Both the position numbers and the translations under genes were made by a program. DNA of 64,000 nt from Actinomycetota bacterium (GTDB lineage Bacteria; Actinomycetota; Thermoleophilia; BMS3ABIN01): assembly GCA_023382335.1 (NCBI GenBank), contig JAMCPM010000011.1, positions 315,229 through 379,228 on the forward strand, given 5' to 3'. The notes beneath the pieces are model-generated. The model was not told the DNA's origin. It saw only the letters and a program-made list of their open reading frames with translations, and made no database searches. Shown piece by piece: positions 1 through 64,000 of the stretch; the first letter of the stretch is position 1, and each line of letters starts with the position of its first letter.

Positions 1-15
1 CCCTATGCGACTAGA

Positions 16-441
16 TCAGGGCGAAACCGAACGTATGTTGCTGGTGGCGACCGGGTTGCCGTTGGCATCGAAGGCGACCACGCTCCAGGAGCTTCCTGAG
101 GTTAAAACGGGGCCTCCCACGCCCTCGGGGCGTTCGAATTGGAGTCCACCCAGGTTGACTTTTGTGTCGGGTCCGGTCCAGGCCCAAAGAACATTGCCGC
201 CACCATCCAAAATCACCAAGCGATAACTGACAGCGCCATCGACCGGTTTCCATTCGAAGGCCGGCACCTCGCCTGCCCCGGTTACAGCGGGAGCCACCAG
301 TTCTATCGCCGGTAAACCGGGGCTGATCAACTCATTCGAACTCTCTCCCCCAGCTTCAACGCTGCCGCAGCCGGCGGCCAGAATCAATACCGCCAGCACC
401 GCCAATATACCCAATCGTTTCATTTCACTGCGGTTCCTCAT
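16..441 (-). CDS. small lipoprotein with Fn3-like segment
   Basis: The N-terminus has basic residues, a leucine/alanine-rich stretch and a lipobox (LAAGC), so this is probably a membrane-anchored exported lipoprotein of about 140 residues. The middle has a W-K-P...A-x-Y-x-L pattern typical of fibronectin-type or Big-type beta-sandwich segments that end in surface proteins. Its ATG overlaps the stop of the upstream gene by four bases (ATGA), so the two are translationally coupled. A second in-frame ATG six codons in (423) is equally possible as start, since it lies directly before the basic n-region. No function can be assigned. Confidence 0.7.
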   Translation of the reverse strand: MRNRSEMKRLGILAVLAVLILAAGCGSVEAGGESSNELISPGLPAIELVAPAVTGAGEVPAFEWKPVDGAVSYRLVILDGGGNVLWAWTGPDTKVNLGGLQFERPEGVGGPVLTSGSSWSVVAFDANGNPVATSNIRSVSP

Positions 442-1502
442 GATGTAGCGAACGCACAGGCCTGGTTTGCCAAATCCGCAAAGCTGCCTTGCTTTAAATT
501 CACGCAGATCACTTCGGCATCGCTCTTGTTGCCTGCTTTAATGTCTTCATCGATTTTGTTATTCAGGACCTGTTCGAATTTTGTCAGAAGCTCTTGAGCC
601 GCCTGCTCATCAGGAGCCGCTGACCCCAGGACACCGAGCTGATGCGCAGCCCATAGCAGATCGCAAATATCACTTCCCGAATGACCGCTGGGGTTGTCCA
701 GAATTTTATTCAGCATCTCGGTAAACTTCTCGACGAAATAAGTATAAGGCTGCTTGTCTTTCTTAAAATTCTTCGGTAGGTCCGGACACGTCTGTGCTTT
801 TATCAGGTTTGCCTGGAACTGCTCGATTTCATTAACCAGTTGAAGGACTTCCTTCACATTGAGCTTTGGATATATGTTATCGAGCATGCCGTTCATCTTG
901 TCGATAAGCGCGACGTAGTTCTCGTTCCAGCTCTGAACTCCCTGCTGCCCCGGCGCGGCGATCCTCGTGGCTGTGAACGGCCCCATGACGCTGGTGGAGA
1001 AGCCAGCGGCTTGTTGCGCCTTGCGCGCGCCGGTCGCGAGGTCTCCGTAAATCACAGTGCAGTTCGCCGTGGTCGCCTGGAAGCCGCCGGATGCCGGTGA
1101 CTCAACCGGATAGCCCCCGATGCCAAGACCTGGAATGCTTACTGTTATGGAATATGAGCCCGACGCGGTGACGAATGCGCTGTTCCCACCCAGATTGCCC
1201 CCACCGCTGACGGTGCCGCTGGCCGCGCCAAGAGAGGGAACGTTCACATTTACATTCGCAGTATTCGTGGACCAGAGCCCATTGATGATAGTTCCATCCG
1301 GCTGGACCTGGAATTCAAAGGTGTAGATGGACGGTGTCACCAGAGTGGCAGACACCTGGCCGGCGATTGCGCCGGTGACATATGCCGTCCCATGCCAGGT
1401 GCCCGGCGGTATATCAGCGGTTGGCTTGTCGGCCAGCGCCGGGGTGACCGTGGCAAAAAGCCATAAGACGGCCGCAGCAAGAATCGGGGTAATTCTGCGC
1501 AA
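438..1502 (-). CDS. secreted protein of unknown function
   Basis: A 354-residue protein with a clear Sec signal peptide (MRR, hydrophobic core, cleavage near ALA-D around residue 25). The N-terminal half is Gly/Ser/Thr/Val-rich and looks like a beta-rich domain (residues 35-150). The C-terminal half (about 190-350) is predicted helical and has six scattered cysteines, suggesting disulfides in an exported domain. It is the first gene of a two-gene unit with the overlapping lipoprotein at 16-441. I do not recognise the family. Its location and coupling suggest the two products act together at the cell surface; that is inference. Confidence 0.7.
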   Translation of the reverse strand: MRRITPILAAAVLWLFATVTPALADKPTADIPPGTWHGTAYVTGAIAGQVSATLVTPSIYTFEFQVQPDGTIINGLWSTNTANVNVNVPSLGAASGTVSGGGNLGGNSAFVTASGSYSITVSIPGLGIGGYPVESPASGGFQATTANCTVIYGDLATGARKAQQAAGFSTSVMGPFTATRIAAPGQQGVQSWNENYVALIDKMNGMLDNIYPKLNVKEVLQLVNEIEQFQANLIKAQTCPDLPKNFKKDKQPYTYFVEKFTEMLNKILDNPSGHSGSDICDLLWAAHQLGVLGSAAPDEQAAQELLTKFEQVLNNKIDEDIKAGNKSDAEVICVNLKQGSFADLANQACAFATS

Positions 1503-1674
1503 AACAACCTCCCCAAGTTATCAAGCCAGAAGTTCATTAAATATATTCGCTCGTGGTAAAAATTACAACGTGAAAGCCAGCAACTTTTCGGGGCGTGAGT
1601 CGACCCTGAACCCCTTCCGTGAGAAAATACGCCTGTCATATTTCATCCACTGAACGGATAAGGAGGAAGAAACG

Positions 1675-1790
1675 ATGATGACCGAATGCCCCAAATGTGG
1701 TTCAATGAATATTGTCCAGAACCTTTTACTTCTCGCTGGCTACGGCATCCAACCGGGAAATCTGGCTTACGTGGCTATGGTGGATCAATA
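1675..1790 (+). pseudogene. truncated zinc-ribbon protein, 5' fragment
   Basis: A strong ribosome binding site (AGGAGG at 1661-1666, 8 bases before the ATG) precedes a start encoding a CPKCG zinc-knuckle half and about 35 plausible residues. The frame then runs into the antisense of the convergent gene at 1785-2249 and loses protein-like character. This looks like the start of a small zinc-ribbon gene cut by a rearrangement. It could instead be a genuine very short protein using a later stop at 1977. Confidence 0.4.
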
Positions 1791-2249
1791 TTCTCCTTTG
1801 ATCACAAAGTACGAGCCCCGGATTGTTCCAGCCAGTTTGGATTTCTGCCTGGCAAACTTGAACTTTCCTTCCAACTCCTTTGGCACCTCCATCCCTTCGG
1901 AAAGCTTAAAGCCAACGGCCCGCTTCCCGGGGCCGTCAACCGTATACATGACGTTGACTCCCAGGCCATCCTCATAAAAGACATAGGCGAATTTGATATT
2001 TTCCACCTGGAAACTCGACGTTTCCAAGGGTTTGGCCGCAAACTCAATATCACGTTCTTCTTTCAAAATCCGGTTCACATAATCAAGGGTCTCCTGGCTT
2101 TCGCTGGCCGGCACAACCGTAAATTCATGCTCGTATTTGTTCATGAAGTAACGGGCTTCGTTGGCACGCAAACCAGCGAGCGCTTCTGCTACCGGTGAAG
2201 ATTCCAAACCAACTGTAGACACATTCTTAAAATCAACGATATATGACAT
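1785..2249 (-). CDS. hypothetical cytoplasmic protein
   Basis: A 154-residue acidic/basic mixed protein without signal peptide or membrane segment. Composition (abundant E, K, V, F) is that of a folded soluble protein and differs from shadow frames. The start at 2249 (MSYIVD) is preferred over the ATG two codons upstream because a GGAAG sequence lies at the right distance only for the inner ATG. It follows the heliorhodopsin gene on the same strand with a gap of about 95 bases, so the two could be cotranscribed. Family not recognised. Confidence 0.6.
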   Translation of the reverse strand: MSYIVDFKNVSTVGLESSPVAEALAGLRANEARYFMNKYEHEFTVVPASESQETLDYVNRILKEERDIEFAAKPLETSSFQVENIKFAYVFYEDGLGVNVMYTVDGPGKRAVGFKLSEGMEVPKELEGKFKFARQKSKLAGTIRGSYFVIKGEY

Positions 2250-2343
2250 TTCCATTCTTCCTTTGATCTTTCCGGTAATTGCTCATGGTTCGTCGTCAGT
2301 AACTATTCCCCAGTATCCACGGGAAGAAACGAAGCCGGCATCC

Positions 2344-3114
2344 TCAGCTGGATGAAAGCAGGACAGGGAAGAATACCTGCCAGGCTAAAGCAGATTTTGC
2401 TGTAAGGCTGAGAATGATGTACACCTTTTCGCCAAACAGGTAGTCGCGCCAGGGTCCCACCTGCTTGTACTGCATTACCATGTTGGCAGCGAAGCAATTA
2501 AACATCACAAACAGGGAGATCATGATCCCGTAGACGAAACCGGGAGGAGATACATTAAGTCCTGGCGCCCAGACGTAAATTGCAATCGCGATCCAGGGGA
2601 TTATGCCGGCGAAACTACCAAACCAGAATGGAAGCCAGCCTGATTCGCCGGGGTCTTCATATTTCTCCTGGAGCGCACCGAACAGGATCATGCAGGAATT
2701 GATCCCGAATATGGCCAGCAAGGCGGCAACATCAGTGATCCCCGTGATCTGGGAGATCAAAACAATCATGATCGAAGAACTGAAAAAGTATTCAATCCAG
2801 CGCCCGTAGTTTCTGTTCTGGAGCAGGTTCCGCTTATACCAGCTGAAGCCGGGTGGTAAAGCGATTATCAAGAGAGCAGCAGCCGAGATCGCCAGGAACG
2901 CAAATACTCCCCAGCCCGTAGCAATGTCAAAAAGATCGCGAAGTTCAGGAGGCGTGCCTGGCGGACCACTCATAAAAGTGGCCGTCACCGGAAGTGAAAA
3001 AGTATTTGTTAATACCGCGATCGTTAGCGCCTGCACTGCAAGGATAAGGCCGACAACAACATTCCAGATACGCAGCCGTCCAAGCCGCTGCTCGATAAGG
3101 TGGTCGATATTCAT
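2344..3114 (-). CDS. heliorhodopsin
   Basis: A seven-helix membrane protein of 256 residues that matches the heliorhodopsin family. The retinal-attachment lysine sits in the last helix in an S-L-x-A-K-S-A-L-A-W-Q context (K240). The family counterion position, a glutamate after R-W-I in helix 3, is present (E108), followed by the serine run SSS. Heliorhodopsins bind retinal with inverted topology compared with type-1 rhodopsins and are thought to be light sensors or regulators, mostly in monoderm prokaryotes. The start at 3114 is chosen because GGAGG lies 6 bases upstream; the in-frame GTG one codon earlier is too close to it. No retinal-synthesis gene is in the window. Confidence 0.9.
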   Translation of the reverse strand: MNIDHLIEQRLGRLRIWNVVVGLILAVQALTIAVLTNTFSLPVTATFMSGPPGTPPELRDLFDIATGWGVFAFLAISAAALLIIALPPGFSWYKRNLLQNRNYGRWIEYFFSSSIMIVLISQITGITDVAALLAIFGINSCMILFGALQEKYEDPGESGWLPFWFGSFAGIIPWIAIAIYVWAPGLNVSPPGFVYGIMISLFVMFNCFAANMVMQYKQVGPWRDYLFGEKVYIILSLTAKSALAWQVFFPVLLSSS

Positions 3115-3129
3115 CACATGCCTCCCGTA

Positions 3130-3318
3130 TCATTCTCGCAGGTCCTCACACTGAACATCTATTCTCTTTGTGATATCACCTAGTGACCCTCTTTTTTTCT
3201 TCTTGTCGTTGAGGGCTACTGCCATCAGGGCAACATCATCCCTCATTTTACCTCCACTGAAGTTCGTTACGGCCTTGAAGATATGTTGAGGCATTTTAGG
3301 CAACGACAGCGGTGGTCA
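3130..3318 (-). pseudogene. C-terminal remnant of a SpoIIE/PP2C-type phosphatase
   Basis: Reading the minus strand down to the TGA at 3130-3132 gives about 60 residues ending a PP2C/SpoIIE-type fold: an F-S-G-G-K...D-D-V-A-L-M-A-V motif (DDVAL being the family's metal-binding aspartates), followed by a lysine-rich tail. The frame is closed by a stop around 3318, and upstream sequence shows no phosphatase motifs in any frame, so only the 3' end survives. It ends 15 bases before the heliorhodopsin start, so the intact phosphatase was probably once in its operon. Confidence 0.55.
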
Positions 3319-3702
3319 GATTCTGAGACCAGAGATGTTCGAGGATCCGCTGACGCCACCATTCCCAGGCTGTATCTGAAGGTAATTTCCAACGGCCAGA
3401 TGCGCTCGGCGCTGGAAGCGCTGGTGGTTCTGAGACCAAAGGGCTCTCCCCGGCGGTGGTAAGGAGGCTCGAGCAAGGATAGCTGGCCGAAATACCTCGC
3501 CGGATAAGTCGATCATCTTGGACCCGGCACCCGATGTGAGCTTGGCCCAGATGCCGCCCGCGATTTTCTTCCCCAGGGCAGACTTGGCGCCATTGTCGCC
3601 TTCATCCTTATCGCCCGCGTAGCCGCAGGCACGAATGAGGTAAATGGTGCCCCCGTAGCTTTGAAAATCATAGGTCAGCTCCAACTCCAGGTTGCTTTCC
3701 AT
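3316..3702 (-). CDS. doubtful hypothetical ORF, possibly broken gene
   Basis: The first 70 residues look protein-like (Y-G-G-T-I-Y-L-I-R-A-C-G-Y-A-G-D and a Gly/Lys-rich stretch). The last 50 are rich in R, P and S, and another frame looks more natural there, which suggests a frameshift near 3490. It abuts the phosphatase remnant. No recognisable family. It may be the head of a broken gene rather than an intact one. Confidence 0.3.
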   Translation of the reverse strand: MESNLELELTYDFQSYGGTIYLIRACGYAGDKDEGDNGAKSALGKKIAGGIWAKLTSGAGSKMIDLSGEVFRPAILARASLPPPGRALWSQNHQRFQRRAHLAVGNYLQIQPGNGGVSGSSNISGLRI

Positions 3703-3762
3703 GATCGAGGTAGCAACCTAGAAGTAAACTTAACAACTGATGGACTTTAGGAATGGCATGCG

Positions 3763-4950
3763 TTAGGTTTGCTGATCCCCAACCGCATATAAATAAGTTC
3801 CGCTGCCAAAGAAGATCCGCCCGTCATAAATGGCCGGCGAAAACACATTGCCATCAGAGTGAAACTCCCAATGTATTTTTCCAGTTTGTAGATCGAAAGC
3901 ATACAAATTGCCACTGCCCGTACCAAAGACAACTGAATCGCCTGCCACCGCAGGGGAGGAACTAAATTCATCCTTCTGGGTTACCTGCCATTCGGTCTCA
4001 CCACTTTTAAGATTTATCGCATAATATTTATATCCGTCTCCAAAAAATACTTTCCCATCATCGATCGCCGGTGAGCCGACGAGAGTGCTCTTAAAAGCCC
4101 TGTCGAATCGCCAGACCTGTTTTCCAGAATTGATATCAAGCGCCTCGATAGCTGGACCGTTGTCGAAGCAAACTATGCCGTCAGAAATGGCCGGACTTGC
4201 GTTTATTCGATATATTGGCGTTTTGAAAATCCAAATTTCTTTCCCCGTCTCGGCGTTAATCGCATAAAACTGGTTATCATCACCAAAATATACGGAGTCC
4301 GATTCCATTGCTGGTGACATGGCAATTTTCCCTGAAGCTTGATATGCCCAGATCTTATTACCGGTTCTTGAATCTAGAGCATAAAAAATACCACCCAGCG
4401 TCCCAAAAAAAACTCTTCCATTGGTCAACAATGGTGTCGATACGATCCCTTGGGAAAGATCGCGCTGCGGATCAAGAGAACTTCTCGAATGGGAATTGCT
4501 CTCAGGCTCGAATTTCCAGACGACTCGGCCTGATTTGGCATCAGCGGCGTATAAGAAATTACCACTCCCAAAATAAATTGTTCCATCAAATATAGATATC
4601 GATGAGGAGATCGTCGGCCCGTCGGCTTTTAGCTTCCACTTTTCCTTACCGGTTTCAACATCAACAGCATAAACATAGCCGTCATGTGTTCCAATATAGA
4701 CCAACCCATCACACATGATAGGTGTTGACTTAACATCGTCTTTTGCTTGAAATTTCCATCTTAAGCTTGCTGTCTGCTGCATATTCGAGGAATATACACC
4801 AGTACCTTGCGCATTGGCACGATAATCCATTCCTGAAGCGCAATTACTAGTGAGCAGGTTATCATTTGAACCTTCTCCCTTATCTTGAGCACACCCAATA
4901 AAAGGAATGATCACAAATATCATGAATATTGTAAGAGTTTTTCGTACCAC
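3763..4950 (-). CDS. PQQ-like beta-propeller lipoprotein
   Basis: About 395 residues with a lipoprotein signal (basic start, hydrophobic core, lipobox FIGC) followed by seven or eight blades of the PQQ/BamB-type repeat. Each blade carries the Y-A-x-D-x-x-T/S-G-K/R-x-x-W signature and the G-x-V-Y-F-G strand. The fold predicts an exported, membrane-anchored propeller used in protein-protein contacts. The GTG at 4950 is chosen because AGGA precedes it by six bases and it opens directly into the signal peptide; the longer frame to 5040 reads through the tail of the upstream Rhs remnant. It lies directly downstream of that remnant, in AT-rich DNA unlike the core genes. Confidence 0.8.
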   Translation of the reverse strand: MVRKTLTIFMIFVIIPFIGCAQDKGEGSNDNLLTSNCASGMDYRANAQGTGVYSSNMQQTASLRWKFQAKDDVKSTPIMCDGLVYIGTHDGYVYAVDVETGKEKWKLKADGPTISSSISIFDGTIYFGSGNFLYAADAKSGRVVWKFEPESNSHSRSSLDPQRDLSQGIVSTPLLTNGRVFFGTLGGIFYALDSRTGNKIWAYQASGKIAMSPAMESDSVYFGDDNQFYAINAETGKEIWIFKTPIYRINASPAISDGIVCFDNGPAIEALDINSGKQVWRFDRAFKSTLVGSPAIDDGKVFFGDGYKYYAINLKSGETEWQVTQKDEFSSSPAVAGDSVVFGTGSGNLYAFDLQTGKIHWEFHSDGNVFSPAIYDGRIFFGSGTYLYAVGDQQT

Positions 4951-5023
4951 AGATTTTCCTATTTGAAATTCTGAAATCGAATAATTGTCCTGAAACAAGT
5001 CGTACATAACTACCGGGAAATTT

Positions 5024-5718
5024 TCAAGACACGGGTCCAAATGTTTGTCTAGTGTCCATTGGATCTCCCACTAATTCGCGACTCGAACAATCTGGATAAG
5101 GATAAAGGTTGGTACTGTAACTGAAGATAGGTCCCGAATTAAATAATGAATCTGGCACATAAGGATCGTCAGGTATATAGGCAAACACGGACAACGCGAT
5201 ATGATTCTTTGCTTCTTCTTTCTCCTTTTCATAATCTCTTCGCTTGAATACCAACGTGTATCCATCTCTCATAACGTCATGATATGTGTCATTCTGAAGA
5301 AGCGCATCCATTTCTTTGTTATAACCCCAGTCACATCGCTCCTGCTCAGTAACAATCCTTTGACCTTTTTCTTGTCCGCATTCGCGACATTGCCATATCG
5401 GATGATGAATATCCAAAGATGGCGTAGATGTATCAGTCGTGTAGCCAGAAAAACGATTTATATACTGCGATAGTGGCTGAAGCACAACCTTCGCGACCAA
5501 TGCCACTTCATCAGCCACCGCCCGGACTGCTGTGCCAACGGAGATGGCACTTCTTCTAAGGCCCGGGTAACATGCGAAGCTATCCCCCGCGCCAGATGGG
5601 TTACCGACCGTATTGCGCCGCGTATCACATCAGTCAGCCAGCTATTCCCACTCGGATCAACTCTGGTCACCGGATTATTCCCGCACCAGGCATAGAGGTT
5701 GGTGCCGATGCAGAAGTG
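5024..5718 (-). pseudogene. Rhs toxin C-terminal end, frameshifted
   Basis: The segment begins with the end of an Rhs core (G-T-N-L-Y-A-W-C-G-N-N-P-V...D-P-S-G), the conserved junction before variable toxin tips. It reads in one frame to about 5460 and continues in another frame from about 5518 to the stop at 5024, so a frameshift lies between. The tip carries a C-x-x-C pair and a charged region but no toxin family I recognise. Most of the Rhs core upstream is missing. The neighbouring lipoprotein at 3763 could be a passenger or partner. Confidence 0.55.
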
Positions 5719-5830
5719 TAAACCGTATAGCCGTCAGGGCTACCCTGTCGAGTGTGTTTCGGTGGCTAGGTTCAAATACGCCGAGCGGATAATAGCCAAT
5801 CAATAGCACATTCCGGGATTGTCCGAAATT

Positions 5831-6244
5831 CTAGTTAGAATCTTTTAGGGATAAAATTTCGGGAACTTTTAGCTTGTCCCTCATCTTTATATATTCATCA
5901 TAAGATAGAGGGCCGTGTAGTTGATCTCTGCCGATGTCTGCAATCCAGTAATTTAACTCATTTCCCGTTCTTAGGGAATCTTCGCGCCTAAGATTGCAAT
6001 TCTGGTTGGGTTTTTGGCTGGCAATTATAAATGCATCATCATAAACATATTCTTTCACAGTACAAGGAATCAGCTTTCCATTTCTCGAGTACAACTCATG
6101 AAATATATATGTATTAGCATCTCCGTCCCAAACATATGTGTATTTACCGCTGAGTGATGTATAGCTTTCGTTAGCATTGCAGCCGACGATGAATACAGCA
6201 ACGAAAAAAAACACTGCGACGAGTGTAAACTTAATCATTTGCAC
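5831..6244 (-). CDS. DUF3997-like lipoprotein, probable immunity protein
   Basis: A 137-residue lipoprotein: hydrophobic signal ending in a lipobox (FIVGC), then a small domain with W-D-G...Y-V-Y-D-D-A-F-I-I-A and N-Y-W-I-A-D...L-H-G-P-L-S-Y-D-E. This resembles DUF3997 proteins, which are often found after polymorphic toxins. It directly follows the toxin tip at 6278-6523 on the same strand, which fits a toxin/immunity pair. The start could be the GTG at 6244 or the ATG at 6238. The immunity role is inferred from context. Confidence 0.6.
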   Translation of the reverse strand: MQMIKFTLVAVFFFVAVFIVGCNANESYTSLSGKYTYVWDGDANTYIFHELYSRNGKLIPCTVKEYVYDDAFIIASQKPNQNCNLRREDSLRTGNELNYWIADIGRDQLHGPLSYDEYIKMRDKLKVPEILSLKDSN

Positions 6245-6277
6245 ATGAATCCGTTCTCAATAATCGAAGTTAGTCGA

Positions 6278-6523
6278 TTAGAATCTATCTTTTATGGAAC
6301 ACCCGCCACCAATATCCGTGTATCCATCAAAATGAATACTATAGCCTGTTCCTACACCTGCGTGTGCTTGACCAACTAGCGTTTCTGCATCTCGAAATAT
6401 ATTTCCAACAGTTAAGTCGTTGTCACTCTTCATGTCAAAATCGAAATCGTTTGGCTCAATTGTTGCCTTGTTATTTCCTTGGTAAATGACATTCAAAGTT
6501 CCATAAACTGCGGCGTCATCCAT
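6278..6523 (-). pseudogene. Rhs/polymorphic toxin C-terminal tip, displaced frame
   Basis: An 81-residue ORF overlapping the end of the Rhs repeat gene in a different frame. It contains the E-P-N-D-F-D-F-D-M-K-S and G-V-G-T-G-Y-S-I-H-F-D-G-Y pattern seen at the extreme C-terminus of many Rhs and wall-associated polymorphic toxins. It has no start signal of its own. The frame extends upstream of its ATG through an I-H-G-N stretch, a common Rhs tip junction, so it was originally fused to an Rhs core and is now separated by a frameshift or cassette exchange. The adjacent lipoprotein at 5831 is the likely immunity partner. Confidence 0.5.
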
Positions 6524-7337
6524 GTTTCCATGAATAGCTCGCGAAATTACTGCTCCAGTCGTCTGTAACCCTGGTCAAGCCGTTCATGAAGTTGTGTTCG
6601 TAGGAAACACTATTGTTGGCGCCAGTGCCATATGCCGCCTTTGTAACATTGCCGGCATTATCGTAGGTGTAGCTAACGTAATTTACCGTTGAGTTCGGGT
6701 TCGAAACCGAAAGTAGGCGCCCGTCATTATCATACGAATAGATCACGGCCGAGGATGCGCCTGAATCGGTGTCCGTGCGGGAGGTAATCCTTCCCATCTT
6801 GTCATACATAAATGATTGAGTAATCTGGATAGGAATGGTTCTGGGATCGTTCCTTTGGCTTAGGCGGCCGAGATCGTCATAGGCAAAGCGAATCTGGTTC
6901 CCCAGGGGATCCGCAAAGTTGTCCGGTAGACCCAGGACGTTATAGGAGAACTTGTACGGCGAGTAGCCGGCGCCGACTCTTGAGGCAAGAGAGCCGGCGG
7001 CGCTATAAGTATTGTTTACGGAGTTATCCCTCTGGTCGGTCGTGTTTGTAATGCCGGCGGCATTTGAAAGGTCCACCGTCATATAACCGCGCTGGTCGAC
7101 TGCCCCGGAGATCGAGAGGTTATCCTTGGTGATCGAGCGGATAGTGCTGGAAAGGTTGCCCAGCCGGTCAAAAGTAGCGCAGACGCCTGAATTATCATAG
7201 ACGCTTCTTGTTTGATTACCGGTGGGGTCAATTGTCTGAAGTTTATTTCCAAGCTCATCATAGACAATTTTGGTTGCGCTAATGGTCGGCTTTCTTTGGA
7301 TTTGTGGCTTGGAAGATCGAAGAACATGGACTTGCAT
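6516..7337 (-). pseudogene. Rhs/YD-repeat protein fragment
   Basis: About 270 residues made of YD repeats, for example Y-D-E-L-G-N-K-L, Y-D-D-L-G-R-L, Y-D-K-M-G-R-I, Y-D-N-D-G-R-L and Y-D-N-A-G-N-V, each followed by T-x-x-x-x-D/N. Complete Rhs proteins exceed 1,000 residues with an N-terminal delivery region and a conserved core; here both are absent and the frame stops at SWKHG. No good ribosome binding site precedes the ATG, and the first 20 residues do not look like a signal peptide. This is a remnant of a cell-surface or secreted polymorphic toxin. Confidence 0.7.
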
Positions 7338-7413
7338 TCGTGGGTATTTGTTCTGGCGTCGTCGTAACGATTTTGAGTATTGGTCATAATTTTTGGGATA
7401 TTTTTTAGATTTT

Positions 7414-7545
7414 GAAAAAGTTCGAATCCTCCATGGTATTTACGATATTGGCATTAAAAATTGGCTTTGTTAAGCCAAAATGGAGGGTAAGAAGTTGGTG
7501 GACCTAATGGGATGCTATTCGAACCTCGAAGCTTTAACCGAGCTT
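7414..7545. repeat. tRNA-Ala-derived flanking repeat, copy 1
   Basis: An approximately 130-bp unit with the layout GTTCGAAT-CCTCC, an AT-rich stretch, a terminator-like hairpin (TTGGCTT/AAGCCAA at 7461-7478), GAGGGT, GTTGGTGGACCTAA and ATTCGAAC. It aligns end to end with copy 2 (8190-8325) and with the real tRNA-Ala gene end plus its terminator (9276-9400). The right part mimics a tRNA CCA end and T-loop on the minus strand but cannot fold into a tRNA. It marks the left edge of the higBA cassette. Confidence 0.7.
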
Positions 7546-7587
7546 GTCGTCGCTGTTTCCACGTAATCCAACAGATTGACGTCTTGG

Positions 7588-7848
7588 TTACGCTGCTGCC
7601 TCGTTTTCAATATCCCAGCCTGGAAACACCAGAACGGCGGGATGGCAACTCAGAGCGCGAGCAAGAACTTTTGCCCTCTCTACGCCCAGCTTCACTCTGT
7701 CGTTCTCTATGGCAGAGAGAGTCGACTGAGGAATGCCGGTCAGTTCGGAAAGCTGGTTCTGGCTAAAGCCCTGAAGTTCCCGAATTATCCTCACGGATTC
7801 ACCGACAGAAACCTCTATTCTCTTTTTTGCCTTCTGATAATCCTTCAT
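7588..7848 (-). CDS. HigA/XRE-type antitoxin
   Basis: An 86-residue protein with a helix-turn-helix of the XRE/Cro type: V-R-I-I-R-E...F-S-Q-N-Q-L-S-E-L-T-G-I-P-Q-S-T-L-S-A-I-E-N-D (residues 20-50). It follows the RelE-like toxin gene with a four-base overlap, the toxin-first order typical of HigBA modules. The known role of the family is to neutralise the toxin by binding it and to repress the shared promoter, here at 8136-8164. The cassette sits between two tRNA-derived repeats. Confidence 0.85.
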   Translation of the reverse strand: MKDYQKAKKRIEVSVGESVRIIRELQGFSQNQLSELTGIPQSTLSAIENDRVKLGVERAKVLARALSCHPAVLVFPGWDIENEAAA

Positions 7849-8129
7849 TTTTTCCTCCGGTAATCATGCGCCGTCAAATCGACAACTTCGACTAAGACCT
7901 GCTGAGCCTTTATGCGATAAATGATTCTGAAGCCAAGGCCCAGCCTTGAAGATCTGTGGCCTCTCCACTCTCCCCTTAGACTCTCGTCGTGAAAACCTTT
8001 TATCTTTCGCAGCCCGGAAGGACCTGAGACCATGACGATGTCTTTCCATTTCTCGTAGCGCTTTAAGACTTCTAATGGCGCTTTTTTAAGAGATTTATCG
8101 GCCCGCCGGTGCTCGTATACTTCCCACAT
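7845..8129 (-). CDS. HigB/RelE-family toxin
   Basis: A 94-residue basic protein of the RelE/ParE superfamily: K-S-L-K-K-A-P near the start, a central L-R-K-I-K-G-F-H, then R-S-S-R-L-G-L-G-F-R-I-I-Y-R-I and the C-terminal V-V-D-L-T-A-H-D-Y. Family members cleave mRNA on the ribosome or poison gyrase; the overall pattern is closer to the mRNA interferases. There is no Shine-Dalgarno before the ATG. The -10 box at 8136-8141 places transcription start at the A of the ATG, so the message is probably leaderless. Confidence 0.8.
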   Translation of the reverse strand: MWEVYEHRRADKSLKKAPLEVLKRYEKWKDIVMVSGPSGLRKIKGFHDESLRGEWRGHRSSRLGLGFRIIYRIKAQQVLVEVVDLTAHDYRRKK

Positions 8130-8135
8130 ATCATA

Positions 8136-8164
8136 TTTATACTATACTGTATTTGTTATATCAA
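8136..8164 (-). promoter_or_regulatory. higBA promoter, predicted leaderless transcript
   Basis: On the minus strand TTGATA (8159-8164), a 17-base spacer and TATAAA (8136-8141). The expected start point falls at about 8129, the first base of the toxin ATG. The spacer holds an imperfect TATAGTATA-type palindrome that could be the antitoxin operator. Confidence 0.6.
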
Positions 8165-8189
8165 GAAAATTTCGGAGCGTTATTAGAGC

Positions 8190-8325
8190 TGCCAGGTTTG
8201 AACCCTATGGTGTTTTTACGATATTGAAAACGAATAATGGCCTAACAAAGCCATTTGTGAGGGTCAAAAGTTGGTGGACCTAAGTGTATGCTATTCGAAC
8301 CTTTCGGTTCTGAACGAGCTCGAAA
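8190..8325. repeat. tRNA-Ala-derived flanking repeat, copy 2
   Basis: Same unit as copies 1 and 3. It is a mosaic: 8236-8278 differs from the tRNA-Ala terminator region 9321-9363 at only about three positions, while 8269-8322 (GTTGGTGGACCTAA, ATGCTATTCGAACC, a GAGCT stretch) matches copy 1 better. Ends are GGTTTGAA and TTCGAACC in inverted orientation. It separates the higBA cassette from the hicBA/Imm8 cassette. Confidence 0.7.
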
Positions 8326-8401
8326 AGGCTATTTCGCGAGCATAATTGTCAATTTTTCCATATAGGTGGTGCTCGAGGATTGAAAGCGTTAAGATTATTC
8401 C

Positions 8402-8632
8402 ATGCAACGCACCATCAAAGCGTACGTCTATCCAGGGGAAACCGGTTATGTAGCCGAGTGTGCCGGTCTAGCCGTGGTCACCCAGGGCCAAACGCTGGAT
8501 GAAACAATTGCCAATCTCCAGGAAGCCGTAGCTCTTTATCTTGATGGCGAAGATCTTAATGAGTTAGATCTGGAGCCCAACCCCTCCCTCATCGTCACCT
8601 TTGAAGTAGAACCTCTCGCCGATGCCGGGTAA
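8402..8632 (+). CDS. HicB-type antitoxin
   Basis: A 76-residue protein of the HicB-like UPF0150 fold: I-K-A-Y-V-Y...G-Y-V-A-E-C-A-G-L-A-V-V-T-Q-G-Q-T-L-D-E-T-I-A-N-L-Q-E-A-V-A-L-Y-L-D. It lacks a separate C-terminal DNA-binding domain, like other short HicB proteins. The toxin gene starts within its last four codons, so the pair is coupled. No Shine-Dalgarno precedes the ATG; a weak TAAGAT box at 8390-8395 would give a start point at the ATG, so this module may also be leaderless. Confidence 0.8.
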   Translation: MQRTIKAYVYPGETGYVAECAGLAVVTQGQTLDETIANLQEAVALYLDGEDLNELDLEPNPSLIVTFEVEPLADAG

Positions 8633-8867
8633 GCTTCGTCGCCTCTCCGGCAAGCAGGTAATCTCCATCCTGGAGCATTTCGGATTTACAGAAGTTTCTC
8701 AACGAGGCAGCCACGTGAAGCTTTCTCGCGAATCCGGTGACTCTCGCCAAATATTGGTTATTCCTCTTCATAAAGAACTTGACCGTGGAACACTTAAAGC
8801 AATCATCAGGCAGACTTCCCGATTTGTGAATGAACAAGAATTGCTACCATATTTTTATACCGATTGA
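8622..8867 (+). CDS. HicA-type mRNA interferase toxin
   Basis: An 81-residue double-stranded-RNA-binding-like protein. It shows G-K-Q-V-I-S-I-L-E-H-F-G-F, then R-G-S-H-V-K-L with the catalytic histidine, and a C-terminal I-P-L-H-K-E-L-D-R-G-T-L-K-A-I-I-R-Q, all diagnostic of HicA. It overlaps hicB by 11 bases and is followed after 12 bases by the Imm8-like gene. HicA toxins cleave mRNA and are held inactive by HicB. Confidence 0.85.
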   Translation: MPGKLRRLSGKQVISILEHFGFTEVSQRGSHVKLSRESGDSRQILVIPLHKELDRGTLKAIIRQTSRFVNEQELLPYFYTD

Positions 8868-8879
8868 TGGAGTTTGATT

Positions 8880-9263
8880 GTGAAGGCAGAATTTAAGTCT
8901 ATGCTGGCATTCGGAAAAGGTATCGATGCTGGAGATATTGAAACCTATTTTCCGGATGATCCGGAAGTGTTTGCTTTTGGTCTTCAAATCCTCGCCGGCG
9001 CCATTGGAGAGGAAGGAAAGGAAACCTTTGACCTTTTCGTAGTAAGTCCTAAATGGATTTTATTTAATAGCGAGGAAAAAATCTTCATGGGCCGTCATTA
9101 CCTGATCATGCTCAATTACAATTTGGACCGCCTCAAAAACTTCATTGTTTCGTACGTTGAATCGTGCACTGGTGATACATGGCAGGAGGTCACTGAGAAA
9201 TTAGGACGGCTTGGTAAGTGGGAATTTGAAGATTATCAAGAATACAGACCAACGGATTCATAG
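8880..9263 (+). CDS. Imm8-like immunity protein
   Basis: A 127-residue protein resembling immunity protein 8. It has K-A-E-F-K-S near the start, E-T-Y-F-P-D-D-P-E-V-F-A-F, then G-E-E-G-K-E-T-F-D-L-F-V and P-K-W-I-L, and ends with W-Q-E-V-T-E-K-L-G-R-L-G-K-W-E-F-E-D-Y. The GTG at 8880 is preferred because GGAG lies seven bases upstream; the TTG two codons earlier abuts that site. No cognate toxin is beside it, so it looks like an orphan immunity gene carried with hicBA. Confidence 0.7.
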   Translation: MKAEFKSMLAFGKGIDAGDIETYFPDDPEVFAFGLQILAGAIGEEGKETFDLFVVSPKWILFNSEEKIFMGRHYLIMLNYNLDRLKNFIVSYVESCTGDTWQEVTEKLGRLGKWEFEDYQEYRPTDS

Positions 9264-9275
9264 ATTCTGAGTGCA

Positions 9276-9400
9276 GAAAAGTTTGAATCCTCCATGGCGT
9301 CATGATTTAGGGCATAAAAAAATGGCTTAACAAAGCCATTTGTGAGGGTCAAAACGTGGTGGAGGATAGGGGATTCGAACCCCTGACCTTTTGGCTGCCA
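9276..9400. repeat. tRNA-Ala end repeat, copy 3 (parental copy)
   Basis: This copy contains the authentic 3' part of tRNA-Ala (9357-9400) plus its terminator and an outer GTTTGAATCCTCC. It is the likely source of copies 1 and 2. The outer GTTTGAAT and the tRNA T-loop (GTTCGAAT on the minus strand) form an inverted pair about 90 bases apart, with the terminator hairpin between them. Confidence 0.7.
9315..9340 (-). terminator. tRNA-Ala intrinsic terminator
   Basis: Minus strand: an 8-bp stem AATGGCTT/AAGCCATT (9321-9340) with a TGTT loop, followed by a run of Ts (complement of 9315-9322). It lies 17 bases after the tRNA CCA end. Versions of the same hairpin occur in the other two repeats. Confidence 0.8.
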
Positions 9401-9432
9401 GCCAAACGCTCTCCCAGCTGAGCTAATCCCCC
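9357..9432 (-). tRNA. tRNA-Ala (anticodon GGC)
   Basis: A 76-nt cloverleaf with encoded CCA. The acceptor is GGGGGAT/ATCCTCC and includes the G3:U70 pair that identifies tRNA-Ala. The D-arm stem is GCTC/GAGC. The anticodon arm is TTTGG/CCAAA with loop CTGGCAG, giving GGC at positions 34-36. The T-arm is AGGGG-TTCGAAT-CCCCT. It has its own promoter (9503-9531) and terminator. It is the anchor of the repeat family seen at 7414 and 8190. Confidence 0.97.
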
Positions 9433-9502
9433 ACGTAAGAGGAGAAAGCCAGGGCTTGGGCCCCGGCCAAACTGGAACATGGGTGTGTTTCCAGCCTTAA
9501 AG

Positions 9503-9531
9503 ATTATAGAAGCGCCGCCCTGCCGGCGCAA
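9503..9531 (-). promoter_or_regulatory. tRNA-Ala promoter
   Basis: Minus strand TTGCGC (9526-9531), 17-base spacer, TATAAT (9503-9508). The predicted start near 9497 gives a leader of about 65 nt before the mature 5' end. The -35 box overlaps the region just before the mscS stop. Confidence 0.7.
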
Positions 9532-9542
9532 GCCGCTGGCGA

Positions 9543-10379
9543 CTACTCCCCTTCCCCCATGACCACATCGTTCTCGCGCATCGCCCTGGCGATCTCGCGG
9601 CGCAGCACCCGCGCCACGTCGGGGTCACGGAACGGAGCAGTACGGGCAACGACACGCAAAGTGACCTTCTTGCCACTGATCTCCTCCACGCCCAGCACAT
9701 ATGGACCCTCGCTGATGAACGCACGAACTTGCGGGGTCGAGGCCGTCCGTTTCGCGGCTTCCCCGAGTGCGGCTTCGACTTTCTCGATGTCCTCGCGATA
9801 GTCGACTCCCACATCTATATTGACCTTCGACCAGCCTTTGGTGAGATTGGAGACGATGCGCATCTCGCCGTTGGGGATTATGTGCAGTATGCCCTCACCG
9901 TCGCGCAGCAGGGTCGTCCTCAGCTTGATGTCCTCAACCTTGCCCTGAACCCCGGGGGCGGTGCCGGCCTTGATGACGTCGCCGATGTAGAACTGGCCTT
10001 CCAGAAGGATGAAGAAACCGCCGATGATGTCCTTCACCAGAGTCTGGGCGCCGAAGCCCAGGGCGATGCCGGCGATGCCGGCGCCTGCGATGAGCGGCCC
10101 GATATCGTATCCGAGTTCCCTCAGCACCATCAGGGAGACAACGGCCACCATGACGCCGATGATGAGGCCGCGGGTTATGCCGGCAAGCGTACGGGCGCGC
10201 ATCTCCTGCTCGCGGCTGACGAGATCCGAATCGCTGACCTTACGGCCGGCCACGCGCATGATCCGCCGCGTGATGGTTCGGGTCACGAAATAGAGAACCA
10301 CCGCCCCCACGATGATGGCGACGATGCGTATGCCGCTGGTCGTGCCCCAGTCATAGAGCCTGTCGGCCCAGCTCTGCAA
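9543..10379 (-). CDS. MscS-family mechanosensitive channel
   Basis: About 278 residues: an N-terminal membrane helix (V-A-I-I-V-G-A-V-V-L-Y-F), a second helix, and the pore helix with G-A-G-I-A-G-I-A-L-G-F-G-A-Q-T-L-V-K-D-I-I-G-G-F-F, the MscS signature. A beta domain (G-D-V-I...G-x-V-E-D-I-K-L-R-T-T-L-L-R) and a C-terminal alpha/beta domain follow. The channel opens under membrane tension to release solutes. The TTG at 10379 is chosen because AGGAGG precedes it by seven bases; the GTG of the longest frame (10433) has no such site. Confidence 0.9.
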   Translation of the reverse strand: MQSWADRLYDWGTTSGIRIVAIIVGAVVLYFVTRTITRRIMRVAGRKVSDSDLVSREQEMRARTLAGITRGLIIGVMVAVVSLMVLRELGYDIGPLIAGAGIAGIALGFGAQTLVKDIIGGFFILLEGQFYIGDVIKAGTAPGVQGKVEDIKLRTTLLRDGEGILHIIPNGEMRIVSNLTKGWSKVNIDVGVDYREDIEKVEAALGEAAKRTASTPQVRAFISEGPYVLGVEEISGKKVTLRVVARTAPFRDPDVARVLRREIARAMRENDVVMGEGE

Positions 10380-10451
10380 GATTTGCCCTCCTGATAAATC
10401 AACGAATATGGCGGACGCGGCGTTCGCCGGCACCGGCCCCGCGGGTCTTCC

Positions 10452-12128
10452 TTACCGCACGATCCTGTAAACGATCGTCTCGGAATCAGACCCGGCCGCG
10501 CCGTCATGATAGACCGGCTGCAGCGACGGACCCGCCGCCGCCGGATCCATAAGGCTGCTCAGCTCCGGTCTCAGCTGGTCGATCATCTGGCGCTGGACCA
10601 CCAGGTAATCTGCATTATTGCGACGCCCGTAATCGATAACCTGGTCCACGGTAGCGTAGGGTAGCACAACCAGCGTCCCACCGGAATACCACGAGCTCGA
10701 TGCCTCACGGCTCATGATCCGCGCCTCGCCGTCGCCATTGGCCGCCAGCCACTCGCCGGCGCGCCGGAATTCTAGCGGATAGCTCGTATGCAGCACCGTC
10801 CACATCGAGAGCACGACCAGCGGAACCAGCACAAGGGCCGCCAGGCCCCGCCTGATCCATTGCTTGCCGTTCCCGCTGATCTCGCCTACTCCGGCGACAC
10901 CCCTGATGCTATCCGCGCTCCAGTCTTCCAGATATACCCAGCCGCGCGCCACAAACAGCATGCCAATGCCGACATAGGGCAGCACGAAGCGCGTGTCGTT
11001 CCAGGCGACCGGAACGATCAGCAGCGGCAGCGTAACCAGGGCGAAGTATCCGTACTTGAGAGCCTCCCTGCGGGTCCAGACCAGCTTGAACAGCCCCAGG
11101 CCGACCATCGGCAGCAGCCAGACCGGCACGATGCCGTTGACGTTACGGAAATAAAAGTTGTAATCGTTGCGCACCGCCGCCTTGATGAAATCAACAGGCT
11201 TCTGCACGAGGGTCACGATCAGGCCCGGCCCCTGCTGCAGCGATGTCTGGTTGAGCTGGCCGTCAGGGTTGATCGCCATCTCGACACGGTCGCGCTCGAC
11301 GCTTCCGGGAGCGAGGTTGTTCACGGCGGCATAGATCTGGTCATTGGGGCGGTCGTTGATAGTGAAGCTTGAGTTTTGATAAGACATGTAGGCGACATTG
11401 GGGATGGCGAACACCATGAACATCAGCAGGAAGTGCACCGCCGCCTTGTTGGCGTAATTGGCAAGCTCCTGCCGGAAGCCGACGATCACCAGCAGTGTAA
11501 ACAGCACCACCAGATAATAGAGCGCCGACGGGTCGTCAAGATAGGCAAGCCCGAGGCTGGTTCCCGAGAGCATGCCGCAGAGGCAGCGCTTGGTGAACTG
11601 CATGCGGTAACCAAAGAACATGGCGCTCATCAACCAGAAGGCAAAGACGCTGGAGCCGTCCACAAGGCTGCTTTTCTCCACCAAAATCGGCAGCACCGCC
11701 ACCAGCGCCGCCGCCGCCGTGGCCACCCGCCGGTTCCACATCACTTTGCCGAACATGTAGGTCGGCAGGATGATCAGCGAGCCGAACAGCACCGATACCG
11801 CATAGCCGGCGGCCACATAATTATGGCTGCCGACCGAAAAAGCCGCGGTCATGAAGGGGTAGAGGAAGGAAAAATGTGTGGCGGTGGTGCCGGTGATATC
11901 CAGGGAGCTATGGCCGGCGAGCAGGTTCTGGGCCATGCGCGCGTAGGTGGTCTCGTCGAACTGGATCATGCCGCGCGAGAAAGCGGCAATGGTTCTAAGG
12001 GAGAGAGCTAGAAAAAAGATTACGACCAGCCAGAAGATCTCGGTATTGATCTTCTTTAGACCCTTTGGCCCCGAATCGGCCGAATCGCGCGCGGGTTCCC
12101 CGGTGGCACCGGAATTGCTTTCTGGCAT
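10452..12128 (-). CDS. GT39/GT83-type membrane glycosyltransferase
   Basis: About 558 residues with roughly ten membrane helices after a short cytoplasmic N-terminus. The first periplasmic loop carries F-D-E-T-T-Y (an acidic D-E after helix 1, as in dolichyl-phosphate-mannose-dependent and ArnT-like transferases) and a later N-D-T-R-F motif. The C-terminal soluble part (about 470-558) is alpha/beta. It probably transfers a sugar from a lipid-phosphate donor to a surface molecule. The ATG at 12128 has AGGAGT eight bases upstream; the longer frame has none. It lies downstream of the cytochrome operon on the same strand. Confidence 0.75.
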   Translation of the reverse strand: MPESNSGATGEPARDSADSGPKGLKKINTEIFWLVVIFFLALSLRTIAAFSRGMIQFDETTYARMAQNLLAGHSSLDITGTTATHFSFLYPFMTAAFSVGSHNYVAAGYAVSVLFGSLIILPTYMFGKVMWNRRVATAAAALVAVLPILVEKSSLVDGSSVFAFWLMSAMFFGYRMQFTKRCLCGMLSGTSLGLAYLDDPSALYYLVVLFTLLVIVGFRQELANYANKAAVHFLLMFMVFAIPNVAYMSYQNSSFTINDRPNDQIYAAVNNLAPGSVERDRVEMAINPDGQLNQTSLQQGPGLIVTLVQKPVDFIKAAVRNDYNFYFRNVNGIVPVWLLPMVGLGLFKLVWTRREALKYGYFALVTLPLLIVPVAWNDTRFVLPYVGIGMLFVARGWVYLEDWSADSIRGVAGVGEISGNGKQWIRRGLAALVLVPLVVLSMWTVLHTSYPLEFRRAGEWLAANGDGEARIMSREASSSWYSGGTLVVLPYATVDQVIDYGRRNNADYLVVQRQMIDQLRPELSSLMDPAAAGPSLQPVYHDGAAGSDSETIVYRIVR

Positions 12129-12229
12129 AACTGGACTCCTCCAAGTCAGTGCCCCCGACTGTCCTCGCCACACCCAGTTATTCCATGATACCGCAATTGC
12201 CGGGCAAAAAGCTTCCGGTCGGACCGGGA

Positions 12230-12361
12230 CTAGCGGATTTTACAGCGATTGTTCCTTAGTTCCCGTCTCCAGGTCACGATCAGCTCACCGATCGTGAAGG
12301 CGAAGAGCAGCCCTCCAAAAACAATGACCGTAAAAGCTTCGACTGTTTGCTGCGGTGTCAT
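12230..12361 (-). CDS. 43-residue single-span membrane peptide of the bc operon
   Basis: A small gene with a good ribosome binding site (AAGGAG five bases before the ATG). The product has one hydrophobic helix (about residues 11-29, T-V-I-V-F-G-G-L-L-F-A-F) and a basic tail (W-R-R-E-L-R). It lies 15 bases after the stop of the subunit-IV-like gene and is the last gene of that operon. Small single-helix subunits are common in cytochrome bc/b6f complexes, so an accessory subunit is the best guess. Confidence 0.65.
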   Translation of the reverse strand: MTPQQTVEAFTVIVFGGLLFAFTIGELIVTWRRELRNNRCKIR

Positions 12362-12376
12362 CCAGACTCCTTAAGG

Positions 12377-12799
12377 CTATTCGAAACCAAGATAGGCCAG
12401 CGAGGCCAGGAAGATCGCAAAAAAGACGCCGAGCGCGACGATCGTGTGCAGGACCAGCCTGCCGTAACGCCAGGCGGTGATGCGCTTGTAGAAGAACGGG
12501 AACAGCATCAGGATCGGCGGGAAGATGAGAAAGGTGATGATGATGCCGACTGTCTTGGGCACGTATTTGAGTATCTGGTAAACGCTGAGGAAATACCACT
12601 CCGGCTTGATGCCCGCGGGAGTCTTGAGCGCATCGGCAGGCGAGCCCATCGGCGCCGGGATCAGCGTCGCCAGAAACAGCACGCCGGCGATGACCAGCGC
12701 CATGACCGACGCTTCCTTGACGAAATGGTCAGGGAAAAACGGTACGCCTGAATGTTCTTCTTCGTGGCTGTCTGTTTCGCAACTGTCGTTGGGACTCAT
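12377..12799 (-). CDS. cytochrome b C-terminal domain (subunit IV-like)
   Basis: A 140-residue protein with three membrane helices and the P-E-W-Y-F motif (about residues 66-70) that contributes to the quinol-oxidation site. It corresponds to subunit IV of split b6f-type complexes. An unusual N-terminus rich in acidic and histidine residues precedes the first helix. It follows the cytochrome b6-like gene by 15 bases. In this operon the b protein is therefore split as in Firmicutes and cyanobacteria rather than fused as in many actinobacterial QcrB proteins. Confidence 0.88.
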   Translation of the reverse strand: MSPNDSCETDSHEEEHSGVPFFPDHFVKEASVMALVIAGVLFLATLIPAPMGSPADALKTPAGIKPEWYFLSVYQILKYVPKTVGIIITFLIFPPILMLFPFFYKRITAWRYGRLVLHTIVALGVFFAIFLASLAYLGFE

Positions 12800-12814
12800 C
12801 TAAACACCTCGCTC

Positions 12815-13462
12815 CTAAAGCGGGTCGGCGATGCCCTGCTTGCGGACCATGAGAAAATGGGCCACCAGCAGCGCCGAAATAGTAACCGGCAAAATGATTA
12901 CATGGATGGTATAAAACCGGGTCAGGGTAGCGTCGCCGATCTTCTCACCGCCCAGCAGGAACGCCTGGACGTACTGGCCGACGAACGGTATGGCGCCGGA
13001 GATCTCGGTGCCGACCTTGGTGGCCCAGTATGAAAGCTGGTTCATCGGCAGCAGGTAGCCGGAGAATCCAAAGGTTATGGTTATGAAGAACAGGATCACG
13101 CCGGTAAGCCAGTTGAGCTCACGCGGCGGCCTGTAGGCGCCGTGGAAGAACACCCTGAGCATGTGGAAAACAACCATGATGATCATGATGTTGGCCGTCC
13201 ATGCGTGCAGGCTGCGGATAAGCACACCGAAGGGAATGTCATCCATGATATGCAACACGCTGGTATAGGCCGCATCCATCGTCGGCTGATAATAGAACGC
13301 CAGCAGGATGCCGGTCACAGCCTGAATCAGGAAGCAGAGGAAAGTGATGCCGCCAAAGCAGTATAGCCAGTTGACGTGGTCGGGCACCGGATGGTTGATG
13401 AAGTCGCGAGTCGCCCTGCGCACATCGAAGCGTTCGTCAAGAAAGTCTATCGGGGTCCTCAT
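12815..13462 (-). CDS. cytochrome b6-like subunit of a menaquinol oxidoreductase
   Basis: A 215-residue protein with four membrane helices. Heme-ligand histidine pairs lie in helix 2 (R-S-L-H-A-W and V-V-F-H-M-L-R) and helix 4 (I-H-V-I and V-A-H-F). The Q-site segment G-Y-L-L-P-M-N-Q-L-S-Y-W-A-T matches b6-type proteins. It transfers electrons across the membrane between the quinol-oxidation and quinone-reduction sites. It overlaps the Rieske stop by four bases, indicating coupled translation. Confidence 0.92.
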   Translation of the reverse strand: MRTPIDFLDERFDVRRATRDFINHPVPDHVNWLYCFGGITFLCFLIQAVTGILLAFYYQPTMDAAYTSVLHIMDDIPFGVLIRSLHAWTANIMIIMVVFHMLRVFFHGAYRPPRELNWLTGVILFFITITFGFSGYLLPMNQLSYWATKVGTEISGAIPFVGQYVQAFLLGGEKIGDATLTRFYTIHVIILPVTISALLVAHFLMVRKQGIADPL

Positions 13463-13941
13463 GTTGCCAGTCCTTCCACGAAGATATCTGTTCCTTCTAC
13501 CGAGAGATTATATTTTGGCAAAGGTTTCGGCGGCGGCCCTGAGATGTTCTTGCCGGTCTCATCGAACTTGCCGGCGTGACATGGGCAATGGAAGATATGG
13601 TTGGTGGTTTCCCATTTGACAATACAGCCGAGATGCGTGCAAACGAGCGAAAAGGCCGCGAAACCGCCATCGGAAGTAGGGATAACCATCGAAGGCGTGT
13701 CCATGTAATCGAATTTGAACCCATCGGCCGTGACCTGGGCCGTGGTCGCCACCTTCTGCCTGGCGAACACCTGGCCCTGCAACACCGGATAGGCGTATCT
13801 GACCAGCGGCGCCGCAAAGGCTCCAAGGCCGATAGCGGTAGCGCCGGCGAACACGACGCTGAGGAACCGGCGGCGGGTGATGACTCCCACACTTTCTTTC
13901 GGCTGGGGCGCCGGGGCATGGCTGCTCTTATCATCAATCAT
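13459..13941 (-). CDS. Rieske iron-sulfur subunit
   Basis: About 160 residues. A twin-arginine type N-terminus (T-R-R-R-F-L-S) leads into a membrane anchor. The Rieske domain has both cluster-binding boxes: C-T-H-L-G-C (C101, H103, C106) and C-P-C-H (C119, H122), followed by the G-P-P-P-K-P-L loop. It accepts electrons from menaquinol and passes them to a cytochrome, here probably the multiheme subunit. The ATG at 13941 overlaps the cytochrome c stop by eight bases; the longer frame reads into that gene. Confidence 0.92.
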   Translation of the reverse strand: MIDDKSSHAPAPQPKESVGVITRRRFLSVVFAGATAIGLGAFAAPLVRYAYPVLQGQVFARQKVATTAQVTADGFKFDYMDTPSMVIPTSDGGFAAFSLVCTHLGCIVKWETTNHIFHCPCHAGKFDETGKNISGPPPKPLPKYNLSVEGTDIFVEGLAT

Positions 13942-15127
13942 GTTTGGACAGCCTCCTCCGTCTCGGCTTGAGCACACCCTGATGGAACAGGAATATCAGC
14001 AGGCTGGAACTCGCCATTATATAGGCGATCCAGAGCGGCATCGGTCCTACGTCACGGCTGCCCGAGCTTGTATCCAGCACGTTGGTGATGACCTGCCAGA
14101 AGGCATAGACGTCGGTGACGAACACCGCTACGCCGAGCAGGGCGGCGATCCAACCCTCGAAGATGAAGCGCTTGGCCTTCGGCCATGGCACCAGGGTCAG
14201 CATGAAGACGCCGATGACGAGCCCGAACATGCTAAGTGGAGCGGCGCTGTCACGCTGCGCCTGGGCAGTCGGCGTAAAGTCGGGCTCGCTGGCGAAATGG
14301 CAGCTCTTGCAGTTCGGCGCGATATTCGGGTCCTTGTGGCAGGCCAGACATGTCTTTTTGTCGATCTTGTCGTAGTTGACGCCCTCGATCGTACCTGGGC
14401 CTTTGGCCAGCTTCCAATGATTATTGCGCCAGATGGCGGTATCGATCTTGGGAACGCCCGGATGCTCACGCCCCGAGAGCGTGATCGGCCCGAAGATAAT
14501 CGGCGCGGTATCGCCGGTGTGACAGGTCTTGCAAAACGACGGGTCGGCTGCCGCCTGAGCCCTGTCCGGCATCAAAGCGGCGCCGTGCACCACTCCCGAA
14601 TGACAGTCAGCACAGTTCAGCTGGGCGGTATTGACGTGGAAATCATGCGGAAAATAAATGGTTGTCTTGTCCGGGCTGTACTGGTCCGTTACCGCGATCT
14701 TGGGATAGGTCGGGTCGGTCGGATCGGTGACGCTCGTCGCTGTTTCGTATCCCGGTTTACGGTCTGACAGTTTGCCGTGGCATTGCAGACAGGAAGAATT
14801 TGTGAGCAGGTCCGCTGAGGGAGGCGGCGTATCGTAAGAATGAGTGCCGTATTCAGTGAGCTTCATCAGAGAGTAGATCTTGCCGCGGGCGTATCCGAGG
14901 ACACCGGGCTCAAAGTGGCAATCTACGCATTTAACATTCTTGTCGCCAAGGGGACCGTCCGGATTTCCCATGGGTGAAGTCTTCCAGGCAGCGACGAAAG
15001 GCTGGATTATATGGCAACTATTGCAGAAATCGGGGCTGTTGGTGTAACGAATTCCCCAGACCGTGACCCCGATTATGCCGATGAACAGCACAACCAGAAC
15101 CGTGGCCAGAATCGACCTTCCGCGCAT
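13934..15127 (-). CDS. seven-heme membrane cytochrome c of the bc operon
   Basis: A 397-residue protein with seven CxxCH heme sites (first cysteines at residues 35, 67, 113, 172, 199, 260 and 273). One N-terminal membrane helix resembles NapC/NirT anchors, and three C-terminal helices lie at about residues 295-390. The hemes lie outside the membrane. It replaces the usual cytochrome c1 or cytochrome f, so the complex could feed electrons from menaquinol directly to a periplasmic or extracellular acceptor. It is first in the operon, behind the promoter at 15194-15222. NapC-like multiheme proteins exist as stand-alone quinol dehydrogenases, but the fusion to extra helices and linkage to Rieske/b genes argues for a bc-complex role. 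Confidence 0.88.
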   Translation of the reverse strand: MRGRSILATVLVVLFIGIIGVTVWGIRYTNSPDFCNSCHIIQPFVAAWKTSPMGNPDGPLGDKNVKCVDCHFEPGVLGYARGKIYSLMKLTEYGTHSYDTPPPSADLLTNSSCLQCHGKLSDRKPGYETATSVTDPTDPTYPKIAVTDQYSPDKTTIYFPHDFHVNTAQLNCADCHSGVVHGAALMPDRAQAAADPSFCKTCHTGDTAPIIFGPITLSGREHPGVPKIDTAIWRNNHWKLAKGPGTIEGVNYDKIDKKTCLACHKDPNIAPNCKSCHFASEPDFTPTAQAQRDSAAPLSMFGLVIGVFMLTLVPWPKAKRFIFEGWIAALLGVAVFVTDVYAFWQVITNVLDTSSGSRDVGPMPLWIAYIMASSSLLIFLFHQGVLKPRRRRLSKHD

Positions 15128-15193
15128 GCTTTCTCCCGCTCAGATTTCAGTAGAAGATGTTACGGTGCCGCCCCAGGGACCAACGCGCAAGAA

Positions 15194-15222
15194 ATAATAC
15201 ACCCCGGTGTATACGCTGTCAA
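15194..15222 (-). promoter_or_regulatory. bc-operon promoter with palindromic operator
   Basis: Minus strand TTGACA (15217-15222), 17-base spacer, TATTAT (15194-15199). A perfect inverted repeat ATACACC-CC-GGTGTAT (15197-15212) fills the spacer and overlaps the -10 box, the ideal place for a repressor dimer. The identity of the repressor is unknown; none is adjacent. Confidence 0.75.
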
Positions 15223-15242
15223 TATGATTAGTTTAATTATTT

Positions 15243-15271
15243 TTGACAAGTATTGACGAATGGCATAAAAT
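15243..15271 (+). promoter_or_regulatory. strong promoter for the 15278-15490 RNA
   Basis: TTGACA (15243-15248), 17-base spacer, TAAAAT (15266-15271). It points away from the bc-operon promoter; the two -35 boxes are 20 bases apart, so both promoters may share regulators. Predicted start is about 15278. Confidence 0.7.
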
Positions 15272-15277
15272 CAGATC

Positions 15278-15490
15278 AGCCAAAAGGGCTGCCTTTAGAG
15301 TCCGGCTATGTACTCCGATGTTTAGGTACATTGACTTCACAGGTTTTGGCTGAGCGATGCAGATTACGATATTTATGCACTCAATATTCTGTTTCAAAAC
15401 ATGAAAACCTGCTTGCAACGATGAAGCGGTCGCAGCTATTATTGCGATCGGAGATCGGGGCCCGGACCGGAACGTTGCCCCGTTTTTTTT
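15278..15490 (+). ncRNA. candidate small or leader RNA with switchable stems
   Basis: About 210 nt lie between a consensus promoter and an intrinsic terminator, with no ORF over 15 codons. Folding by eye gives a 5' stem between 15276-15285 and 15344-15353 (perfect 10 bp) enclosing an ATGTAC/GTACAT hairpin. A competing perfect 8-bp stem pairs 15340-15347 with 15404-15411. Both use the same central segment, so only one can form at a time. A third hairpin (about 15429-15450) precedes the terminator. The layout suits a riboswitch-like leader or a regulatory sRNA. It matches no RNA family I know. Confidence 0.55.
15456..15490 (+). terminator. intrinsic terminator of the candidate RNA
   Basis: CGGGGC (15456-15461) pairs with GCCCCG (15477-15482), followed at once by eight Ts (15483-15490). 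The loop holds a further CCG/CGG pairing. Confidence 0.85.
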
Positions 15491-15519
15491 GCTTACGAAG
15501 TGTAGTCCGGTGGTATACT
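15489..15519 (+). promoter_or_regulatory. extended -10 promoter for the 44-residue peptide
   Basis: TGG-TATACT (15511-15519) is an extended -10 element. A weaker TTGCTT lies at 15489-15494 with a 19-base spacer. It starts immediately after the preceding terminator and would transcribe the small gene at 15560 and possibly the DUF192 gene. Confidence 0.5.
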
Positions 15520-15559
15520 AGGTTTGCTAACGACTATTTGCCCTGGGAGGTGAATAACA

Positions 15560-15694
15560 GTGCCAGTTGAAGCGATAATATTTCTCTTTTTCATCCTGGT
15601 GCTGGCCCCGGTAGTGGCGGTGCTCGCGTACTGCGGTATCAGAGGAACCTGCGGTCAGAGCGATGACGAGGGCAAGGGTTCCGAAAAGTCGTAA
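15560..15694 (+). CDS. 44-residue membrane peptide
   Basis: The GTG start has GGGAGGTG seven bases upstream. The product has one hydrophobic helix (residues 5-25, A-I-I-F-L-F-F-I-L-V-L-A-P-V-V-A-V-L-A), two cysteines just after it (Y-C-G and T-C-G) and a hydrophilic acidic tail. It is preceded by an extended -10 promoter. The DUF192 lipoprotein gene follows 63 bases later. Function unknown; a regulatory membrane peptide is possible. Confidence 0.6.
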   Translation: MPVEAIIFLFFILVLAPVVAVLAYCGIRGTCGQSDDEGKGSEKS

Positions 15695-15757
15695 CCCAAC
15701 GGGTCAGGCATTAAAGCAAACGAGGCGGGGGGAGTAAAGAAAAACGCCTCGCACCAT

Positions 15758-16408
15758 ATGGAAAAGTTTGCTACCGACATAATTAGACTTAAAAAGGCTG
15801 CCATCACCGGGCAGCCTTTTTCCTTTTTCACAGCCATTTTGCTGGCGCTGCTGGCATTGTCGTGGGCCGGCGCCTGTGGCGGCGGGTCAACTGCCTCAGA
15901 CGATGCCGTACCGCCTTTTACAGGTTCGGGAACTGCACCCACCACCACCGCCGCGACCGGTTCGACTTCCCCGGCTTCGACTTCCCCCACGCTCTCTGCA
16001 CGCGTAATTTTTCATCCTGCCGGAGGCGGCAGGGACGCGGTCCTTTTGGTGGAGATCGCGCGAACCGACCCGGAGAAGGCCAGGGGATTGATGTACAGGA
16101 CTCAGCTTGGGACCGATGCCGGCATGATCTTCATCTGGGAGCAGCCGGTGCAGGACGGCTTCTGGATGAAGAATACGCCCCTCCCACTCTCAGTCGCCTT
16201 TATCACCACGGATGGGATCATCGAGGATATCCAGGACATGGAGCCTTATACTACCCAGGTGCATATGCCTCCCGGCCCCTACATCTATGCCGTGGAAGCA
16301 AACCGTGGCTGGTTTTCCGGTCACGGGATCAAGGCGGGAGACAGCGCTGAATTCATCGGGCAGAGCGGCGGGATCAGCTCAGAGGTGCAGGTTCCACCTG
16401 GTCCTTGA
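15758..16408 (+). CDS. DUF192 lipoprotein
   Basis: A 216-residue protein with a lipoprotein signal (K-K, hydrophobic core, lipobox ending at a Cys near residue 40), a Ser/Thr/Pro-rich linker (45-80) and a DUF192 domain (about 85-205). The domain shows R-G-L-M-Y-R, the aspartate/Gly stretch before M-I-F-I-W, W-M-K-N-T-P-L-P-L-S-V-A-F-I and Y-A-V-E-A-N-R-G-W-F. DUF192 proteins are small exported beta-barrel proteins of unclear role. A perfect terminator hairpin (15791-15821) lies inside its first codons. No good ribosome binding site precedes the ATG. Its 3' end overlaps that of the sigma-factor gene by about 35 bases (convergent). Confidence 0.8.
   Translation: MEKFATDIIRLKKAAITGQPFSFFTAILLALLALSWAGACGGGSTASDDAVPPFTGSGTAPTTTAATGSTSPASTSPTLSARVIFHPAGGGRDAVLLVEIARTDPEKARGLMYRTQLGTDAGMIFIWEQPVQDGFWMKNTPLPLSVAFITTDGIIEDIQDMEPYTTQVHMPPGPYIYAVEANRGWFSGHGIKAGDSAEFIGQSGGISSEVQVPPGP
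15791..15821 (+). terminator. terminator-like hairpin inside the DUF192 start region
   Basis: AAAAAGGCTGCC (15791-15802) pairs perfectly over 12 bp with 15810-15821, loop of 7, with Ts at the 3' end. It would end the upstream small-peptide transcript and could attenuate the lipoprotein gene, whose codons 12-22 it spans. Confidence 0.65.
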
Positions 16409-17162
16409 GTCGTCCCTTGAGCCTGAGGATAGCCTTGGTGTGGAGCTGGGAAACCCGTGACTCGGTAACACCCAGAACGTCACCTATCTCACGTAGTGTC
16501 AACCCCTCGTAGTAATAGAGGGCGATGACGATTTTCTCCCGCTCGGGCAGATTGGAGATCGCCGCCGCCAGGCGCTCCTTGACCTCGTTGATATCCACTA
16601 CTTCCGCCGGGTTCTTGCTGTTACGATCCTCGATGGTGTCGATCAGCGCCACCGATTCGGTGCCGGTGCTGGAGATGGTCCAGAGCTCCTCCAGCGCCAC
16701 CATGGAACTGGAGCTGATCTTGGTCAGCGCCTCCTGGAATTCCTGCATCGAGATTCCCAGGTCCTCGGCCAACTCTTCATCGGTGGGGGCGCGGTGCAGT
16801 TTGTTCTCAAGCGCGGCGCTGCTTTTTTCAATCTGGCGCGCAATGCTGCGGACCGAGCGCGGCACCCAGTCGAGCGACCTGAGCTCGTCGAGGATGGAGC
16901 CCTTGATCCGGGTAATGGCGTAGGTCTCGAACTTGATGTTGCGCTCGGGCTCGAAGCGCTCCAGCGCGCCGATTAGGCCGAGCAGCCCGTAGCTGATCAG
17001 GTCCGATTCATCGACATGGGACGGGAAATTAGTGCCCATGCGGCCGGCCACATATTTAACCAGAGGCGCGTAAGTGAGTATCAGGCGGTCCCTGGCCTGG
17101 GCGTCGCCTTCCTGCTTGTACAGGCGCCAAAGCTCAAGAATTTCTTTATCTTCTTCAGGCAT
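16374..17162 (-). CDS. whiG: WhiG/FliA-type alternative sigma factor
   Basis: A 262-residue sigma-70 family protein with regions 2, 3 and 4. Region 2 includes the core-binding D-L-I-S-Y-G-L-L-G-L-I-G-A-L-E-R-F and the -10-reading F-E-T-Y-A-I-T-R-I-K-G. Region 3 is R-S-L-D-W-V-P-R-S-V-R. Region 4 has E-R-E-K-I-V-I-A-L-Y-Y-Y-E-G-L-T-L-R-E-I-G-D-V-L-G-V-T-E-S-R-V-S-Q-L-H. This is the sigma-28 subgroup, which controls motility in many bacteria and sporulation in Streptomyces. No flagellar genes are in the window, so WhiG-like developmental or surface control is as likely as motility. It follows xerC on the same strand. Confidence 0.9.
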   Translation of the reverse strand: MPEEDKEILELWRLYKQEGDAQARDRLILTYAPLVKYVAGRMGTNFPSHVDESDLISYGLLGLIGALERFEPERNIKFETYAITRIKGSILDELRSLDWVPRSVRSIARQIEKSSAALENKLHRAPTDEELAEDLGISMQEFQEALTKISSSSMVALEELWTISSTGTESVALIDTIEDRNSKNPAEVVDINEVKERLAAAISNLPEREKIVIALYYYEGLTLREIGDVLGVTESRVSQLHTKAILRLKGRLKDQVEPAPLS

Positions 17163-17206
17163 GTCTCTCCTGGTCGGTCATTAGTGCCATAACCCTTAGC
17201 CCCATC

Positions 17207-18154
17207 TTATTTGTGCGCCCGGGGATGCGAGCGTTCGTACACACGGCGCAGATGGGCGCCGCTGACGTGCGTATAGCGTTGTGTGGTCGAGATCGACTCG
17301 TGCCCAAGCAGCTCCTGGACAGCGCGAAGGTCGGCTCCGCCTTCGAGAAGATGGGTGGCAAAGCAATGACGGAAAACGTGTGATGACGTTTTACTCTCAA
17401 CTGCTGCTTTCCTTACGTATTTTACAGTGCGCCGGCGAATATCCGAAGTCCCAAGCGGTCTTCCCCGTGAGGAAAGGAACAACGCCCCGGGATCGGGAGC
17501 TTCATCCCCGGCCATTCCCGGCACCAGGTCCGGCCTGCCTTTTTCCAAGTATTCCCGAACCGATTGTAAAGCAATCTCGCCCACAGGCACCACCCGGTCC
17601 TTGTTTCCCTTGCCCGTTACCTTCAACTCCTCGCTCTCGAAATCGATGCTGCCGACCTGGAGGCTGACGATCTCCTCGCTGCGCAGGCCGCTTCCGTACA
17701 TGACTTCGAAGATGGCGCGGTCTCGAAGCCCCAGAGGTTTTCGGGTTTCGATCGCCTCGAGGAAGGTCTGCACCTCGCGCGGCCGCAGCACAACGGGAAG
17801 CTTCCTCGGCAGCTTCGGTGACGTCAAAGCTTCGGCGGGGCTGTCTTTTAGCAGCCCTTCCGAGCGGCAGAAACGGAAAAGGCCGCGCACAGCCGAGAGC
17901 TTGCGGCTGATGCTCGACTTCTCATACCTGAAATTCGAGAGGTGGGCGGCGTAGCGCCGGAGAAAGCGGTAATCGATCGCTTGCGGGAACTCCCGGCCGT
18001 CCCTGGCGACATAGCGCAGGAAATGTCGGCAGTCACGCTTGTAGGCGACGACTGTTTTTTGCGAACAGCTGGACTGGATCAAGGATTCCAGGTAGCGCTC
18101 CAGGATGGCCAGGTCCTGCTCCCGCGCTTCTCCGGGTTTGTAAGCAGCTTCCAA
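17207..18154 (-). CDS. xerC: tyrosine recombinase XerC
   Basis: A 315-residue tyrosine recombinase. The SAM-like N-terminal domain (residues 12-100) carries the core-binding region. The catalytic residues are R158 (G-L-R-S-E-E), K182, H259 and R262 (H-V-F-R-H-C), H285 (L-G-H-E-S) and nucleophile Y294 (Q-R-Y-T-H). Length and sequence fit chromosomal XerC/D, which resolves dimers at dif. The start codon is a TTG; no better start exists in frame. Its place after comM and dprA is a common actinobacterial order. Such a recombinase could in principle act on the tRNA-linked repeats at 7,414-9,400, but nothing shows it does. Confidence 0.9.
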   Translation of the reverse strand: MEAAYKPGEAREQDLAILERYLESLIQSSCSQKTVVAYKRDCRHFLRYVARDGREFPQAIDYRFLRRYAAHLSNFRYEKSSISRKLSAVRGLFRFCRSEGLLKDSPAEALTSPKLPRKLPVVLRPREVQTFLEAIETRKPLGLRDRAIFEVMYGSGLRSEEIVSLQVGSIDFESEELKVTGKGNKDRVVPVGEIALQSVREYLEKGRPDLVPGMAGDEAPDPGALFLSSRGRPLGTSDIRRRTVKYVRKAAVESKTSSHVFRHCFATHLLEGGADLRAVQELLGHESISTTQRYTHVSGAHLRRVYERSHPRAHK

Positions 18155-18240
18155 ATAGATTCACTTTGCTGGTTAACATAATTTCGACACGGGTAGGCCA
18201 GGTTCCTTGAAACAGATATTTACGATGTTAATTGTCAGGG

Positions 18241-18281
18241 TTGCCTAAGCGTCCGCGGCAAGGCTTGCCTCAGCGTCCGCG
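18241..18281. repeat. 24-bp-period direct repeat across the dprA stop
   Basis: TTGCCTAAGCGTCCGCG (18241-18257) recurs with one change at 18265-18281. On the minus strand each copy holds CGCTnAGGCAA. The inner copy supplies the dprA stop TGA; the outer copy lies just beyond it. Confidence 0.7.
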
Positions 18282-19418
18282 CCGATAGCCTCTGGCGGGG
18301 TCAAGGCATGCCAGCCCCTGCAGCTCGAGCGATATCAGGGCGGCCGCGGCGCGGGATCCATCGAGGCCGGCACGGGCGGCGAGAACGTCCTGATGCATGG
18401 GCTGGCTGCCCAGCGCCTCAAGCAGGCTTCTCTCGTCCTCGGTCAAATCGGTGGCTTCGGGTGCTTGATGCAGTTCAAGCAGCAACTGACGCTGCTGCTC
18501 CAGGCCCAGGCTCTCCAGGACGTCTTCGGCGCTTGCGGCAATGCCGGCGCCCCACTGGATGAGCCGGTGCGGGCCGGCTGAAAGATCCGAGAAGATGCTG
18601 CCGGGCACGGCGAATACGTCGCGCCCTTCCTCGAGACAGAAATCGGCTGTGATCAGAGCGCCGCTCTTTCCCCTGGCCTCAACCACGATGACTGCCTGCG
18701 ACAGTCCCGCCATTATGCGATTGCGCGCCGGGAATCTCCAGGGCATGGCCCGGGCGCCGGGAGGATACTCCGACACGATCAATCCACGCCCGATCAGTGT
18801 CGAGTAGAGCTTGCGGTTGACCGCCGGGTAGATGATGTCCGGACCGCATCCCAGGACGGCGAGGCTGCTGCCGTTTTGCGAGAGGGCGCCGCGATGCGCC
18901 GCTGCGTCGATGCCGATGGCCATGCCACTGATGACGCAGACGCCAGCAGACGCCAGCCCCGAGGCTATGGTAAAGGCTGCGTCCATGCCGTAGGTCGAGG
19001 CCTTGCGGGCGCCGACTATGGCAACTCGCGGCTGCCTGACGAAATCGGCCAGCCGGTTTTCTTTACCTTTCATGAAAAGTGCCGGTGGCGGATCGTGGAT
19101 CCGGGCCAGGAATTCCGGATAGCAATTCTCTCCCAATGTGACAAGTGTGATGCCCTGCCGCTCCAGCTGCGCAAATTTCGCGGCGGCGTCAAACGAAGCG
19201 CGAAAGGCGGCAAGCCTTGGAATCGCCTTCGAGGGAAGGCCGAGCAGGGCCGCCAGCTCTTGTTCACCGAGCCGCCAGAGCTCGACGGGCGTCATATTCC
19301 CCGTAGGAACGCGCAGCGGCCAGCCGTGCTCCGCCAGGAAGCACGAGAGAGCCAGAGCCTGGGCGCGTTCCTCATCAGTGACTGGTTTGCCGGAGGTGAG
19401 TCCTTCCCTAGGTTCCAT
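18270..19418 (-). CDS. dprA: DNA-protecting protein DprA (Smf)
   Basis: A 382-residue protein with the DprA Rossmann-like core: A-R-K-A-S-T-Y-G, S-G-M-A-I-G-I-D-A-A-A-H, G-C-G-P-D-I-I-Y-P, S-E-Y-P-P-G, F-P-A-R-N-R-I-M-A-G-L and S-G-A-L-I-T-A. A helix-hairpin-helix-like N-terminus precedes it and a C-terminal winged-helix domain follows (about 320-380). DprA loads RecA on single-stranded DNA taken up during transformation. Its start overlaps the end of comM by 11 bases. Confidence 0.93.
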   Translation of the reverse strand: MEPREGLTSGKPVTDEERAQALALSCFLAEHGWPLRVPTGNMTPVELWRLGEQELAALLGLPSKAIPRLAAFRASFDAAAKFAQLERQGITLVTLGENCYPEFLARIHDPPPALFMKGKENRLADFVRQPRVAIVGARKASTYGMDAAFTIASGLASAGVCVISGMAIGIDAAAHRGALSQNGSSLAVLGCGPDIIYPAVNRKLYSTLIGRGLIVSEYPPGARAMPWRFPARNRIMAGLSQAVIVVEARGKSGALITADFCLEEGRDVFAVPGSIFSDLSAGPHRLIQWGAGIAASAEDVLESLGLEQQRQLLLELHQAPEATDLTEDERSLLEALGSQPMHQDVLAARAGLDGSRAAAALISLELQGLACLDPARGYRRGR

Positions 19419-20967
19419 CCCACCCCTTCCGGTCGATGCTGCGGTAACTGACGGCCTCGGCGAGATGCGCGGCGTCGATGACTTCGGCGGCGTCGAGGTC
19501 GGCGATGGTGCGGGCGACTTTGAGGATGCGATGGTGGGCGCGGGCGCTCAGTCCCAGGCGGTCGATGGCGTTCTCGAGCAGCCGGGCGGCGGCGGGCTCG
19601 AGCCGGCAGAGGTCTTCAGCCCGGGAAGCGTCCATGCCGGCGTTGCAGAATATCCCCGAATCGCCGAGGCGGGCCGACTGGCGCCGGCGGGCCTCCCCCA
19701 CCCGCGCCGCCACGGCAGCCGAGGGCTCGCGCGGACCGCTTCTCAGCATCTCCTGCTTATCGAGGCCGGGAACCTCTACGGCCACATCGATGCGGTCCAG
19801 CAGCGGTCCGCTGACACGCCCGCGATAGGCAGCCACCCGGTGAGGCGCGCAGCTGCACGAGCGCCGCGAGTCGCCCAGATGTCCGCAGGGACAGGGATTC
19901 ATCGAGGCTACCAGCATGAAGCTGGCCGGATAGACCACACGTGCCAGGGCGCGGGCGATGGCGACGCTGCCGTCTTCCATCGGCTGACGCAGGGTCTCCA
20001 GAGCCACGCGCGAGAACTCGGGCAGCTCGTCGAGGAAAAGGACGCCCAGATGTGAGAGGCTGATCTCTCCCGGACGGGGTGAGCCGCCGCCGCCGGCCAG
20101 CCCGACATGCGAGATGGTATGATGCGGCGAGCGGAAGGGCCTGCGCGTTATAAGCGGCATGCCTTCGCTCAGCAGGCCGGCGACACTATATATGCGGGTG
20201 ATCTCGATGGCCTCGCGGATGCCCAGCGGTGGCAGTATCGAGGGCAGGCGCCGCGCCAGCATCGTCTTGCCCGATCCCGGCGGACCGATCATGAGCAGGT
20301 TGTGGCCGCCGGCGGCGCAGACCTCGAGGGCCCGCCGGGCGTGTTCCTGTCCCTTGACGTCGGCCAGATCCAGCCGTCCGCCGTCGCCGGCCGCGAGCAT
20401 GGCGGCGGCATCGACGCTGGCCGGCTCGATGACCGTCTTCCCTTCAAGGAATCCAACAGCCTGCTTCAGGGTCTCGACGGCAATGACCTCGACACCTTCG
20501 ACCAGCGCCGCCTCGCCGGCGTTTTCCGCCGGCAGCAGGATGCCGCGGAACCCCAGCCGGCGCGCGCCCTCAGCCATGGACAGGGCGCCGTTGATGCGGC
20601 GGACGCTGCCGTCAAGCGAGAGTTCGCCGGCGGCGCTGTAGGCAAGGATGCGGCCGGCCGCATCCTTGCTTTGCATCTGACCGGAAGCTGCCAGCAGCGA
20701 CAGGGCGATGGGAAGATCGAAGGCCGGCCCTTCCTTGCGAACATCTGCCGGAGCAAGATTGACGGTGATGCGCCTTAAGGGGAAATCGTAACCGGAGTTA
20801 GTCATGCCGGCGCGGACCCGTTCCCTGGATTCGCGCACGGCGGCGTCGGGAAGGCCGACGATGCTGAAAGCGGGCAGGCCCCAGCCGAGATCGGTCTCGA
20901 CCTCCACGGGGCAGGCCTCCATACCCAGAACCGCGTGACTGTGCAACCTGGCAAGCATCCGCATCAC
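19408..20967 (-). CDS. comM: ComM/YifB-type AAA+ ATPase
   Basis: A 519-residue protein of the Mg-chelatase-like ComM family. It has an N-terminal Lon-protease-like S5 fold (1-170), an AAA+ domain with Walker A G-P-P-G-S-G-K-T-M-L (about 228-237), Walker B L-F-L-D-E-L-P-E-F, a sensor region with a C-P-C-G-H...C-S-C zinc-like cluster, and a C-terminal Mg-chelatase lid. ComM is a hexameric helicase that aids branch migration during natural transformation. With dprA it forms a DNA-uptake processing pair. Confidence 0.92.
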   Translation of the reverse strand: MMRMLARLHSHAVLGMEACPVEVETDLGWGLPAFSIVGLPDAAVRESRERVRAGMTNSGYDFPLRRITVNLAPADVRKEGPAFDLPIALSLLAASGQMQSKDAAGRILAYSAAGELSLDGSVRRINGALSMAEGARRLGFRGILLPAENAGEAALVEGVEVIAVETLKQAVGFLEGKTVIEPASVDAAAMLAAGDGGRLDLADVKGQEHARRALEVCAAGGHNLLMIGPPGSGKTMLARRLPSILPPLGIREAIEITRIYSVAGLLSEGMPLITRRPFRSPHHTISHVGLAGGGGSPRPGEISLSHLGVLFLDELPEFSRVALETLRQPMEDGSVAIARALARVVYPASFMLVASMNPCPCGHLGDSRRSCSCAPHRVAAYRGRVSGPLLDRIDVAVEVPGLDKQEMLRSGPREPSAAVAARVGEARRRQSARLGDSGIFCNAGMDASRAEDLCRLEPAAARLLENAIDRLGLSARAHHRILKVARTIADLDAAEVIDAAHLAEAVSYRSIDRKGWDGT

Positions 20968-21081
20968 TCCTTCGGAGGAGGATGCTTCCGCACGGGAGGT
21001 CAGTGTGGGGGCGTCAGAATATCAAAAGCGTGAGGCTTTGGCAAAAGGAGGATGATCGTGAAGTGCTGGGCTGTGGCGGCG

Positions 21082-21216
21082 TCAGGCGGCCGGCTGTGGC
21101 GGAACGGTGACGCTGCACTGCCAGTCGGGACAGCCGCAAGTGATGGCGCGGATGTTCTCGATCTTCTTGATCCGAGGTTTCTCGTAGATCTTTTTAGCCT
21201 TGGTCTGCGTGCTCAA
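21082..21216 (-). CDS. 44-residue RiPP-precursor-like peptide
   Basis: A small gene with AAGGGGG just before its TTG start. The N-terminal half is basic and holds Y11-E-K-P-R-I16, the YxxPxL/I-type leader motif bound by RiPP recognition elements in lasso and related peptides, followed by K-K-I-E-N-I. The C-terminal half is a short cysteine-rich core (T26-C27-G-C29-P-D-W-Q-C34) and a Pro/Val tail. The leader-core split is characteristic of ribosomally made, modified peptides. No maturase gene is adjacent. It lies between yraN and comM. A small zinc-binding peptide is the alternative. Confidence 0.5.
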   Translation of the reverse strand: MSTQTKAKKIYEKPRIKKIENIRAITCGCPDWQCSVTVPPQPAA

Positions 21217-21330
21217 TTTGCCCCCTTCTCTTCTTTCCGCTCGTTTGGTCAATTGCGGAGTCTAGCACATCGATCATGCACGAGATACCCACCGGGGGTA
21301 TTTTTCACTAACCCGCGGGAAACATAAAGA

Positions 21331-21822
21331 TCAGCGGAAGGCATCCTGTATATGCTCGATTCCCGGTATGTTTTTGACATCAGCAGGCCCGATTCCTGCG
21401 GAAAGGCCGAAATTCTTGCCCCCGGGCCGGGGGTCCCGGCCTTCCATCTTCACCGAGATCACATCGAACCGAAAGGAGCATTCCCGCAAGCTGCGGTCCC
21501 GCTGATGCGCAGCCAGCCACATCTGGGCCATGCGCCGGATCTGATCCTGCTTGCGGGCGACGACCGCTTCAAATGGCTGGCCGTGACTGCGTCCGAGGCG
21601 GGTCTTTACCTCGATGAAAGCGATAAGGCTGCCGCGGCGGGCGATGATGTCGATCTCGCCGTAGCGGCTGCGGTAATTGGTCTCGAGGATCGAATAGCCC
21701 TGTTGTTCGAGGTGCCGGCAGGCGAGCGCCTCACCGGCATCTCCATGGGCCTTGCGCTCGTCGGCGCCATGGAGATGCCGGTCGTTGTTTCCATCGGCCT
21801 GGCGGTCGCCGTTTTGCTTCAA
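21331..21822 (-). CDS. YraN/UPF0102 nuclease-like protein
   Basis: A 163-residue protein whose core is the UPF0102 restriction-endonuclease-like fold: G-E-A-L-A-C-R-H-L, Y-R-S-R-Y-G-E-I-D-I-I-A-R and F-I-E-V-K-T-R. The D and E-x-K residues are the PD-(D/E)xK active-site set. The first 25 residues, rich in D, H and N, are an extra low-complexity leader, and the true start may be inside. It overlaps rnhB by four bases. The family is widely conserved next to rnhB and comM, with a proposed role in DNA processing that remains unproven. Confidence 0.88.
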   Translation of the reverse strand: MKQNGDRQADGNNDRHLHGADERKAHGDAGEALACRHLEQQGYSILETNYRSRYGEIDIIARRGSLIAFIEVKTRLGRSHGQPFEAVVARKQDQIRRMAQMWLAAHQRDRSLRECSFRFDVISVKMEGRDPRPGGKNFGLSAGIGPADVKNIPGIEHIQDAFR

Positions 21823-22475
21823 CTCCCCGGAAGGTTGACGTTGAAGGAGAGCCGGTGTATCGGCGTGAAACCATGCTGGACGATGGCCTGACGGTGGGCA
21901 AGCGAGCCGTAGCCGGCGTTGCCGCTAAAGCCGTACTGGGGATAGCGCTCGTGCATGGCGCACATGAGGCGGTCCCGGAAGACCTTGGCTACAATCGAGG
22001 CAGCGGCGATGCTGGCGCTCTTGGAGTCGCCCTTGATGATCGCCAGATGCGGCAGTGGACATTCCTCGAGCTGCTGGCGCCCGTCGACCAGGGCGGTGGC
22101 AGGACAGGGCGAGAGAGACTGCAGGCTGCGCGCCAGGGCGCGGAGGTTGGTCACGTGCAAGCCGTTCTCGTCGATGGTGCGGTTGGTGAAACTGACCAGA
22201 GAGAACCTGGCCGCGTGCCGGATTATCAGCGGGAAGAGTCTCTCCCGGGCGGCGGCGGTCAGCTTCTTGGAATCTCCCAGGCCTTTCAGCAGGGGGGCAA
22301 GAGAGGCGATATCCGTGGAAACGTAATCGAAGACGACCGCGGCGGCGACGATAGGCCCGGCCAGGCAGCCCCTCCCCACTTCGTCCGCTCCGGCCAGCTC
22401 GGCGCGCCCGCCGATCTCCAGGTCGAATTCGAACATCCTCCTGGCGCTGGCTGTGGCGGCGGTGGCGGCGGCCAT
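21819..22475 (-). CDS. rnhB: ribonuclease HII
   Basis: A 218-residue protein with the RNase HII motif A-G-A-D-E-V-G-R-G-C-L-A-G-P (first catalytic Asp-Glu), the second acidic site in A-L-V-D-G, and K-G-D-S-K-S-A-S-I-A-A-A-S-I-V-A-K-V. It removes ribonucleotides from DNA-RNA hybrids. It lies between lepB and yraN with tight spacing. Confidence 0.93.
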   Translation of the reverse strand: MAAATAATASARRMFEFDLEIGGRAELAGADEVGRGCLAGPIVAAAVVFDYVSTDIASLAPLLKGLGDSKKLTAAARERLFPLIIRHAARFSLVSFTNRTIDENGLHVTNLRALARSLQSLSPCPATALVDGRQQLEECPLPHLAIIKGDSKSASIAAASIVAKVFRDRLMCAMHERYPQYGFSGNAGYGSLAHRQAIVQHGFTPIHRLSFNVNLPGS

Positions 22476-22488
22476 GCCCGCGGCTATT

Positions 22489-23019
22489 CTAGTTCAGCCT
22501 GCCGAGGCGGCTCGGCGGCCAGTAGGTATAAAATGCCTTGCCGAGGACGCTGTCCACCGATAGCCATGGCGGGCTCCAGAATCGCGCGTCCTGGCTGTTG
22601 GTGCGGTTGTCCCCCATGACAAAGACGTTGCCGGGCGGGATCTGGGTCGCCGGGAAGCTGCTGAAATCGGGCGCGTCGGGGTTAATATAATCTTCGACTT
22701 GTGGTACGCCGTTGAGGATCACCTGGCCGCGCCGGACTTCGATAGTGTCGCCGGCGATGGCAATCACGCGCTTGACGAAATCAGTGTCGGGATCCTGGGG
22801 AGATTTAAAGACGATGACGTCGCCGCGCTGGATCTCTCCGAACCGGTAGGCGAGGCGATTGACGAGGATCCGGTCGCCGGGATCGATGGTCTTTTCCATC
22901 GACTCGGAAGGGATCTGGAACGGTTTGACCAGGTACGCCTGCAGGAACCAGGCGACAAGGATCGCCCCGATGAGGATGCCGACGGTCTCGAGGATGCTAC
23001 GTGCGGCGCTGCGGGGCAT
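22489..23019 (-). CDS. lepB: signal peptidase I
   Basis: A 176-residue type I signal peptidase. One N-terminal membrane helix precedes the catalytic serine in P-S-E-S-M-E (about residue 38), the catalytic lysine in D-F-V-K-R-V (about 83), and the box-E motif G-D-N-R-T-N-S-x-D-A-R. It cleaves signal peptides of exported proteins such as the beta-helix proteins here. It is part of the rplS-lepB-rnhB-yraN cluster. Confidence 0.93.
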   Translation of the reverse strand: MPRSAARSILETVGILIGAILVAWFLQAYLVKPFQIPSESMEKTIDPGDRILVNRLAYRFGEIQRGDVIVFKSPQDPDTDFVKRVIAIAGDTIEVRRGQVILNGVPQVEDYINPDAPDFSSFPATQIPPGNVFVMGDNRTNSQDARFWSPPWLSVDSVLGKAFYTYWPPSRLGRLN

Positions 23020-23034
23020 GAGAAACCCGGGAGC

Positions 23035-23382
23035 CTAGCGCTGCTTTTCCCGGACCTTGGCTTTCTTGCCTACCTTGCCGCGCAGGTAATACAGCTTGGC
23101 CCGGCAGACATCACCGATGCTGACGACCTCGATCTTGTTGATCTTCGGGGAATGCATGGGAAAGGTGCGCTCGACGCCGACGCCGAAGGAATGCTTGCGC
23201 ACGGTGAAGGTCTCACGCGCGCCCTCGCCCTGGCGCTTGATGACGATGCCCTGGAATACCTGGATGCGGCTGCGGGTTCCCTCGATCACCTGGAAGTGGA
23301 CCTTGACGGTGTCCCCGGCCTTGAACTGGGGTATTCCCTTGCGGAGCTGCTGCTCCTCGAGCCTGGCTATGATCTGATTCAT
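23035..23382 (-). CDS. rplS: 50S ribosomal protein L19
   Basis: A 115-residue protein with the L19 sequence core: [36 protein letters not shown] and a basic C-terminus. It sits at the 30S/50S interface. The 5' leader carries a GC-rich hairpin (about 23400-23419) just before the ribosome binding site GGGAG. A remnant transporter gene separates it from trmD, which in many bacteria is its immediate neighbour. Confidence 0.95.
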
Positions 23383-23509
23383 GGTTACTCCCTGCTGGAA
23401 ACGGCCGCCCTGCGCGGCCTCGCATCGCCAAAACCGGCGGTTTTTTTTATCAATAGTGCCAGGTTCGAAATTCTAGAGGTTTTTGGCGGCGAATGCAATA
23501 TTACGCCTT

Positions 23510-24108
23510 TTACAGCGCCATCAGCTGGGAAGCAAAGAAATAGACCGCGAATGTGGACAGCACCAGTCCGTACAGGCAGCAGGATGGTTTTGGAGCGGCT
23601 CCTGATGTCAAGCCTGGCCCCCAGATACGCCATGGGGATGATCCCGATCCCCAGTGAGATCATGATGGGAAAATTCACGTGGCCGAGAGCGATATGAATG
23701 GCTGATCCGGAATCGCCATCACCGCGACCACCGCCAGCGAGGTGGCTATGGCCTCCTTCACCGGCAGGCCGTAGATGACGACGAAGGCCGGCACGAAAAA
23801 GATGCCGCCGCCGTTGGCGAGTACACCGGAGAGCATTGCGTCAGCAACGAGCCCAGGATCATTCCGGGAACGCCGGTGGCGAGCGTGAGTGACGCCAGTC
23901 GCAAATCCACGAGGTGATGTTTGCGGAAGGCAAAGAGCGCCATCGTGGCCGTCAGCAGCGTCAGCGGCAACGGCGTCGCCAAAGCTTCCAGCGGCGGAAA
24001 TCCCAGGAAGGTCCTGATCAAAGGGGTGTCGATGCTGCTGCCGCCGATGCCAAAAATGGTGGATACGAAGCCGGTGACGCACCCTATGAGGATGGCAAGC
24101 AGGCTCAT
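23510..24108 (-). pseudogene. TauE/SafE (TSUP) transporter, frameshifted
   Basis: The sequence encodes a TSUP-type permease in pieces. An N-terminal part from 24108 (I-G-C-V-T-G-F-V-S-T-I-F-G-I-G-G) is followed, one frame off, by G-G-G-I-F-F-V-P-A-F. Another frame change precedes G-I-G-I-I-P-M-A-Y-L-G-A, and a last change leads to the natural end F-A-V-Y-F-F-A-S at the TAA 23510. Three frameshifts in about 600 bases make it a decayed gene, unless the assembly is poor here. Its start overlaps the trmD stop. Confidence 0.75.
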
Positions 24109-24767
24109 CTCAGATTATCTTTGCGCCACTTCTCTATTTCCGCGTGGTTCCCTGAGAGCAGGACCTCGGGGACCTTCCAGCCGCGGAAGTCCGCCGGCTT
24201 GGTGTAATGAGGATGCTCCAGCCGGCCATCGAGCTCCTCGGAGAAAGATTCAAAAACGGCGCTCTCCTCGCTTCCCAGCGCTCCCGGCAGGCGCCGGGCC
24301 AGGGCATCGGTCAGCACCATCGCCGGCAGTTCGCCGCCGCTGACGACGTAGTCGCCGATGGAGATCTCGCCGGTTACCATGTGTTCGGAGATGCGCTCGT
24401 CGAACCCCTCGTAACGTCCGCAGAGCAGGGTCAGCTCCGGCAGCTCCACCAGCTCCTGCAAAAGCTTTTCGTCCAGCCGCCGCCCGCGCGGCGAGAGCAT
24501 GTAGACCGGCCGGGCATCCTTCACTGCCGAACAGTCGCCGCCATAGGCGCCCTCGAGGGCGGCACAGACGGCATCGACCCTGAGGACCATGCCGGCGCCG
24601 CCGCCAGCCGGAGTGTCGTCGACCTGATTGTGCTTCAGTGGGGTGTAATCGCGGTAATTGAACAGCCGTGCATCGAGGCTGCCCGCCTGCACGGCGTTGG
24701 TGATGTGCCGCTGGCCGAAGAACCAGCCGAACCATTCCGGGAACAGGGTGAAGATATCGACTCGCAT
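24105..24767 (-). CDS. trmD: tRNA (guanine-N1)-methyltransferase TrmD
   Basis: A 220-residue SPOUT methyltransferase. F-T-L-F-P-E-W-F opens the fold. The knotted cofactor site includes [19 protein letters not shown] and [13 protein letters not shown], followed by the C-terminal helical domain. It makes m1G37 and prevents +1 frameshifting. It is in the usual rpsP-khpA-rimM-trmD order. Confidence 0.95.
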
Positions 24768-24770
24768 CCG

Positions 24771-25292
24771 CTACTCCGCGAAGCCCTCGGTGATGTCGAT
24801 GCGCCGGCTCTCTGTGTCCACTGAAAGGATGACCTGGCTGATGAAGGGGATCAGGATTATCTTGCCGGGCTCAGCCGGCTCGATCTCCAGATAAGGGTTG
24901 GCTTTTTGCGATTCGGCCAGGCGCGTGACCGTTCCCACCAGCCTCTCCCCCTCGTAGACCTCGCAGCCCTCGATCTGGTAAGGATAATACGAGCCCGGTT
25001 CCAGCTCGCCGATCTCGGCAACCGGGATGAACAGCGAGGCGCCGAACAGAGGCTCGGCCTCCGCGCGCGATCCAATGCCAGCCAGCTTCACAAGCGGACC
25101 CCGATCCGACTTGCGGCTGGTTTCGATTTCGACTTCCATGCGCTCTTCCTCGCGTTTGCGCACGAGATAGAGCCGCCGCCCGGCGGCAAATCGCTCTTCA
25201 CGTTCCGTGAATGGCTTGATCAACATCTCACCGGCGTTGCCGTGGATGCGTTTCACCATCCCGACCAGTATCCATTCGGGAACGTCTTTCAT
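24771..25292 (-). CDS. rimM: 16S rRNA processing protein RimM
   Basis: About 173 residues with the N-terminal RimM barrel (V-G-M-V-K-R-I-H-G-N-A-G-E, R-R-L-Y-L-V-R) and the C-terminal PRC barrel (Y-P-Y-Q-I-E-G-C-E-V, G-K-I-I-L-I-P-F-I). It binds S19 and helps mature the 30S head. The ATG at 25292 is preferred over a TTG seven codons upstream; GAGGG lies 10 bases before it. The gap to trmD is only three bases. Confidence 0.92.
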   Translation of the reverse strand: MKDVPEWILVGMVKRIHGNAGEMLIKPFTEREERFAAGRRLYLVRKREEERMEVEIETSRKSDRGPLVKLAGIGSRAEAEPLFGASLFIPVAEIGELEPGSYYPYQIEGCEVYEGERLVGTVTRLAESQKANPYLEIEPAEPGKIILIPFISQVILSVDTESRRIDITEGFAE

Positions 25293-25411
25293 GGCCGCCA
25301 GGCCCTCAAGCAAGCTCTTCTGCGGCTTCGGTAGGGAACCCGGAATATATTTGATGCCTCACCCGTGACGGGAGCCTCCCCTTCGATCCCGTTATTAATA
25401 CACGTGAGAGA

Positions 25412-25642
25412 TCAGTCAACTATTTCGACGATGGCTCGCTTGCCGTTTTTGACGGCGCTGGCTTTGACAATGGTCCTCAGCGCGCGTGCGATACGGCCCT
25501 GCTTGCCTATGACCTTGCCGATGTCATCTTTGGCGACGGTGAGCTCAAGCACCACAGTGGTGTCCGTCTCTGTCTCCTGGACTTTGACCTCATCCGGTTT
25601 GTCCACCAGGGACTTGGCGAGGTATTCGAGTAACTCTCTCAC
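25412..25642 (-). CDS. khpA: KH-domain RNA-binding protein KhpA
   Basis: A 76-residue single KH domain with the G-K-V-I-G-K-Q-G-R loop, the GxxG RNA-binding motif. It is between rpsP and rimM, the conserved place of KhpA. KhpA works with KhpB in Gram-positive bacteria and affects cell division and sRNA-mRNA interactions. Length and motif are typical. Confidence 0.92.
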   Translation of the reverse strand: MRELLEYLAKSLVDKPDEVKVQETETDTTVVLELTVAKDDIGKVIGKQGRIARALRTIVKASAVKNGKRAIVEIVD

Positions 25643-25676
25643 TTCTTCCTCCGTTTTTCGCTTTAGAGTTGTACCT

Positions 25677-25919
25677 TCAGGAGATCCCCTTGACCGCTAG
25701 CAGCTTGGCAACTGTATCTGATGGTTGCGCACCTTTGGCCAACCAGTCGCGGGCCTTGGCCTCATCAACTTCTATGAGCGAGGGGTCCTCCTGCGGCGCA
25801 TAGCGTCCTATGCTCTCTATCACTTTGCCGTCCCGTGGGGCGCGGGAATCGGCTACCACTATTCGATATATCGGTTTCTTCTTTCGGCCAACCCGGCTGA
25901 GTCTTATCTTTACTGCCAT
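25677..25919 (-). CDS. rpsP: 30S ribosomal protein S16
   Basis: An 80-residue protein: [29 protein letters not shown] is diagnostic of S16, with the D/E-W-L[10 protein letters not shown] segment at the C-terminus. It is second in the ffh operon; AGGAGG precedes its start. Confidence 0.95.
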
Positions 25920-25967
25920 TCAATCACCTCCTTGTCAAAAAAGTCTCTGGTTCCTTGTTCCTAGTTC

Positions 25968-27311
25968 CTAGAAGCCGCCCTTGAGCATGTCGGGCGGGAT
26001 ATTAGGCATTCCTTTTCCGGCCTTGCCGCTGGCGAACTGCTTCATCAGCTTCTGCATCTGCTTGAAGCGCGTGATGAGCTGGTTGACCGCCTGCACGCTT
26101 GTGCCGGAACCAATAGCGATGCGCTTGCGGCGGCTGCCGTTGATGATCTCGGGAAGACGCCGCTCCTCGAGCGTCATCGAACGGATGATCGCCTCGACGC
26201 GGTCGAGCTCGCGCTCGTCGATCTGCTGGTTCTTCAGCGCCTTGGGCACGCCGGGGATCATCGCCAGCATCCCTGCCAGCGGACCCATCTTCCGCATACT
26301 CTGCATCTGGTCGAGAAAGTCATCGAAGGTGAACTGGGCCTTGCGGAGCTTACGCTCCAGCTCGGCCGCCTGCTTCTCGTCGACGTTGGCCTGCGCCTTC
26401 TCGATGAGGGTGAGCACATCGCCCATTCCCAGGATGCGCCCGGCCATGCGGTCGGGATGGAAATAATCAAAGGCGTCGAGCTTCTCGCCCGTGGAAGCAA
26501 ACTTGATCGGCTTGCCCGTGACCGCCTTGACCGACAGGGCGGCGCCGCCGCGGGCGTCGCCGTCGAGCTTGGTCAGAACGACACCGTCGAAGTTGACCTG
26601 CTGCATGAACTGTTCGGCGACGTTGACCGCATCCTGGCCGGTCATGGAATCGAGCACCAGCAAAATGTTATGAGGCTTGACATCGGCGCGGATCCGGACG
26701 AGCTCTTCCATCAGCTTCTCGTCGATATGCAGGCGGCCGGCGGTGTCGATGATGGCCACGTCGCGCCCGGCGCGGGCGGCATCGTCGACTCCCTGCCTGG
26801 CGATCTCTACCGGGTCCTCGCTGCCATCGATGCTGAAGACGGGAACGTCGAGCTGCTTGCCGAGTTGCTTGAGCTGGTCGATGGCCGCCGGGCGGTAAAC
26901 GTCGCCAGCGATCATCTCTACCTGCTTGCCCTGCGCTTTGAGAAAGCGCGCCAGCTTGCCGCAGGCGGTGGTCTTGCCGGAGCCCTGCAAACCGACCATC
27001 AGCACGATGGTCGGCGGCCTGGGCGAGAAGGTCAGCTTGGTCGAGGACGCCCCCATGAGCTTGCCGAGTTCCTCGTGGACGATCTTTACCACCTGCTGGC
27101 CGGGGGTCAGGCTCTCGAGCACATCCGCGCCCATCGCCCTTTCCTTGACGGCGGCGACGAACTCCTTGACGACCTTGAAGTTCACGTCCGCTTCCAGCAG
27201 GGCCAGGCGGATCTCCCGCATGGCCTTGTTGATGTCGTCCTCGTTTAAGTGCCCCTGTCCCTTGAGGCCACCGAGCACACCCTGCAATTTTTCAGATAAT
27301 GTGTCAAACAT
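25968..27311 (-). CDS. ffh: signal recognition particle protein Ffh
   Basis: A 447-residue SRP GTPase. It has an N domain, a G domain with G-L-Q-G-S-G-K-T-T (about 107-115), D-T-A-G-R-L and T-K-L-D-G-D, and a Met-rich M domain (about 300-440) with the G-S-G-T-S RNA-binding segment. It recognises signal sequences and docks with FtsY, encoded downstream in this window at 28205. It heads the ffh-rpsP-khpA-rimM-trmD operon behind a long leader. Confidence 0.95.
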   Translation of the reverse strand: MFDTLSEKLQGVLGGLKGQGHLNEDDINKAMREIRLALLEADVNFKVVKEFVAAVKERAMGADVLESLTPGQQVVKIVHEELGKLMGASSTKLTFSPRPPTIVLMVGLQGSGKTTACGKLARFLKAQGKQVEMIAGDVYRPAAIDQLKQLGKQLDVPVFSIDGSEDPVEIARQGVDDAARAGRDVAIIDTAGRLHIDEKLMEELVRIRADVKPHNILLVLDSMTGQDAVNVAEQFMQQVNFDGVVLTKLDGDARGGAALSVKAVTGKPIKFASTGEKLDAFDYFHPDRMAGRILGMGDVLTLIEKAQANVDEKQAAELERKLRKAQFTFDDFLDQMQSMRKMGPLAGMLAMIPGVPKALKNQQIDERELDRVEAIIRSMTLEERRLPEIINGSRRKRIAIGSGTSVQAVNQLITRFKQMQKLMKQFASGKAGKGMPNIPPDMLKGGF

Positions 27312-27762
27312 GGTCGCACCAGTCCGGCATGGATTTCAGGCACGAGGGAACAGCGAGTGGAGAAGCGGCGCGTCGATGACGCCTAGCGGGAGATAAAGCA
27401 CGCCTTTTAAACGCCAGGCGATAACACGCCGGCGCAAATTCAGGCATGGGGAAAACCCAATATGAAAAACAATCTCACCGCTGCAATCCACTGTCCGCTT
27501 TGCGAGCTATCCGCTGTCACTATCCTCGGCAGGGAGCTTTTTGAAGCCGCCGCCCTTTAAGGGCGTCGTTGTCCCGGATCGCTCCCGGCACCTGCGGGCG
27601 CTGCAATAGCGCCCTTCAATGAGTCTTAATATTAGGAAGTAGCAGGATAAGAGTCAAGCATAAACAGAAAGAGGGTCGACAATCGCGGCCAGCCGATAAT
27701 CCGGGAATTTGGCCGAATTCATCCGCCAAGACACGAAAACTGGGAAAAATGCTGTCCGATTA
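27312..27762 (-). promoter_or_regulatory. ffh operon 5' leader, about 310 nt, structured
   Basis: This 450-base stretch has no convincing ORF. Reading the minus strand, a strong promoter (27629-27657) would start RNA near 27622. The leader then offers GGGCGC/GCGCCC (near 27596-27614), GCCC/GGGC (near 27552-27565) and GGGAGC/GCTCCC pairings (about 27580 with 27535). It lacks the conserved apical loop of SRP RNA, so it is not the ffs gene. A structured regulatory leader is the best reading. Confidence 0.45.
27629..27657 (-). promoter_or_regulatory. ffh operon promoter
   Basis: Minus strand TTGACT (27652-27657), 17-base spacer, TAATAT (27629-27634). Confidence 0.7.
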
Positions 27763-28200
27763 CTAATTCATTATCGAAGACTGAAAAACCATGAAAAGGA
27801 TGAAAACAATGGAGATAATGGAAATAGCGATCGCTATTATGATATCCAGAACCACTGAAGTCTCGCACCGGCCCTGCCGGATAGCCCTATCGATATGCCA
27901 GAATCTAACGGTCGCGATACCGATGATCAGAGCCCCGGAAAGCATTAGCACCACTCCGCCGATTCCTGAATAATGAACAAAGTTTTGTTGCTTTGCGGAA
28001 ACTTCTGCTGAAATGGCTTCCAGGAACGGGCCCGCTTTTTCCACGACGAATCCGAAGGCCAGCAGGGCGATGCCGGTGCGGATCCAGGCGAGGAAGGTCC
28101 GCTCGTTGGCCAGCTGCGTGGTCAGGCGGCTGTACTTTATCGATTGCGGCTGGCCCTGGGCCGGCGGCAGTTCGCAGGTTTGATCGGATTTAGGCGTCAT
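27763..28200 (-). CDS. DUF202 membrane protein
   Basis: About 145 residues with three membrane helices and the DUF202 signature L-A-N-E-R-T-F-L-A-W-I-R-T-G-I-A-L-L-A-F-G-F, then a long C-terminal helix. The family (YidH-like) has no proven function. The ATG at 28200 lies just past the ftsY stop and is preferred; the longer frame reads backwards into ftsY. It ends the smc-ftsY unit. Confidence 0.85.
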   Translation of the reverse strand: MTPKSDQTCELPPAQGQPQSIKYSRLTTQLANERTFLAWIRTGIALLAFGFVVEKAGPFLEAISAEVSAKQQNFVHYSGIGGVVLMLSGALIIGIATVRFWHIDRAIRQGRCETSVVLDIIIAIAISIISIVFILFMVFQSSIMN

Positions 28201-28204
28201 GGTT

Positions 28205-29206
28205 TCAGGCTTCCAGCAGCGCCTTGGCAAAATCCATGGGATCAAAGGGGCGCAGGTCCTCCAGTTTCTCTCCTACCCCGACGAGCTTGATCGGTAAACC
28301 GAGCTCGTGCGAGATGGCGACGGCGATGCCGCCCTTGGCGGTGCCGTCGAGCTTGGTGAGCACGGCGCCGGTGACGTCGACCGCTTCGCCGAAGAGTCGC
28401 GCCTGGATCAAACCGTTCTGACCGGTAGTGGCGTCGACGGAGAGCAGCGTCTCGTGTGGACCGTCGGGGATCTGCTTGGCGATCACCCTCCGGATCTTCT
28501 TGAGCTCCTCCATCAGAGGCACCTGTGTGTGCAGGCGCCCGGCGGTATCGACTATAACCACGTCGGCTCCGCGGGAGCGTGCGGCGCTGATTGCGTCGAA
28601 GACGACGGCGCCGGGATCGCTGCCGTGCTCCTGGGCGATCACCGGACAGCCCACGCGCTTGCCCCACTCCTGAAGCTGCTCGATTGCCGCGGCGCGGAAG
28701 GTGTCGGCGGCGGCAAGCACGACACTCTTGCCCTCGCGTTGCAGATGCCAGGCGATCTTGCCGATGGTCGTGGTCTTGCCGGTGCCGTTGACGCCGACCA
28801 TGAGTATGACCGAAGGCTCGTGCGAGACATCGATCTGATAGTCATCGCCTCCGGCGAACATGCCGGCGATCGATTCCTCTAGATAGGAAAAGAACTGGTC
28901 CTTGCCGACGATCTTGCCTTCATTGGCGGCCTGCTCCATGCGCTCGACGATGGCGACCGTACTGTTGACGCCGCAGTCGGCGAAAATCAGCGTCTCTTCC
29001 AGGCGCTCCCAGAGGTCGGCGTCGATCTTGTCGAACATGAGTGCCGACAGGTGCTGCTGCATTGTCTGCCGGCTCTTGGAGAGGCTTTCCTTAAAGCGGC
29101 TGAACCAGCCGCTCTTTTTTTCCTCGTCGTCCTCTGCGGGCGTTGCCGCCGCGGCTTCGCCGGTGTCGTCGACGCCCTTGAAAACTTCATGCCATGAACG
29201 GGTCAA
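28205..29206 (-). CDS. ftsY: SRP receptor FtsY
   Basis: A 333-residue SRP receptor GTPase: a short acidic N-terminus (E-D-D-E-E-K-K), the N domain, then the G domain with [20 protein letters not shown] and [10 protein letters not shown]. It delivers ribosomes to the translocon with Ffh. The start is a TTG 10 bases after the smc stop and has no clear ribosome binding site, which suggests coupling to smc. Confidence 0.94.
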
Positions 29207-29215
29207 GGGGATTCT

Positions 29216-32200
29216 CTAGCCCGCGGCCGCTACGGCTTCGCGCTCGCCGGATTCGGGATCGGTGGCGATGCCGTCCGCCGGATCGGCTGCCTCGGCAGGC
29301 TCGGTCTTCGGCATCTTTCTGGAAAGCACCTTCGAAGTGCCGTCCGCCGACATGCTGACGCCGTAGAGAACGTCGGCGACCTCCATGGTGCGTTTCTGAT
29401 GTGTGATGACGATGAACTGGGTCCGGGTCTGGTAACGCCGGAGCATGGCCAGCAACCGGTCGATGTTGAGATCGTCGAGCGCCGCTTCGACCTCGTCGAG
29501 GATGTAAAACGGCGCCGGCCGGGCCAGGAAGATCGCGAACAGGAAGGCGATAGCCACCAGCGAGCGCTCGCCGCCGGAGAGCAGCGACAGGCTCCTTAGA
29601 GCCTTGCGCGCCGGCTTCACCGAGATCTCGATGCCGCGAGTGTCGCCGCTCACCGGGATCTCGCCGACAGTCCCGGACTCGACTGTTGGCTCGCCCTCTT
29701 CGTCGACGGCAGGCGTCTCGGTTTCTACCAGCGTCAAGCGGCCCTCGCCGCCGGGGAAGAGCGTGCCGACGACGTCTGAGAAATGTTGTCGTACTGCCTC
29801 AAATGTAGCAGAGAAGCTGGTCTCGATGCGCCCGGTCAATTCCTTGATCAGGCCGTTGAGCTCGTCGAGGCTCTTCTCCAGGTCGGCGCGCTGTTCGGTG
29901 AGGAAGCTCTGGCGCTCGACCATCTCCTCATATTCCTGCTGCGCCAGCGGATTCACCGGGCCGATCAGTTCGCGCCGGCGCTCCAGCCGGTCGATCTGTT
30001 CCTCGAAGCCATCGAGTTCCTCGGGCGCCGCCGGCTCCAGCTCGCCGAGCCCGGCGTCGGGGTGCCTTTCCTCGAGGGTGGCCAGCCGCGATGACTGCTC
30101 CGCGGCCTGGTCGCGCAGCCTGGTGACCGTGACCTCGCGCTCGGTGGAAGCGTCACTGGCGCGGCTGAGCTCCTGCTGCAGCCCGGCTTCAGCCGTGGAC
30201 AGCTCGCGCAGGCCGGTCGAGTGCAGATTGCTCTGCTCCTCGCCCTGGCGCAACTCGGCTTCCAGCCCGCCCGCCATGCGGCCGAAGATGGCCGAAAGTT
30301 TTTCGATGCTCGCCAGCAGCGACCCGCAGGGCGGCTCCAGGCGCCGGTACGCCGACTGTTGACGGGAAGTCTCCCGCGCCTCGCGCCGCAGCCTCTGCAG
30401 CGAGGGCTCGATGCGCTCGATGGTGAGGCCGGCGACCCGTTCACGTTCGCGCACCCGCGCCGTGCTGATCTGCAGCTCGGTGACGGTGGCGGCCAGTGAC
30501 TGCCGGCGCGCCGCGAGTGATTCGTCGTCCTCGTCGGGCGCGACCCCGGCGGCGACCCCGGCCTCGGCCAGGGAGCGTTCGGTATCCTCCAGGCGCCCGG
30601 CTGTCTCCGCCAGTTCCTCGTCGATCTTCGCATCTTCGATGCGCAGATGCTCGGCGGCGGCTTCCTTGATCTCTGCCTCCTGCAGCAGGACCTGGCGGCG
30701 GCGCTCGATGCCCGTAAGTACGCCTTCGGCCTCACGCATCTCCTCACTGATCTCGCGGTGGACCTTTTCGGCGTCACTGCGGCGGCGCTCGATGTCGGCC
30801 AGCTCCATGACCATGCGTTCGATCTGGGCCTCGAGCTCGACGTGCCTGGCTTCGGCCGACTGGCGCTCCGATTCCAGGAATTTTCGTTCGTTGCGCTGCT
30901 TGAGCACCACTGATGAGGGTGGGTCGGCCTTATAGCTGAGCAGGCGGCGGCCGGAATGATAAACGACGCCATCGCGGCTGACCAGGGTTCCTTCCTCATC
31001 GCCGCCGGCGGTGATGTCGTCAGCCATGCGCACCCCGGCAAGCAGGTCCGCCACCCGGCTCTCCTGCCCGCCGGAGACCTTGATGTGATCGATCAGGTAA
31101 TCCGCGCCCTCGTGCCGCGCCTGGGAGCCGGCGCTCTCTTTGGGCAGCAGGAACTGAACGCTGCCGAGCTCGGCGTCGCGGGCCCGGGCCAGCAAGTCGC
31201 CGGCCTGGCCGATGCCGTCAACGGCCAGCGCGAAGAGCATGCTGCCCAGGACGGCGGAGACCGCCTGTTCGTAGCCGCTCTCGACATCGATGAGCTCGAC
31301 CAGCGCCCTGACGCCGTGCTCCTGGGCGATCTTCTTGGCGGCGGCCGGCAGGCCGGAGCGCTCCCGGTCGCTGTCACCGATGAAGGTCAACCTTGCCTTG
31401 GCTATCTGAAGGTCCTCGCCGACCCGCCGCAGTTCGGACGCTACCTCCTGACGCCGGGCCTCGAGCTCGGCGCTGCGGCCGATCAGGTCGCTGAGGGCGG
31501 CATCGGCAGCCGCTGCCCTTGCACGGCGCTCGTCGAGCCGCCTGGCCTCGCCTCTGGCATTCTCGTCGATGCCTTCAAGCTCGCGGCGCCGGGCGGCCGC
31601 CTCCTGCACCGCCCGCTCGATGGAGCCCGCCAGCTTCTGCTTGCGCTGATTGAGATATTCAGTCTGGTGCAGATAGCGGTCTCGCAGCGCCGCCAGCTCG
31701 CCGACCTTGCGTGTCTTCTCTTCGCTGGCCTCGCGGCGGCGGCTCAGTTCCGTCTCGACCAGAGACAGCTCTTCCCGCCTGACAGCGAGCTCGGTCTCGA
31801 GCTCCTTCAGGCGGACGATGTCGCGCTCGTGCTCGTTGCGAGAGCGCTCAAGCTCGGACTCGACTCTCTGGGACTGTCCCCTAAGGTTCTCGATCTTCGC
31901 CTCGGCGCGGCGGATTGCCTGGGCCAGCATATCCCGCCGCTCGGCCATGGCCGAGCGGCGATTTTCCAGACTGTCCTTCTGCGATTTCAATCCGTAAAAC
32001 CTTGCCGCCAAACGTTTGTGTTCCTGCAGTGAGGAGGAGAGCAGCTCCTCGGTGCGGCGGCGCTCCCCGGCCGTTGCCGAGAGCTCCTGCTCGAGCTCGG
32101 CGCGCCTGGTCCCGGCTTCCCGGGAGGCGCTCTCGGCTGCCTCCAGCTCGGCGGTGAGAACCTTGAGCCTGCCCTTGATCATGCGGGTCCTGGCCTCGGC

Positions 32201-32866
32201 TATCTGCGCGTCGAGCTTTGAAGAGCGCTCGGCGGCGGTGGCCTGCCGCTTGAGCGGGCGCAGGTTGCTTCTTACTTCTTCCTCGACATCGGCGAGCCGC
32301 TCGAGGTTGCGGCGCACGGCGGCCAGTTTGTGCTCGGCGCGCCGGCGGCGTTTCTTGTATTTGCCCAGGCCTGCGGCTTCCTCGATATGGGAGCGGCGCT
32401 CGACCGGCTTGCTCTCGAGGATGGAATCAACCTTGCCCTGGCTGATGATGGAATGGCCGTCACGGCCAAGCCCGGCGTCGGAAAGCAGCTCGGTGACGTC
32501 GATGAGACGGCAGGCGGAGCGGTTGATGAAATACTGTCCCTCGCCGTCACGATAGAGGCGCCGCGATACGGTCACCTCGGAGAATTCGATGGGAATGTGG
32601 CCCTGGCTGTTGTCGAAAGTAATCTCGACCTCGGCCATGCCCGCCGGCGCCATCTTGTCGCTTCCGGAAAAGATGACATCCTGCATGCTGGCGCCGCGGA
32701 CCGCCGACGGGCTCTGCTCGCCCATGGCCCAGACGACCGAATCGGCGATGTTGCTCTTGCCGCTGCCATTGGGGCCGACGACGACAGTGACGCCGGGCTC
32801 GAAGCCGAACTCAACCGGGCGGGCGAACGACTTGAACCCCCTGGCTTTCACAGACTTCAGAAACAT
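29216..32866 (-). CDS. smc: chromosome condensation protein SMC
   Basis: A 1,216-residue SMC protein. It has the Walker A head G-P-N-G-S-G-K-S-N-I (near residue 33), a long first coiled coil, a hinge at about 510-660 (A-V-S-A-V-L-G-S-M-L and a Gly-rich segment), a second coiled coil, and the C-terminal head with L-S-G-G-E-R-S-L-V-A and F-Y-I-L-D-E-V-E-A-A-L-D-D. A P/E/A-rich tail follows. It organises the chromosome with ScpA/ScpB. The ATG at 32866 has AAAGGAG six bases upstream; the frame opens 10 codons earlier without such a site. Confidence 0.95.
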   Translation of the reverse strand: MFLKSVKARGFKSFARPVEFGFEPGVTVVVGPNGSGKSNIADSVVWAMGEQSPSAVRGASMQDVIFSGSDKMAPAGMAEVEITFDNSQGHIPIEFSEVTVSRRLYRDGEGQYFINRSACRLIDVTELLSDAGLGRDGHSIISQGKVDSILESKPVERRSHIEEAAGLGKYKKRRRRAEHKLAAVRRNLERLADVEEEVRSNLRPLKRQATAAERSSKLDAQIAEARTRMIKGRLKVLTAELEAAESASREAGTRRAELEQELSATAGERRRTEELLSSSLQEHKRLAARFYGLKSQKDSLENRRSAMAERRDMLAQAIRRAEAKIENLRGQSQRVESELERSRNEHERDIVRLKELETELAVRREELSLVETELSRRREASEEKTRKVGELAALRDRYLHQTEYLNQRKQKLAGSIERAVQEAAARRRELEGIDENARGEARRLDERRARAAAADAALSDLIGRSAELEARRQEVASELRRVGEDLQIAKARLTFIGDSDRERSGLPAAAKKIAQEHGVRALVELIDVESGYEQAVSAVLGSMLFALAVDGIGQAGDLLARARDAELGSVQFLLPKESAGSQARHEGADYLIDHIKVSGGQESRVADLLAGVRMADDITAGGDEEGTLVSRDGVVYHSGRRLLSYKADPPSSVVLKQRNERKFLESERQSAEARHVELEAQIERMVMELADIERRRSDAEKVHREISEEMREAEGVLTGIERRRQVLLQEAEIKEAAAEHLRIEDAKIDEELAETAGRLEDTERSLAEAGVAAGVAPDEDDESLAARRQSLAATVTELQISTARVRERERVAGLTIERIEPSLQRLRREARETSRQQSAYRRLEPPCGSLLASIEKLSAIFGRMAGGLEAELRQGEEQSNLHSTGLRELSTAEAGLQQELSRASDASTEREVTVTRLRDQAAEQSSRLATLEERHPDAGLGELEPAAPEELDGFEEQIDRLERRRELIGPVNPLAQQEYEEMVERQSFLTEQRADLEKSLDELNGLIKELTGRIETSFSATFEAVRQHFSDVVGTLFPGGEGRLTLVETETPAVDEEGEPTVESGTVGEIPVSGDTRGIEISVKPARKALRSLSLLSGGERSLVAIAFLFAIFLARPAPFYILDEVEAALDDLNIDRLLAMLRRYQTRTQFIVITHQKRTMEVADVLYGVSMSADGTSKVLSRKMPKTEPAEAADPADGIATDPESGEREAVAAAG

Positions 32867-32919
32867 GCCTCTCCTTTCAAATAAAAGAGCCCGCAACCTC
32901 GGGGCTGCGGGCGGCGGGG

Positions 32920-33603
32920 TCAGGAAGCGCTTTCCTTCCGGGCCCGCAGTACGTCCAAAGCTTCCTTCGCCGCTTCTTGCTGCGATACCTTCTTGGTCTT
33001 GCCGCGCCCCCGGCCGAGCGTCTCGCCGTCGAGCGCCACTTCGGAGGTGAACACGCGTGCGTGCGGCGGCCCCTCGGACTCGATGACCTCGTAGCTCACT
33101 TCATGGCCGGACTTGGCCACCACTTCCTGCAGGACCGTCTTGTAGTCGACATGCTCGCTGGCGGCGTAGATGATGTGCTCGTCGAAAGCCTCGATGACAG
33201 CGTCGATGACGTTGTCGAGGCCCATCTGCAGATAAAGGGCTCCGATCAGCGCCTCGACCACCGCCGCCAGCACATTGGAGTTCCCGGCCAGCTGGGAGAC
33301 GTTGGCCGCCTCAGCCTCTTCGGCGGAGTGGATCAGCCTGTCAGACAGCTTCAGGGCCGCGCCTACCTTGGCGCAGGTATAGCGGCTGACCACGTAGGCG
33401 CGCACCTTGGCCAGCTCGCCTTCATTATAGTCAGGGTAGCGCTGGAAGATCTCGGTGCTGATACAGATGCCCAGCACGCTATCGCCTAAAAATTCGAGTC
33501 GTTCGTAGGAGAGCGTCCGCTCGGACGCCCAGGAGGAGTGTGTGAACACCTGCCGCGCCAGATCCGGCTGCAGCTGTTCGGCTAGTTGGGCAAGGGTTGC
33601 CAC
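32920..33603 (-). CDS. rnc: ribonuclease III
   Basis: A 227-residue protein with the RNase III signature E-R-L-E-F-L-G-D-S-V-L-G (catalytic E and D), the second acidic box V-V-E-A-L-I-G-A-L-Y, and a C-terminal double-stranded RNA-binding domain (about 155-225, G-x-G-R-G-K-T-K-K-x-S-Q-Q-E-A-A-K). It processes rRNA precursors. The start is a GTG. It lies between acpP and smc, the common Gram-positive order. Confidence 0.94.
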   Translation of the reverse strand: MATLAQLAEQLQPDLARQVFTHSSWASERTLSYERLEFLGDSVLGICISTEIFQRYPDYNEGELAKVRAYVVSRYTCAKVGAALKLSDRLIHSAEEAEAANVSQLAGNSNVLAAVVEALIGALYLQMGLDNVIDAVIEAFDEHIIYAASEHVDYKTVLQEVVAKSGHEVSYEVIESEGPPHARVFTSEVALDGETLGRGRGKTKKVSQQEAAKEALDVLRARKESAS

Positions 33604-33619
33604 AAGTAACGTTACCTTG

Positions 33620-33859
33620 CTAGGAGTGGGCCGATATAAACTCCACTGCTTCGTTGACTGTCCGGATGTTCTGTGCTTCCTCGTCAGAGATCTTGACGCC
33701 GAACTTGTCTTCCATCTCCATGATCAGTTCGACCAGGTCCAGGGAGTCGGCATCGAGATCGTCCTGGAAAGAAGCCTCCAGCTTGACGTCTTCTTCGTCG
33801 ACGCCCAGCTGGTCTACCAGCATTGCTTTGATCTGGCCAAAAATTTCCTCTTTGGTCAT
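33620..33859 (-). CDS. acpP: acyl carrier protein
   Basis: A 79-residue acidic four-helix protein with the phosphopantetheine site D-A-D-S-L-D-L-V-E-L (the serine about residue 39). It carries acyl chains during fatty acid synthesis. It is placed between plsX and rnc. A GGAGGT-type site precedes the ATG. Confidence 0.95.
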   Translation of the reverse strand: MTKEEIFGQIKAMLVDQLGVDEEDVKLEASFQDDLDADSLDLVELIMEMEDKFGVKISDEEAQNIRTVNEAVEFISAHS

Positions 33860-33966
33860 GCAAAAACCTCCGTGGTTTTGTTTGAGACGGGGAAATTCAT
33901 TCGGGTGAATCTACCACGACCGGGCCGAAAATAAAAGCGGCGACGCCGGTGAAAATACACTTCCGC

Positions 33967-35025
33967 TCAGTTGGCTGCGGTCTCTCGCAAGGTAGCGATG
34001 CGCTCCTCGAGCTTGCTGATCAGCCGCTGCTCGGAAGCCCTGGCCGCATACTTGAGAGCGCTGGCGATGGCCTTGCGGCTGGAGTTGCCGTGGCAGACTA
34101 CCGCCAGGCCGCGCACACCCAGCAGGTAGGCGCCGCCGTATTCCTCGGTATCTATGCTCTTCTTGAATTTCATCAGTTCCTTCTTGAGCAGCAGGCCGCC
34201 CAGCTTGGCAATGAGGCTGCGGTTGGCTGCCTTCTTCACTTCCTCCACGATCAGGGCCGAGGTGCTCTCCATCAGCTTGAGGCAGACGTTGCCGGTGAAG
34301 CCGTCGGTGACGACCACGTCTACGACGTTCCTGAGGATGTCGCGGCCCTCGACGTTGCCGTAGAAGTTGAGATCCGGTGATGACGCCATCAGGCCGTGGG
34401 TCTCGAGCACCAGGTCGTTTCCCTTGATGGATTCCTCGCCGATGGAGACGAGCCCCACGGACGGGTTGGTGACCTCGAGGACGTCCTGGGCGAAGATGCT
34501 GGCCATGTTGGCGAATTCCAGAAGATGCACCGGCCTGACCTCGGAGTTGGCGCCGACGTCGATGAACAGTGTGGGTTTTCCCGGAGTGGGCAGCACGGCG
34601 CACAGGCCGGGGCGCTTGAGGCCCTTTATGCGCTTGAGGTTGAACATGGCAGCCGCCAGCATGGCGCCGGTGTTTCCGGCCGAGACCACGCCGTCGGCGC
34701 GCCCTTCGGCGACCTCGCGGCAGGCGATGACCATCGAAGACTCGGTCTTGGCGCGAACCGCCTTGACGGGATCATCATCGAAACCGATCACCTCGGAGGC
34801 CTCGACTATCTCGAGATACCGCCTCGACTCCAGGCCGGCCGCCACCAGGCAGCGCTCGATATCATCGGGCCGTCCCGCCAGCAGCACCTTGAGGCTGGGG
34901 CTGGCGACGGCCGCGGCGCCCAGCACGACCTCATCGGGCGCGAAGTCGCCGCCCATCGCGTCCAGGGCGATCACGGTCTCTTTGCCTGTCTTGGACTGGT
35001 AAGGGTTCATTTCAATGGCGTCCAC
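33967..35025 (-). CDS. plsX: phosphate acyltransferase PlsX
   Basis: A 352-residue protein: A-L-D-A-M-G-G-D-F-A-P, D-V-G-A-N-S-E and D-G-F-T-G-N-V are PlsX signatures. It converts acyl-ACP to acyl-phosphate for phosphatidic acid synthesis. The GTG at 35025 has GGAAA close upstream, but an ATG five codons in (35010) is equally plausible. The promoter region overlaps that of the divergent small gene at 35115. Confidence 0.93.
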   Translation of the reverse strand: MDAIEMNPYQSKTGKETVIALDAMGGDFAPDEVVLGAAAVASPSLKVLLAGRPDDIERCLVAAGLESRRYLEIVEASEVIGFDDDPVKAVRAKTESSMVIACREVAEGRADGVVSAGNTGAMLAAAMFNLKRIKGLKRPGLCAVLPTPGKPTLFIDVGANSEVRPVHLLEFANMASIFAQDVLEVTNPSVGLVSIGEESIKGNDLVLETHGLMASSPDLNFYGNVEGRDILRNVVDVVVTDGFTGNVCLKLMESTSALIVEEVKKAANRSLIAKLGGLLLKKELMKFKKSIDTEEYGGAYLLGVRGLAVVCHGNSSRKAIASALKYAARASEQRLISKLEERIATLRETAAN

Positions 35026-35044
35026 TGATTTCCGTGGCGCTTAA

Positions 35045-35052
35045 AGTATAAT
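35045..35052. promoter_or_regulatory. overlapping divergent -10 boxes
   Basis: The AGTATAAT at 35045-35052 gives TATAAT on the plus strand (toward the small gene at 35115) and TATACT on the minus strand (toward plsX). The -35 boxes are weak on both sides. RNA polymerase binding in the two directions would be mutually exclusive. Confidence 0.4.
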
Positions 35053-35114
35053 ATGATTCGGCCTGATCCATTCCGGGAAGCCTTGAAAATCCATTATCCA
35101 GAGGAGATGGGAGT

Positions 35115-35252
35115 TTGCCCAGGATAGCCTACCTTATCATAACCATAGGCTGTTTCATCACAGCGGTCTCCCTGTGGATCTCCGGTTATCACGGTTACAG
35201 CGGGCTAATGATCGCGATCGGCCTGGCGGCTTCGATCAACCTCAAACGCTAG
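35115..35252 (+). CDS. 45-residue two-helix membrane peptide
   Basis: The TTG start lies eight bases after GAGGAG. The product begins M-P-R, then has two hydrophobic segments (I-A-Y-L-I-I-T-I-G-C-F-I-T-A-V and S-G-L-M-I-A-I-G-L-A-A-S-I) joined by S-G-Y-H-G-Y, ending in L-K-R. It sits alone on the plus strand between plsX and a glycosyltransferase, both on the minus strand. Function unknown. Confidence 0.55.
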   Translation: MPRIAYLIITIGCFITAVSLWISGYHGYSGLMIAIGLAASINLKR

Positions 35253-35276
35253 GGTTCCCCCACGCCGCGGCGCCGC

Positions 35277-36518
35277 CTAGTCCAGCGCCGGCAGTTCCAC
35301 GGAAGAAATCAGCTCCGTCAGTTCCTCACGCAGGATCGTCAGGGAAAAGTGCTTGCGGCCTATCTCGAAGTTGCGGTCGGCCATCTCCTGCATCAGCTGC
35401 GGATATTCCAGCATCTTGACCGCCCTGTCCACGGCCCGGTCGTCGAGCGGCAGGAACTGGAAACCGTATTCACGCAGCTCCTCCAGCACCGGATAATCGG
35501 CCACCAGGAGCGGCCTGCGGTGCACGACCGATTCCAGCACCGGATTGCCGAACCCCTCTCGCGAGCTGGGGAAGGTAACCATGTCGCAGACCGCGTAGGC
35601 GTCGCGCACGTCGTAACTGGAAATGGCGCCGGGATGATCGCGGCAGCTTCCCAGCCAGTTGGGGATATGCAGGACCTGGGCCTTGGAGTTGCGGCACAGC
35701 CCTCCGAATTTCTGCTCATAACCCTGCTCGGAGGGTCCGGTGACCACCAGGCACGCCTTCTGGCCGCTGGCGATGACGAACTCCTCGACGAACTTGATGG
35801 ACAGGCCGATGCCCTTGCGCTCGATGGCGCGCGTCGGCTGCAGGAACATGATATTGTTGCCTTCCATGCCAAGCTCGGCCCGCATGCCGGCATTGAAGCT
35901 GTCGCGCTGGCGCGGCTGCTCAAAATCGAAGCAATTGTGGATGCAGGCGGCGTTGATGCCCGTGCGCCGGTAGAGCTCCTCACGGGTGCGCTCGTTGATG
36001 GTGACGTGGCGGATCCTCGGCAGTGACGGAGGGAAGTGGCTGGTCAGGAGCTCGTCGAACAGGCATTTGCCCGCGCCGGGATCCTGCCAGTAGAAGTCGT
36101 GATGCACGGCGATACAGGGGATATTCTCATCGTGCAGGTAACGGCAGAGCACGACCGAGAAGGGAAGGTTCAGCGGCAGCGAGAAGACGTTCTCGGCCAC
36201 GACGATGTCCGGCGCGATGCCGTCAAGCACCGGCAGCAGCCGCTGTTCGACCGCGGCTTCGAGAAGGGAGTACTCGTTGTCGATGCCGTCCCGGTGCTGA
36301 CCGGGATCGAATGATCTGAGGGTGAAGGACTCGACCTGGGGATCGAGGAAGTTCAGCTCCGGCACGACATGGTCGCGCTCGCCGGCGCTGGGAATCTGCC
36401 CCGCCACCCGGTGAACCTCACAGCCTAATTCTTCAAAAACGCTGATCCATTTTTCTGTTTCCGCGGACACGCCATCCAGAGCCTTTAGGCGAAAAGAAAC
36501 AAAGGCAACCTTTGTCAA
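35277..36518 (-). CDS. GT4-type glycosyltransferase
   Basis: About 413 residues with a GT-B fold. The N-terminal Rossmann domain begins K-V-A-F-V-S-F. The C-terminal donor domain has L-Q-P-T-R-A-I-E-R-K-G and F-P-S-S-R-E-G-F-G-N-P-V-L-E, the E-x7-E motif region of GT4 enzymes. It transfers a sugar from a nucleotide donor, acceptor unknown. The TTG at about 36518 is chosen because GGAGGGA precedes it by a few bases and it leads straight into the Rossmann strand. Its promoter is at 36592-36621. Confidence 0.85.
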   Translation of the reverse strand: MTKVAFVSFRLKALDGVSAETEKWISVFEELGCEVHRVAGQIPSAGERDHVVPELNFLDPQVESFTLRSFDPGQHRDGIDNEYSLLEAAVEQRLLPVLDGIAPDIVVAENVFSLPLNLPFSVVLCRYLHDENIPCIAVHHDFYWQDPGAGKCLFDELLTSHFPPSLPRIRHVTINERTREELYRRTGINAACIHNCFDFEQPRQRDSFNAGMRAELGMEGNNIMFLQPTRAIERKGIGLSIKFVEEFVIASGQKACLVVTGPSEQGYEQKFGGLCRNSKAQVLHIPNWLGSCRDHPGAISSYDVRDAYAVCDMVTFPSSREGFGNPVLESVVHRRPLLVADYPVLEELREYGFQFLPLDDRAVDRAVKMLEYPQLMQEMADRNFEIGRKHFSLTILREELTELISSVELPALD

Positions 36519-36838
36519 TCCGTCCCTCCGATCGCCCGGGCCTGGAGGCCACACTGGGGAATTTGTTCAGCTTGGGGTTTTCAGATAGGCAATTATATTT
36601 CGCCAGGCTGGAATCGCACAATCATTACTAAATCGGTAGGTGTAATGAGGTTAGTCGGCTTTGAGCCGTTGGGAGCGTGCCGCGCCGGAGGGAAGTGTCA
36701 TTCCGCTAAAGCTTTTTCGTCATACGCCCGATGGGATTGATGCAAAGTTTAGAAACACCCTTCATCCTCTAAAAAAGGAAGCCCGGTCAGCTTCCTTTTT
36801 TGCTTGTGCGGGCAAGCCAGCAATCTCAGCCAGCGTCC
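36519..36838. other. intergenic region before the glycosyltransferase
   Basis: No ORF is convincing here. It holds the glycosyltransferase promoter on the minus strand (TTGTGC 36616-36621, 18-base spacer, TATAAT 36592-36597) and the strong bidirectional terminator at 36771-36801. The sequence between them has a small CGGCTTTGAGCCG hairpin near 36657-36669 and nothing else I can assign. Confidence 0.5.
36771..36801. terminator. bidirectional intrinsic terminator after fruK
   Basis: A perfect 12-bp stem: AAAAAAGGAAGC (36771-36782) pairs with 36790-36801, loop of seven. T/A runs flank both sides. It ends the pyrF-lysM-dacF-fruK transcript on the minus strand. Confidence 0.85.
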
Positions 36839-37792
36839 CTATTTCCGCAGCGTCATCTCTTCCACCTTGGTCTTCGGCATCAGGCGCTTCATGTCATGGA
36901 CGTCAAAGACGCCGGCGCCGTATTTCTGCGTGTTGGCGGCGCCGCAGGCGACGGCCGTCCGCAGGCATTCCTGATCGCTCTTGCCTGAGAGCCTGGCTGA
37001 GACGAAGCCGGCCAGGAAGGCGTCGCCGGAGCCGACGGTGCTGATGGGATCGAGCGGCGGTATCTGCACCGCATAGGCTTTCTGTACGCCGGCGCCGTCG
37101 TCGAGATAGGCGTAGCAGCCGCTGGGGTAGGTGATTATGGCCGAATCGGCGCCCATGCGGTTGAGTTGCGCCGCCGCCTCCAGGGAATCTTCGTCCTCAG
37201 CGAACTCGTGTCCGATCAGCGCTTCGGCTTCGAAGATGTTCGGCGACACCAGACCAGGTTTAGCTTTTATGGCCAACCTCAGCGGTTCCCCGGCGGTGTC
37301 AAGCACCGTCAGCGCATCGGTCTCGGCCAGCGCCCCCATTATCTCCTTGTAAAAAGAGTCCTTGACCTTCCGGGGAAGCGACCCGGCGACGATGACCACG
37401 TCGGCGCCCTTGGCGATGTAGGTGAACTTCTCCATGAAGGCGTGCAGCTCGCGGGCGGTCACCACGGGACCGTATTCATTTACCTCGGTCTGGGTGTTGC
37501 TGGTGGGATCGATGATGGCGGTCGAGGTCCTCGATTCGCCGCGGATGCGGACAAAATCATTGAGGATGCCCTCGGCGGTAAGATCTTCCACGATCCTGAT
37601 GCCGGTCTTGCCTCCGGCCAGGCCCGTTGCGATCACCGGCTGGCCCAGCGATTTGAGGGCGCGGGCGATGTTGACGCCCTTGCCTCCGGGAAGCGTCAGG
37701 CTCTCACTGGCGCGATGACGGAAACCCGCCTGGAAATTAGGAACGGTAAGCGTGCGGTCCAGAGCAGCGTTCAATGTTACTGTGACGATCAT
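36839..37792 (-). CDS. 1-phosphofructokinase-type PfkB hexose kinase
   Basis: A 317-residue PfkB-family kinase: N-A-A-L-D-R-T near the N-terminus, P-G-G-K-G-V-N-I-A-R-A-L (substrate site) and the C-terminal G-S-G-D-A-F-L-A-G-F with the catalytic aspartate. It belongs to the 1-phosphofructokinase/tagatose-6-phosphate kinase subgroup. No PTS genes are next to it, so substrate assignment stays open. GGGAGG lies about 11 bases before the ATG. Confidence 0.85.
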   Translation of the reverse strand: MIVTVTLNAALDRTLTVPNFQAGFRHRASESLTLPGGKGVNIARALKSLGQPVIATGLAGGKTGIRIVEDLTAEGILNDFVRIRGESRTSTAIIDPTSNTQTEVNEYGPVVTARELHAFMEKFTYIAKGADVVIVAGSLPRKVKDSFYKEIMGALAETDALTVLDTAGEPLRLAIKAKPGLVSPNIFEAEALIGHEFAEDEDSLEAAAQLNRMGADSAIITYPSGCYAYLDDGAGVQKAYAVQIPPLDPISTVGSGDAFLAGFVSARLSGKSDQECLRTAVACGAANTQKYGAGVFDVHDMKRLMPKTKVEEMTLRK

Positions 37793-37843
37793 TTAAGCGG
37801 GTACCTCCCTTGGGCCGGCAATGCCGGTGGCCTTGCGGCTAAT

Positions 37844-39007
37844 TTATACCCTCGCGGCCGAGAGCAGGAATCCAAAAGCCGAATGCATGTAATACGACAT
37901 GCGCTCCGGGATACCGGGCTCCCTGATGTCTTCCGCAGCCAGCAGATAAGTGCTGCCAATATATTTTCCGTCCTGGGTGATCTCCACCAGGCCGATTCTA
38001 TCACCCTTGCGTATGGGCAGTTGAAGCTCATCGGGAAGGACCAGGTGCTGCTCGACGTTGCTCTTGTAATAGACAAGCCGCGAGAGGTCTTCCTCGGCGG
38101 TAAGCGCCAGCTTCTTGTTGTAATAGAAGGGAACATCCACCTGTGCGTACTCTTTGCCGCGGGCGATCACGGTCTGCTGCTGGTAGCTGTCGAAGCCATA
38201 CTGTTCCAGGCTGAGGATGTCGGCATCGCGCTGGTCCAGCGTCGGCCCCCCCAGATAGGCGATGATGAGATTGACGCCGTTCTGGCTGGCTGAGACGACT
38301 ACGCACTGCCCGGCATTATCGGTGAAGCCGGTCTTGATGCCGGTGATCTCCGGATGTGTTTCCATCAGATGCAGGTGAGTGATCACCGTGCGCGGTACCG
38401 GATCGCCCGGCCAGTTGATGTCATACGAGGTGCGCTTGACGATCTCGCGGATCTCCGGGTGCTTCATCAGCTCGCGGCCGAGTTTGGCAAAATCGGCGGC
38501 GCTGGTGTAGTGGCCGTCGGCGTCGAGGCCGTGAGCGTTGACAAAGTGGGTATTGGTCATGCCCAGCTGCTGGGCCCGCTTGTTCATCTGGTCGACGAAG
38601 GCCTCCTCGCTGCCGGCCTCAAACTCCGCCAGGGCGATGGCGGCATCGTTGCCGCTCTGGATGAGCAGACCGTTGAGCATATCCTGGACGCTCAAGGTCT
38701 CCCCCGCTTTCAGAAAGATGGAAGACTCGCCTATGGTCGCCGCGCGCTCGCTGGTGGTCACCGGCGCTTTTAAGTCCTTGCACTTCTCGATGATGATCAG
38801 AGCCGTCATCATCTTGGTGGTGCTCGCCATCGCGTGATGCTCGTCAGGATTGACGCTATAGAGAAGCTGGCCGGTATCGGCGTTGATCATGACCGCCGAG
38901 GTGGCGGCGACCTGTGGCGCCACCGGATCGGCGGCGGCGTGCGCCAGCGGGAGCACCAGCAGAAGCAGGATTACTGACAGCAGAAGTGCCGGGATTTTCC
39001 GTTTCAT
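37844..39007 (-). CDS. D-alanyl-D-alanine carboxypeptidase (DacF-type)
   Basis: A 387-residue exported penicillin-binding protein. It has a signal peptide ending near A-H-A-A, then the three serine-peptidase motifs: S-T-T-K (in A-S-T-T-K-M-M-T-A-L), S-G-N (I-Q-S-G-N-D-A-A) and K-T-G (G-I-K-T-G-F-T). A C-terminal beta domain and a hydrophobic anchor end follow. It trims pentapeptides in peptidoglycan. The neighbouring LysM protein at 39048 fits a cell-wall context. Confidence 0.92.
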   Translation of the reverse strand: MKRKIPALLLSVILLLLVLPLAHAAADPVAPQVAATSAVMINADTGQLLYSVNPDEHHAMASTTKMMTALIIIEKCKDLKAPVTTSERAATIGESSIFLKAGETLSVQDMLNGLLIQSGNDAAIALAEFEAGSEEAFVDQMNKRAQQLGMTNTHFVNAHGLDADGHYTSAADFAKLGRELMKHPEIREIVKRTSYDINWPGDPVPRTVITHLHLMETHPEITGIKTGFTDNAGQCVVVSASQNGVNLIIAYLGGPTLDQRDADILSLEQYGFDSYQQQTVIARGKEYAQVDVPFYYNKKLALTAEEDLSRLVYYKSNVEQHLVLPDELQLPIRKGDRIGLVEITQDGKYIGSTYLLAAEDIREPGIPERMSYYMHSAFGFLLSAARV

Positions 39008-39047
39008 GGGCCTGGGATTATTTTTTTGTGATGGACGGGTTCATATA

Positions 39048-39404
39048 TCAGGGAATCACGAGCTTGGTGCCCGCGGTCAGATTTTGCGGATCTATGTTGG
39101 GATTGAGCTGCTGTATCTGTGAAATGGTGACATTATATTTGCGGGCGATGGTATAGAAACTGTCGCCGTCGGCGACCACGTGTGTCCGGCTCCCGGTCGT
39201 CGGCGTTGCCGCCGGGGCCTCCGCGGAAGCCTCCGGGGCTGGCGCTCCCTGCGAGTCTATCGCTTGCGACGAACCCGAGCCCGACGCGGCGCCGCCGCCG
39301 AGGACGCCGGAGTTGAAGGTGATGATGGCGGCGATCATGAATGCGGCAACAAAGCCGGCGATGCCCAGTATTTTTACTATTTTGAATTCATAGAGCCCGA
39401 ACAT
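39048..39404 (-). CDS. membrane-anchored LysM protein
   Basis: About 118 residues: a short cytoplasmic start, one membrane helix (I-A-G-F-V-A-A-F-M-I-A-A-I-I), an Ala/Pro/Ser linker, and a single LysM domain (T-H-V-V-A-D-G-D-S-F-Y-T-I-A-R-K-Y-N-V...L-N-P-N-I-D...G-T-K-L-V-I-P) that binds peptidoglycan. The ATG at 39404 is preferred because GGAGG lies six bases upstream; the ATG six codons earlier has none. Confidence 0.88.
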   Translation of the reverse strand: MFGLYEFKIVKILGIAGFVAAFMIAAIITFNSGVLGGGAASGSGSSQAIDSQGAPAPEASAEAPAATPTTGSRTHVVADGDSFYTIARKYNVTISQIQQLNPNIDPQNLTAGTKLVIP

Positions 39405-39440
39405 GCTCTGCCTCCGGCGCATGACGCGGCGGGATTTCAG

Positions 39441-40430
39441 CTACTGCCGGCTCGCCTGCCACAGCTCGGCGCGCATGCGCTCTGCCGCCTCGGCGGCGCC
39501 GACGGCGAAATCCTCACCCTGTCCAGCGTAGATTATACTACGGGAAGCTGTCACCAGGGCACCCAGGCCTTGAGAATCGAAGGCGGCGGCCACGTCGGCT
39601 GCGCCGGCTCCCTGGGAGCCGTACCCGGGAACGAGAAACGGTGTCCGCGGCAGCAGCTTCCGCAGACCGGCAAGTTCTTCAGGATGCGTGGCTCCGATAA
39701 CCGCGCCTACGCTGCTGTAGCCGGATTCGCCCACCATGCCTCTTCCCCATCTATCAACGTGGGCAGCTATGATTTCGTGGAGTTTGCGGGGGTTTTGCCG
39801 GGATCCACCCGCGCCGGCGCCTGGCTCTGCCGCAGCACCGCTGGAGCCTCCCTCGATCACCAGCAGGTCCTGGAGTTCTGCCGAACCCGGGTTCGAGGTC
39901 TTGACCAGGACGAAGATGCCGGCGCCGTACTTGCCGCAATCATCAAGAAATGGCTGCATGCCGTCGCTTCCAAAGAGAGGATTGACGGTGATGGCGTCGG
40001 CGCCGAGATTGGCGATCGCGCCGTCGAATCCCCGGGGCCGCCCGATGTAGGCGGCGGAATAAGCAGCGGCGGATATGCCGATGTCTCCCCTCTTGGCGTC
40101 GGCAACGACCAGGAGCCCCGCCCGGGAGGCGCGGTTGCACAGATGCTTGAAAGCTTTGAGGCCCGGAGGCCCGTACTGCTCGAAGCAGGCAAGTTGAGGT
40201 TTGACGGCGACCGCGTGCGGCGCCACGGCGTCGATGATCGCGGCACAGAATTCCTCAAAGCATTCGGCGATCTCGTGCCTGCCACAGCCACAGCCCTGCG
40301 CGGGAGCGGCCCGGTATTTTTCCACCAGCGGCGCCGGCATGCGCTCGACGCTCGGGTCGAGGCCGACGCAGACCTGCGATCTCCTGGCGAGGATTTCCGC
40401 GGATAGCCGATCGGCGAAATTCGAATCCAT
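39441..40430 (-). CDS. pyrF: orotidine-5'-phosphate decarboxylase, type 2
   Basis: A 329-residue protein: C-V-G-L-D-P, K-P-Q-L-A-C-F-E-Q, the active-site D-A-K-R-G-D-I-G, then a variable Gly/Ala/Pro-rich insertion (about residues 195-215), and V-P-G-Y-G-S-Q-G-A near the end. The length and insertion fit the longer type-2 PyrF found in actinobacteria. It makes UMP. AAAGGAAG precedes the ATG. A plus-strand kinase gene begins nearly head to head. Confidence 0.92.
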   Translation of the reverse strand: MDSNFADRLSAEILARRSQVCVGLDPSVERMPAPLVEKYRAAPAQGCGCGRHEIAECFEEFCAAIIDAVAPHAVAVKPQLACFEQYGPPGLKAFKHLCNRASRAGLLVVADAKRGDIGISAAAYSAAYIGRPRGFDGAIANLGADAITVNPLFGSDGMQPFLDDCGKYGAGIFVLVKTSNPGSAELQDLLVIEGGSSGAAAEPGAGAGGSRQNPRKLHEIIAAHVDRWGRGMVGESGYSSVGAVIGATHPEELAGLRKLLPRTPFLVPGYGSQGAGAADVAAAFDSQGLGALVTASRSIIYAGQGEDFAVGAAEAAERMRAELWQASRQ

Positions 40431-40486
40431 TGCTTCCTTTCGATCTTAAGGCGTGGGGTCGCGCCAAACCTAACAGATTCAAGGTC

Positions 40487-42232
40487 ATGGCTCAAATTTT
40501 AGAGCCATGGACTGGAAAAAATCTGTCGAGCCTGCAAGAATCGGCCATAAGTGGGTATGCTCAAACGAAGCATTTCCAAACTCTTCCCGGGGTACGTTTG
40601 CACGCAGGAGATGTGACCTCAGATGATTTCCAGGCTGCTTTCAGCGGCGGCGCCTTCGCGTCGCTGATCTGCCTTACCGTAGCGATCTGCTTCCTGGTCA
40701 TAATCGGCTGGATAACCGGCGCCCGGCTGCTCACCAGTGTCCGGTCCGGTTACTTTGCCATGCCGCTGAGCACAACCGGCGCCGCGCTCCTGACTACGTC
40801 GGCATTGGCGCTGACCGTTTACAGGCCGGGCTCGCGGCAATCCATGATCGCCGCCCGGGGCATCAACCTCGTGCTGCTGGCTTTTACCGTCGTCATATTG
40901 CTCGGGAATATCTACGGGACCGAACCAAGCCTTGAGGAAAGGCTGTTCGGGGCTCGCGGCGAGCTAAACGGCATTCCCGAGGGGCGCATGTCCCTGATCG
41001 CGGCGGTCATGTTCCTGGTGCTCAATCTGGCGGTGCTGATCCTGGGCCTTGGCTCCCGGAGCAAGCCCTTCCACAAAAGCGTTGCCGCCTGTCTTGGCGC
41101 CCTGGTGACCGCCGGCGGCGGCATCACCCTGCTCGGCTATCTGTATGGCACCCCGCTGTTATACGGCGGTTCGACCCGTCCGGTGGCGCTGCTGGCCGCC
41201 CTGAGCTTCACGCTGCTGGGAGCGGCTCTGATAATCGGGGCCGGGAAGGATTCCTGGCCGCTGGGATATTTCGTCGGAAACGGCGTGCGGGCGCAGATCC
41301 TGCGCACGGTGCTGCCGCTGGTCGCCGGATTCATCGCGCTGGAGGGATGGCTGGACGCGGTGGTGCCGGACCGTTTTGACACCAATCGAGTTTACGTCTC
41401 GGTAATCACCGCGATCGTCTTCCTGGGAATAGCCCTATACATTTTCACCAAGGTGGCGCAGAAGATCGGCGGCGCCGTCGACCGCGCCGACCGGGAACGC
41501 GACCTGGCCGAAGCAAGGCAGCAGGCCGCCCTGGAGGAGCTCGAGCGCTCCAACGCCGAGCTGCAGCAGTTCGCCTACGTGGCCTCGCATGACCTGCAGG
41601 AGCCGCTGCGGGTGATCACCAGCTACGTCCAGCTGATTTCAAGGCGGTATGCCGAGCTCGTCGACGACGAGGGCCGCGAGTTCATCGATTTCATCGTCTC
41701 CGGCACCAAACGCATGCATGATCTTATCAACGACCTGCTGGCGTACTCAAGGGCGGGCGGCAGGAGCAAGCCGGCCGTGGCCCTCGACAGCAACGACGCC
41801 CTCAACCAGGCTCTGGCAAATCTCGAGGTAAGTATCAAGGAAAAGGGGGCCGTCATCAACCGCGGCATGCTGCCGGAGGTCGTCGGCGATGAGAACCAGC
41901 TCGCCCAGCTGTTTCAGAACCTGATCGGCAACGCCATCAAGTATTCCGGCGATAAAGAACCGCGCATCGACATCGGCGCTGATGGGAGCGATGATTTTTG
42001 GCGATTCTCGGTGAGCGATGACGGCATCGGTTTCGATCCTAAATACGCGGAAAAGATATTTGTGATATTCCAGAAGCTGCACGGCCATGAGCGGTACGCC
42101 GGCACCGGCATCGGGCTGGCGATATCAAAAAGAATAGTCGAGAAACACGGGGGCCGGATCTGGGTAGAGTCAGAGCCGGGGAAAGGCAGCACTTTTTACT
42201 TCACCATTCCCAGGGAAGGAACAGAAGAATGA
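40487..42232 (+). CDS. membrane histidine kinase
   Basis: About 580 residues. An N-terminal membrane module of seven to nine helices (about residues 50-330), a short coiled-coil linker ([17 protein letters not shown]) and a HisKA/HATPase core follow. The H-box is [10 protein letters not shown], the N-box [10 protein letters not shown], and the G-boxes D-D-G-I-G-F-D and [10 protein letters not shown]. The core resembles kinases that partner Rcp1-type regulators. The start is uncertain: the frame is open from 40430, the ATG at 40487 has a weak site, and a GTG near 40612 follows GGAG closely. The membrane module is of unknown sensory type. Confidence 0.82.
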
Positions 42233-42672
42233 ACCTCAAGAATTCGAAACCGGTTGACATCCTGCTGGTGGAGGATAACCCCGCCGACATCCGCCTGACG
42301 CAGGAAGCCCTCAAGGAATGCAAGATGGTCAACACCTTGAACGTGGTCACGGACGGCGTCGAGGCGATCGCCTACCTGATGCGGGAAGGTGAGCACACGG
42401 GCGCCAGCCGGCCCGACCTGATCCTGCTCGACCTCAATCTTCCCCTGATGAACGGCCAGGAGGTGCTGGCAAAGATCAAGGAGTCCCCCGGACTCAAGAG
42501 CATCCCGGTGGTCGTGCTCACCGCCTCGGCGGCCGAGCAGGACATAGTCAGAAGCTATGACCTCAACTGCAACTGCTACGTGACCAAGCCCCTCGATCTC
42601 GACCGGTTCATCGAGGTGGTGCAGAAGATCGAAGAATTCTGGTTCAGCATCGTCAAGCTCCCGAGGGAATGA
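42229..42672 (+). CDS. Rcp1-type response regulator
   Basis: A 147-residue single receiver domain: V-E-D-N-P-A-D at the start, the phosphate acceptor aspartate in [13 protein letters not shown] and the lysine in Y-V-T-K-P-L-D. It has no output domain, so it acts by protein contact, as in Rcp1. It overlaps the kinase stop by four bases (ATGA), so the two are coupled and very likely cognate. Confidence 0.93.
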
Positions 42673-42744
42673 CCCGCCTTTAGAACAAGCCAGTGGCGAC
42701 CGGCGGCCGCCCGCCCGCGGCATCGGGTGAGCCTCAGGCGCTGA

Positions 42745-44106
42745 TTACCAGAACTCGAACTCCATGTCACCGATGATGACGTCTTCACCCGCGGCGGCGC
42801 CGGCCTGCCGCAGGGCGTCGCTGACGCCGAGGCGCTCGAGCCGTTCCTGCAGGAATCCGACCGCTTCCTCATTCTCGAAATCGGTGCGGGCCACCAGGCG
42901 CTCGACGACCTGTCCGGTAACGCGGTAGCGGCCTTCCTCTTTCACGACTTCCCAGTGGTCTTCAGCTCCGGGGCGGTAGATCATGTGGCCTTCAGGTTCG
43001 GGCGCCATGACAGCCGGCTGCCGTTGCCAGGCGCGCTGAAGCAAGATGTAGGCCTGCCGCGTCAGATTTCGGGTGCCGGCGCCCGTCGCCGCCGATATTT
43101 TCAGGACCGCCTTCGATCCGTCGATCTCGTCGGGATCGCCCTCGGAATCTTCAAGCAGCCAGCTGAAAGCCGGATCGTGGGCGCGGCATAGCGAGACGAT
43201 GCTTTCGGCCAGGCGTCCGGTCAGGTCGGTGACGGCCGCCTCGTCCACCAGGTCGGCCTTGTTCACCGCGACCAGCTGCCACTTCGACGCCAGCTCCGGG
43301 CTGAAGCCTTCGAGTTCCCTGTTTATTGTCATAAAATTGTCAACCGGATCGCGTCCGTAGTAACCGGTCGCATCGACCAGGTGGATGAGAAGGCGCGTAC
43401 GTTCGAGGTGGACCAGGAACTGATCACCCAGGCCGACGCCCTTGTGGGCGCCCTCGAGCAGCCCGGGTATATCGGCCACTGTGAACTGGTTGCGATGGTC
43501 GGGCTCCTCTACGGTGCCCAGCATGGGCGCCACCGTCGTGAAGGGATAATCAGCCACCTTGGGCTTTGCGTGCGAGATCGTTCGCAGCAGCGATGATTTG
43601 CCGGCATTGGGAAAACCGAGCAGGCCGGCATCGGCCAGCAGCTTCAGTTCGAGCATGAGCGTCAGCTCCTCGCCGGCGAGGCCGAGCTCGGCAAAACGGG
43701 GGGCTCGCCGCGTCGAGGTGGCAAAGCGGGCATTGCCGCGTCCGCCCTCGCCGCCGCGAGCGATGATAAAACGTTGGCCGTCAGTGGTCAGGTCGGCCAG
43801 CAGCTCGCCGTTCTCATCTCGTATCTGCGTGCCCGGGGGGACCGCGACGACGGCGTCGTCGCCGCGCTTGCCATGCTTGTTGGCTCCCTGGCCGGGGCGT
43901 CCGTTCTCGCCGCGGAAGTGCCGTTGACGTTGAAAGTACATTAGATCACGCATGCGATTCGTGGCCTCGAGGATCACATCGCCGCCGTCGCCGCCGTCGC
44001 CGCCGTCAGGACCGCCCTTGGGCACGAACTTCTCGCGGCGGAAGCTCATGCAGCCGTTTCCGCCCCTCCCGGCCCTGATCTCGATTTTTGCATGGTCATA
44101 AAACAT
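42745..44106 (-). CDS. obg: GTPase Obg/CgtA
   Basis: A 453-residue protein: a glycine-rich Obg fold (residues 1-158, G-R-G-G-N-G-C and several G-G-D-G-G), a G domain with G-F-P-N-A-G-K-S-S-L-L, D-I-P-G-L and N-K-A-D-L, and the C-terminal OCT domain (about 350-430). It binds the 50S subunit and links ribosome assembly to growth state. It is in the rplU-rpmA-obg order. A large hairpin lies upstream of its start. Confidence 0.95.
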   Translation of the reverse strand: MFYDHAKIEIRAGRGGNGCMSFRREKFVPKGGPDGGDGGDGGDVILEATNRMRDLMYFQRQRHFRGENGRPGQGANKHGKRGDDAVVAVPPGTQIRDENGELLADLTTDGQRFIIARGGEGGRGNARFATSTRRAPRFAELGLAGEELTLMLELKLLADAGLLGFPNAGKSSLLRTISHAKPKVADYPFTTVAPMLGTVEEPDHRNQFTVADIPGLLEGAHKGVGLGDQFLVHLERTRLLIHLVDATGYYGRDPVDNFMTINRELEGFSPELASKWQLVAVNKADLVDEAAVTDLTGRLAESIVSLCRAHDPAFSWLLEDSEGDPDEIDGSKAVLKISAATGAGTRNLTRQAYILLQRAWQRQPAVMAPEPEGHMIYRPGAEDHWEVVKEEGRYRVTGQVVERLVARTDFENEEAVGFLQERLERLGVSDALRQAGAAAGEDVIIGDMEFEFW

Positions 44107-44146
44107 GTTGAGCCTATTCCGTCTTTACGCAGTAACTTTTTTGTGT

Positions 44147-44252
44147 GGCGGGCGGGATGTCTCTGTAGCGGCACTCTTGAGCGCGCAACCGGTAACACCT
44201 GAAAAGCAGGCTGACTGCGCGAACGGTGCCGCCAGGGGACATCCCGCCCGCC
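44147..44252. ncRNA. 106-nt long hairpin upstream of obg, candidate structured RNA
   Basis: A perfect 15-bp outer stem (44147-44161 with 44238-44252) continues through a one-base bulge into TCTG/CAGG, a two-base bulge, a 7-bp GCGGCAC/GTGCCGC stem, an asymmetric internal loop, CGCGCA/TGCGCG and a CCTG-AAAAG-CAGG tip. Such a rod has the size of small SRP or 6S-like RNAs but lacks the conserved SRP tetraloop box. It lies after the rpmA terminator in the obg leader. Its working strand is unknown; the minus strand would be cotranscribed with obg. Confidence 0.5.
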
Positions 44253-44285
44253 TTCATAAAGGGAAGTCCCCTTTCCTTCATAAAC
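44252..44285. repeat. short direct repeats next to the hairpin
   Basis: CCTTCATAAA occurs at 44251-44260 and again at about 44276-44285, bracketing AAGGGAAGTCCCCTTT, itself a small hairpin. The pair could mark a duplication or a binding site. Confidence 0.4.
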
Positions 44286-44310
44286 AAAAAAGGCCACCCG
44301 CCGGTGGCCT
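44285..44310 (-). terminator. rplU-rpmA terminator
   Basis: Minus strand stem AGGCCACC/GGTGGCCT (8 bp, 44291-44310), loop of four, then TTTTTTGTTT (complement of 44281-44290). Confidence 0.8.
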
Positions 44311-44342
44311 AAACTTATCCTATCCCGCTTTGGGAAGAAATA

Positions 44343-44603
44343 TCAGACGGCTTCCTCCACTGGAACCACGCTGATGGTGCGGTTGGCTCCCTGCGTAAAG
44401 ACCACGCGGCCGCTTACGCGCGCGAAGATGGTATCGTCACCGCCGAGTCCGGCGCCGGGACCGGGACGGAACCTGGTGCCGCGCTGGCGCACGATGATGG
44501 TGCCGGCGCTGACGAACTGGCCGCCGAAGCTCTTGCATCCCAGCCGCTTGGACTGAGAGTCGCGCCCGTTCCTGCTTGTGCCTGCGCCTTTTTTATGAGC
44601 CAT
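44343..44603 (-). CDS. rpmA: 50S ribosomal protein L27
   Basis: An 86-residue basic protein: [27 protein letters not shown] and [10 protein letters not shown] are the L27 signature. The N-terminus reaches the peptidyl-transferase centre. There is no extra N-terminal leader to be cleaved, unlike in some Firmicutes. It starts one base after the rplU stop. Confidence 0.95.
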
Positions 44604-45071
44604 TTATTCCTTCTCCGTCTTCTTCTCGGCCTTGGCCGATTTGGTTTCCCTGGTGGACGCGGCATCAGCCTTCGCTGCCGGCTTCGCTTTTGTTTCGGCC
44701 TTTGTTTCGGCCTTTGCCTTGGCTTCCGGCTTGGCTTCTGCCTTTACTTCAGCCTTCTTGCCGCCAGCGGCCGTTATTGTCTGGATGGAGACCCGCGAGA
44801 GGCGGCTGCGATGGCCCTTGGTGCGCCGGTAGCCGCTCTTGGGCTTGTACTTGAAGACGCGGATCTTGTCGCCGAGCAGATGTTCCTCGACCTTGGCCTT
44901 GACCTTGGCGCCCTTGAGCTCGGCGGCGGTCACCGCCGTGGTCCCGCCGCCCACGAGCAGGGGGGTCAGCGAGAGCGATTTTCCTTCGTCAAGATCGAGC
45001 CGGTCGACCAGGACTTCGTCGCCCTGCGCCACCTTGTATTGTTTACCGCCGAGTTCGATTACCGCGTACAT
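44604..45071 (-). CDS. rplU: 50S ribosomal protein L21 with long Ala/Lys tail
   Basis: Residues 1-105 are a normal L21 (Y-A-V-I-E-L-G-G-K-Q-Y-K-V, D-K-I-R-V-F-K-Y-K-P-K, R-R-T-K-G-H-R). The last 50 residues are a low-complexity extension of alternating K, A, E and T with K-A-E-T-K-A-E-T and similar repeats, absent from the standard 100-105-residue protein. Such tails are disordered and may contact rRNA or be tolerated noise. Promoter at 45120-45148. Confidence 0.93.
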   Translation of the reverse strand: MYAVIELGGKQYKVAQGDEVLVDRLDLDEGKSLSLTPLLVGGGTTAVTAAELKGAKVKAKVEEHLLGDKIRVFKYKPKSGYRRTKGHRSRLSRVSIQTITAAGGKKAEVKAEAKPEAKAKAETKAETKAKPAAKADAASTRETKSAKAEKKTEKE

Positions 45072-45119
45072 TAAATTCCTTTTGTTACGGAAGATTATTC
45101 CCGGATTTTAGCCTTTGGG

Positions 45120-45148
45120 ATTATAGCAACGCTGGAGGATAAAAGCCA
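45120..45148 (-). promoter_or_regulatory. rplU promoter
   Basis: Minus strand TATAAT (45120-45125) with TGGCTT (45143-45148) 17 bases upstream. The predicted leader is about 42 nt and has no obvious L21-binding hairpin. Confidence 0.55.
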
Positions 45149-45195
45149 CCTTTGATGCCTTCTGCCCGCTACATCACCGGGATTTTGGAAAATCA

Positions 45196-45263
45196 GCCAT
45201 GCTCCCGGTAGTCGATCAGCCGTGCTACCGGCGGTCGATCATGCGTGCTCCCCGTGATTCATG
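45196..45263. repeat. 23-bp tandem repeat across the rng stop
   Basis: Two full 23-bp copies (45196-45218 and 45219-45241) share GC(C/G)TGCT, CCGG and GTCGATCA; a partial third copy starts at 45242. On the minus strand each carries a TGA-like stop motif, and the third copy supplies the real rng stop. Confidence 0.7.
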
Positions 45264-47020
45264 CTCCAGTCCTGGCGCTTGGGCATATCGACATCATTGC
45301 CGTTGCCGCCCTCGTCATCGTCGCCGCCACCCGGCTTGGCGCCTTCCTCCACGACCGTGCCGTAGGCGCAGGTGCGGCTGACGCTGTCGATGTGGATCTT
45401 CTTGTCCTGGCCGACCATGTCGCCGGCGCCGGCGACGCTGACGACGTAGCCGTCGATGCGGGCGATGCCGTCATTGGTGTTGTACATGTGGGGCTCCTCG
45501 ATGCGCAGGCGCACGTCGTCGCCCTCGGCCACCGGCAGTGACGCCCGCTGGATGGCCTCGCGGCTGCCCTCGGCCGAGATCTCGAATGTATCGATGGGGA
45601 TCGTGTCGAGCCCCTCGAAACTGAAATATTTGCCTGTCTCTACCTCGATCTCCTTGAGCTTGGCCCCGCCCTGCCCGATCAGCATGGCCGCCACCTTGGG
45701 GTGGACCTCCACCAGGAACGCCTCATTGGGGGAAGTCTCAGCCAGGCGCCGCAGGCGCCGCTCGATGTCGAAAGCCATGGATTCCTCGGAGATAATGACG
45801 CCCTCGCCGTTGCAGGTGGGGCAGGTCTTGGTGAGGATTCCCCTGAGGCCCTCGGTGACGTTCTGCCGTGTCATCTCCACCAGCCCCAGCGGCGAGAGCT
45901 CGACGATATAGGTCTTGGTGCGGTCGGTCTCGAGCTCCTCGCCCAGGGTGTCGAGCACCTGCTGGCGATTCCGGGGCCGGGCCATGTCGATGAAGTCGAT
46001 GATGATGATTCCGCCGATGTCGCGCAGGCGCAGCTGGCGCACGACCTCCTTGCAGGCCTCGATGTTGGTCTTGACGATCGTGTCTTCAAGGCGGGTGCGG
46101 CCTACGTAACGGCCGGTGTTGACGTCGATGATGGTGAGCGCCTCGGTGTGCTCGATGACGATGTAGCCGCCGCTGGGAAGGTCGACGCGCCGCAGAAGCG
46201 CGTTCTTGATCTCCTCGTCGACGCCGTAGGTCTCCATCAGCGGCTTGGAGCCCTGGTACATATCAACCCGCTCGGCCAGCTTGGGGGAAGTCTTCTTGAT
46301 GAAGGAGCGGATCTTGTCATATTCCTTCCGGGAATCAACCAGAACCCGCTCGAAGGTGTCGTTGAAGATGTCGCGGATGACCTTGAGCGAGACCTCGGCC
46401 TCGGAATAGAGCATGGCCGGCGCCTTGGCCGTCTTGTCGCGCCCCTGCACCGTCTGCCACATCTTCTCGAGGAACTTGAGGTCGTTGAGCAGCTCCTTTT
46501 TTGTGACGCCCTCGGCGGCGGTGCGCACGATCAGCCCCGCCTTCTTGACCTTGAGCTCGCGGCAGATCTGCCGCAGGCGCTGCCGCTCTTCGTCGGACAG
46601 CCGGCGCGAGACGCCGACGCCGTCGCCGTCGGGCACATAGACCAGGAAGCGGCCGGGGATGGATAGCTGGGTGGTGAGCCGGGCGCCCTTGGTGCCCATG
46701 GGGTCCTTGACGATCTGGACGAGTATCTCCTGCCCCGAGCGGAGCATCTGGGTGATCTTCTTGGGGCGCTTGTCGGGATCCTCGTGGACCATGACCTCCT
46801 CGACGTAGAGGAAGCCGTTCTTCTCGAGCCCGATATCGACGAAGGCCGCTTCCATGCCGGGAAGCACGTTCTCGACCTTGCCCTTGTAGATATTGCCGGC
46901 CAGCGGCCGGCGGCCCTTTCTCTCCACGTAGATCTCGACGAGCCGCCCGTCCTCAAGTACCGCCACCTTGAGTTCGTTGGGCTCCGCGCTCACCAGAATC
47001 TGCTTGGCGCGTGCAGCCAT
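45239..47020 (-). CDS. rng: ribonuclease G/E
   Basis: About 593 residues. An S1-type N-terminal domain (G-N-I-Y-K-G-K-V-E-N-V-L-P-G-M-E-A-A-F-V-D-I-G) leads to the catalytic RNase E core with D-V-N-T-G-R-Y and I-I-I-D-F-I-D-M (metal aspartates). A zinc-link C-P-T-C-N-G-E-G follows, and the C-terminus has a TRAM-like beta barrel (about 500-560). A hydrophilic tail with D/G/N runs ends the protein. It matures 16S rRNA and degrades mRNA. The ATG at 47020 is chosen since the 27 residues before it are low-complexity; its ribosome binding site is weak. Confidence 0.9.
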   Translation of the reverse strand: MAARAKQILVSAEPNELKVAVLEDGRLVEIYVERKGRRPLAGNIYKGKVENVLPGMEAAFVDIGLEKNGFLYVEEVMVHEDPDKRPKKITQMLRSGQEILVQIVKDPMGTKGARLTTQLSIPGRFLVYVPDGDGVGVSRRLSDEERQRLRQICRELKVKKAGLIVRTAAEGVTKKELLNDLKFLEKMWQTVQGRDKTAKAPAMLYSEAEVSLKVIRDIFNDTFERVLVDSRKEYDKIRSFIKKTSPKLAERVDMYQGSKPLMETYGVDEEIKNALLRRVDLPSGGYIVIEHTEALTIIDVNTGRYVGRTRLEDTIVKTNIEACKEVVRQLRLRDIGGIIIIDFIDMARPRNRQQVLDTLGEELETDRTKTYIVELSPLGLVEMTRQNVTEGLRGILTKTCPTCNGEGVIISEESMAFDIERRLRRLAETSPNEAFLVEVHPKVAAMLIGQGGAKLKEIEVETGKYFSFEGLDTIPIDTFEISAEGSREAIQRASLPVAEGDDVRLRIEEPHMYNTNDGIARIDGYVVSVAGAGDMVGQDKKIHIDSVSRTCAYGTVVEEGAKPGGGDDDEGGNGNDVDMPKRQDWSMNHGEHA

Positions 47021-47305
47021 GTCGCTCAACAACCTTTCTTTAATTTTCGCGGTCGCGGACGCTGCTGCCGCCATCCTTCGGCGCCGGCCGTCCACGGCCA
47101 AAACTTGCAGGAAAACTTTAAGGATTTATCTTCCGCAAATCCGCCTGCGGGAAACTAATAGCCAAAAAATTTTTTGGGGAATCGCCTCGAAGCGCCCCTT
47201 CCCCGGCATTATATATATTCAGCGGCGCACATACTAGAAAAGGTTGCTGGCGATGGAATCCTGCCGGCTGCCGCCGAACGCCGACCGTTCCCGCCTCACC
47301 CGGCC

Positions 47306-48043
47306 TTAGCGCCGGCGTCCCCGTGGCGGCCCGTAGCGTCCCGGCCCCGGCCGGCCCGGCCCCGGCGCCCGCGGCTGCTCTTCCTCCCGGACGGTAATGC
47401 TCGTTCGCACGATGCGCGAGGCTTTCAGCTCCCTGCCGGCAAAGCTCCCAAGGGCCCTGACGATCTCATCGGGGCGGGCGGTGCCCTCGCTGGTCACTTT
47501 CATGTCGAACGCGACCCCGCGTCCGTCCTCCAGCAGGTCGATCCGGTCCACATATTTCTTGATGTCGACTTCCTTGTCGCCCTTGGGCCGCTTCCTCAGC
47601 AGGACCAGTTCGCTGGCGCCGTTGTACTTGCCTGCCGCTTCCCCATATTCAGCGGCGGCATCCGGATGCTCACCGGCGGCATCGTCCAGCTCGACGCGGT
47701 AGCCGCACGATTCCACCCGCGACGCCGCCTTGGAGCGGTCGAAGCTGGGGCCTACGGATTTCAGCTCCATGCCCTGCGGCAGCTCGCGGCTAAGCTTTTT
47801 GGCCAGATCGGTCAGCGGCGCCCTTTGCCGCAGGGAAAAATCGCAGATCTCGTCCTCCCCCTCGACGCCGACGCCCAGCGGCATGGCCAGGCTGAGCACC
47901 GGCTTGGGGCGCATCCCCTGGGAGAACGCCAGTTCGAAACCGGTGCGGCGTATGGCCCGCACCAGGCAGCTCAAGGTATCCAGGTGCGAGATGAAACGCG
48001 CCCTGCCGGTCTTGGAGAATCTCATCTGGTAATTGAAATTCAT
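47306..48043 (-). CDS. TIGR03936/DUF2344 protein
   Basis: A 245-residue protein: M-R-F-S-K-T-G-R-A-R-F-I-S-H-L-D-T, R-T-G-F-E-L-A-F-S-Q-G-M-R-P-K-P and S-L-A-M-P-L-G-V-G are the DUF2344 signature. The C-terminal end is basic and Pro/Gly/Arg-rich. In many bacteria this protein is fused to or encoded after the TIGR03960 radical SAM protein, as here. Function unknown; linkage to rng suggests an RNA role. Confidence 0.88.
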   Translation of the reverse strand: MNFNYQMRFSKTGRARFISHLDTLSCLVRAIRRTGFELAFSQGMRPKPVLSLAMPLGVGVEGEDEICDFSLRQRAPLTDLAKKLSRELPQGMELKSVGPSFDRSKAASRVESCGYRVELDDAAGEHPDAAAEYGEAAGKYNGASELVLLRKRPKGDKEVDIKKYVDRIDLLEDGRGVAFDMKVTSEGTARPDEIVRALGSFAGRELKASRIVRTSITVREEEQPRAPGPGRPGPGRYGPPRGRRR

Positions 48044-48080
48044 TGTCTTTTCTGCCTGTATGTGTTGACGGAAGCTACGT

Positions 48081-49892
48081 TCATGGCTTGGCGATCCTCA
48101 TCTGGACCTCGTCTTCGCATACTCCGCAGTCGGAGCATGACCCCCAGCGGCAGTCCAGGGTCACCTCTCCCCTGTCCGCTTTTTCCTTTTCCCCGATGAG
48201 GAATTCCTTGCTGACGCGCGAGTCGATATCATCCCAGGGAAGCTCCTCCTCGATGGAAAACGACCTCGTCGCTTCCCGCTCGACGCCGCTGCCGATGGCG
48301 GCAAAACCCTTTTCCCAAGCGGAAAAGTCGAACTTCTCAGTCCAGGCGTCGAAGCTTGCGCCCGCCCGCCAGGCTGCTTCGATGGCGGCGGCGGTCTCGT
48401 CGCGGCCGCGGGCGATGGCGCCCTCGACCAGGCTGGGATCGATGTCGTGGACGCTGAGCTTGATCTGTTTGCGCGGTGTGTTGCGCCGCAGGTACTCATG
48501 CTTGCCGGCGAGCTCTTCACGGCTGTTCATCCCCTGCCACTGGAAAGGCGTGTGCGCCTTGGGCACGAAGCTGGAGATGCTGACGTTGATCTGAACCCGC
48601 CCAGGGTTCGCGGCCTCCTGCCGGCCGATGCGCCGCGCAGTGGTGGCGATATCGATGATGCCCTTGAGGTCGGCCTCGGTCTCGGTCGGCAGGCCGATCA
48701 TGAAATAAAGTTTGACTGTAGTGCAACCGCCGCGGAAGGCCTCGGCCAGGGCGTTCTCGATGTCCTCGCCGCTCACCTGCTTGTTGATGGCGTCACGTAG
48801 CCTCTGGCTGCCCGCCTCGGGCGCCAGGGTGATCGAGCCCCGGCGGGATGACGTCAGCCCCAGCAGCTTGATGGCAGCCGGATCGACCCTCAGCGACGGC
48901 AGCGAGACCGTCAGATGCGGCTGCGACTGGGCAAGGCTAGAGAGCGTCTCCTGGATGCAGCTGTAATCGGTCGTGGAAAGCGAGCTCAGGGTTGCCTCCT
49001 CGTAACCGGTCGCCGCGATCATCTCGCTGACGGCGCGGCAGACCTCCCCGGCCGGACGCTCGCGCACCGGCCGGTACCAGTTGCCCGCCATGCAGAAGCG
49101 GCAGCCGCGGGTGCAGCCGCGCATGATCTCCACGGTGGCGCGGTCGTGGACGGCCGCCATCGAAGGGATCACCTGCTTCACGGGGACCAGGGAATAATCG
49201 AGCTCCGGGACAACCGCCCGGCGGACCCGGCGGGCAAAGGCCGGCACGAAGATTCCTTCCACCTCGGCAAGCTTTTCCAGAAGGTCCCGGCGCGGAAAGC
49301 CGCCGCTTTGCTTCCCGCCGGCGCAAACATCTCCGCCGGCGCCCTTTGCTTCCTCGCAGATCCTGAGCACCTCGGGCACTACCTCCTCGCCGTCACCGAT
49401 GATGATGAAATCGAAGAAGGGCGAGACCGGGTGGGGATTGCTGCCGCAGGGGCCGCCGGCAAAGACCAGCGGATCGCCTACGCCGCGATCGGCTGCGTGG
49501 AGGGGCACCCTGGCGAGGTCGAGCATATCCAGGATATTCGTATAGGTGAGTTCGTGCTGAAGGGTGAATCCCCAGAGGTCGGCCGCGGCGACCGGCTCCC
49601 AGCTCTCGAGGGCGAAGAGCGGCACGCCCTCCTGGCGCATGGCGCCGGACATGTCCGGCCAGGGACAGTAGACGCGCTCGGCCCAGGCTTGGCTGTGATG
49701 GTTGATGAGGGAGTAGATGATCTGCACCGCCTGGTTGGCCGTGCCGATCTCGTAGACGTCGGGATAGCTGAGGATCACCCGCAGGGAATATTCCTGCTTG
49801 ACAACGCTGCCGACCTCGCCGCCGATGTAGCGCGCCGGCTTCTCCACCCTCTCGAGGAGGGCTTCGATTCTTTTTTGAAGTATTTCCGTCAC
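48081..49892 (-). CDS. TIGR03960 B12-binding-like radical SAM protein
   Basis: A 603-residue protein: a B12-binding-like N-terminal domain, then the radical SAM core with R-G-C-T-R-G-C-R-F-C (the C-x3-C-x2-C iron-sulfur site, about residue 258). The C-terminal domain has C-x2-C pairs near the end (W-G-S-C-S-D-C-G-V-C). It pairs with the DUF2344 gene 38 bases downstream. The start is a GTG without a clear ribosome binding site, placed inside a tRNA T-arm-like sequence (see 49885-49948). The substrate is unknown. Confidence 0.9.
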   Translation of the reverse strand: MTEILQKRIEALLERVEKPARYIGGEVGSVVKQEYSLRVILSYPDVYEIGTANQAVQIIYSLINHHSQAWAERVYCPWPDMSGAMRQEGVPLFALESWEPVAAADLWGFTLQHELTYTNILDMLDLARVPLHAADRGVGDPLVFAGGPCGSNPHPVSPFFDFIIIGDGEEVVPEVLRICEEAKGAGGDVCAGGKQSGGFPRRDLLEKLAEVEGIFVPAFARRVRRAVVPELDYSLVPVKQVIPSMAAVHDRATVEIMRGCTRGCRFCMAGNWYRPVRERPAGEVCRAVSEMIAATGYEEATLSSLSTTDYSCIQETLSSLAQSQPHLTVSLPSLRVDPAAIKLLGLTSSRRGSITLAPEAGSQRLRDAINKQVSGEDIENALAEAFRGGCTTVKLYFMIGLPTETEADLKGIIDIATTARRIGRQEAANPGRVQINVSISSFVPKAHTPFQWQGMNSREELAGKHEYLRRNTPRKQIKLSVHDIDPSLVEGAIARGRDETAAAIEAAWRAGASFDAWTEKFDFSAWEKGFAAIGSGVEREATRSFSIEEELPWDDIDSRVSKEFLIGEKEKADRGEVTLDCRWGSCSDCGVCEDEVQMRIAKP

Positions 49893-49948
49893 CAGGATTC
49901 GAACCCGGGAGGGCGCGGCGGCCCTCTAGCCCCTGAGCTGTTTAAGTT
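49885..49948 (-). other. tRNA-like remnant at the radical SAM gene start
   Basis: Minus strand order: a D-arm-like CAGCTCAGGGGCTAGAG, a 6-bp hairpin GAGGGC/GCCCTC, and a T-arm CCGGG-TTCGAAT-CCTGG with the invariant TTCGAAT loop. The D-arm-like part lies in the end of the DUF697 gene and the T-arm in front of the GTG. The gap between D- and T-arms is about nine bases short for a tRNA, and no acceptor stem forms. It is either a decayed tRNA or a chance match. Confidence 0.35.
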
Positions 49949-50819
49949 TGTCCAGCAGGGGCGATAGGCGCGATGGCGTCACGCGCACTGAACCGTCGAA
50001 ATATACCCTGGCGGCTTCCCCGAGGGCGCGGGTGCCGCTCCAGGCGACGCCGCCCTTGATGACCCATCCCGGTCCGGGAAGGAGATCCAGCAGCTGCCTG
50101 GCGGCGGCCCTGAAACCAAAGCCGCTGCCGATGACGCCCAGGAGCTCCAGGGCCCGCTCGGTTCCCACCGCTTCACCGTGCGCGGCAGCGATGCGCAGGA
50201 TCATCCTGGCCTCGTTCAGGGTCATCACCGGCATGTCGGCGCCGGGAATGATGAAAAGGCAGCCGACGACGGCATTCTGGATCGCTGTCTTGTGAATGAG
50301 CTGGCGCACGGCTTCTTCCCTGAGGACCGGCAGCTGCGACGCCAGGGCCACAGCCCCGTCTCCGGCGGCGTCGGCCACGGCTTCAGCCAGGACATCGGCG
50401 GGAGGCAGTCCTCCGGGAGCCATGCCGACCACGCGGCTCGGCCCTACTCCAGGGAATGATATTGCCAGTCCGGGCGCTTCGGTGAGCACCACGACCGCGG
50501 CGGCGTGGGCCTGCTCGACCTCGGCCAGGCGGCTGCTAACATCCTGGGAATCCACCATCGACGGCGGGATGACCAGGATGACGACGTCTTCTTCGCCGAT
50601 ATGGGAAAGGGGCGGCAGCTTCTGATCGTCGGGAACGGCAGAGTCGACCAGGCAGGCAGACTGGTCCACCCGGGCTCCGGCGATGAGCGCGTCATAGACC
50701 GCCTTGACGCCGTCACGGTCGGTGCCGGATACCAGCACCCGCGGCCGCTCCTGGCTCTGCTCGCGGACGTCGCGCACCGCGGAATACAGCTTCATCGGTT
50801 TAAGCGGTAGTTTGGGCAC
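49926..50819 (-). CDS. DUF697 protein
   Basis: A 297-residue protein. The N-terminal half resembles a nucleotide-binding-like alpha/beta region without clear P-loop. The C-terminal half is the DUF697/YcjF-like domain with two hydrophobic helices (V-V-G-C-L-F-I-I-P-G-A-D-M-P-V-M-T-L-N-E-A-R-M and L-L-G-V-I-G-S-G-F-G-F-R-A-A-A-R). It overlaps the rodA end by 20 bases; an inner ATG (50795) would avoid that. Function unknown. Confidence 0.82.
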   Translation of the reverse strand: MPKLPLKPMKLYSAVRDVREQSQERPRVLVSGTDRDGVKAVYDALIAGARVDQSACLVDSAVPDDQKLPPLSHIGEEDVVILVIPPSMVDSQDVSSRLAEVEQAHAAAVVVLTEAPGLAISFPGVGPSRVVGMAPGGLPPADVLAEAVADAAGDGAVALASQLPVLREEAVRQLIHKTAIQNAVVGCLFIIPGADMPVMTLNEARMILRIAAAHGEAVGTERALELLGVIGSGFGFRAAARQLLDLLPGPGWVIKGGVAWSGTRALGEAARVYFDGSVRVTPSRLSPLLDKLKQLRG

Positions 50820-51960
50820 GCCTGTACCTCCTGTCGCCGATCAGTTTACTGCGCACGTGAATACTCTCAAGAAGGCCGATGGCAAGCAAGTTGGCCACCA
50901 TCGAGCTCCCGCCGTAGCTGACAAAGGGAAGCGGGATGCCCGTAATCGGCATGATGCCGATGGTCATGCCAATGTTAACAAAAACCTGAAACAGCAGCAT
51001 ACTGACGATGCCGCCGGCGATGATGCTGCCAAAAAGGCTCTCGGAGATGATGGCGATCCGGAGCCCTCGCCAGATGACGAGCACATACAGCGCCAGCAAC
51101 ACGGCGATGCCGATGAAGCCCAGCTCCTCGCCGAGCACGGAAAAAACAAAGTCGGTGTGATGTTCCGGCAGGAAATTCAGCTGTGTCTGGGTTCCCTGGA
51201 AAAGACCCTTGCCGGCCATCAGGCCGGAGCCGATGGCGATCTTCGACTGCAGCAGGTGGTATCCGGTGCCGCCGGGATCGTTGTCGGGATGCAGGAAGAC
51301 CAGCAGGCGGTCGATCTGGTAGGGCTTGAGGATCTGTATCCCCACCGTCGGCAAAACCTGGATGACCATTGCCAGCGAGCCTCCCACCGCGGCGCCGATA
51401 ACGCCGAAATGCAGCCAGCGGGTCCCATAGACGAACAGCACGGCGATGGTCACGGCCGCCAGCACCAGGGCCGTACCAAAATCGGGCTGGATGAAGACAA
51501 GCATCGCCGGCACGGCGGCCAGGCCGATCGTGCGCAGTGTCGTCTGCGCCTCGAGGTCGCCGCGGGGCCGCTCGGAGAGATAGGCCGCCAGAACCACGAT
51601 CATGCCCACCTTGGCCATCTCCGAAGGCTGCAGGTTGAAGAATCCCAGCGGGATCCAGCGGTTCGAGCCTTTGGCCTCGACGCCGATGACGAACACCAGC
51701 AGGATCAGCCCGAGAATGCCAAAGTATATGTGCTGGCGATAGTTTCTGAGGCCTCGGAAATCCATGAAGGCGGCAACCCCGAGAAGCACGGTGCCGAGCG
51801 CCGCGGCCACCAGCTGTATTTTGACATAATAGAACGGGCTTGGCAGATTGGGATCGGAATGGGTGGCGCTGTAAATGATCAGCGAGCCATATGCCACCAG
51901 GCCGGCCACCGCCGCCAGCAAGGCATAATCGAAATGTCTCAGATAAGTGCGGAATTCCAT
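50800..51960 (-). CDS. rodA: peptidoglycan glycosyltransferase RodA
   Basis: A 386-residue SEDS-family protein with about ten membrane helices. Signatures include W-I-P-L-G-F-F-N-L-Q-P-S-E-M-A-K, Q-P-D-F-G-T-A, E-L-G-F-I-G and G-I-P-L-P-F-V-S-Y-G-G-S-S. It polymerises glycan strands with the PBP2 encoded just upstream (three-base gap). Part of the mreBCD-mrdA-rodA operon. Confidence 0.94.
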   Translation of the reverse strand: MEFRTYLRHFDYALLAAVAGLVAYGSLIIYSATHSDPNLPSPFYYVKIQLVAAALGTVLLGVAAFMDFRGLRNYRQHIYFGILGLILLVFVIGVEAKGSNRWIPLGFFNLQPSEMAKVGMIVVLAAYLSERPRGDLEAQTTLRTIGLAAVPAMLVFIQPDFGTALVLAAVTIAVLFVYGTRWLHFGVIGAAVGGSLAMVIQVLPTVGIQILKPYQIDRLLVFLHPDNDPGGTGYHLLQSKIAIGSGLMAGKGLFQGTQTQLNFLPEHHTDFVFSVLGEELGFIGIAVLLALYVLVIWRGLRIAIISESLFGSIIAGGIVSMLLFQVFVNIGMTIGIMPITGIPLPFVSYGGSSMVANLLAIGLLESIHVRSKLIGDRRYRRAQTTA

Positions 51961-51963
51961 GGG

Positions 51964-53895
51964 CTAGTTGCTCGGCGGCGCGTTGGTCTGGGCCGCGATC
52001 TGCGCCGGCGTCGGCGGGGCCGCCTGCGGATAGAGCGCCTCCAGGATCTTCCTGACGGCCGGCGCCGCCGAAGCGCTGCCGCCGCCCCCCTGCTCGATCT
52101 GCACCACGACGACGTACTTGGGATCACTGGCCGGAGCATATGCCGCATACCAGGCGTAATCGGTCTTGCCGGCCACCTGGGCGGTGCCGCTCTTGCCGGC
52201 TATCTGCGGCTGGAACCCGTTGAACACGTCCCCGATCGCCGAATCGGACTGGGCCGCCCCGATAAGCGCCTGGTGGATGTCATCCATGTAAGCCGGTGAG
52301 ATGGGCAGATCGCTCTCGAACTCAGGTTGCCATTCCTTGAGCACTTCGCCCGTGACCGGATCCTCCACCCTCAGTCCGACATGGGGTTTCATCATGCGGC
52401 CGTTGTTGGCGATGCCGGAGTAGACCTGGGCCATCTGCAGCGGCGTTGCCAGCATGTCGCCCTGGCCGATGGCCATGTTGACACTGTTGCCGGGCAGCCA
52501 CATCTTGTCGATCTCCGTCTGGCCCATTTCCTGTTTCCAGACGGGATCGGGCACGCGCCCGCTGGCTTCGCCCGGGAGGTCGATGCCGGTCGGCGCGCCG
52601 AGGCCCATCAGCCGGGCCCATTTTTGCATTCCCTGATTATTGTTGGCCTGATAGAAACGATAGCCCACGTTGTAGAAATACGTATCGCACGACATGACGA
52701 TCGCCCGGCGCAGGTCGACCACTCCCAGAGCGGACCAGTCATGGAAGACGACGTTGTCGTCCCCCGGGACGGTCCAGGTGCCGGTGCTGTTGAATGTCTC
52801 CAGAGGCGTCACCATGCCCTCCTGCAGTCCGGCGAGCGCAGTAACGACCTTGAAGGTCGAGCCCGGAGCATACTGTCCCTGGATTGCGCGGTTGAGCAGT
52901 GCGTCACCCGTGTTATCCGAAGAGAGCTGCTGGTAGTCCTGATCGCTCATGCCGCCGACCCAGACCTTGGGATCGTACGTAGGCGCGCTGGCCATCGCCA
53001 GCACCTCGCCGGTCTTCGGATCCATCACCACCGCCGAGCCGCCGGTGGCGGGATAGTTCTTGGAATGCGCGAGGTTGATGCCGTAATTGAGGCCGTCCTC
53101 GGTCGCCTTCTGGATCTTACTGTCGATGGTCAGCATGACGTTGTCGCCTGGAGTCGAGCTGGTGCTGCCCAGCACCTGCTTGGGGCGGCCGGCTGCATCG
53201 ACCTCCACCTGCTGGCCGCCGTCCTTGCCCTTGAGCCAGTTGTCGAACTGGTACTCGACGCCGTCCTTGCCGATCTCGTCGCCTGCTTTGTAATTGGTGT
53301 AGCGCGGTTCTGTGAGCTCCTCCTGATCGATCTGTCCGACATGCCCGAGTATATGCGCCGCTTCGGTGCCGCCTGGATAGCTCCGCAGGGGCAGCTTCTT
53401 GATATCCACGCCGGGGTAATAGAGCGGGATGCGCTCGATCAGGTAACTCTTCATGTCCTGGGTGATGTCCTTCTTGACCACCACCGAGCTATAAGTGTCC
53501 TCGGAATGCTGGTCGAGCTTCGACTGGATGTCCTCATAGGGCATGCCGATGATCTTGCCCAGGTCGGTGAGCTCTTTCTGGGGATCCTTGAGCGCTGACG
53601 GGAAGACCGTCACCGCCAGGCCGGCGCGGTTCTCCACGACCGGCACCTTGTTGCGGTCATAGATGATGCCGCGCGGCGCCTCGTCGATGATGAAGCGGGA
53701 ACGGTTGTTCTCAGCCATGGCGACGTACTGGTCGCCCGAGAGGATCTGCAGGAACCAGATACGGAAGATGAGCACGGCGAACAGCAGCACGGCCATGCCG
53801 CCCAGAACTCCCACCCTGATGGCGACGGAGGGCTGCCTGCGATCGTTCTTCTTGCGCGGCTTACTGTTCAGAAAAGAGCCCAGTCCGCTTCTCAC
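51964..53895 (-). CDS. mrdA: penicillin-binding protein 2
   Basis: A 643-residue class B PBP: a basic cytoplasmic start, one membrane helix, a dimerisation/pedestal domain (about 60-260) and the transpeptidase domain. Active-site motifs are S-T-F-K, S-C-D and K-S-G-T-A. A Pro/Ala-rich end follows. It cross-links the wall during elongation with RodA. Its start overlaps the mreD end by 35 bases. Confidence 0.94.
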   Translation of the reverse strand: MRSGLGSFLNSKPRKKNDRRQPSVAIRVGVLGGMAVLLFAVLIFRIWFLQILSGDQYVAMAENNRSRFIIDEAPRGIIYDRNKVPVVENRAGLAVTVFPSALKDPQKELTDLGKIIGMPYEDIQSKLDQHSEDTYSSVVVKKDITQDMKSYLIERIPLYYPGVDIKKLPLRSYPGGTEAAHILGHVGQIDQEELTEPRYTNYKAGDEIGKDGVEYQFDNWLKGKDGGQQVEVDAAGRPKQVLGSTSSTPGDNVMLTIDSKIQKATEDGLNYGINLAHSKNYPATGGSAVVMDPKTGEVLAMASAPTYDPKVWVGGMSDQDYQQLSSDNTGDALLNRAIQGQYAPGSTFKVVTALAGLQEGMVTPLETFNSTGTWTVPGDDNVVFHDWSALGVVDLRRAIVMSCDTYFYNVGYRFYQANNNQGMQKWARLMGLGAPTGIDLPGEASGRVPDPVWKQEMGQTEIDKMWLPGNSVNMAIGQGDMLATPLQMAQVYSGIANNGRMMKPHVGLRVEDPVTGEVLKEWQPEFESDLPISPAYMDDIHQALIGAAQSDSAIGDVFNGFQPQIAGKSGTAQVAGKTDYAWYAAYAPASDPKYVVVVQIEQGGGGSASAAPAVRKILEALYPQAAPPTPAQIAAQTNAPPSN

Positions 53896-54454
53896 CTCCC
53901 AGCAACCAGCGGCTGACGACGAAGATCGGCGCGGCCAGCAGAGCGTTCAGTATCGCCGTGGGCAGCACGATCCGCAGCAGGACGAACCCCGCCGAGGCCT
54001 CAACCCCCAGCAGGAACATGATCATGGCATGCAGCACCTGCACCACCGCGGTGCAGACAAAGACTATCAGGACGGGCGGGAACCACGAGTCGGGGTCGAC
54101 CCCTTCGGCGTAGCGCCCGCTGAAATACCCGGCCAGGGTGAACAGGAAAGAGGAGATCCCCAGAGTCTGGAACAGGGCGATGTCGATGAGAAGCCCGGTC
54201 GCGAAGCCGACAGTGGCGCCCCAGACCGGGCCGCGCATCATCGCCAGGCAGATGACGATGACCATGGCCACATCGGGCTTGGCTCCCAGCACGGTCAGAT
54301 AAGGCGCCGCCGATGTCTGCACCACCACCGCGCCGATGACCAGCAGGAAGACCTTCAGGGGAAAATAGGGGCTGTCCTGCTTGGTCACGTGCATGGAGGA
54401 ATCCTCGTTGCGATGCAGGATCTTCAGACGTTTCTTTTTGACCGGCCTGGCCAC
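53861..54454 (-). CDS. mreD: rod shape-determining protein MreD
   Basis: A 197-residue membrane protein with five or six helices, a basic N-terminus and the MreD-like pattern K-P-D-V-A-M-V-I-V-I-C-L-A...G-A-T-V-G-F-A-T-G-L-L-I-D. Identification rests on family pattern and on its place between mreC and mrdA. It helps anchor the elongasome. Confidence 0.88.
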   Translation of the reverse strand: MARPVKKKRLKILHRNEDSSMHVTKQDSPYFPLKVFLLVIGAVVVQTSAAPYLTVLGAKPDVAMVIVICLAMMRGPVWGATVGFATGLLIDIALFQTLGISSFLFTLAGYFSGRYAEGVDPDSWFPPVLIVFVCTAVVQVLHAMIMFLLGVEASAGFVLLRIVLPTAILNALLAAPIFVVSRWLLGGEKRTGLFSEQ

Positions 54455-54492
54455 GTCAGCAACCCATCCTTTTTTGGGAACACCATGGCACG

Positions 54493-55362
54493 TCAGGAAC
54501 CCGGGTCAACCAGCGGCGCCTGATCGGCTCCCGCCGGCGGGATCAGCACGCTGACTTCTTCCAGCCTGCCGAAATCCACAAAGGGCGTAATCGATACGCT
54601 CTTGAAATATTCGATCTCCTGGTCGGCGGTCTCGTCGACGACGCCGATCTGGATTCCCTTGACGAAAAGCTTGCCGCTTCCGGACGTCACCACGACGTCA
54701 TTCTTCTGCACCTTCTGGTCCTTGTCGACGAAGTCCATCTCCAGCAGCCCGTTGATGCTGCCCTTGACCGTGCCAGTGGCGGTGCCGGTCTGCAGCTTGG
54801 ATTCCACATGGCTGTTCTGATCGATGATCAGCAGGACCTGCGCCGAGTTGGTGGTGACCGCGGAGATCTGGCCCACCAGCCCCTGGCCGCTGACCACGGT
54901 CTGGCCGAGCTGCACGCCGGCGTCAGTGCCGCGGTTGATGGTGATGGTCGCGTTCCAGGCCGAGCCCGAGCGCCCGATCACGCGTGAAGTCACAAAGGTA
55001 TAGTCCTTGGGGAAGGAAGGCTGGTTGACGAAGCCGAGCATCTCGCGCAGCCGCTTGTTCTCGTCGGCCTGTTCGCGCAGGGAGACCACCTCGGTGCGCA
55101 GCTGGTCCGACTCCTGGCGCAGGTGCTCGTTCTCGCTCTGTGCCGAGAAGAGCCCGCTCACCCATTCATAGGAATTGCGGAAAGGATCCAGCGCCGAGGA
55201 GATTCCGGATTCGATGGGAGAGATGACTCTGAGGCCGCCGCGCTGGGTCGAGTGAAGAACACCGCCCATGGGTTCGCGGAAGTACCATGTTAGCATTGCC
55301 ATGGATACCAGCAGCAGGGCCGCCAGCACCGCTTGACGTTTGACTACTGTCTTGCGGGCCAA
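54493..55362 (-). CDS. mreC: rod shape-determining protein MreC
   Basis: A 289-residue protein: one N-terminal membrane helix, a coiled coil (about 75-110, E-N-E-H-L-R-Q-E-S-D-Q-L-R-T-E-V), and two beta domains with V-I-G-R-S-G-S-A-W, I-N-R-G-T-D-A-G-V and V-V-T-S-G-x-G-x-L-F. It forms the periplasmic scaffold that activates PBP2/RodA. Confidence 0.92.
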   Translation of the reverse strand: MARKTVVKRQAVLAALLLVSMAMLTWYFREPMGGVLHSTQRGGLRVISPIESGISSALDPFRNSYEWVSGLFSAQSENEHLRQESDQLRTEVVSLREQADENKRLREMLGFVNQPSFPKDYTFVTSRVIGRSGSAWNATITINRGTDAGVQLGQTVVSGQGLVGQISAVTTNSAQVLLIIDQNSHVESKLQTGTATGTVKGSINGLLEMDFVDKDQKVQKNDVVVTSGSGKLFVKGIQIGVVDETADQEIEYFKSVSITPFVDFGRLEEVSVLIPPAGADQAPLVDPGS

Positions 55363-55384
55363 GATAAAACCTTAAGTATTGAGC

Positions 55385-56389
55385 CTAAAATCGTCTTTTC
55401 GATTTGGCGTGTCGGGAGGACTTGTGCAGCGCCTCGAATTCCTCCAGCGAACGCCCGGAGCCCACCGCCACACAGGTGAGCGGGGACTCGGCCAGATGGA
55501 TCGGCATGCCGGTCTCCTCGCGCAGCCGTTCGGCCAGGCCCTGCAGCAGCGAACCGCCGCCGGCCAGCATGACGCCCCTGTCCATGATGTCACTGGCCAG
55601 TTCGGGCGGAGTCTTGTCGAGCGTGGTCCTGAGGGCGTCGATGATCGATGACACCGGCTCGGCCAGGGCCTCCCGGATCTCTTCCGACGTCAGCACGATG
55701 GTCTTGGGCAGGCCGGTCACGAGATCGCGTCCACGGATCTCCGCCTGCTCTTCTTCCTTCAAAGGATAGGCGGAGCCGATCTCCAGCTTGAGCTCCTCAG
55801 CCGTCTGGCTTCCTATCATCAGTTTGTACTCTTTCTTGACGTGCGCCATGATCGCTTCGTCCATCTCGTCGCCGCCAACACGGATCGACTGTGATGTCAC
55901 GATGCCTCCCAGCGATATCACGGCCACCTCGCTGGTGCCGCCGCCGATGTCGACGATCATGTTCCCGGTCGGCTCGCTGACCGGCAGGCCGGCCCCGATC
56001 GCCGCCGCCATCGGTTCCTCGATGAGATAACAAAGGCGGGCGCCGGCCGAGAGCGTAGCTTCCTCGACGGCGCGCTTTTCCACTCCGGTTACTCCGGAGG
56101 GAACACAGACCACCACGCGCGGATGCGCCCAGCGGTTCTGATGGACTTTCTGGATGAAATGGCGCAGCATCTGCTCGGTGACATCGAAGTCGGCGATGAC
56201 ACCATCCTTGAGGGGACGGATGGCGCTGATGGTTCCAGGTGTGCGGCCCAGCATGCGCTTGGCCTCGGCTCCGACGGCGTGCACCTCGCCGGTGCGCTGA
56301 TCGATCGCCACCACCGAAGGTTCGCTGAGGACGATGCCCCGGCCCCGCACATATACAAGCGTATTGGCGGTGCCAAGATCCACGGCCAT
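55385..56389 (-). CDS. mreB: rod shape-determining protein MreB
   Basis: An actin-like ATPase with A-V-D-L-G-T-A-N-T (phosphate 1), D-I-G-G-G-T-S-E (phosphate 2) and A-G-G-G-S-L-L-Q (adenosine). The ATG at 56389 is the first standard start, but the frame continues upstream with a conserved F-G-G-R-D before it. A strong AAGGAG (56437-56442) lies five bases before an in-frame ATC at 56429-56431, so the true protein probably starts there. Promoter at 56609-56636. Confidence 0.93.
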
Positions 56390-56727
56390 GTCACGCCCGC
56401 CGAAACCGGCGAAATAAGCTAGAAAACTGATAAGAACTCCTTTTCGAAACCTTCCGGGGCTGCGCAGGTTCCTATGGTAACAAAGAGGGGGCGTTATTTC
56501 CTAACGCCGAAACGCCTGTCTCAAGCGCGACGCCGGATCCTTGCGCCCCCGAAATACCCCCGAAATGCCCGATATTGCAGCAAATATGGACTCCATCAGG
56601 AGCACGTCATTATATACCAAATAGTTTGGAGGGCAAAACCCGGAGGCTCAATCCATAAAGCATAGGTTGAGTGTTAAGCTGCCGGTACGAACCCCGGCTT
56701 GAGGTTTTAGAGGTTGATCGCCGGGCT
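56390..56727 (-). promoter_or_regulatory. mreB leader and the gap before the beta-helix gene
   Basis: The first 42 bases are probably the mreB N-terminus. The leader, transcribed from about 56602, can form hairpins: GGCGTTA/TAACGCC (near 56486-56504) inside a longer G-rich/C-rich pairing. Closer to the beta-helix stop a CTCAACC/GGATTGAG hairpin (near 56653-56676) lacks a T-run. No ORF is convincing. Confidence 0.4.
56609..56636 (-). promoter_or_regulatory. mreB operon promoter
   Basis: Minus strand TTGCCC (56631-56636), 16-base spacer, TATAAT (56609-56614). Confidence 0.55.
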
Positions 56728-58074
56728 CTAGGGATACGTGTAAGAGGTGCCGGAGCCGTCGCTGGCGCTCACGGTCATGCTCGACCGCCAGCTTCCGGTG
56801 TTTTCAGGTATCTGATACCTGAGAGTGAAGACTGCCGAAGACAGCGGCTCGATATCCGCCGCCGGTGAAGGCAGCGCCGTCAACAGGGTAACACCGTCGG
56901 TATTCGTGTTTCCTGTCAACCTGGCGCCGAAGGCCTTGGTCGTGCCGTTGTTAGCCAGCGTCCAGTCGACAGTCAGTTCCCTGAAGACGTAATCCGCGTA
57001 CGAAGCCCAGTGAGCCGAGGGCACTTTGAGAGCGAGCGCCGGCTTGGCGATCGCCGTGGTCCAGCCGTTGGCCGTTGTCCATGGCAGGTTGTCCTGGCCG
57101 CCGCTCAAGATGTATGCCGCGTCGCAAAACACGTCACCGTTGAGGTTGTTGCAACCAGTGGCGGGCGAGTCGTAATCGCTCCAGTAGTTGCCGCCGTTAG
57201 GCGCGTCCATGTTGAAGCTGTTGCCGCTGCTGACGCCGGTCACCACAGCCTGAGTAGGATTGTTGACAAAGTTGTTGCGATGTATGGTATTGCCGGCCGA
57301 ATCCATGATGCTGATTCCATCGACGATATTGCTTTCGATCCAGTTCTCGAAAATCGAGTTGCCGTTCGCGCCTGACTGCAGCAGGATCCCATCTCCCCAG
57401 GCTGCCTCCGCCAGCCCGTTGGCGCTGATGGTGTTGCCGGTGATGACGTTGTTGGAGGAGCCGATCGCTTCGATGCCGCAGTTGTAATTGGCGACCAGGT
57501 TGTTGCCCAGCAGCACGTTGCCGTCGGAGCCTTCAAGCCTGATGCCGTCTCCGGCGAAGGGGCCGCCCGGCACACTCACGGGGAGGCCGCTGAAGAGAGC
57601 ATTGACGTACGACACCATGTTGCCACTGGAGCCCTGCAGATAGACGCCGTAGAACATCCCCTGGATATTCAGATTCTCGATGGTGACACCGGTGCGGTTG
57701 GCCACATTGACGCCGATGACGCCGGCGGTGGCGAAAGGGCCGATGGTGTGCGCGGCTCCGTCGAGAGTCACGCCGTCGCTGTCGATTTCGATGCCTACGG
57801 CGTAGTCATCGACCAGAATATCGCGGGAAAGGGTGCATTTGTGCGCGCCGGCATTCCAGACGCCGACCGCGGGACAATCGCCGCCGGTCGAATCATCGAT
57901 TATATGGATAGTCGGATCGGCCACCGCCAGTGAACCAAGGGCGATGCCGGACGTGAACTGTACGGGAACCAGGAATACCAGCAGAGAAAAAGCGAGGACC
58001 GCGAGCATGACGCCCACACGAAAAGAAGACTGCCTGCCGGCAAATGTGCCGGGATACGCTCTTGGACCCTTCAC
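56728..58074 (-). CDS. secreted right-handed beta-helix protein
   Basis: A 448-residue exported protein: a signal-anchor-like N-terminus, a NosD-like parallel beta-helix of about 220 residues (repeated G-V-T-I-E-N-L-N-I, N-V-I-T-G-N-T-I, N-S-I-F-E-N-W and N-N-F-V-N-N turns), then a linker and a C-terminal domain (about 355-448) ending Y-T-Y-P. The C-terminal domain is shared with the protein at 58283. A T-x-G-G-D-C-P...G-V-W...C-T-L pattern precedes the helix in both. It is probably a surface or matrix protein. Confidence 0.85.
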   Translation of the reverse strand: MKGPRAYPGTFAGRQSSFRVGVMLAVLAFSLLVFLVPVQFTSGIALGSLAVADPTIHIIDDSTGGDCPAVGVWNAGAHKCTLSRDILVDDYAVGIEIDSDGVTLDGAAHTIGPFATAGVIGVNVANRTGVTIENLNIQGMFYGVYLQGSSGNMVSYVNALFSGLPVSVPGGPFAGDGIRLEGSDGNVLLGNNLVANYNCGIEAIGSSNNVITGNTISANGLAEAAWGDGILLQSGANGNSIFENWIESNIVDGISIMDSAGNTIHRNNFVNNPTQAVVTGVSSGNSFNMDAPNGGNYWSDYDSPATGCNNLNGDVFCDAAYILSGGQDNLPWTTANGWTTAIAKPALALKVPSAHWASYADYVFRELTVDWTLANNGTTKAFGARLTGNTNTDGVTLLTALPSPAADIEPLSSAVFTLRYQIPENTGSWRSSMTVSASDGSGTSYTYP

Positions 58075-58164
58075 CCAATACCCCTTCCAAACCCGTTAAT
58101 GGATGACCTGCCCGGGGCGCGAACGTGACTACCGGATTCGCCCGCCCGATGAACAAGTTATGTA

Positions 58165-58193
58165 ACTTTATTGCGAAGGCGCATAAATGTCAA
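58165..58193 (-). promoter_or_regulatory. promoter of the 56728 beta-helix gene
   Basis: Minus strand TTGACA (58188-58193), 17-base spacer, TAAAGT (58165-58170). Same boxes and spacing as at 61109-61137. Confidence 0.7.
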
Positions 58194-58227
58194 CAGTTTA
58201 AGTCAACTTTATACTCTGCCAAGCAGC

Positions 58228-58291
58228 GCGCAGACAGCGCTACAGATACTGTTGGCAGCGCTACGAATACGCGCTGGCAGCGTTACGGATA
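58228..58291. repeat. 21-22-bp tandem repeat across the beta-helix gene stop
   Basis: Three degenerate copies (about 58228-58248, 58249-58269, 58270-58291). Reading the minus strand each begins TAT-CNG/TCG-TAR then CGCTG; the first copy supplies the real stop TAA and the other two carry TAG at the same place. Confidence 0.7.
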
Positions 58292-61060
58292 CGTGTAGGC
58301 GTTGCCGGCGCCGTCCAGGGCGCTGGCATAAAGAGTCGATCTCCAACTGCCTACGCCGCTCGGCACACTGTATTTGAGCGTGAGCGATGCTGAGGAACCG
58401 GATGCGATGTCTCCGGCCGGGACGGGCAGCGGCGTGGTCATGGTAACGCCGTTGCTGTTGATGCTGGCGGTGATCTGCACCGCGTAGGCGATGTTCGCCC
58501 CGGCATTGGCAAGGGACCAGTCTACTGTAAGAGTATGCGCAAGGTAATCGGCATATGAAGCCCATCTGGGATGAGGCAAGCTGAGGCTCAGCGACGGTTT
58601 GCCGGAAGACAGCGGCGGCGACCCCCCGCTCCATCCGTTTCTGGCTGTCCAGGGAAGATGATCGGCGCCGCCGTAGACGGCCAGGGCTGCGTCACAGAAA
58701 TAATCTCCGTCCGTATTGATGCATCCCTCCGGTGGCGTGTCGTAATCACTCCAGTAATTGCCGCCGGTGGGAGACGGCATGTCCAGGGAGTTGCCGCTTC
58801 CCCCGGTCATGAACGCCTGGGTCGTGTTGCCCTCGAAGTTGTTGTGATAGATGTAGTTATCGCTCGATGCGGAAAGATACAGGCCGTAATTGTTGCCGGT
58901 GATGGTGTTGCCGGTGATGATGTTGTGGCTGGCGGCCTGTAGATAGATGCCGTAGCCGAAATTCCTGATGGTCAGGTTCCTGACCGTGACATTTGATTTA
59001 ACCTGCAGGGACCAGCCCATGGTGAATGCATCAGCCCCCGAGATCGTATGGCCGTTTCCATCAAGGGTGATTCCGTTATCAACAATGGATATGCCGTTAT
59101 TGGTGAAGTTCAGATCGGTGGTAAGTGTGCAGGTCTTGCTGTACTGATCCCAGACACCGATGGCGGTGCAGTCGCCGCCGGTGACGTTGTTGCGGATGTA
59201 GCGTGTCGGCGAAACCGGCGGTGAGCTGGTGTCGACCGTGAAGGAACCGCTGGCGCCGCCGTGATTCCCAGCCAGGTCGCCGGCCTGGGCGGTTATCGAA
59301 TGGCTGCCATTTGCCAGCCCGTAGACGCCGCAGGCCGCGCTGGCCGCGGTTATCGAGCAGCCGGAGAGCCGGCCGCCATCTACGTAGACAGCGACGCTGG
59401 CAAGGTCGATCCCGGAACCGGCGCCATCGGTGAAATCAGCATATACGACCGTCGAAGCCGTGTTGATTGTGCCAGTGGGCAGGATATTGCTGATCACGGG
59501 AGCGATGCTGTCGACAAAGTCGAAAGACCCGCTGATGGGGCTGGAATTGCCGGCGCCGTCCGATACCGAGCCGCTGATAACATGCGGACCCGTGGCAAGT
59601 CCGGAAACGCCGCAGCTGACTCCCGAAGCGTCCGCGCTGCAGGCGGGGATCCTGACGCCGTCGAGATAGACGCTCACTGAAGCCGTGTCGATGCCGCTGC
59701 CGGCGTCGGAGAATACAGCCGAAACGGTCTGGGAGCTACTGGCGACCGTGCCGGATGGCTGCACCGAGCTGACGGTGGGCACAGTCTTGTCCACGGTGAA
59801 GGAACCCGAGCCGGAACCGTGATTGCCGGAAATGTCATCTACATAAACCGCGATCGTGTGGCTGCCGTCGGCAAGGCCGGATGCCGAACAGCTGACTGCC
59901 GCCGCCGAGCCTGTGCAACCGGCCAGCCTGGCGCCGTCGAGATATACGGCGGCCGTGGCGCTGGCGATGCCCGAGCCGTCGCCGTCGCTGAAGTAGGCGC
60001 TGATGCCGGCGGAGCCCGAATCGATCATGCCGGATGGCTGGATGCCGCTTACCACCGGCGCCAGGTTGTCAGTAAAAGTGAACGCGCCGCTGAAAGTGCT
60101 GGTATTGCCGCGATTATCCGCGACCGAACCGCTGATCGAGTGAGCTCCGAGCGCCATTCCGTGGACAGCGCAGCCGGTGCTCTCCTGTGTGGCGGCGCAA
60201 CCGCCCAGCAGATTTCCATCGAGATAGACGGCAACTGAAGCCAGGTTGATATTGCTGCCGGTATCCCGGTAATAGACCTTGACGGTCGCGGAACCTGAGT
60301 TGATAGTGCCGGCGGGCTCGACTGAAAGGATCTCCGGCGGCGCCGAGTCAGGCGGATGCACGAGGTCCCAGCCGCCGGCTGAGGTGTAAGCCTGGATATC
60401 CTGGCCGCCGGTAAAGGCATAGGCGGCGTCACAGAAGGAATCGCCGTTGTTGTCGCTGCAACCCTCGCCAGGGGTATCAAAACTGCTCCAGTAGTTGCCT
60501 CCGGCCGTGTCTTTGCTGAAGACATTTCCGGAGCCGCCGCTGACGGTGGCCTGCGTGGCGTTGTTGACAAAATTATTGTTATAAATGGAGCTGGCGGTGG
60601 AGATGCTGACACTGATGCCGGTAGTGTTGTTTTCGAGAGTGTTGCCGGTGATCGTGGTGTTCTTCGAGGCCTGCACCAGGATGCCGGTGCCGAAATTCCG
60701 TATCGTCAGATTCCTGATGGTGACGCCGGTGCGAATGGACATGGCGCCGCCGGTGGTAAAGCTGCCGGTGTCGGTGATGAAGTGGCCGCCGCCGTCGAGA
60801 GTGACGCCGTCGCTGCTGATGATGATGCCGTTGCTGCCGGTGAAGGTCAGATCAGAGGTCAGCGTGCAGGTCTTGCTGTACTGGTCCCAGATCCCGATCG
60901 AGGAACAGTCCCCGCCGGTGCCGCTTGTGGAGATGTATTTTGTGGAGGTGCCGGCGGCTGGAGCCATGCTCACAGCCAGCAGACTGATAAAGACTATGAT
61001 GGAAAACGGGATGAGCAGTCTCGTACAGAACCTGCCACCCGTCCAGGCTAATTGTTTCAT
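58283..61060 (-). CDS. large secreted beta-helix protein with Ig-like repeats
   Basis: A 925-residue protein: signal peptide, a first NosD-like beta-helix (about 35-230), four Ig-like repeats of about 85 residues (240-610), a second beta-helix (about 625-820), and the shared C-terminal domain ending Y-T-Y-P. Each Ig-like repeat has the pattern S-V-x-V-Y-L-D-G, then two cysteines about 8-10 residues apart (e.g. A-C-S-A-D-A-S-G-V-S-C-G-V) and G-S-H-x-I. The Cys pairs likely form a disulfide per repeat. Role probably adhesion or matrix. Confidence 0.88.
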   Translation of the reverse strand: MKQLAWTGGRFCTRLLIPFSIIVFISLLAVSMAPAAGTSTKYISTSGTGGDCSSIGIWDQYSKTCTLTSDLTFTGSNGIIISSDGVTLDGGGHFITDTGSFTTGGAMSIRTGVTIRNLTIRNFGTGILVQASKNTTITGNTLENNTTGISVSISTASSIYNNNFVNNATQATVSGGSGNVFSKDTAGGNYWSSFDTPGEGCSDNNGDSFCDAAYAFTGGQDIQAYTSAGGWDLVHPPDSAPPEILSVEPAGTINSGSATVKVYYRDTGSNINLASVAVYLDGNLLGGCAATQESTGCAVHGMALGAHSISGSVADNRGNTSTFSGAFTFTDNLAPVVSGIQPSGMIDSGSAGISAYFSDGDGSGIASATAAVYLDGARLAGCTGSAAAVSCSASGLADGSHTIAVYVDDISGNHGSGSGSFTVDKTVPTVSSVQPSGTVASSSQTVSAVFSDAGSGIDTASVSVYLDGVRIPACSADASGVSCGVSGLATGPHVISGSVSDGAGNSSPISGSFDFVDSIAPVISNILPTGTINTASTVVYADFTDGAGSGIDLASVAVYVDGGRLSGCSITAASAACGVYGLANGSHSITAQAGDLAGNHGGASGSFTVDTSSPPVSPTRYIRNNVTGGDCTAIGVWDQYSKTCTLTTDLNFTNNGISIVDNGITLDGNGHTISGADAFTMGWSLQVKSNVTVRNLTIRNFGYGIYLQAASHNIITGNTITGNNYGLYLSASSDNYIYHNNFEGNTTQAFMTGGSGNSLDMPSPTGGNYWSDYDTPPEGCINTDGDYFCDAALAVYGGADHLPWTARNGWSGGSPPLSSGKPSLSLSLPHPRWASYADYLAHTLTVDWSLANAGANIAYAVQITASINSNGVTMTTPLPVPAGDIASGSSASLTLKYSVPSGVGSWRSTLYASALDGAGNAYTYP

Positions 61061-61108
61061 TGCCCCCTCTTGCCAGCTTCTGGGTAAGCCGAAAAAAACA
61101 CTTTCGAA

Positions 61109-61137
61109 ACTTTACGTAATTGATTACTGATTGTCAA
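61109..61137 (-). promoter_or_regulatory. promoter of the 58283 beta-helix gene
   Basis: Minus strand TTGACA (61132-61137), 17-base spacer, TAAAGT (61109-61114). AGAGGGGG precedes the ATG. Confidence 0.7.
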
Positions 61138-61239
61138 CCGGAATTGTCATGTATTCAAACTCTATTGGTTCGGTATAATTCGCGGAGCCTGCGCGGGTTC
61201 CTGCAAATAATAATTTGAAACCTAGGTCAATCCGTCTTG

Positions 61240-61854
61240 TCAACTATTATTCGAGCGCCACGACTGCGGCGGCCACTGGCCTTTTTCCCGCAGCATCGCC
61301 GCCAGCAGAGGCACAGGCAGGCCCACGACGTTGGTGTAGTCGCCCCTGATCTCTTCGACGAATGCCGAGGCCCGGCCCTGGATGGCGTAGCCTCCGGCGC
61401 GTCCACGCCATTCGCCGCCGGCCACATAGATCTCGAGCTCGCTGTCGGGGACCGGCGCGAACCGCACCTCGGTGACGGCGTGAGCGGTCTCCTCGATCCT
61501 CTCCCCCGGTCCCGCTCCCGCCCATAGCAGAGTAAGTCCGCTGTAGACCAGGTGGGTCTTTCCGGAGAGGCGGCGCAGATAATCGAACGCCTGCTGCTCG
61601 TCGCGAGGCTTCCCGGCAGCGCGTCCCAGAATCACTACCATGGTGTCAACGCCGAGGATGTGCCTGCCGGATGGGAGCGGCTCCACCTGGCCGAGTATCG
61701 AGAAAGCCTTGCCGCGGCTGTGGCGCTCGACCAGTTCGGCCGGCAGATGGCCGGCGAGCTCTTCCTCGGGATAATCGGGTTCGACCACCTCGAAGTCGAC
61801 GCCGAGCGCTTCCAGCAGGGCCTTGCGCTGGGGGGACTTCGAGGCTAGATACAT
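61240..61854 (-). CDS. maf: Maf-type nucleotide pyrophosphatase
   Basis: A 204-residue protein: L-A-S-K-S-P-Q-R-K-A-L-L-E-A-L-G (binding loop), I-L-G-V-D-T-M-V-V (catalytic region; the usual A-D-T appears as V-D-T), and G-K-T-H-L-V-Y-S-G-L. The family hydrolyses dTTP, UTP or modified nucleotides. It is separated from ndk by about 45 bases. Confidence 0.92.
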   Translation of the reverse strand: MYLASKSPQRKALLEALGVDFEVVEPDYPEEELAGHLPAELVERHSRGKAFSILGQVEPLPSGRHILGVDTMVVILGRAAGKPRDEQQAFDYLRRLSGKTHLVYSGLTLLWAGAGPGERIEETAHAVTEVRFAPVPDSELEIYVAGGEWRGRAGGYAIQGRASAFVEEIRGDYTNVVGLPVPLLAAMLREKGQWPPQSWRSNNS

Positions 61855-61900
61855 CAGGGAATGTAGATTGCCATTGAGGTGATGGAGAGGTGCGGCGTTC

Positions 61901-62314
61901 CTAGGTTATTTCGCTCTCGCTGAAATAAAGGGCGATCTCACGCTCGGCGCTCTCGGGCCCGTCGGAGCCGTGTACGATGTTGGCTTCGATGTCGAGTCCG
62001 TAGTCGCCGCGGATGGTTCCGGAATCGGCGGCCATGGGATTGGTGACGCCCATCATCTTGCGCACAACCGAGATGGCCTCGGGGCCCTCGAGCACAAAAG
62101 CGGCCACCGGGCCCGACGTGATCGAAGCGACCAGGTCGCTGAAGAAATCCTTCTCGCGATGCTCGGTGTAATGCTCCATGGCCAGGTCGCGATCGACCCG
62201 CAGGAATTTCATCGCCTTGATACGAAATCCCTTGCGCTCGAAACGCGCCAGGATCTCACCGACTAGTCCGCGGGCGACTGCCCCCGGTTTGACCAGCACA
62301 AAAGTCCGCTCCAA
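61901..62314 (-). CDS. ndk: nucleoside diphosphate kinase
   Basis: A 137-residue protein: V-K-P-G-A-V-A-R-G-L at the start, R-K-M-M-G-V-T-N-P, and the active-site histidine in N-I-V-H-G-S-D-G-P-E-S-A. It balances NTP pools. Together with maf it gives nucleotide housekeeping. Confidence 0.95.
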   Translation of the reverse strand: MERTFVLVKPGAVARGLVGEILARFERKGFRIKAMKFLRVDRDLAMEHYTEHREKDFFSDLVASITSGPVAAFVLEGPEAISVVRKMMGVTNPMAADSGTIRGDYGLDIEANIVHGSDGPESAEREIALYFSESEIT

Positions 62315-62378
62315 TTTTCCTCCAATGAGAGTTCGGGTTTGAAGATGCTGCCTTGACCGATCCGCCGGCTGCGGCGGC

Positions 62379-62909
62379 TCAGGCGAAGAGCTCGTCCTCT
62401 TCCGCGACCGTGCGTTTGGCGGGCGCCTTCCTGACGGCGCCGCCTATGTCATTGGCGCAGTAGGGACAGACCTTCCAGGAAGGATCCAGCGGCTTGTCGC
62501 AGGAAGCGCAGGCCACCTTGAGCTCGCGGCGGCACTTGGGACATACGAGGTAATCGTCGCGCACCGGAGTGCGGCAGGCGGGGCAGCGGTTGGCGCCGCC
62601 GACCAGTTCCTGCTCGCGGGCCCTGATCTCCAGGTCGCGCTCGAGGACATCCTCGAGGTATTCCGGCGGCCGCAGGATGACATAAAAAAGCGTGCCCACG
62701 TAGGGAAAGATCAGCGAGGTCGCCACGGCGACGCCGATCATCATCGGATCGGTGATGCGGCGCTTGGCGTCCTTGTAGGTCCAGAAGGCGAGCGCCAGCC
62801 ACATTGCGACCAGCATCGCCTTCGACATCATGGTGGTGAACTTCCACCAGGGCGAATCGAAGAAGCTGGTGCTGTCGGTAGTCTCAGCCTGCAGGATCAG
62901 AAAATTCAT
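62379..62909 (-). CDS. membrane protein with double zinc ribbon
   Basis: A 176-residue protein. Two or three N-terminal membrane segments (M-S-K-A-M-L-V-A-M-W-L-A-L-A-F-W and I-G-V-A-V-A-T-S-L-I-F-P-Y-V-G-T-L-F-Y-V-I-L-R) are followed by a cytoplasmic tail with two zinc ribbons: C-P-A-C...C-P-K-C and C-A-S-C...C-P-Y-C. A hydrophilic end follows. Function unknown; it is common between ndk and folC in this kind of genome. Confidence 0.8.
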   Translation of the reverse strand: MNFLILQAETTDSTSFFDSPWWKFTTMMSKAMLVAMWLALAFWTYKDAKRRITDPMMIGVAVATSLIFPYVGTLFYVILRPPEYLEDVLERDLEIRAREQELVGGANRCPACRTPVRDDYLVCPKCRRELKVACASCDKPLDPSWKVCPYCANDIGGAVRKAPAKRTVAEEDELFA

Positions 62910-62928
62910 GGCACCTGTCTTTTGTAGC

Positions 62929-64000
62929 TCACGCCATCCGCTTTTTTATGTCCGCCAGCAGGTAGAGTGAGCCGGTTACCAGGATGACATCCCGGGTCGA
63001 AGCCAGCTTGAAGGCGCTCTCGAGGGCCGACTGGCTCTCGCGGGCCACAAAAGTCTGGACATGGCTCTCCTCCACTACCGGTAACCTGGACAATTCCTGC
63101 GCGGACATGCAGCGTGGATTGGAGTTCTCAGTGACGAATAAGATATCACAAAATTCGAGCAGAAGCCCGAGCATGGCCCCGGCATCCTTGTCTTTGAGGA
63201 TGGAGACGACTCCAATGATGCGCTTGCCGTCCACCAGCGTCCGCAGCGACTCGATCAGCTCGGCGATACCGCTGGGATTATGGGCGCCGTCGAGCACGAC
63301 CAGGGGCTTCTCGGCGATGATCTCCAGCCGGGCCGGGATCGATATCCGCGGCAGCCCCCGCTTGAGCTTTCTCTCGTCGAGAGCCTTGCGCAGAAACTGC
63401 TCGGCGGCCTGGACGGCCACGGCGCAGTTGGTACGCTGGTACTGGCCGAAAAGGGTCAGCTCCAGGTCCGAGTACTGGCTCTTGGCGGTCCAGACATCGA
63501 ACTTCTCTCCCCTGCCCTTGAGCAGCGTGAAATCTTCCCCGAGGACAAGCACCTTGGCTTTCTTGCCCTGGCAGATCTTCATGGCTTCCTTGAGAGCCTC
63601 TTCCGAGAGGGCGCCCATGACCACGTCACCCTTTTCGGGGATGACGGCCGCTTTTTCCCTGACGATGGCGGGAATGGTCTTGCCGAGCAGATCGGTGTGC
63701 TCCAGCTCGACGTTGGTCAGCACCTGGACCTTGGAGTCGATGACGTTGGTGGCGTCGTAACGCCCGCCCAGCCCGGCTTCGATGACCGCGCAGTCGACCT
63801 TCTGCTGATGGAAATAAAGGAAGGCGGCGGCGGTTAGGATCTCGAACTGGGTCAGCGCGCCGCTGCTGCGGGACCGCTTGTTGACCTCTTCAGCCTTGTC
63901 GCGGACCTCGATGATGAGCTTGTCGAACCTGGCGTCGCTGATCTCCTTGCCGTTGACGAGGTATCTTTCATTGAAAGAGACCAGGTGCGGGGACATGTAG
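62929..64000 (-). CDS. folC: folylpolyglutamate synthase, C-terminal part
   Basis: The gene runs off the window. The visible 355 residues begin at S-P-H-L-V-S-F-N-E-R, which in FolC lies after the P-loop (about residue 70), and continue through E-A-G-L-G-G-R-Y-D-A-T-N, V-E-L-E-H-T-D-L-L-G and L-D-G-A-H-N-P. It adds glutamates to folate. The ATG at 63996 is internal to the gene, not its start. Confidence 0.93.
   Translation of the reverse strand, partial: YMSPHLVSFNERYLVNGKEISDARFDKLIIEVRDKAEEVNKRSRSSGALTQFEILTAAAFLYFHQQKVDCAVIEAGLGGRYDATNVIDSKVQVLTNVELEHTDLLGKTIPAIVREKAAVIPEKGDVVMGALSEEALKEAMKICQGKKAKVLVLGEDFTLLKGRGEKFDVWTAKSQYSDLELTLFGQYQRTNCAVAVQAAEQFLRKALDERKLKRGLPRISIPARLEIIAEKPLVVLDGAHNPSGIAELIESLRTLVDGKRIIGVVSILKDKDAGAMLGLLLEFCDILFVTENSNPRCMSAQELSRLPVVEESHVQTFVARESQSALESAFKLASTRDVILVTGSLYLLADIKKRMA

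Follow-up and report, generated by a model that had tools for sequence, protein, structure and literature searches.

The peptide gene between yraN and comM

The window, i.e., the whole stretch of DNA that was analysed, covers 64,000 nucleotides of an actinobacterial genome. Between yraN on the upstream side and comM on the downstream side (Table 1), translation of the minus strand from the TTG at position 21,216 to position 21,082, TGA included, gives the 44-residue peptide LSTQTKAKKIYEKPRIKKIENIRAITCGCPDWQCSVTVPPQPAA. The length of the frame, the YxxPxI motif (Y11-P14-I16) and the three cysteines (C27, C29 and C34) were all as described in an earlier sequence-only reading of this DNA, to which the strand is now added.

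Table 1. Location of the features discussed in the text. Positions are those of the window unless a contig or locus is named.
Feature	Position	Strand	Remarks
comM/yifB, Mg chelatase-like AAA ATPase, downstream neighbour	19408..20967	-	TIGR00368, 611 bits
Promoter-like site of comM, TTGCCA-17-TATTCT	21016..21044	-	between the peptide gene and comM
Precursor peptide gene	21082..21216	-	44 codons + stop, TTG start; family member
Predicted core, residues 28-44, GCPDWQCSVTVPPQPAA	21085..21135	-	alignment A2; inferred boundaries
WQCS motif	21112..21123	-	present in the cores of both classes (I and II); its C and S do not vary in alignments A2 and A4
Predicted leader, residues 1-27, ending T26-C27	21136..21216	-	alignments and analogy with lasso precursors
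YxxPxI leader motif, Y11-I16	21169..21186	-	sequence and alignment
Purine-rich, Shine-Dalgarno-like stretch AGAAGGGGG	21221..21229	-	4 nt before the TTG
yraN (UPF0102), upstream neighbour	21331..21822	-	TIGR00252 / PF02021
NosD-like beta-helix protein with the order-specific domain at its C-terminus	56731..58095	-	no peptide adjoining
Second NosD-like protein, same C-terminal domain at its end	58286..61111	-	no peptide adjoining
Operon: HprK-related kinase, lasso-type PqqD, lasso B2 protease, DUF2079 membrane protein	contig C8, 60686-64389		
Class II precursors	L143-L148, L150-L155, L159, L160; own copy of the window's genome, L011:9851-10093		

By analogy with lasso precursors, cleavage of the leader is expected one residue past the conserved threonine (PMC10368454). 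The YxxPxI motif would be the binding site of a PqqD/RRE protein, and Ser35 of the WQCS motif is a candidate phosphorylation site in view of the kinase described below. All the residues invariant in the family alignment (P14, T26, C34 and S35) were kept in the window copy, together with the near-invariant Y11, N21, C29 and W32. The pair C27-G28 was found in no other copy: the other class I cores have Phe-Glu or a close variant at this place, and the conserved F-E ahead of C29 is lost here. Conservation of the three cysteines therefore held for C34, which was invariant, and nearly so for C29, and failed for C27. The YxxPxI leader was conserved across the family, so that the reading as a RiPP-type precursor is supported by the leader and, in part, by the cysteines.

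Both yraN and comM flanked the site in the 14 other loci checked. The peptide gene was intact there in three genomes: that of the window, G003 of the same genus (FECPEWQCSVVVPPPPA) and G017 of another genus, in which the copy (FECPDWQCSVAVPGQPEG) follows a gene whose protein has the shared C-terminal domain described below. It was not detected at the comM locus in 13 of the 17 genomes with comM; one of these 13 loci (L114) runs into a contig end. In G007, the nearest relative (87% identity over the comM segment), only a remnant was present (L158:2712-2837): an internal deletion has removed the leader, leaving the ribosome-site region that corresponds to AGAAGGGGG and the core remnant YQSWHCSGTVPPPPAA. 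Compared with the G003 orthologue, 17 of 22 synonymous and 16 of 83 nonsynonymous sites were changed in the window copy, and the differences at the first, second and third codon positions numbered 6, 7 and 20, respectively. The synonymous-site pattern, which the sequence-only reading had named as one possible refutation, thus indicates that the gene was under coding constraint for most of its divergence from G003 (pN 0.19, pS 0.77, pN/pS 0.25).

The precursor family and its secreted partners

The peptide had been called an orphan, a term that does not hold in the sense of unique, since 11 copies are encoded in the window's genome (ten at E<1e-7 in the same-genome search). The search for homologues that had been proposed gave ten paralogues elsewhere in this genome, the best at E=1.8e-11, and a family extending over the whole order, so that the ORF is more than a chance frame. 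In whole-genome searches, the peptides were present in every one of the 19 genomes of the order, with 4–12 copies each, and absent from all 280 other genomes of the class. When about 85,000 species genomes were scanned, 42 peptide loci were found; all are in records of uncultured bacteria, which for the most part have Thermoleophilia, Gaiellales or Actinomycetes in their titles. The family is confined to one group of largely uncultured actinobacteria. Neither Pfam nor NCBIfam holds a model for the peptide, and no literature was found for BMS3Abin01 and Thermoleophilia combined. As judged by sequence comparison, the ORF of the window belongs, as a diverged member, to this multi-copy, order-specific family of putative RiPP precursors.

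The aligned copies of the window's genome read YEKPxLxKHxNxKxITFECPAWQCSVTVPPPPAx. Over the family, the leader pattern Y..P.L....N....T and the WxCS motif were nearly constant and the tail after WxCS was variable. Most copies have a class I core, FECPxWQCSVTVPPPPA, with the tail VPPPPAP. The class II precursors share the leader, the threonine and nearly always WxCS, and end with tails rich in Asp, His, Ser or Gly (for example WTCSIGFDDDDDHGHDD and WNCSLGDCGSDSSSDSDSSS); these tails look metal-binding. The penultimate leader residue was Thr in 60 of the 61 distinct parsed sequences and Ser in the remaining one, and the Thr was invariant in alignments A2 and A4. The Cys-Ser of WxCS was also invariant in both alignments, which carry this claim because the pattern used for the 61-sequence parse itself demanded CS.

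The fetched loci contained 56 peptide ORFs, 51 of them with enough flank for a count of the neighbours. In 36 of the 51 cases (about 70%), the peptide adjoined a protein carrying a common C-terminal domain (motif W(G/A)SYADY). The placement script assigned 32 peptides to a position directly downstream and three directly upstream of the domain protein; in the 36th case, L045, the peptide overlaps the start of the domain-protein gene. Inspected by eye, the partner proteins were otherwise diverse (rhodanese-like, multicopper oxidase-like, fibronectin-like and others). The domain was found in all 19 genomes of the order, with 11 to at least 15 scored matches each, and in a single genome from the rest of the class. 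This single match outside the order (G104:C202:9022-9345) lies in a frame of 801 residues, the same length as a frame on contig C15 of the window's genome, and the contig is possibly misbinned. The domain is predicted with high confidence to form an Ig-like sandwich. The fold search returned generic Ig-like matches only (best match 8b5l chain v, E=3.8e-4, TM-score 0.57), which give no information on its function. Two NosD-like proteins ending in this domain are located in tandem in the window itself (56,731–61,111).

The window copy has no adjoining domain partner. A partnerless peptide was also present beside hemC in nine loci (L014, L021, L022, L024, L042, L049, L051, L058 and L060), and three loci had one lying between fusA and a nifU-like gene; both positions were more stable than the yraN–comM position. 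Since the hemC-side peptide holds its place in nine genome loci, some orphan copies have been conserved for a long time. A second HprK-like kinase gene was visible near some peptide/partner pairs (L067:16772-17887; also L036, L044, L052 and L056). Between them, L016 has a lipoprotein-like protein of 202 residues (6137-6745), the end of which, ITVPPAP, echoes the peptide tail VTVPPPPAP.

Candidate maturation genes and expected product

There was no PqqD-like gene on the contig of the window, and the PqqD matches were all located on other contigs. This agrees with the earlier statement that no maturation gene is near and bears out the suggestion that RRE-containing genes might lie elsewhere. Maturation by enzymes acting in trans, which had been offered as one option, is supported by a single HprK-PqqD-B2 operon on contig C8. 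Its PqqD scored 67.8 bits against PF05402, above the Pfam cut-off and below that of NF033536, and its B2 protease, the only one above cut-off in the genome, scored 45.7 bits against NF033537 (cut-off 33). B2 was found in 16 of the 19 genomes of the order, mostly with the same gene order. Within the order, B2 retains its Cys and His, HprK its P-loop and DD, and PqqD most of its sequence. An orthologue of the PqqD was present in 17 of the 19 genomes (69–100% identity), the two others being the least complete (78% and 69%), and nothing above 39% identity was found elsewhere in the class. This PqqD shares its order-specific distribution with the peptides. We infer the link between the peptides and the C8 operon from this shared distribution and from motif logic, not from proximity.

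In genome G014, HprK, PqqD and the peptides were present and B2 was not found, although the assembly is 92% complete. The next gene after HprK-PqqD encodes a 402-residue protein identified as an NTP_transf_5 nucleotidyltransferase, and the same arrangement, with a 402-residue protein, was observed in G010. The window's genome has one NTP_transf_5 protein (PF14907), 20 kb from the C8 operon and outside it, surrounded by glycosyltransferases and other polysaccharide-type genes (as judged by eye). No dedicated exporter was identified, and no MsbA-like exporter was seen in the listed neighbourhood.

Several features of lasso pathways were found, namely the YxxPx[L/V/I] leader, the penultimate threonine and PqqD (B1) with B2 in trans on C8. 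No macrolactam cyclase was located beside the operon. Three full-length asparagine synthase-like proteins (PF00733) are encoded in the window's genome, none adjoining the operon. The two covered by the lasso cyclase scan scored 265 and 214 against the NF033535 cut-off of 525, and both exceeded the cut-off for asparagine synthase. The third protein starts with CGICG, like glutamine-dependent AsnB. In the core after T-x, (E/G)CPxWQCSV, positions 7–9 correspond to C, S and V, without Asp or Glu. With no lasso cyclase recognised and no acceptor Asp/Glu in the core, the product is probably linear, and the reading as a lasso peptide was set aside on these two grounds.

A separate RiPP cluster was located on contig C6 of the same genome (L066:9353-13264). 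It consists of a set like that of the linear polyphosphorylated peptides (LPPs, see below) plus a radical SAM enzyme: a PqqD, a SPASM-like radical SAM protein, an HprK-like protein, an archaeal-type signal-peptidase-like protein and two precursors of the YVEPKIERVPLIPEEAVLSNCKCVAPQVSGPPQGWCSGEFQISCSTVGS type. A radical SAM gene elsewhere in the genome, which the sequence-only reading had proposed to look for, therefore exists, and its close relatives were found in five of the 19 genomes of the order.

Proposed pathway, alternatives and relation to known systems

We propose, as the probable explanation of the whole, that the peptides are order-specific RiPP precursors matured in trans to a linear phosphopeptide with secreted partners. 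In this model, the stand-alone lasso-type PqqD would bind the YxxP leader and hand it to the HprK-like kinase, which would phosphorylate a core serine, the best candidate being the invariant Ser of WxCS. The B2 cysteine protease would then cut after T-x, freeing a linear product some 17 residues long, which the NTP_transf_5 protein may decorate further. For the LPP and Bsf pathways, phosphorylation of a core Ser by an HprK-like kinase is described, together with a discrete RRE (PMC13381572, PMC10368454). A point against the model is that the candidate Ser is at core position 8 here, and the Ser of the known HprK substrates cited at position 3. The grounds for this route are the distribution of the genes and the logic of the motifs. 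The site of action of the mature peptides is probably the cell surface, together with the secreted proteins that have the order-specific Ig-like domain at their C-terminus; we put forward both the modification and the surface role as hypotheses. A further step, docking or covalent coupling of the mature (phospho)peptides to the Ig-like domain of dozens of secreted proteins, is an unlikely addition. If true, it would amount to a RiPP-based system of surface display or sorting, in which orphan copies, that of the window among them, would serve partners in trans.

The frequent pairing could also mean that the peptides are not RiPPs and are small unmodified partners of the domain proteins, for example docking strands. 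The 36 adjoining copies among 51, the equally order-wide distribution of the domain and its predicted Ig-like fold are in favour of this view, which we nevertheless consider improbable: the peptide has no apparent export signal, its YxxP...T leader is of the kind recognised by lasso-type PqqD/B2, with a PqqD of the same distribution, and the conserved copies next to hemC and fusA are partnerless. It is very unlikely that the family is matured by the C6 radical SAM cluster, for instance through thioethers formed at the cysteines. This cluster is in the same genome and has a PqqD, and its own two precursors have YVEP-type leaders, but their core is different, and relatives of the radical SAM protein (at least 57% identity) in five of 19 genomes contrast with peptides in all 19; on this distribution it was rejected. 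As for the suggestion of a role in DNA uptake through comM, the peptide gene is adjacent to comM and in the same direction. However, comM has its own promoter-like site, and a -10-like element was present at a similar distance from comM in 15 of the 16 loci read (the last was masked), with or without the peptide, which is missing at 13 of 17 loci. The paralogues adjoin unrelated genes, e.g., hemC and fusA. The suggestion is thus unsupported, and promoter and distribution together leave it almost no credence.

A different question is raised by the window copy itself, which may be decaying, as it has no domain partner, two intact positional orthologues only, and a leader-deleted remnant in its nearest relative. 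That the family is real and this copy a relic under relaxed selection, with no consequential product, is a serious possibility that we place somewhat short of an even chance, and it is compatible with the proposed explanation for the whole family. The TTG start, the lost F-E and the many comM loci without a copy point in the same direction, whereas the ORF is intact with every invariant and all the near-invariant residues, and its pN/pS, though mostly a measure of older constraint, is low against the G003 orthologue. The window copy would either give a slightly altered product or be on its way to loss. It is an atypical, perhaps fading, member of the family, and its position beside comM looks incidental.

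The gene set, with trans-acting maturation as proposed above, is the phosphorylated-lasso/LPP set minus the cyclase. The LPPs were described in 2026 from the lpp cluster of Paenibacillus alginolyticus, as restricted to Bacillota and patchy (PMC13381572). Common to both systems are the YxxP leader, a discrete RRE, the HprK-like kinase, the NTP transferase, the lack of a macrolactam cyclase, a conserved N-terminal part with variable C-termini, and a location among glycosyltransferase/capsule genes. The leader motif, Y..P.L..H.N....TF here, agrees only in part with YxxPxVLxHQxIxFETxxS of the LPPs. The leader protease is a lasso B2 here and the signal-peptidase-like LppS in the LPPs, such a gene being found here only in the C6 cluster. 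The precursors number about ten per genome and are dispersed, compared to one to three inside the LPP cluster. They differ also by the WxCS core, by their order-wide presence in one actinobacterial order, and by their frequent pairing with secreted proteins carrying the C-terminal domain. With the phosphorylated lasso peptides (paeninodin; Bsf of Bradymonas, PMC10368454), the family shares a YxxPxL-type leader, B1/PqqD, B2, the HprK-like kinase and the NTP transferase. The penultimate leader Thr is a general rule of lasso peptides (Ile in Bsf) (PMC10368454). Unlike in paeninodin and Bsf, no cyclase was recognised here and Asp/Glu are missing at core positions 7–9, so that no lasso ring is expected. 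Many precursors served in trans by one enzyme set are also known from the prochlorosins of picocyanobacteria (PMC10783134); these are lanthipeptides with Nif11-type leaders and ProcM, and have no gene in common with the peptides described here (PMC10783134).

Our preferred reading of the family is a novel variation on cyclase-free phosphorylated lasso/LPP-like RiPPs, with maturation in trans. It suggests that the lasso and LPP pathways have a relative outside the Bacillota that is linked to a kinase and has no cyclase. The distribution of the family is housekeeping-like, order-wide with about ten dispersed precursors per genome, and nearly all such precursors would escape a RiPP search seeded with a local gene cluster. 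The authors of the LPP work state that what such peptides do is unknown (PMC13381572); the domain common to many secreted proteins would be the first testable handle on their role.
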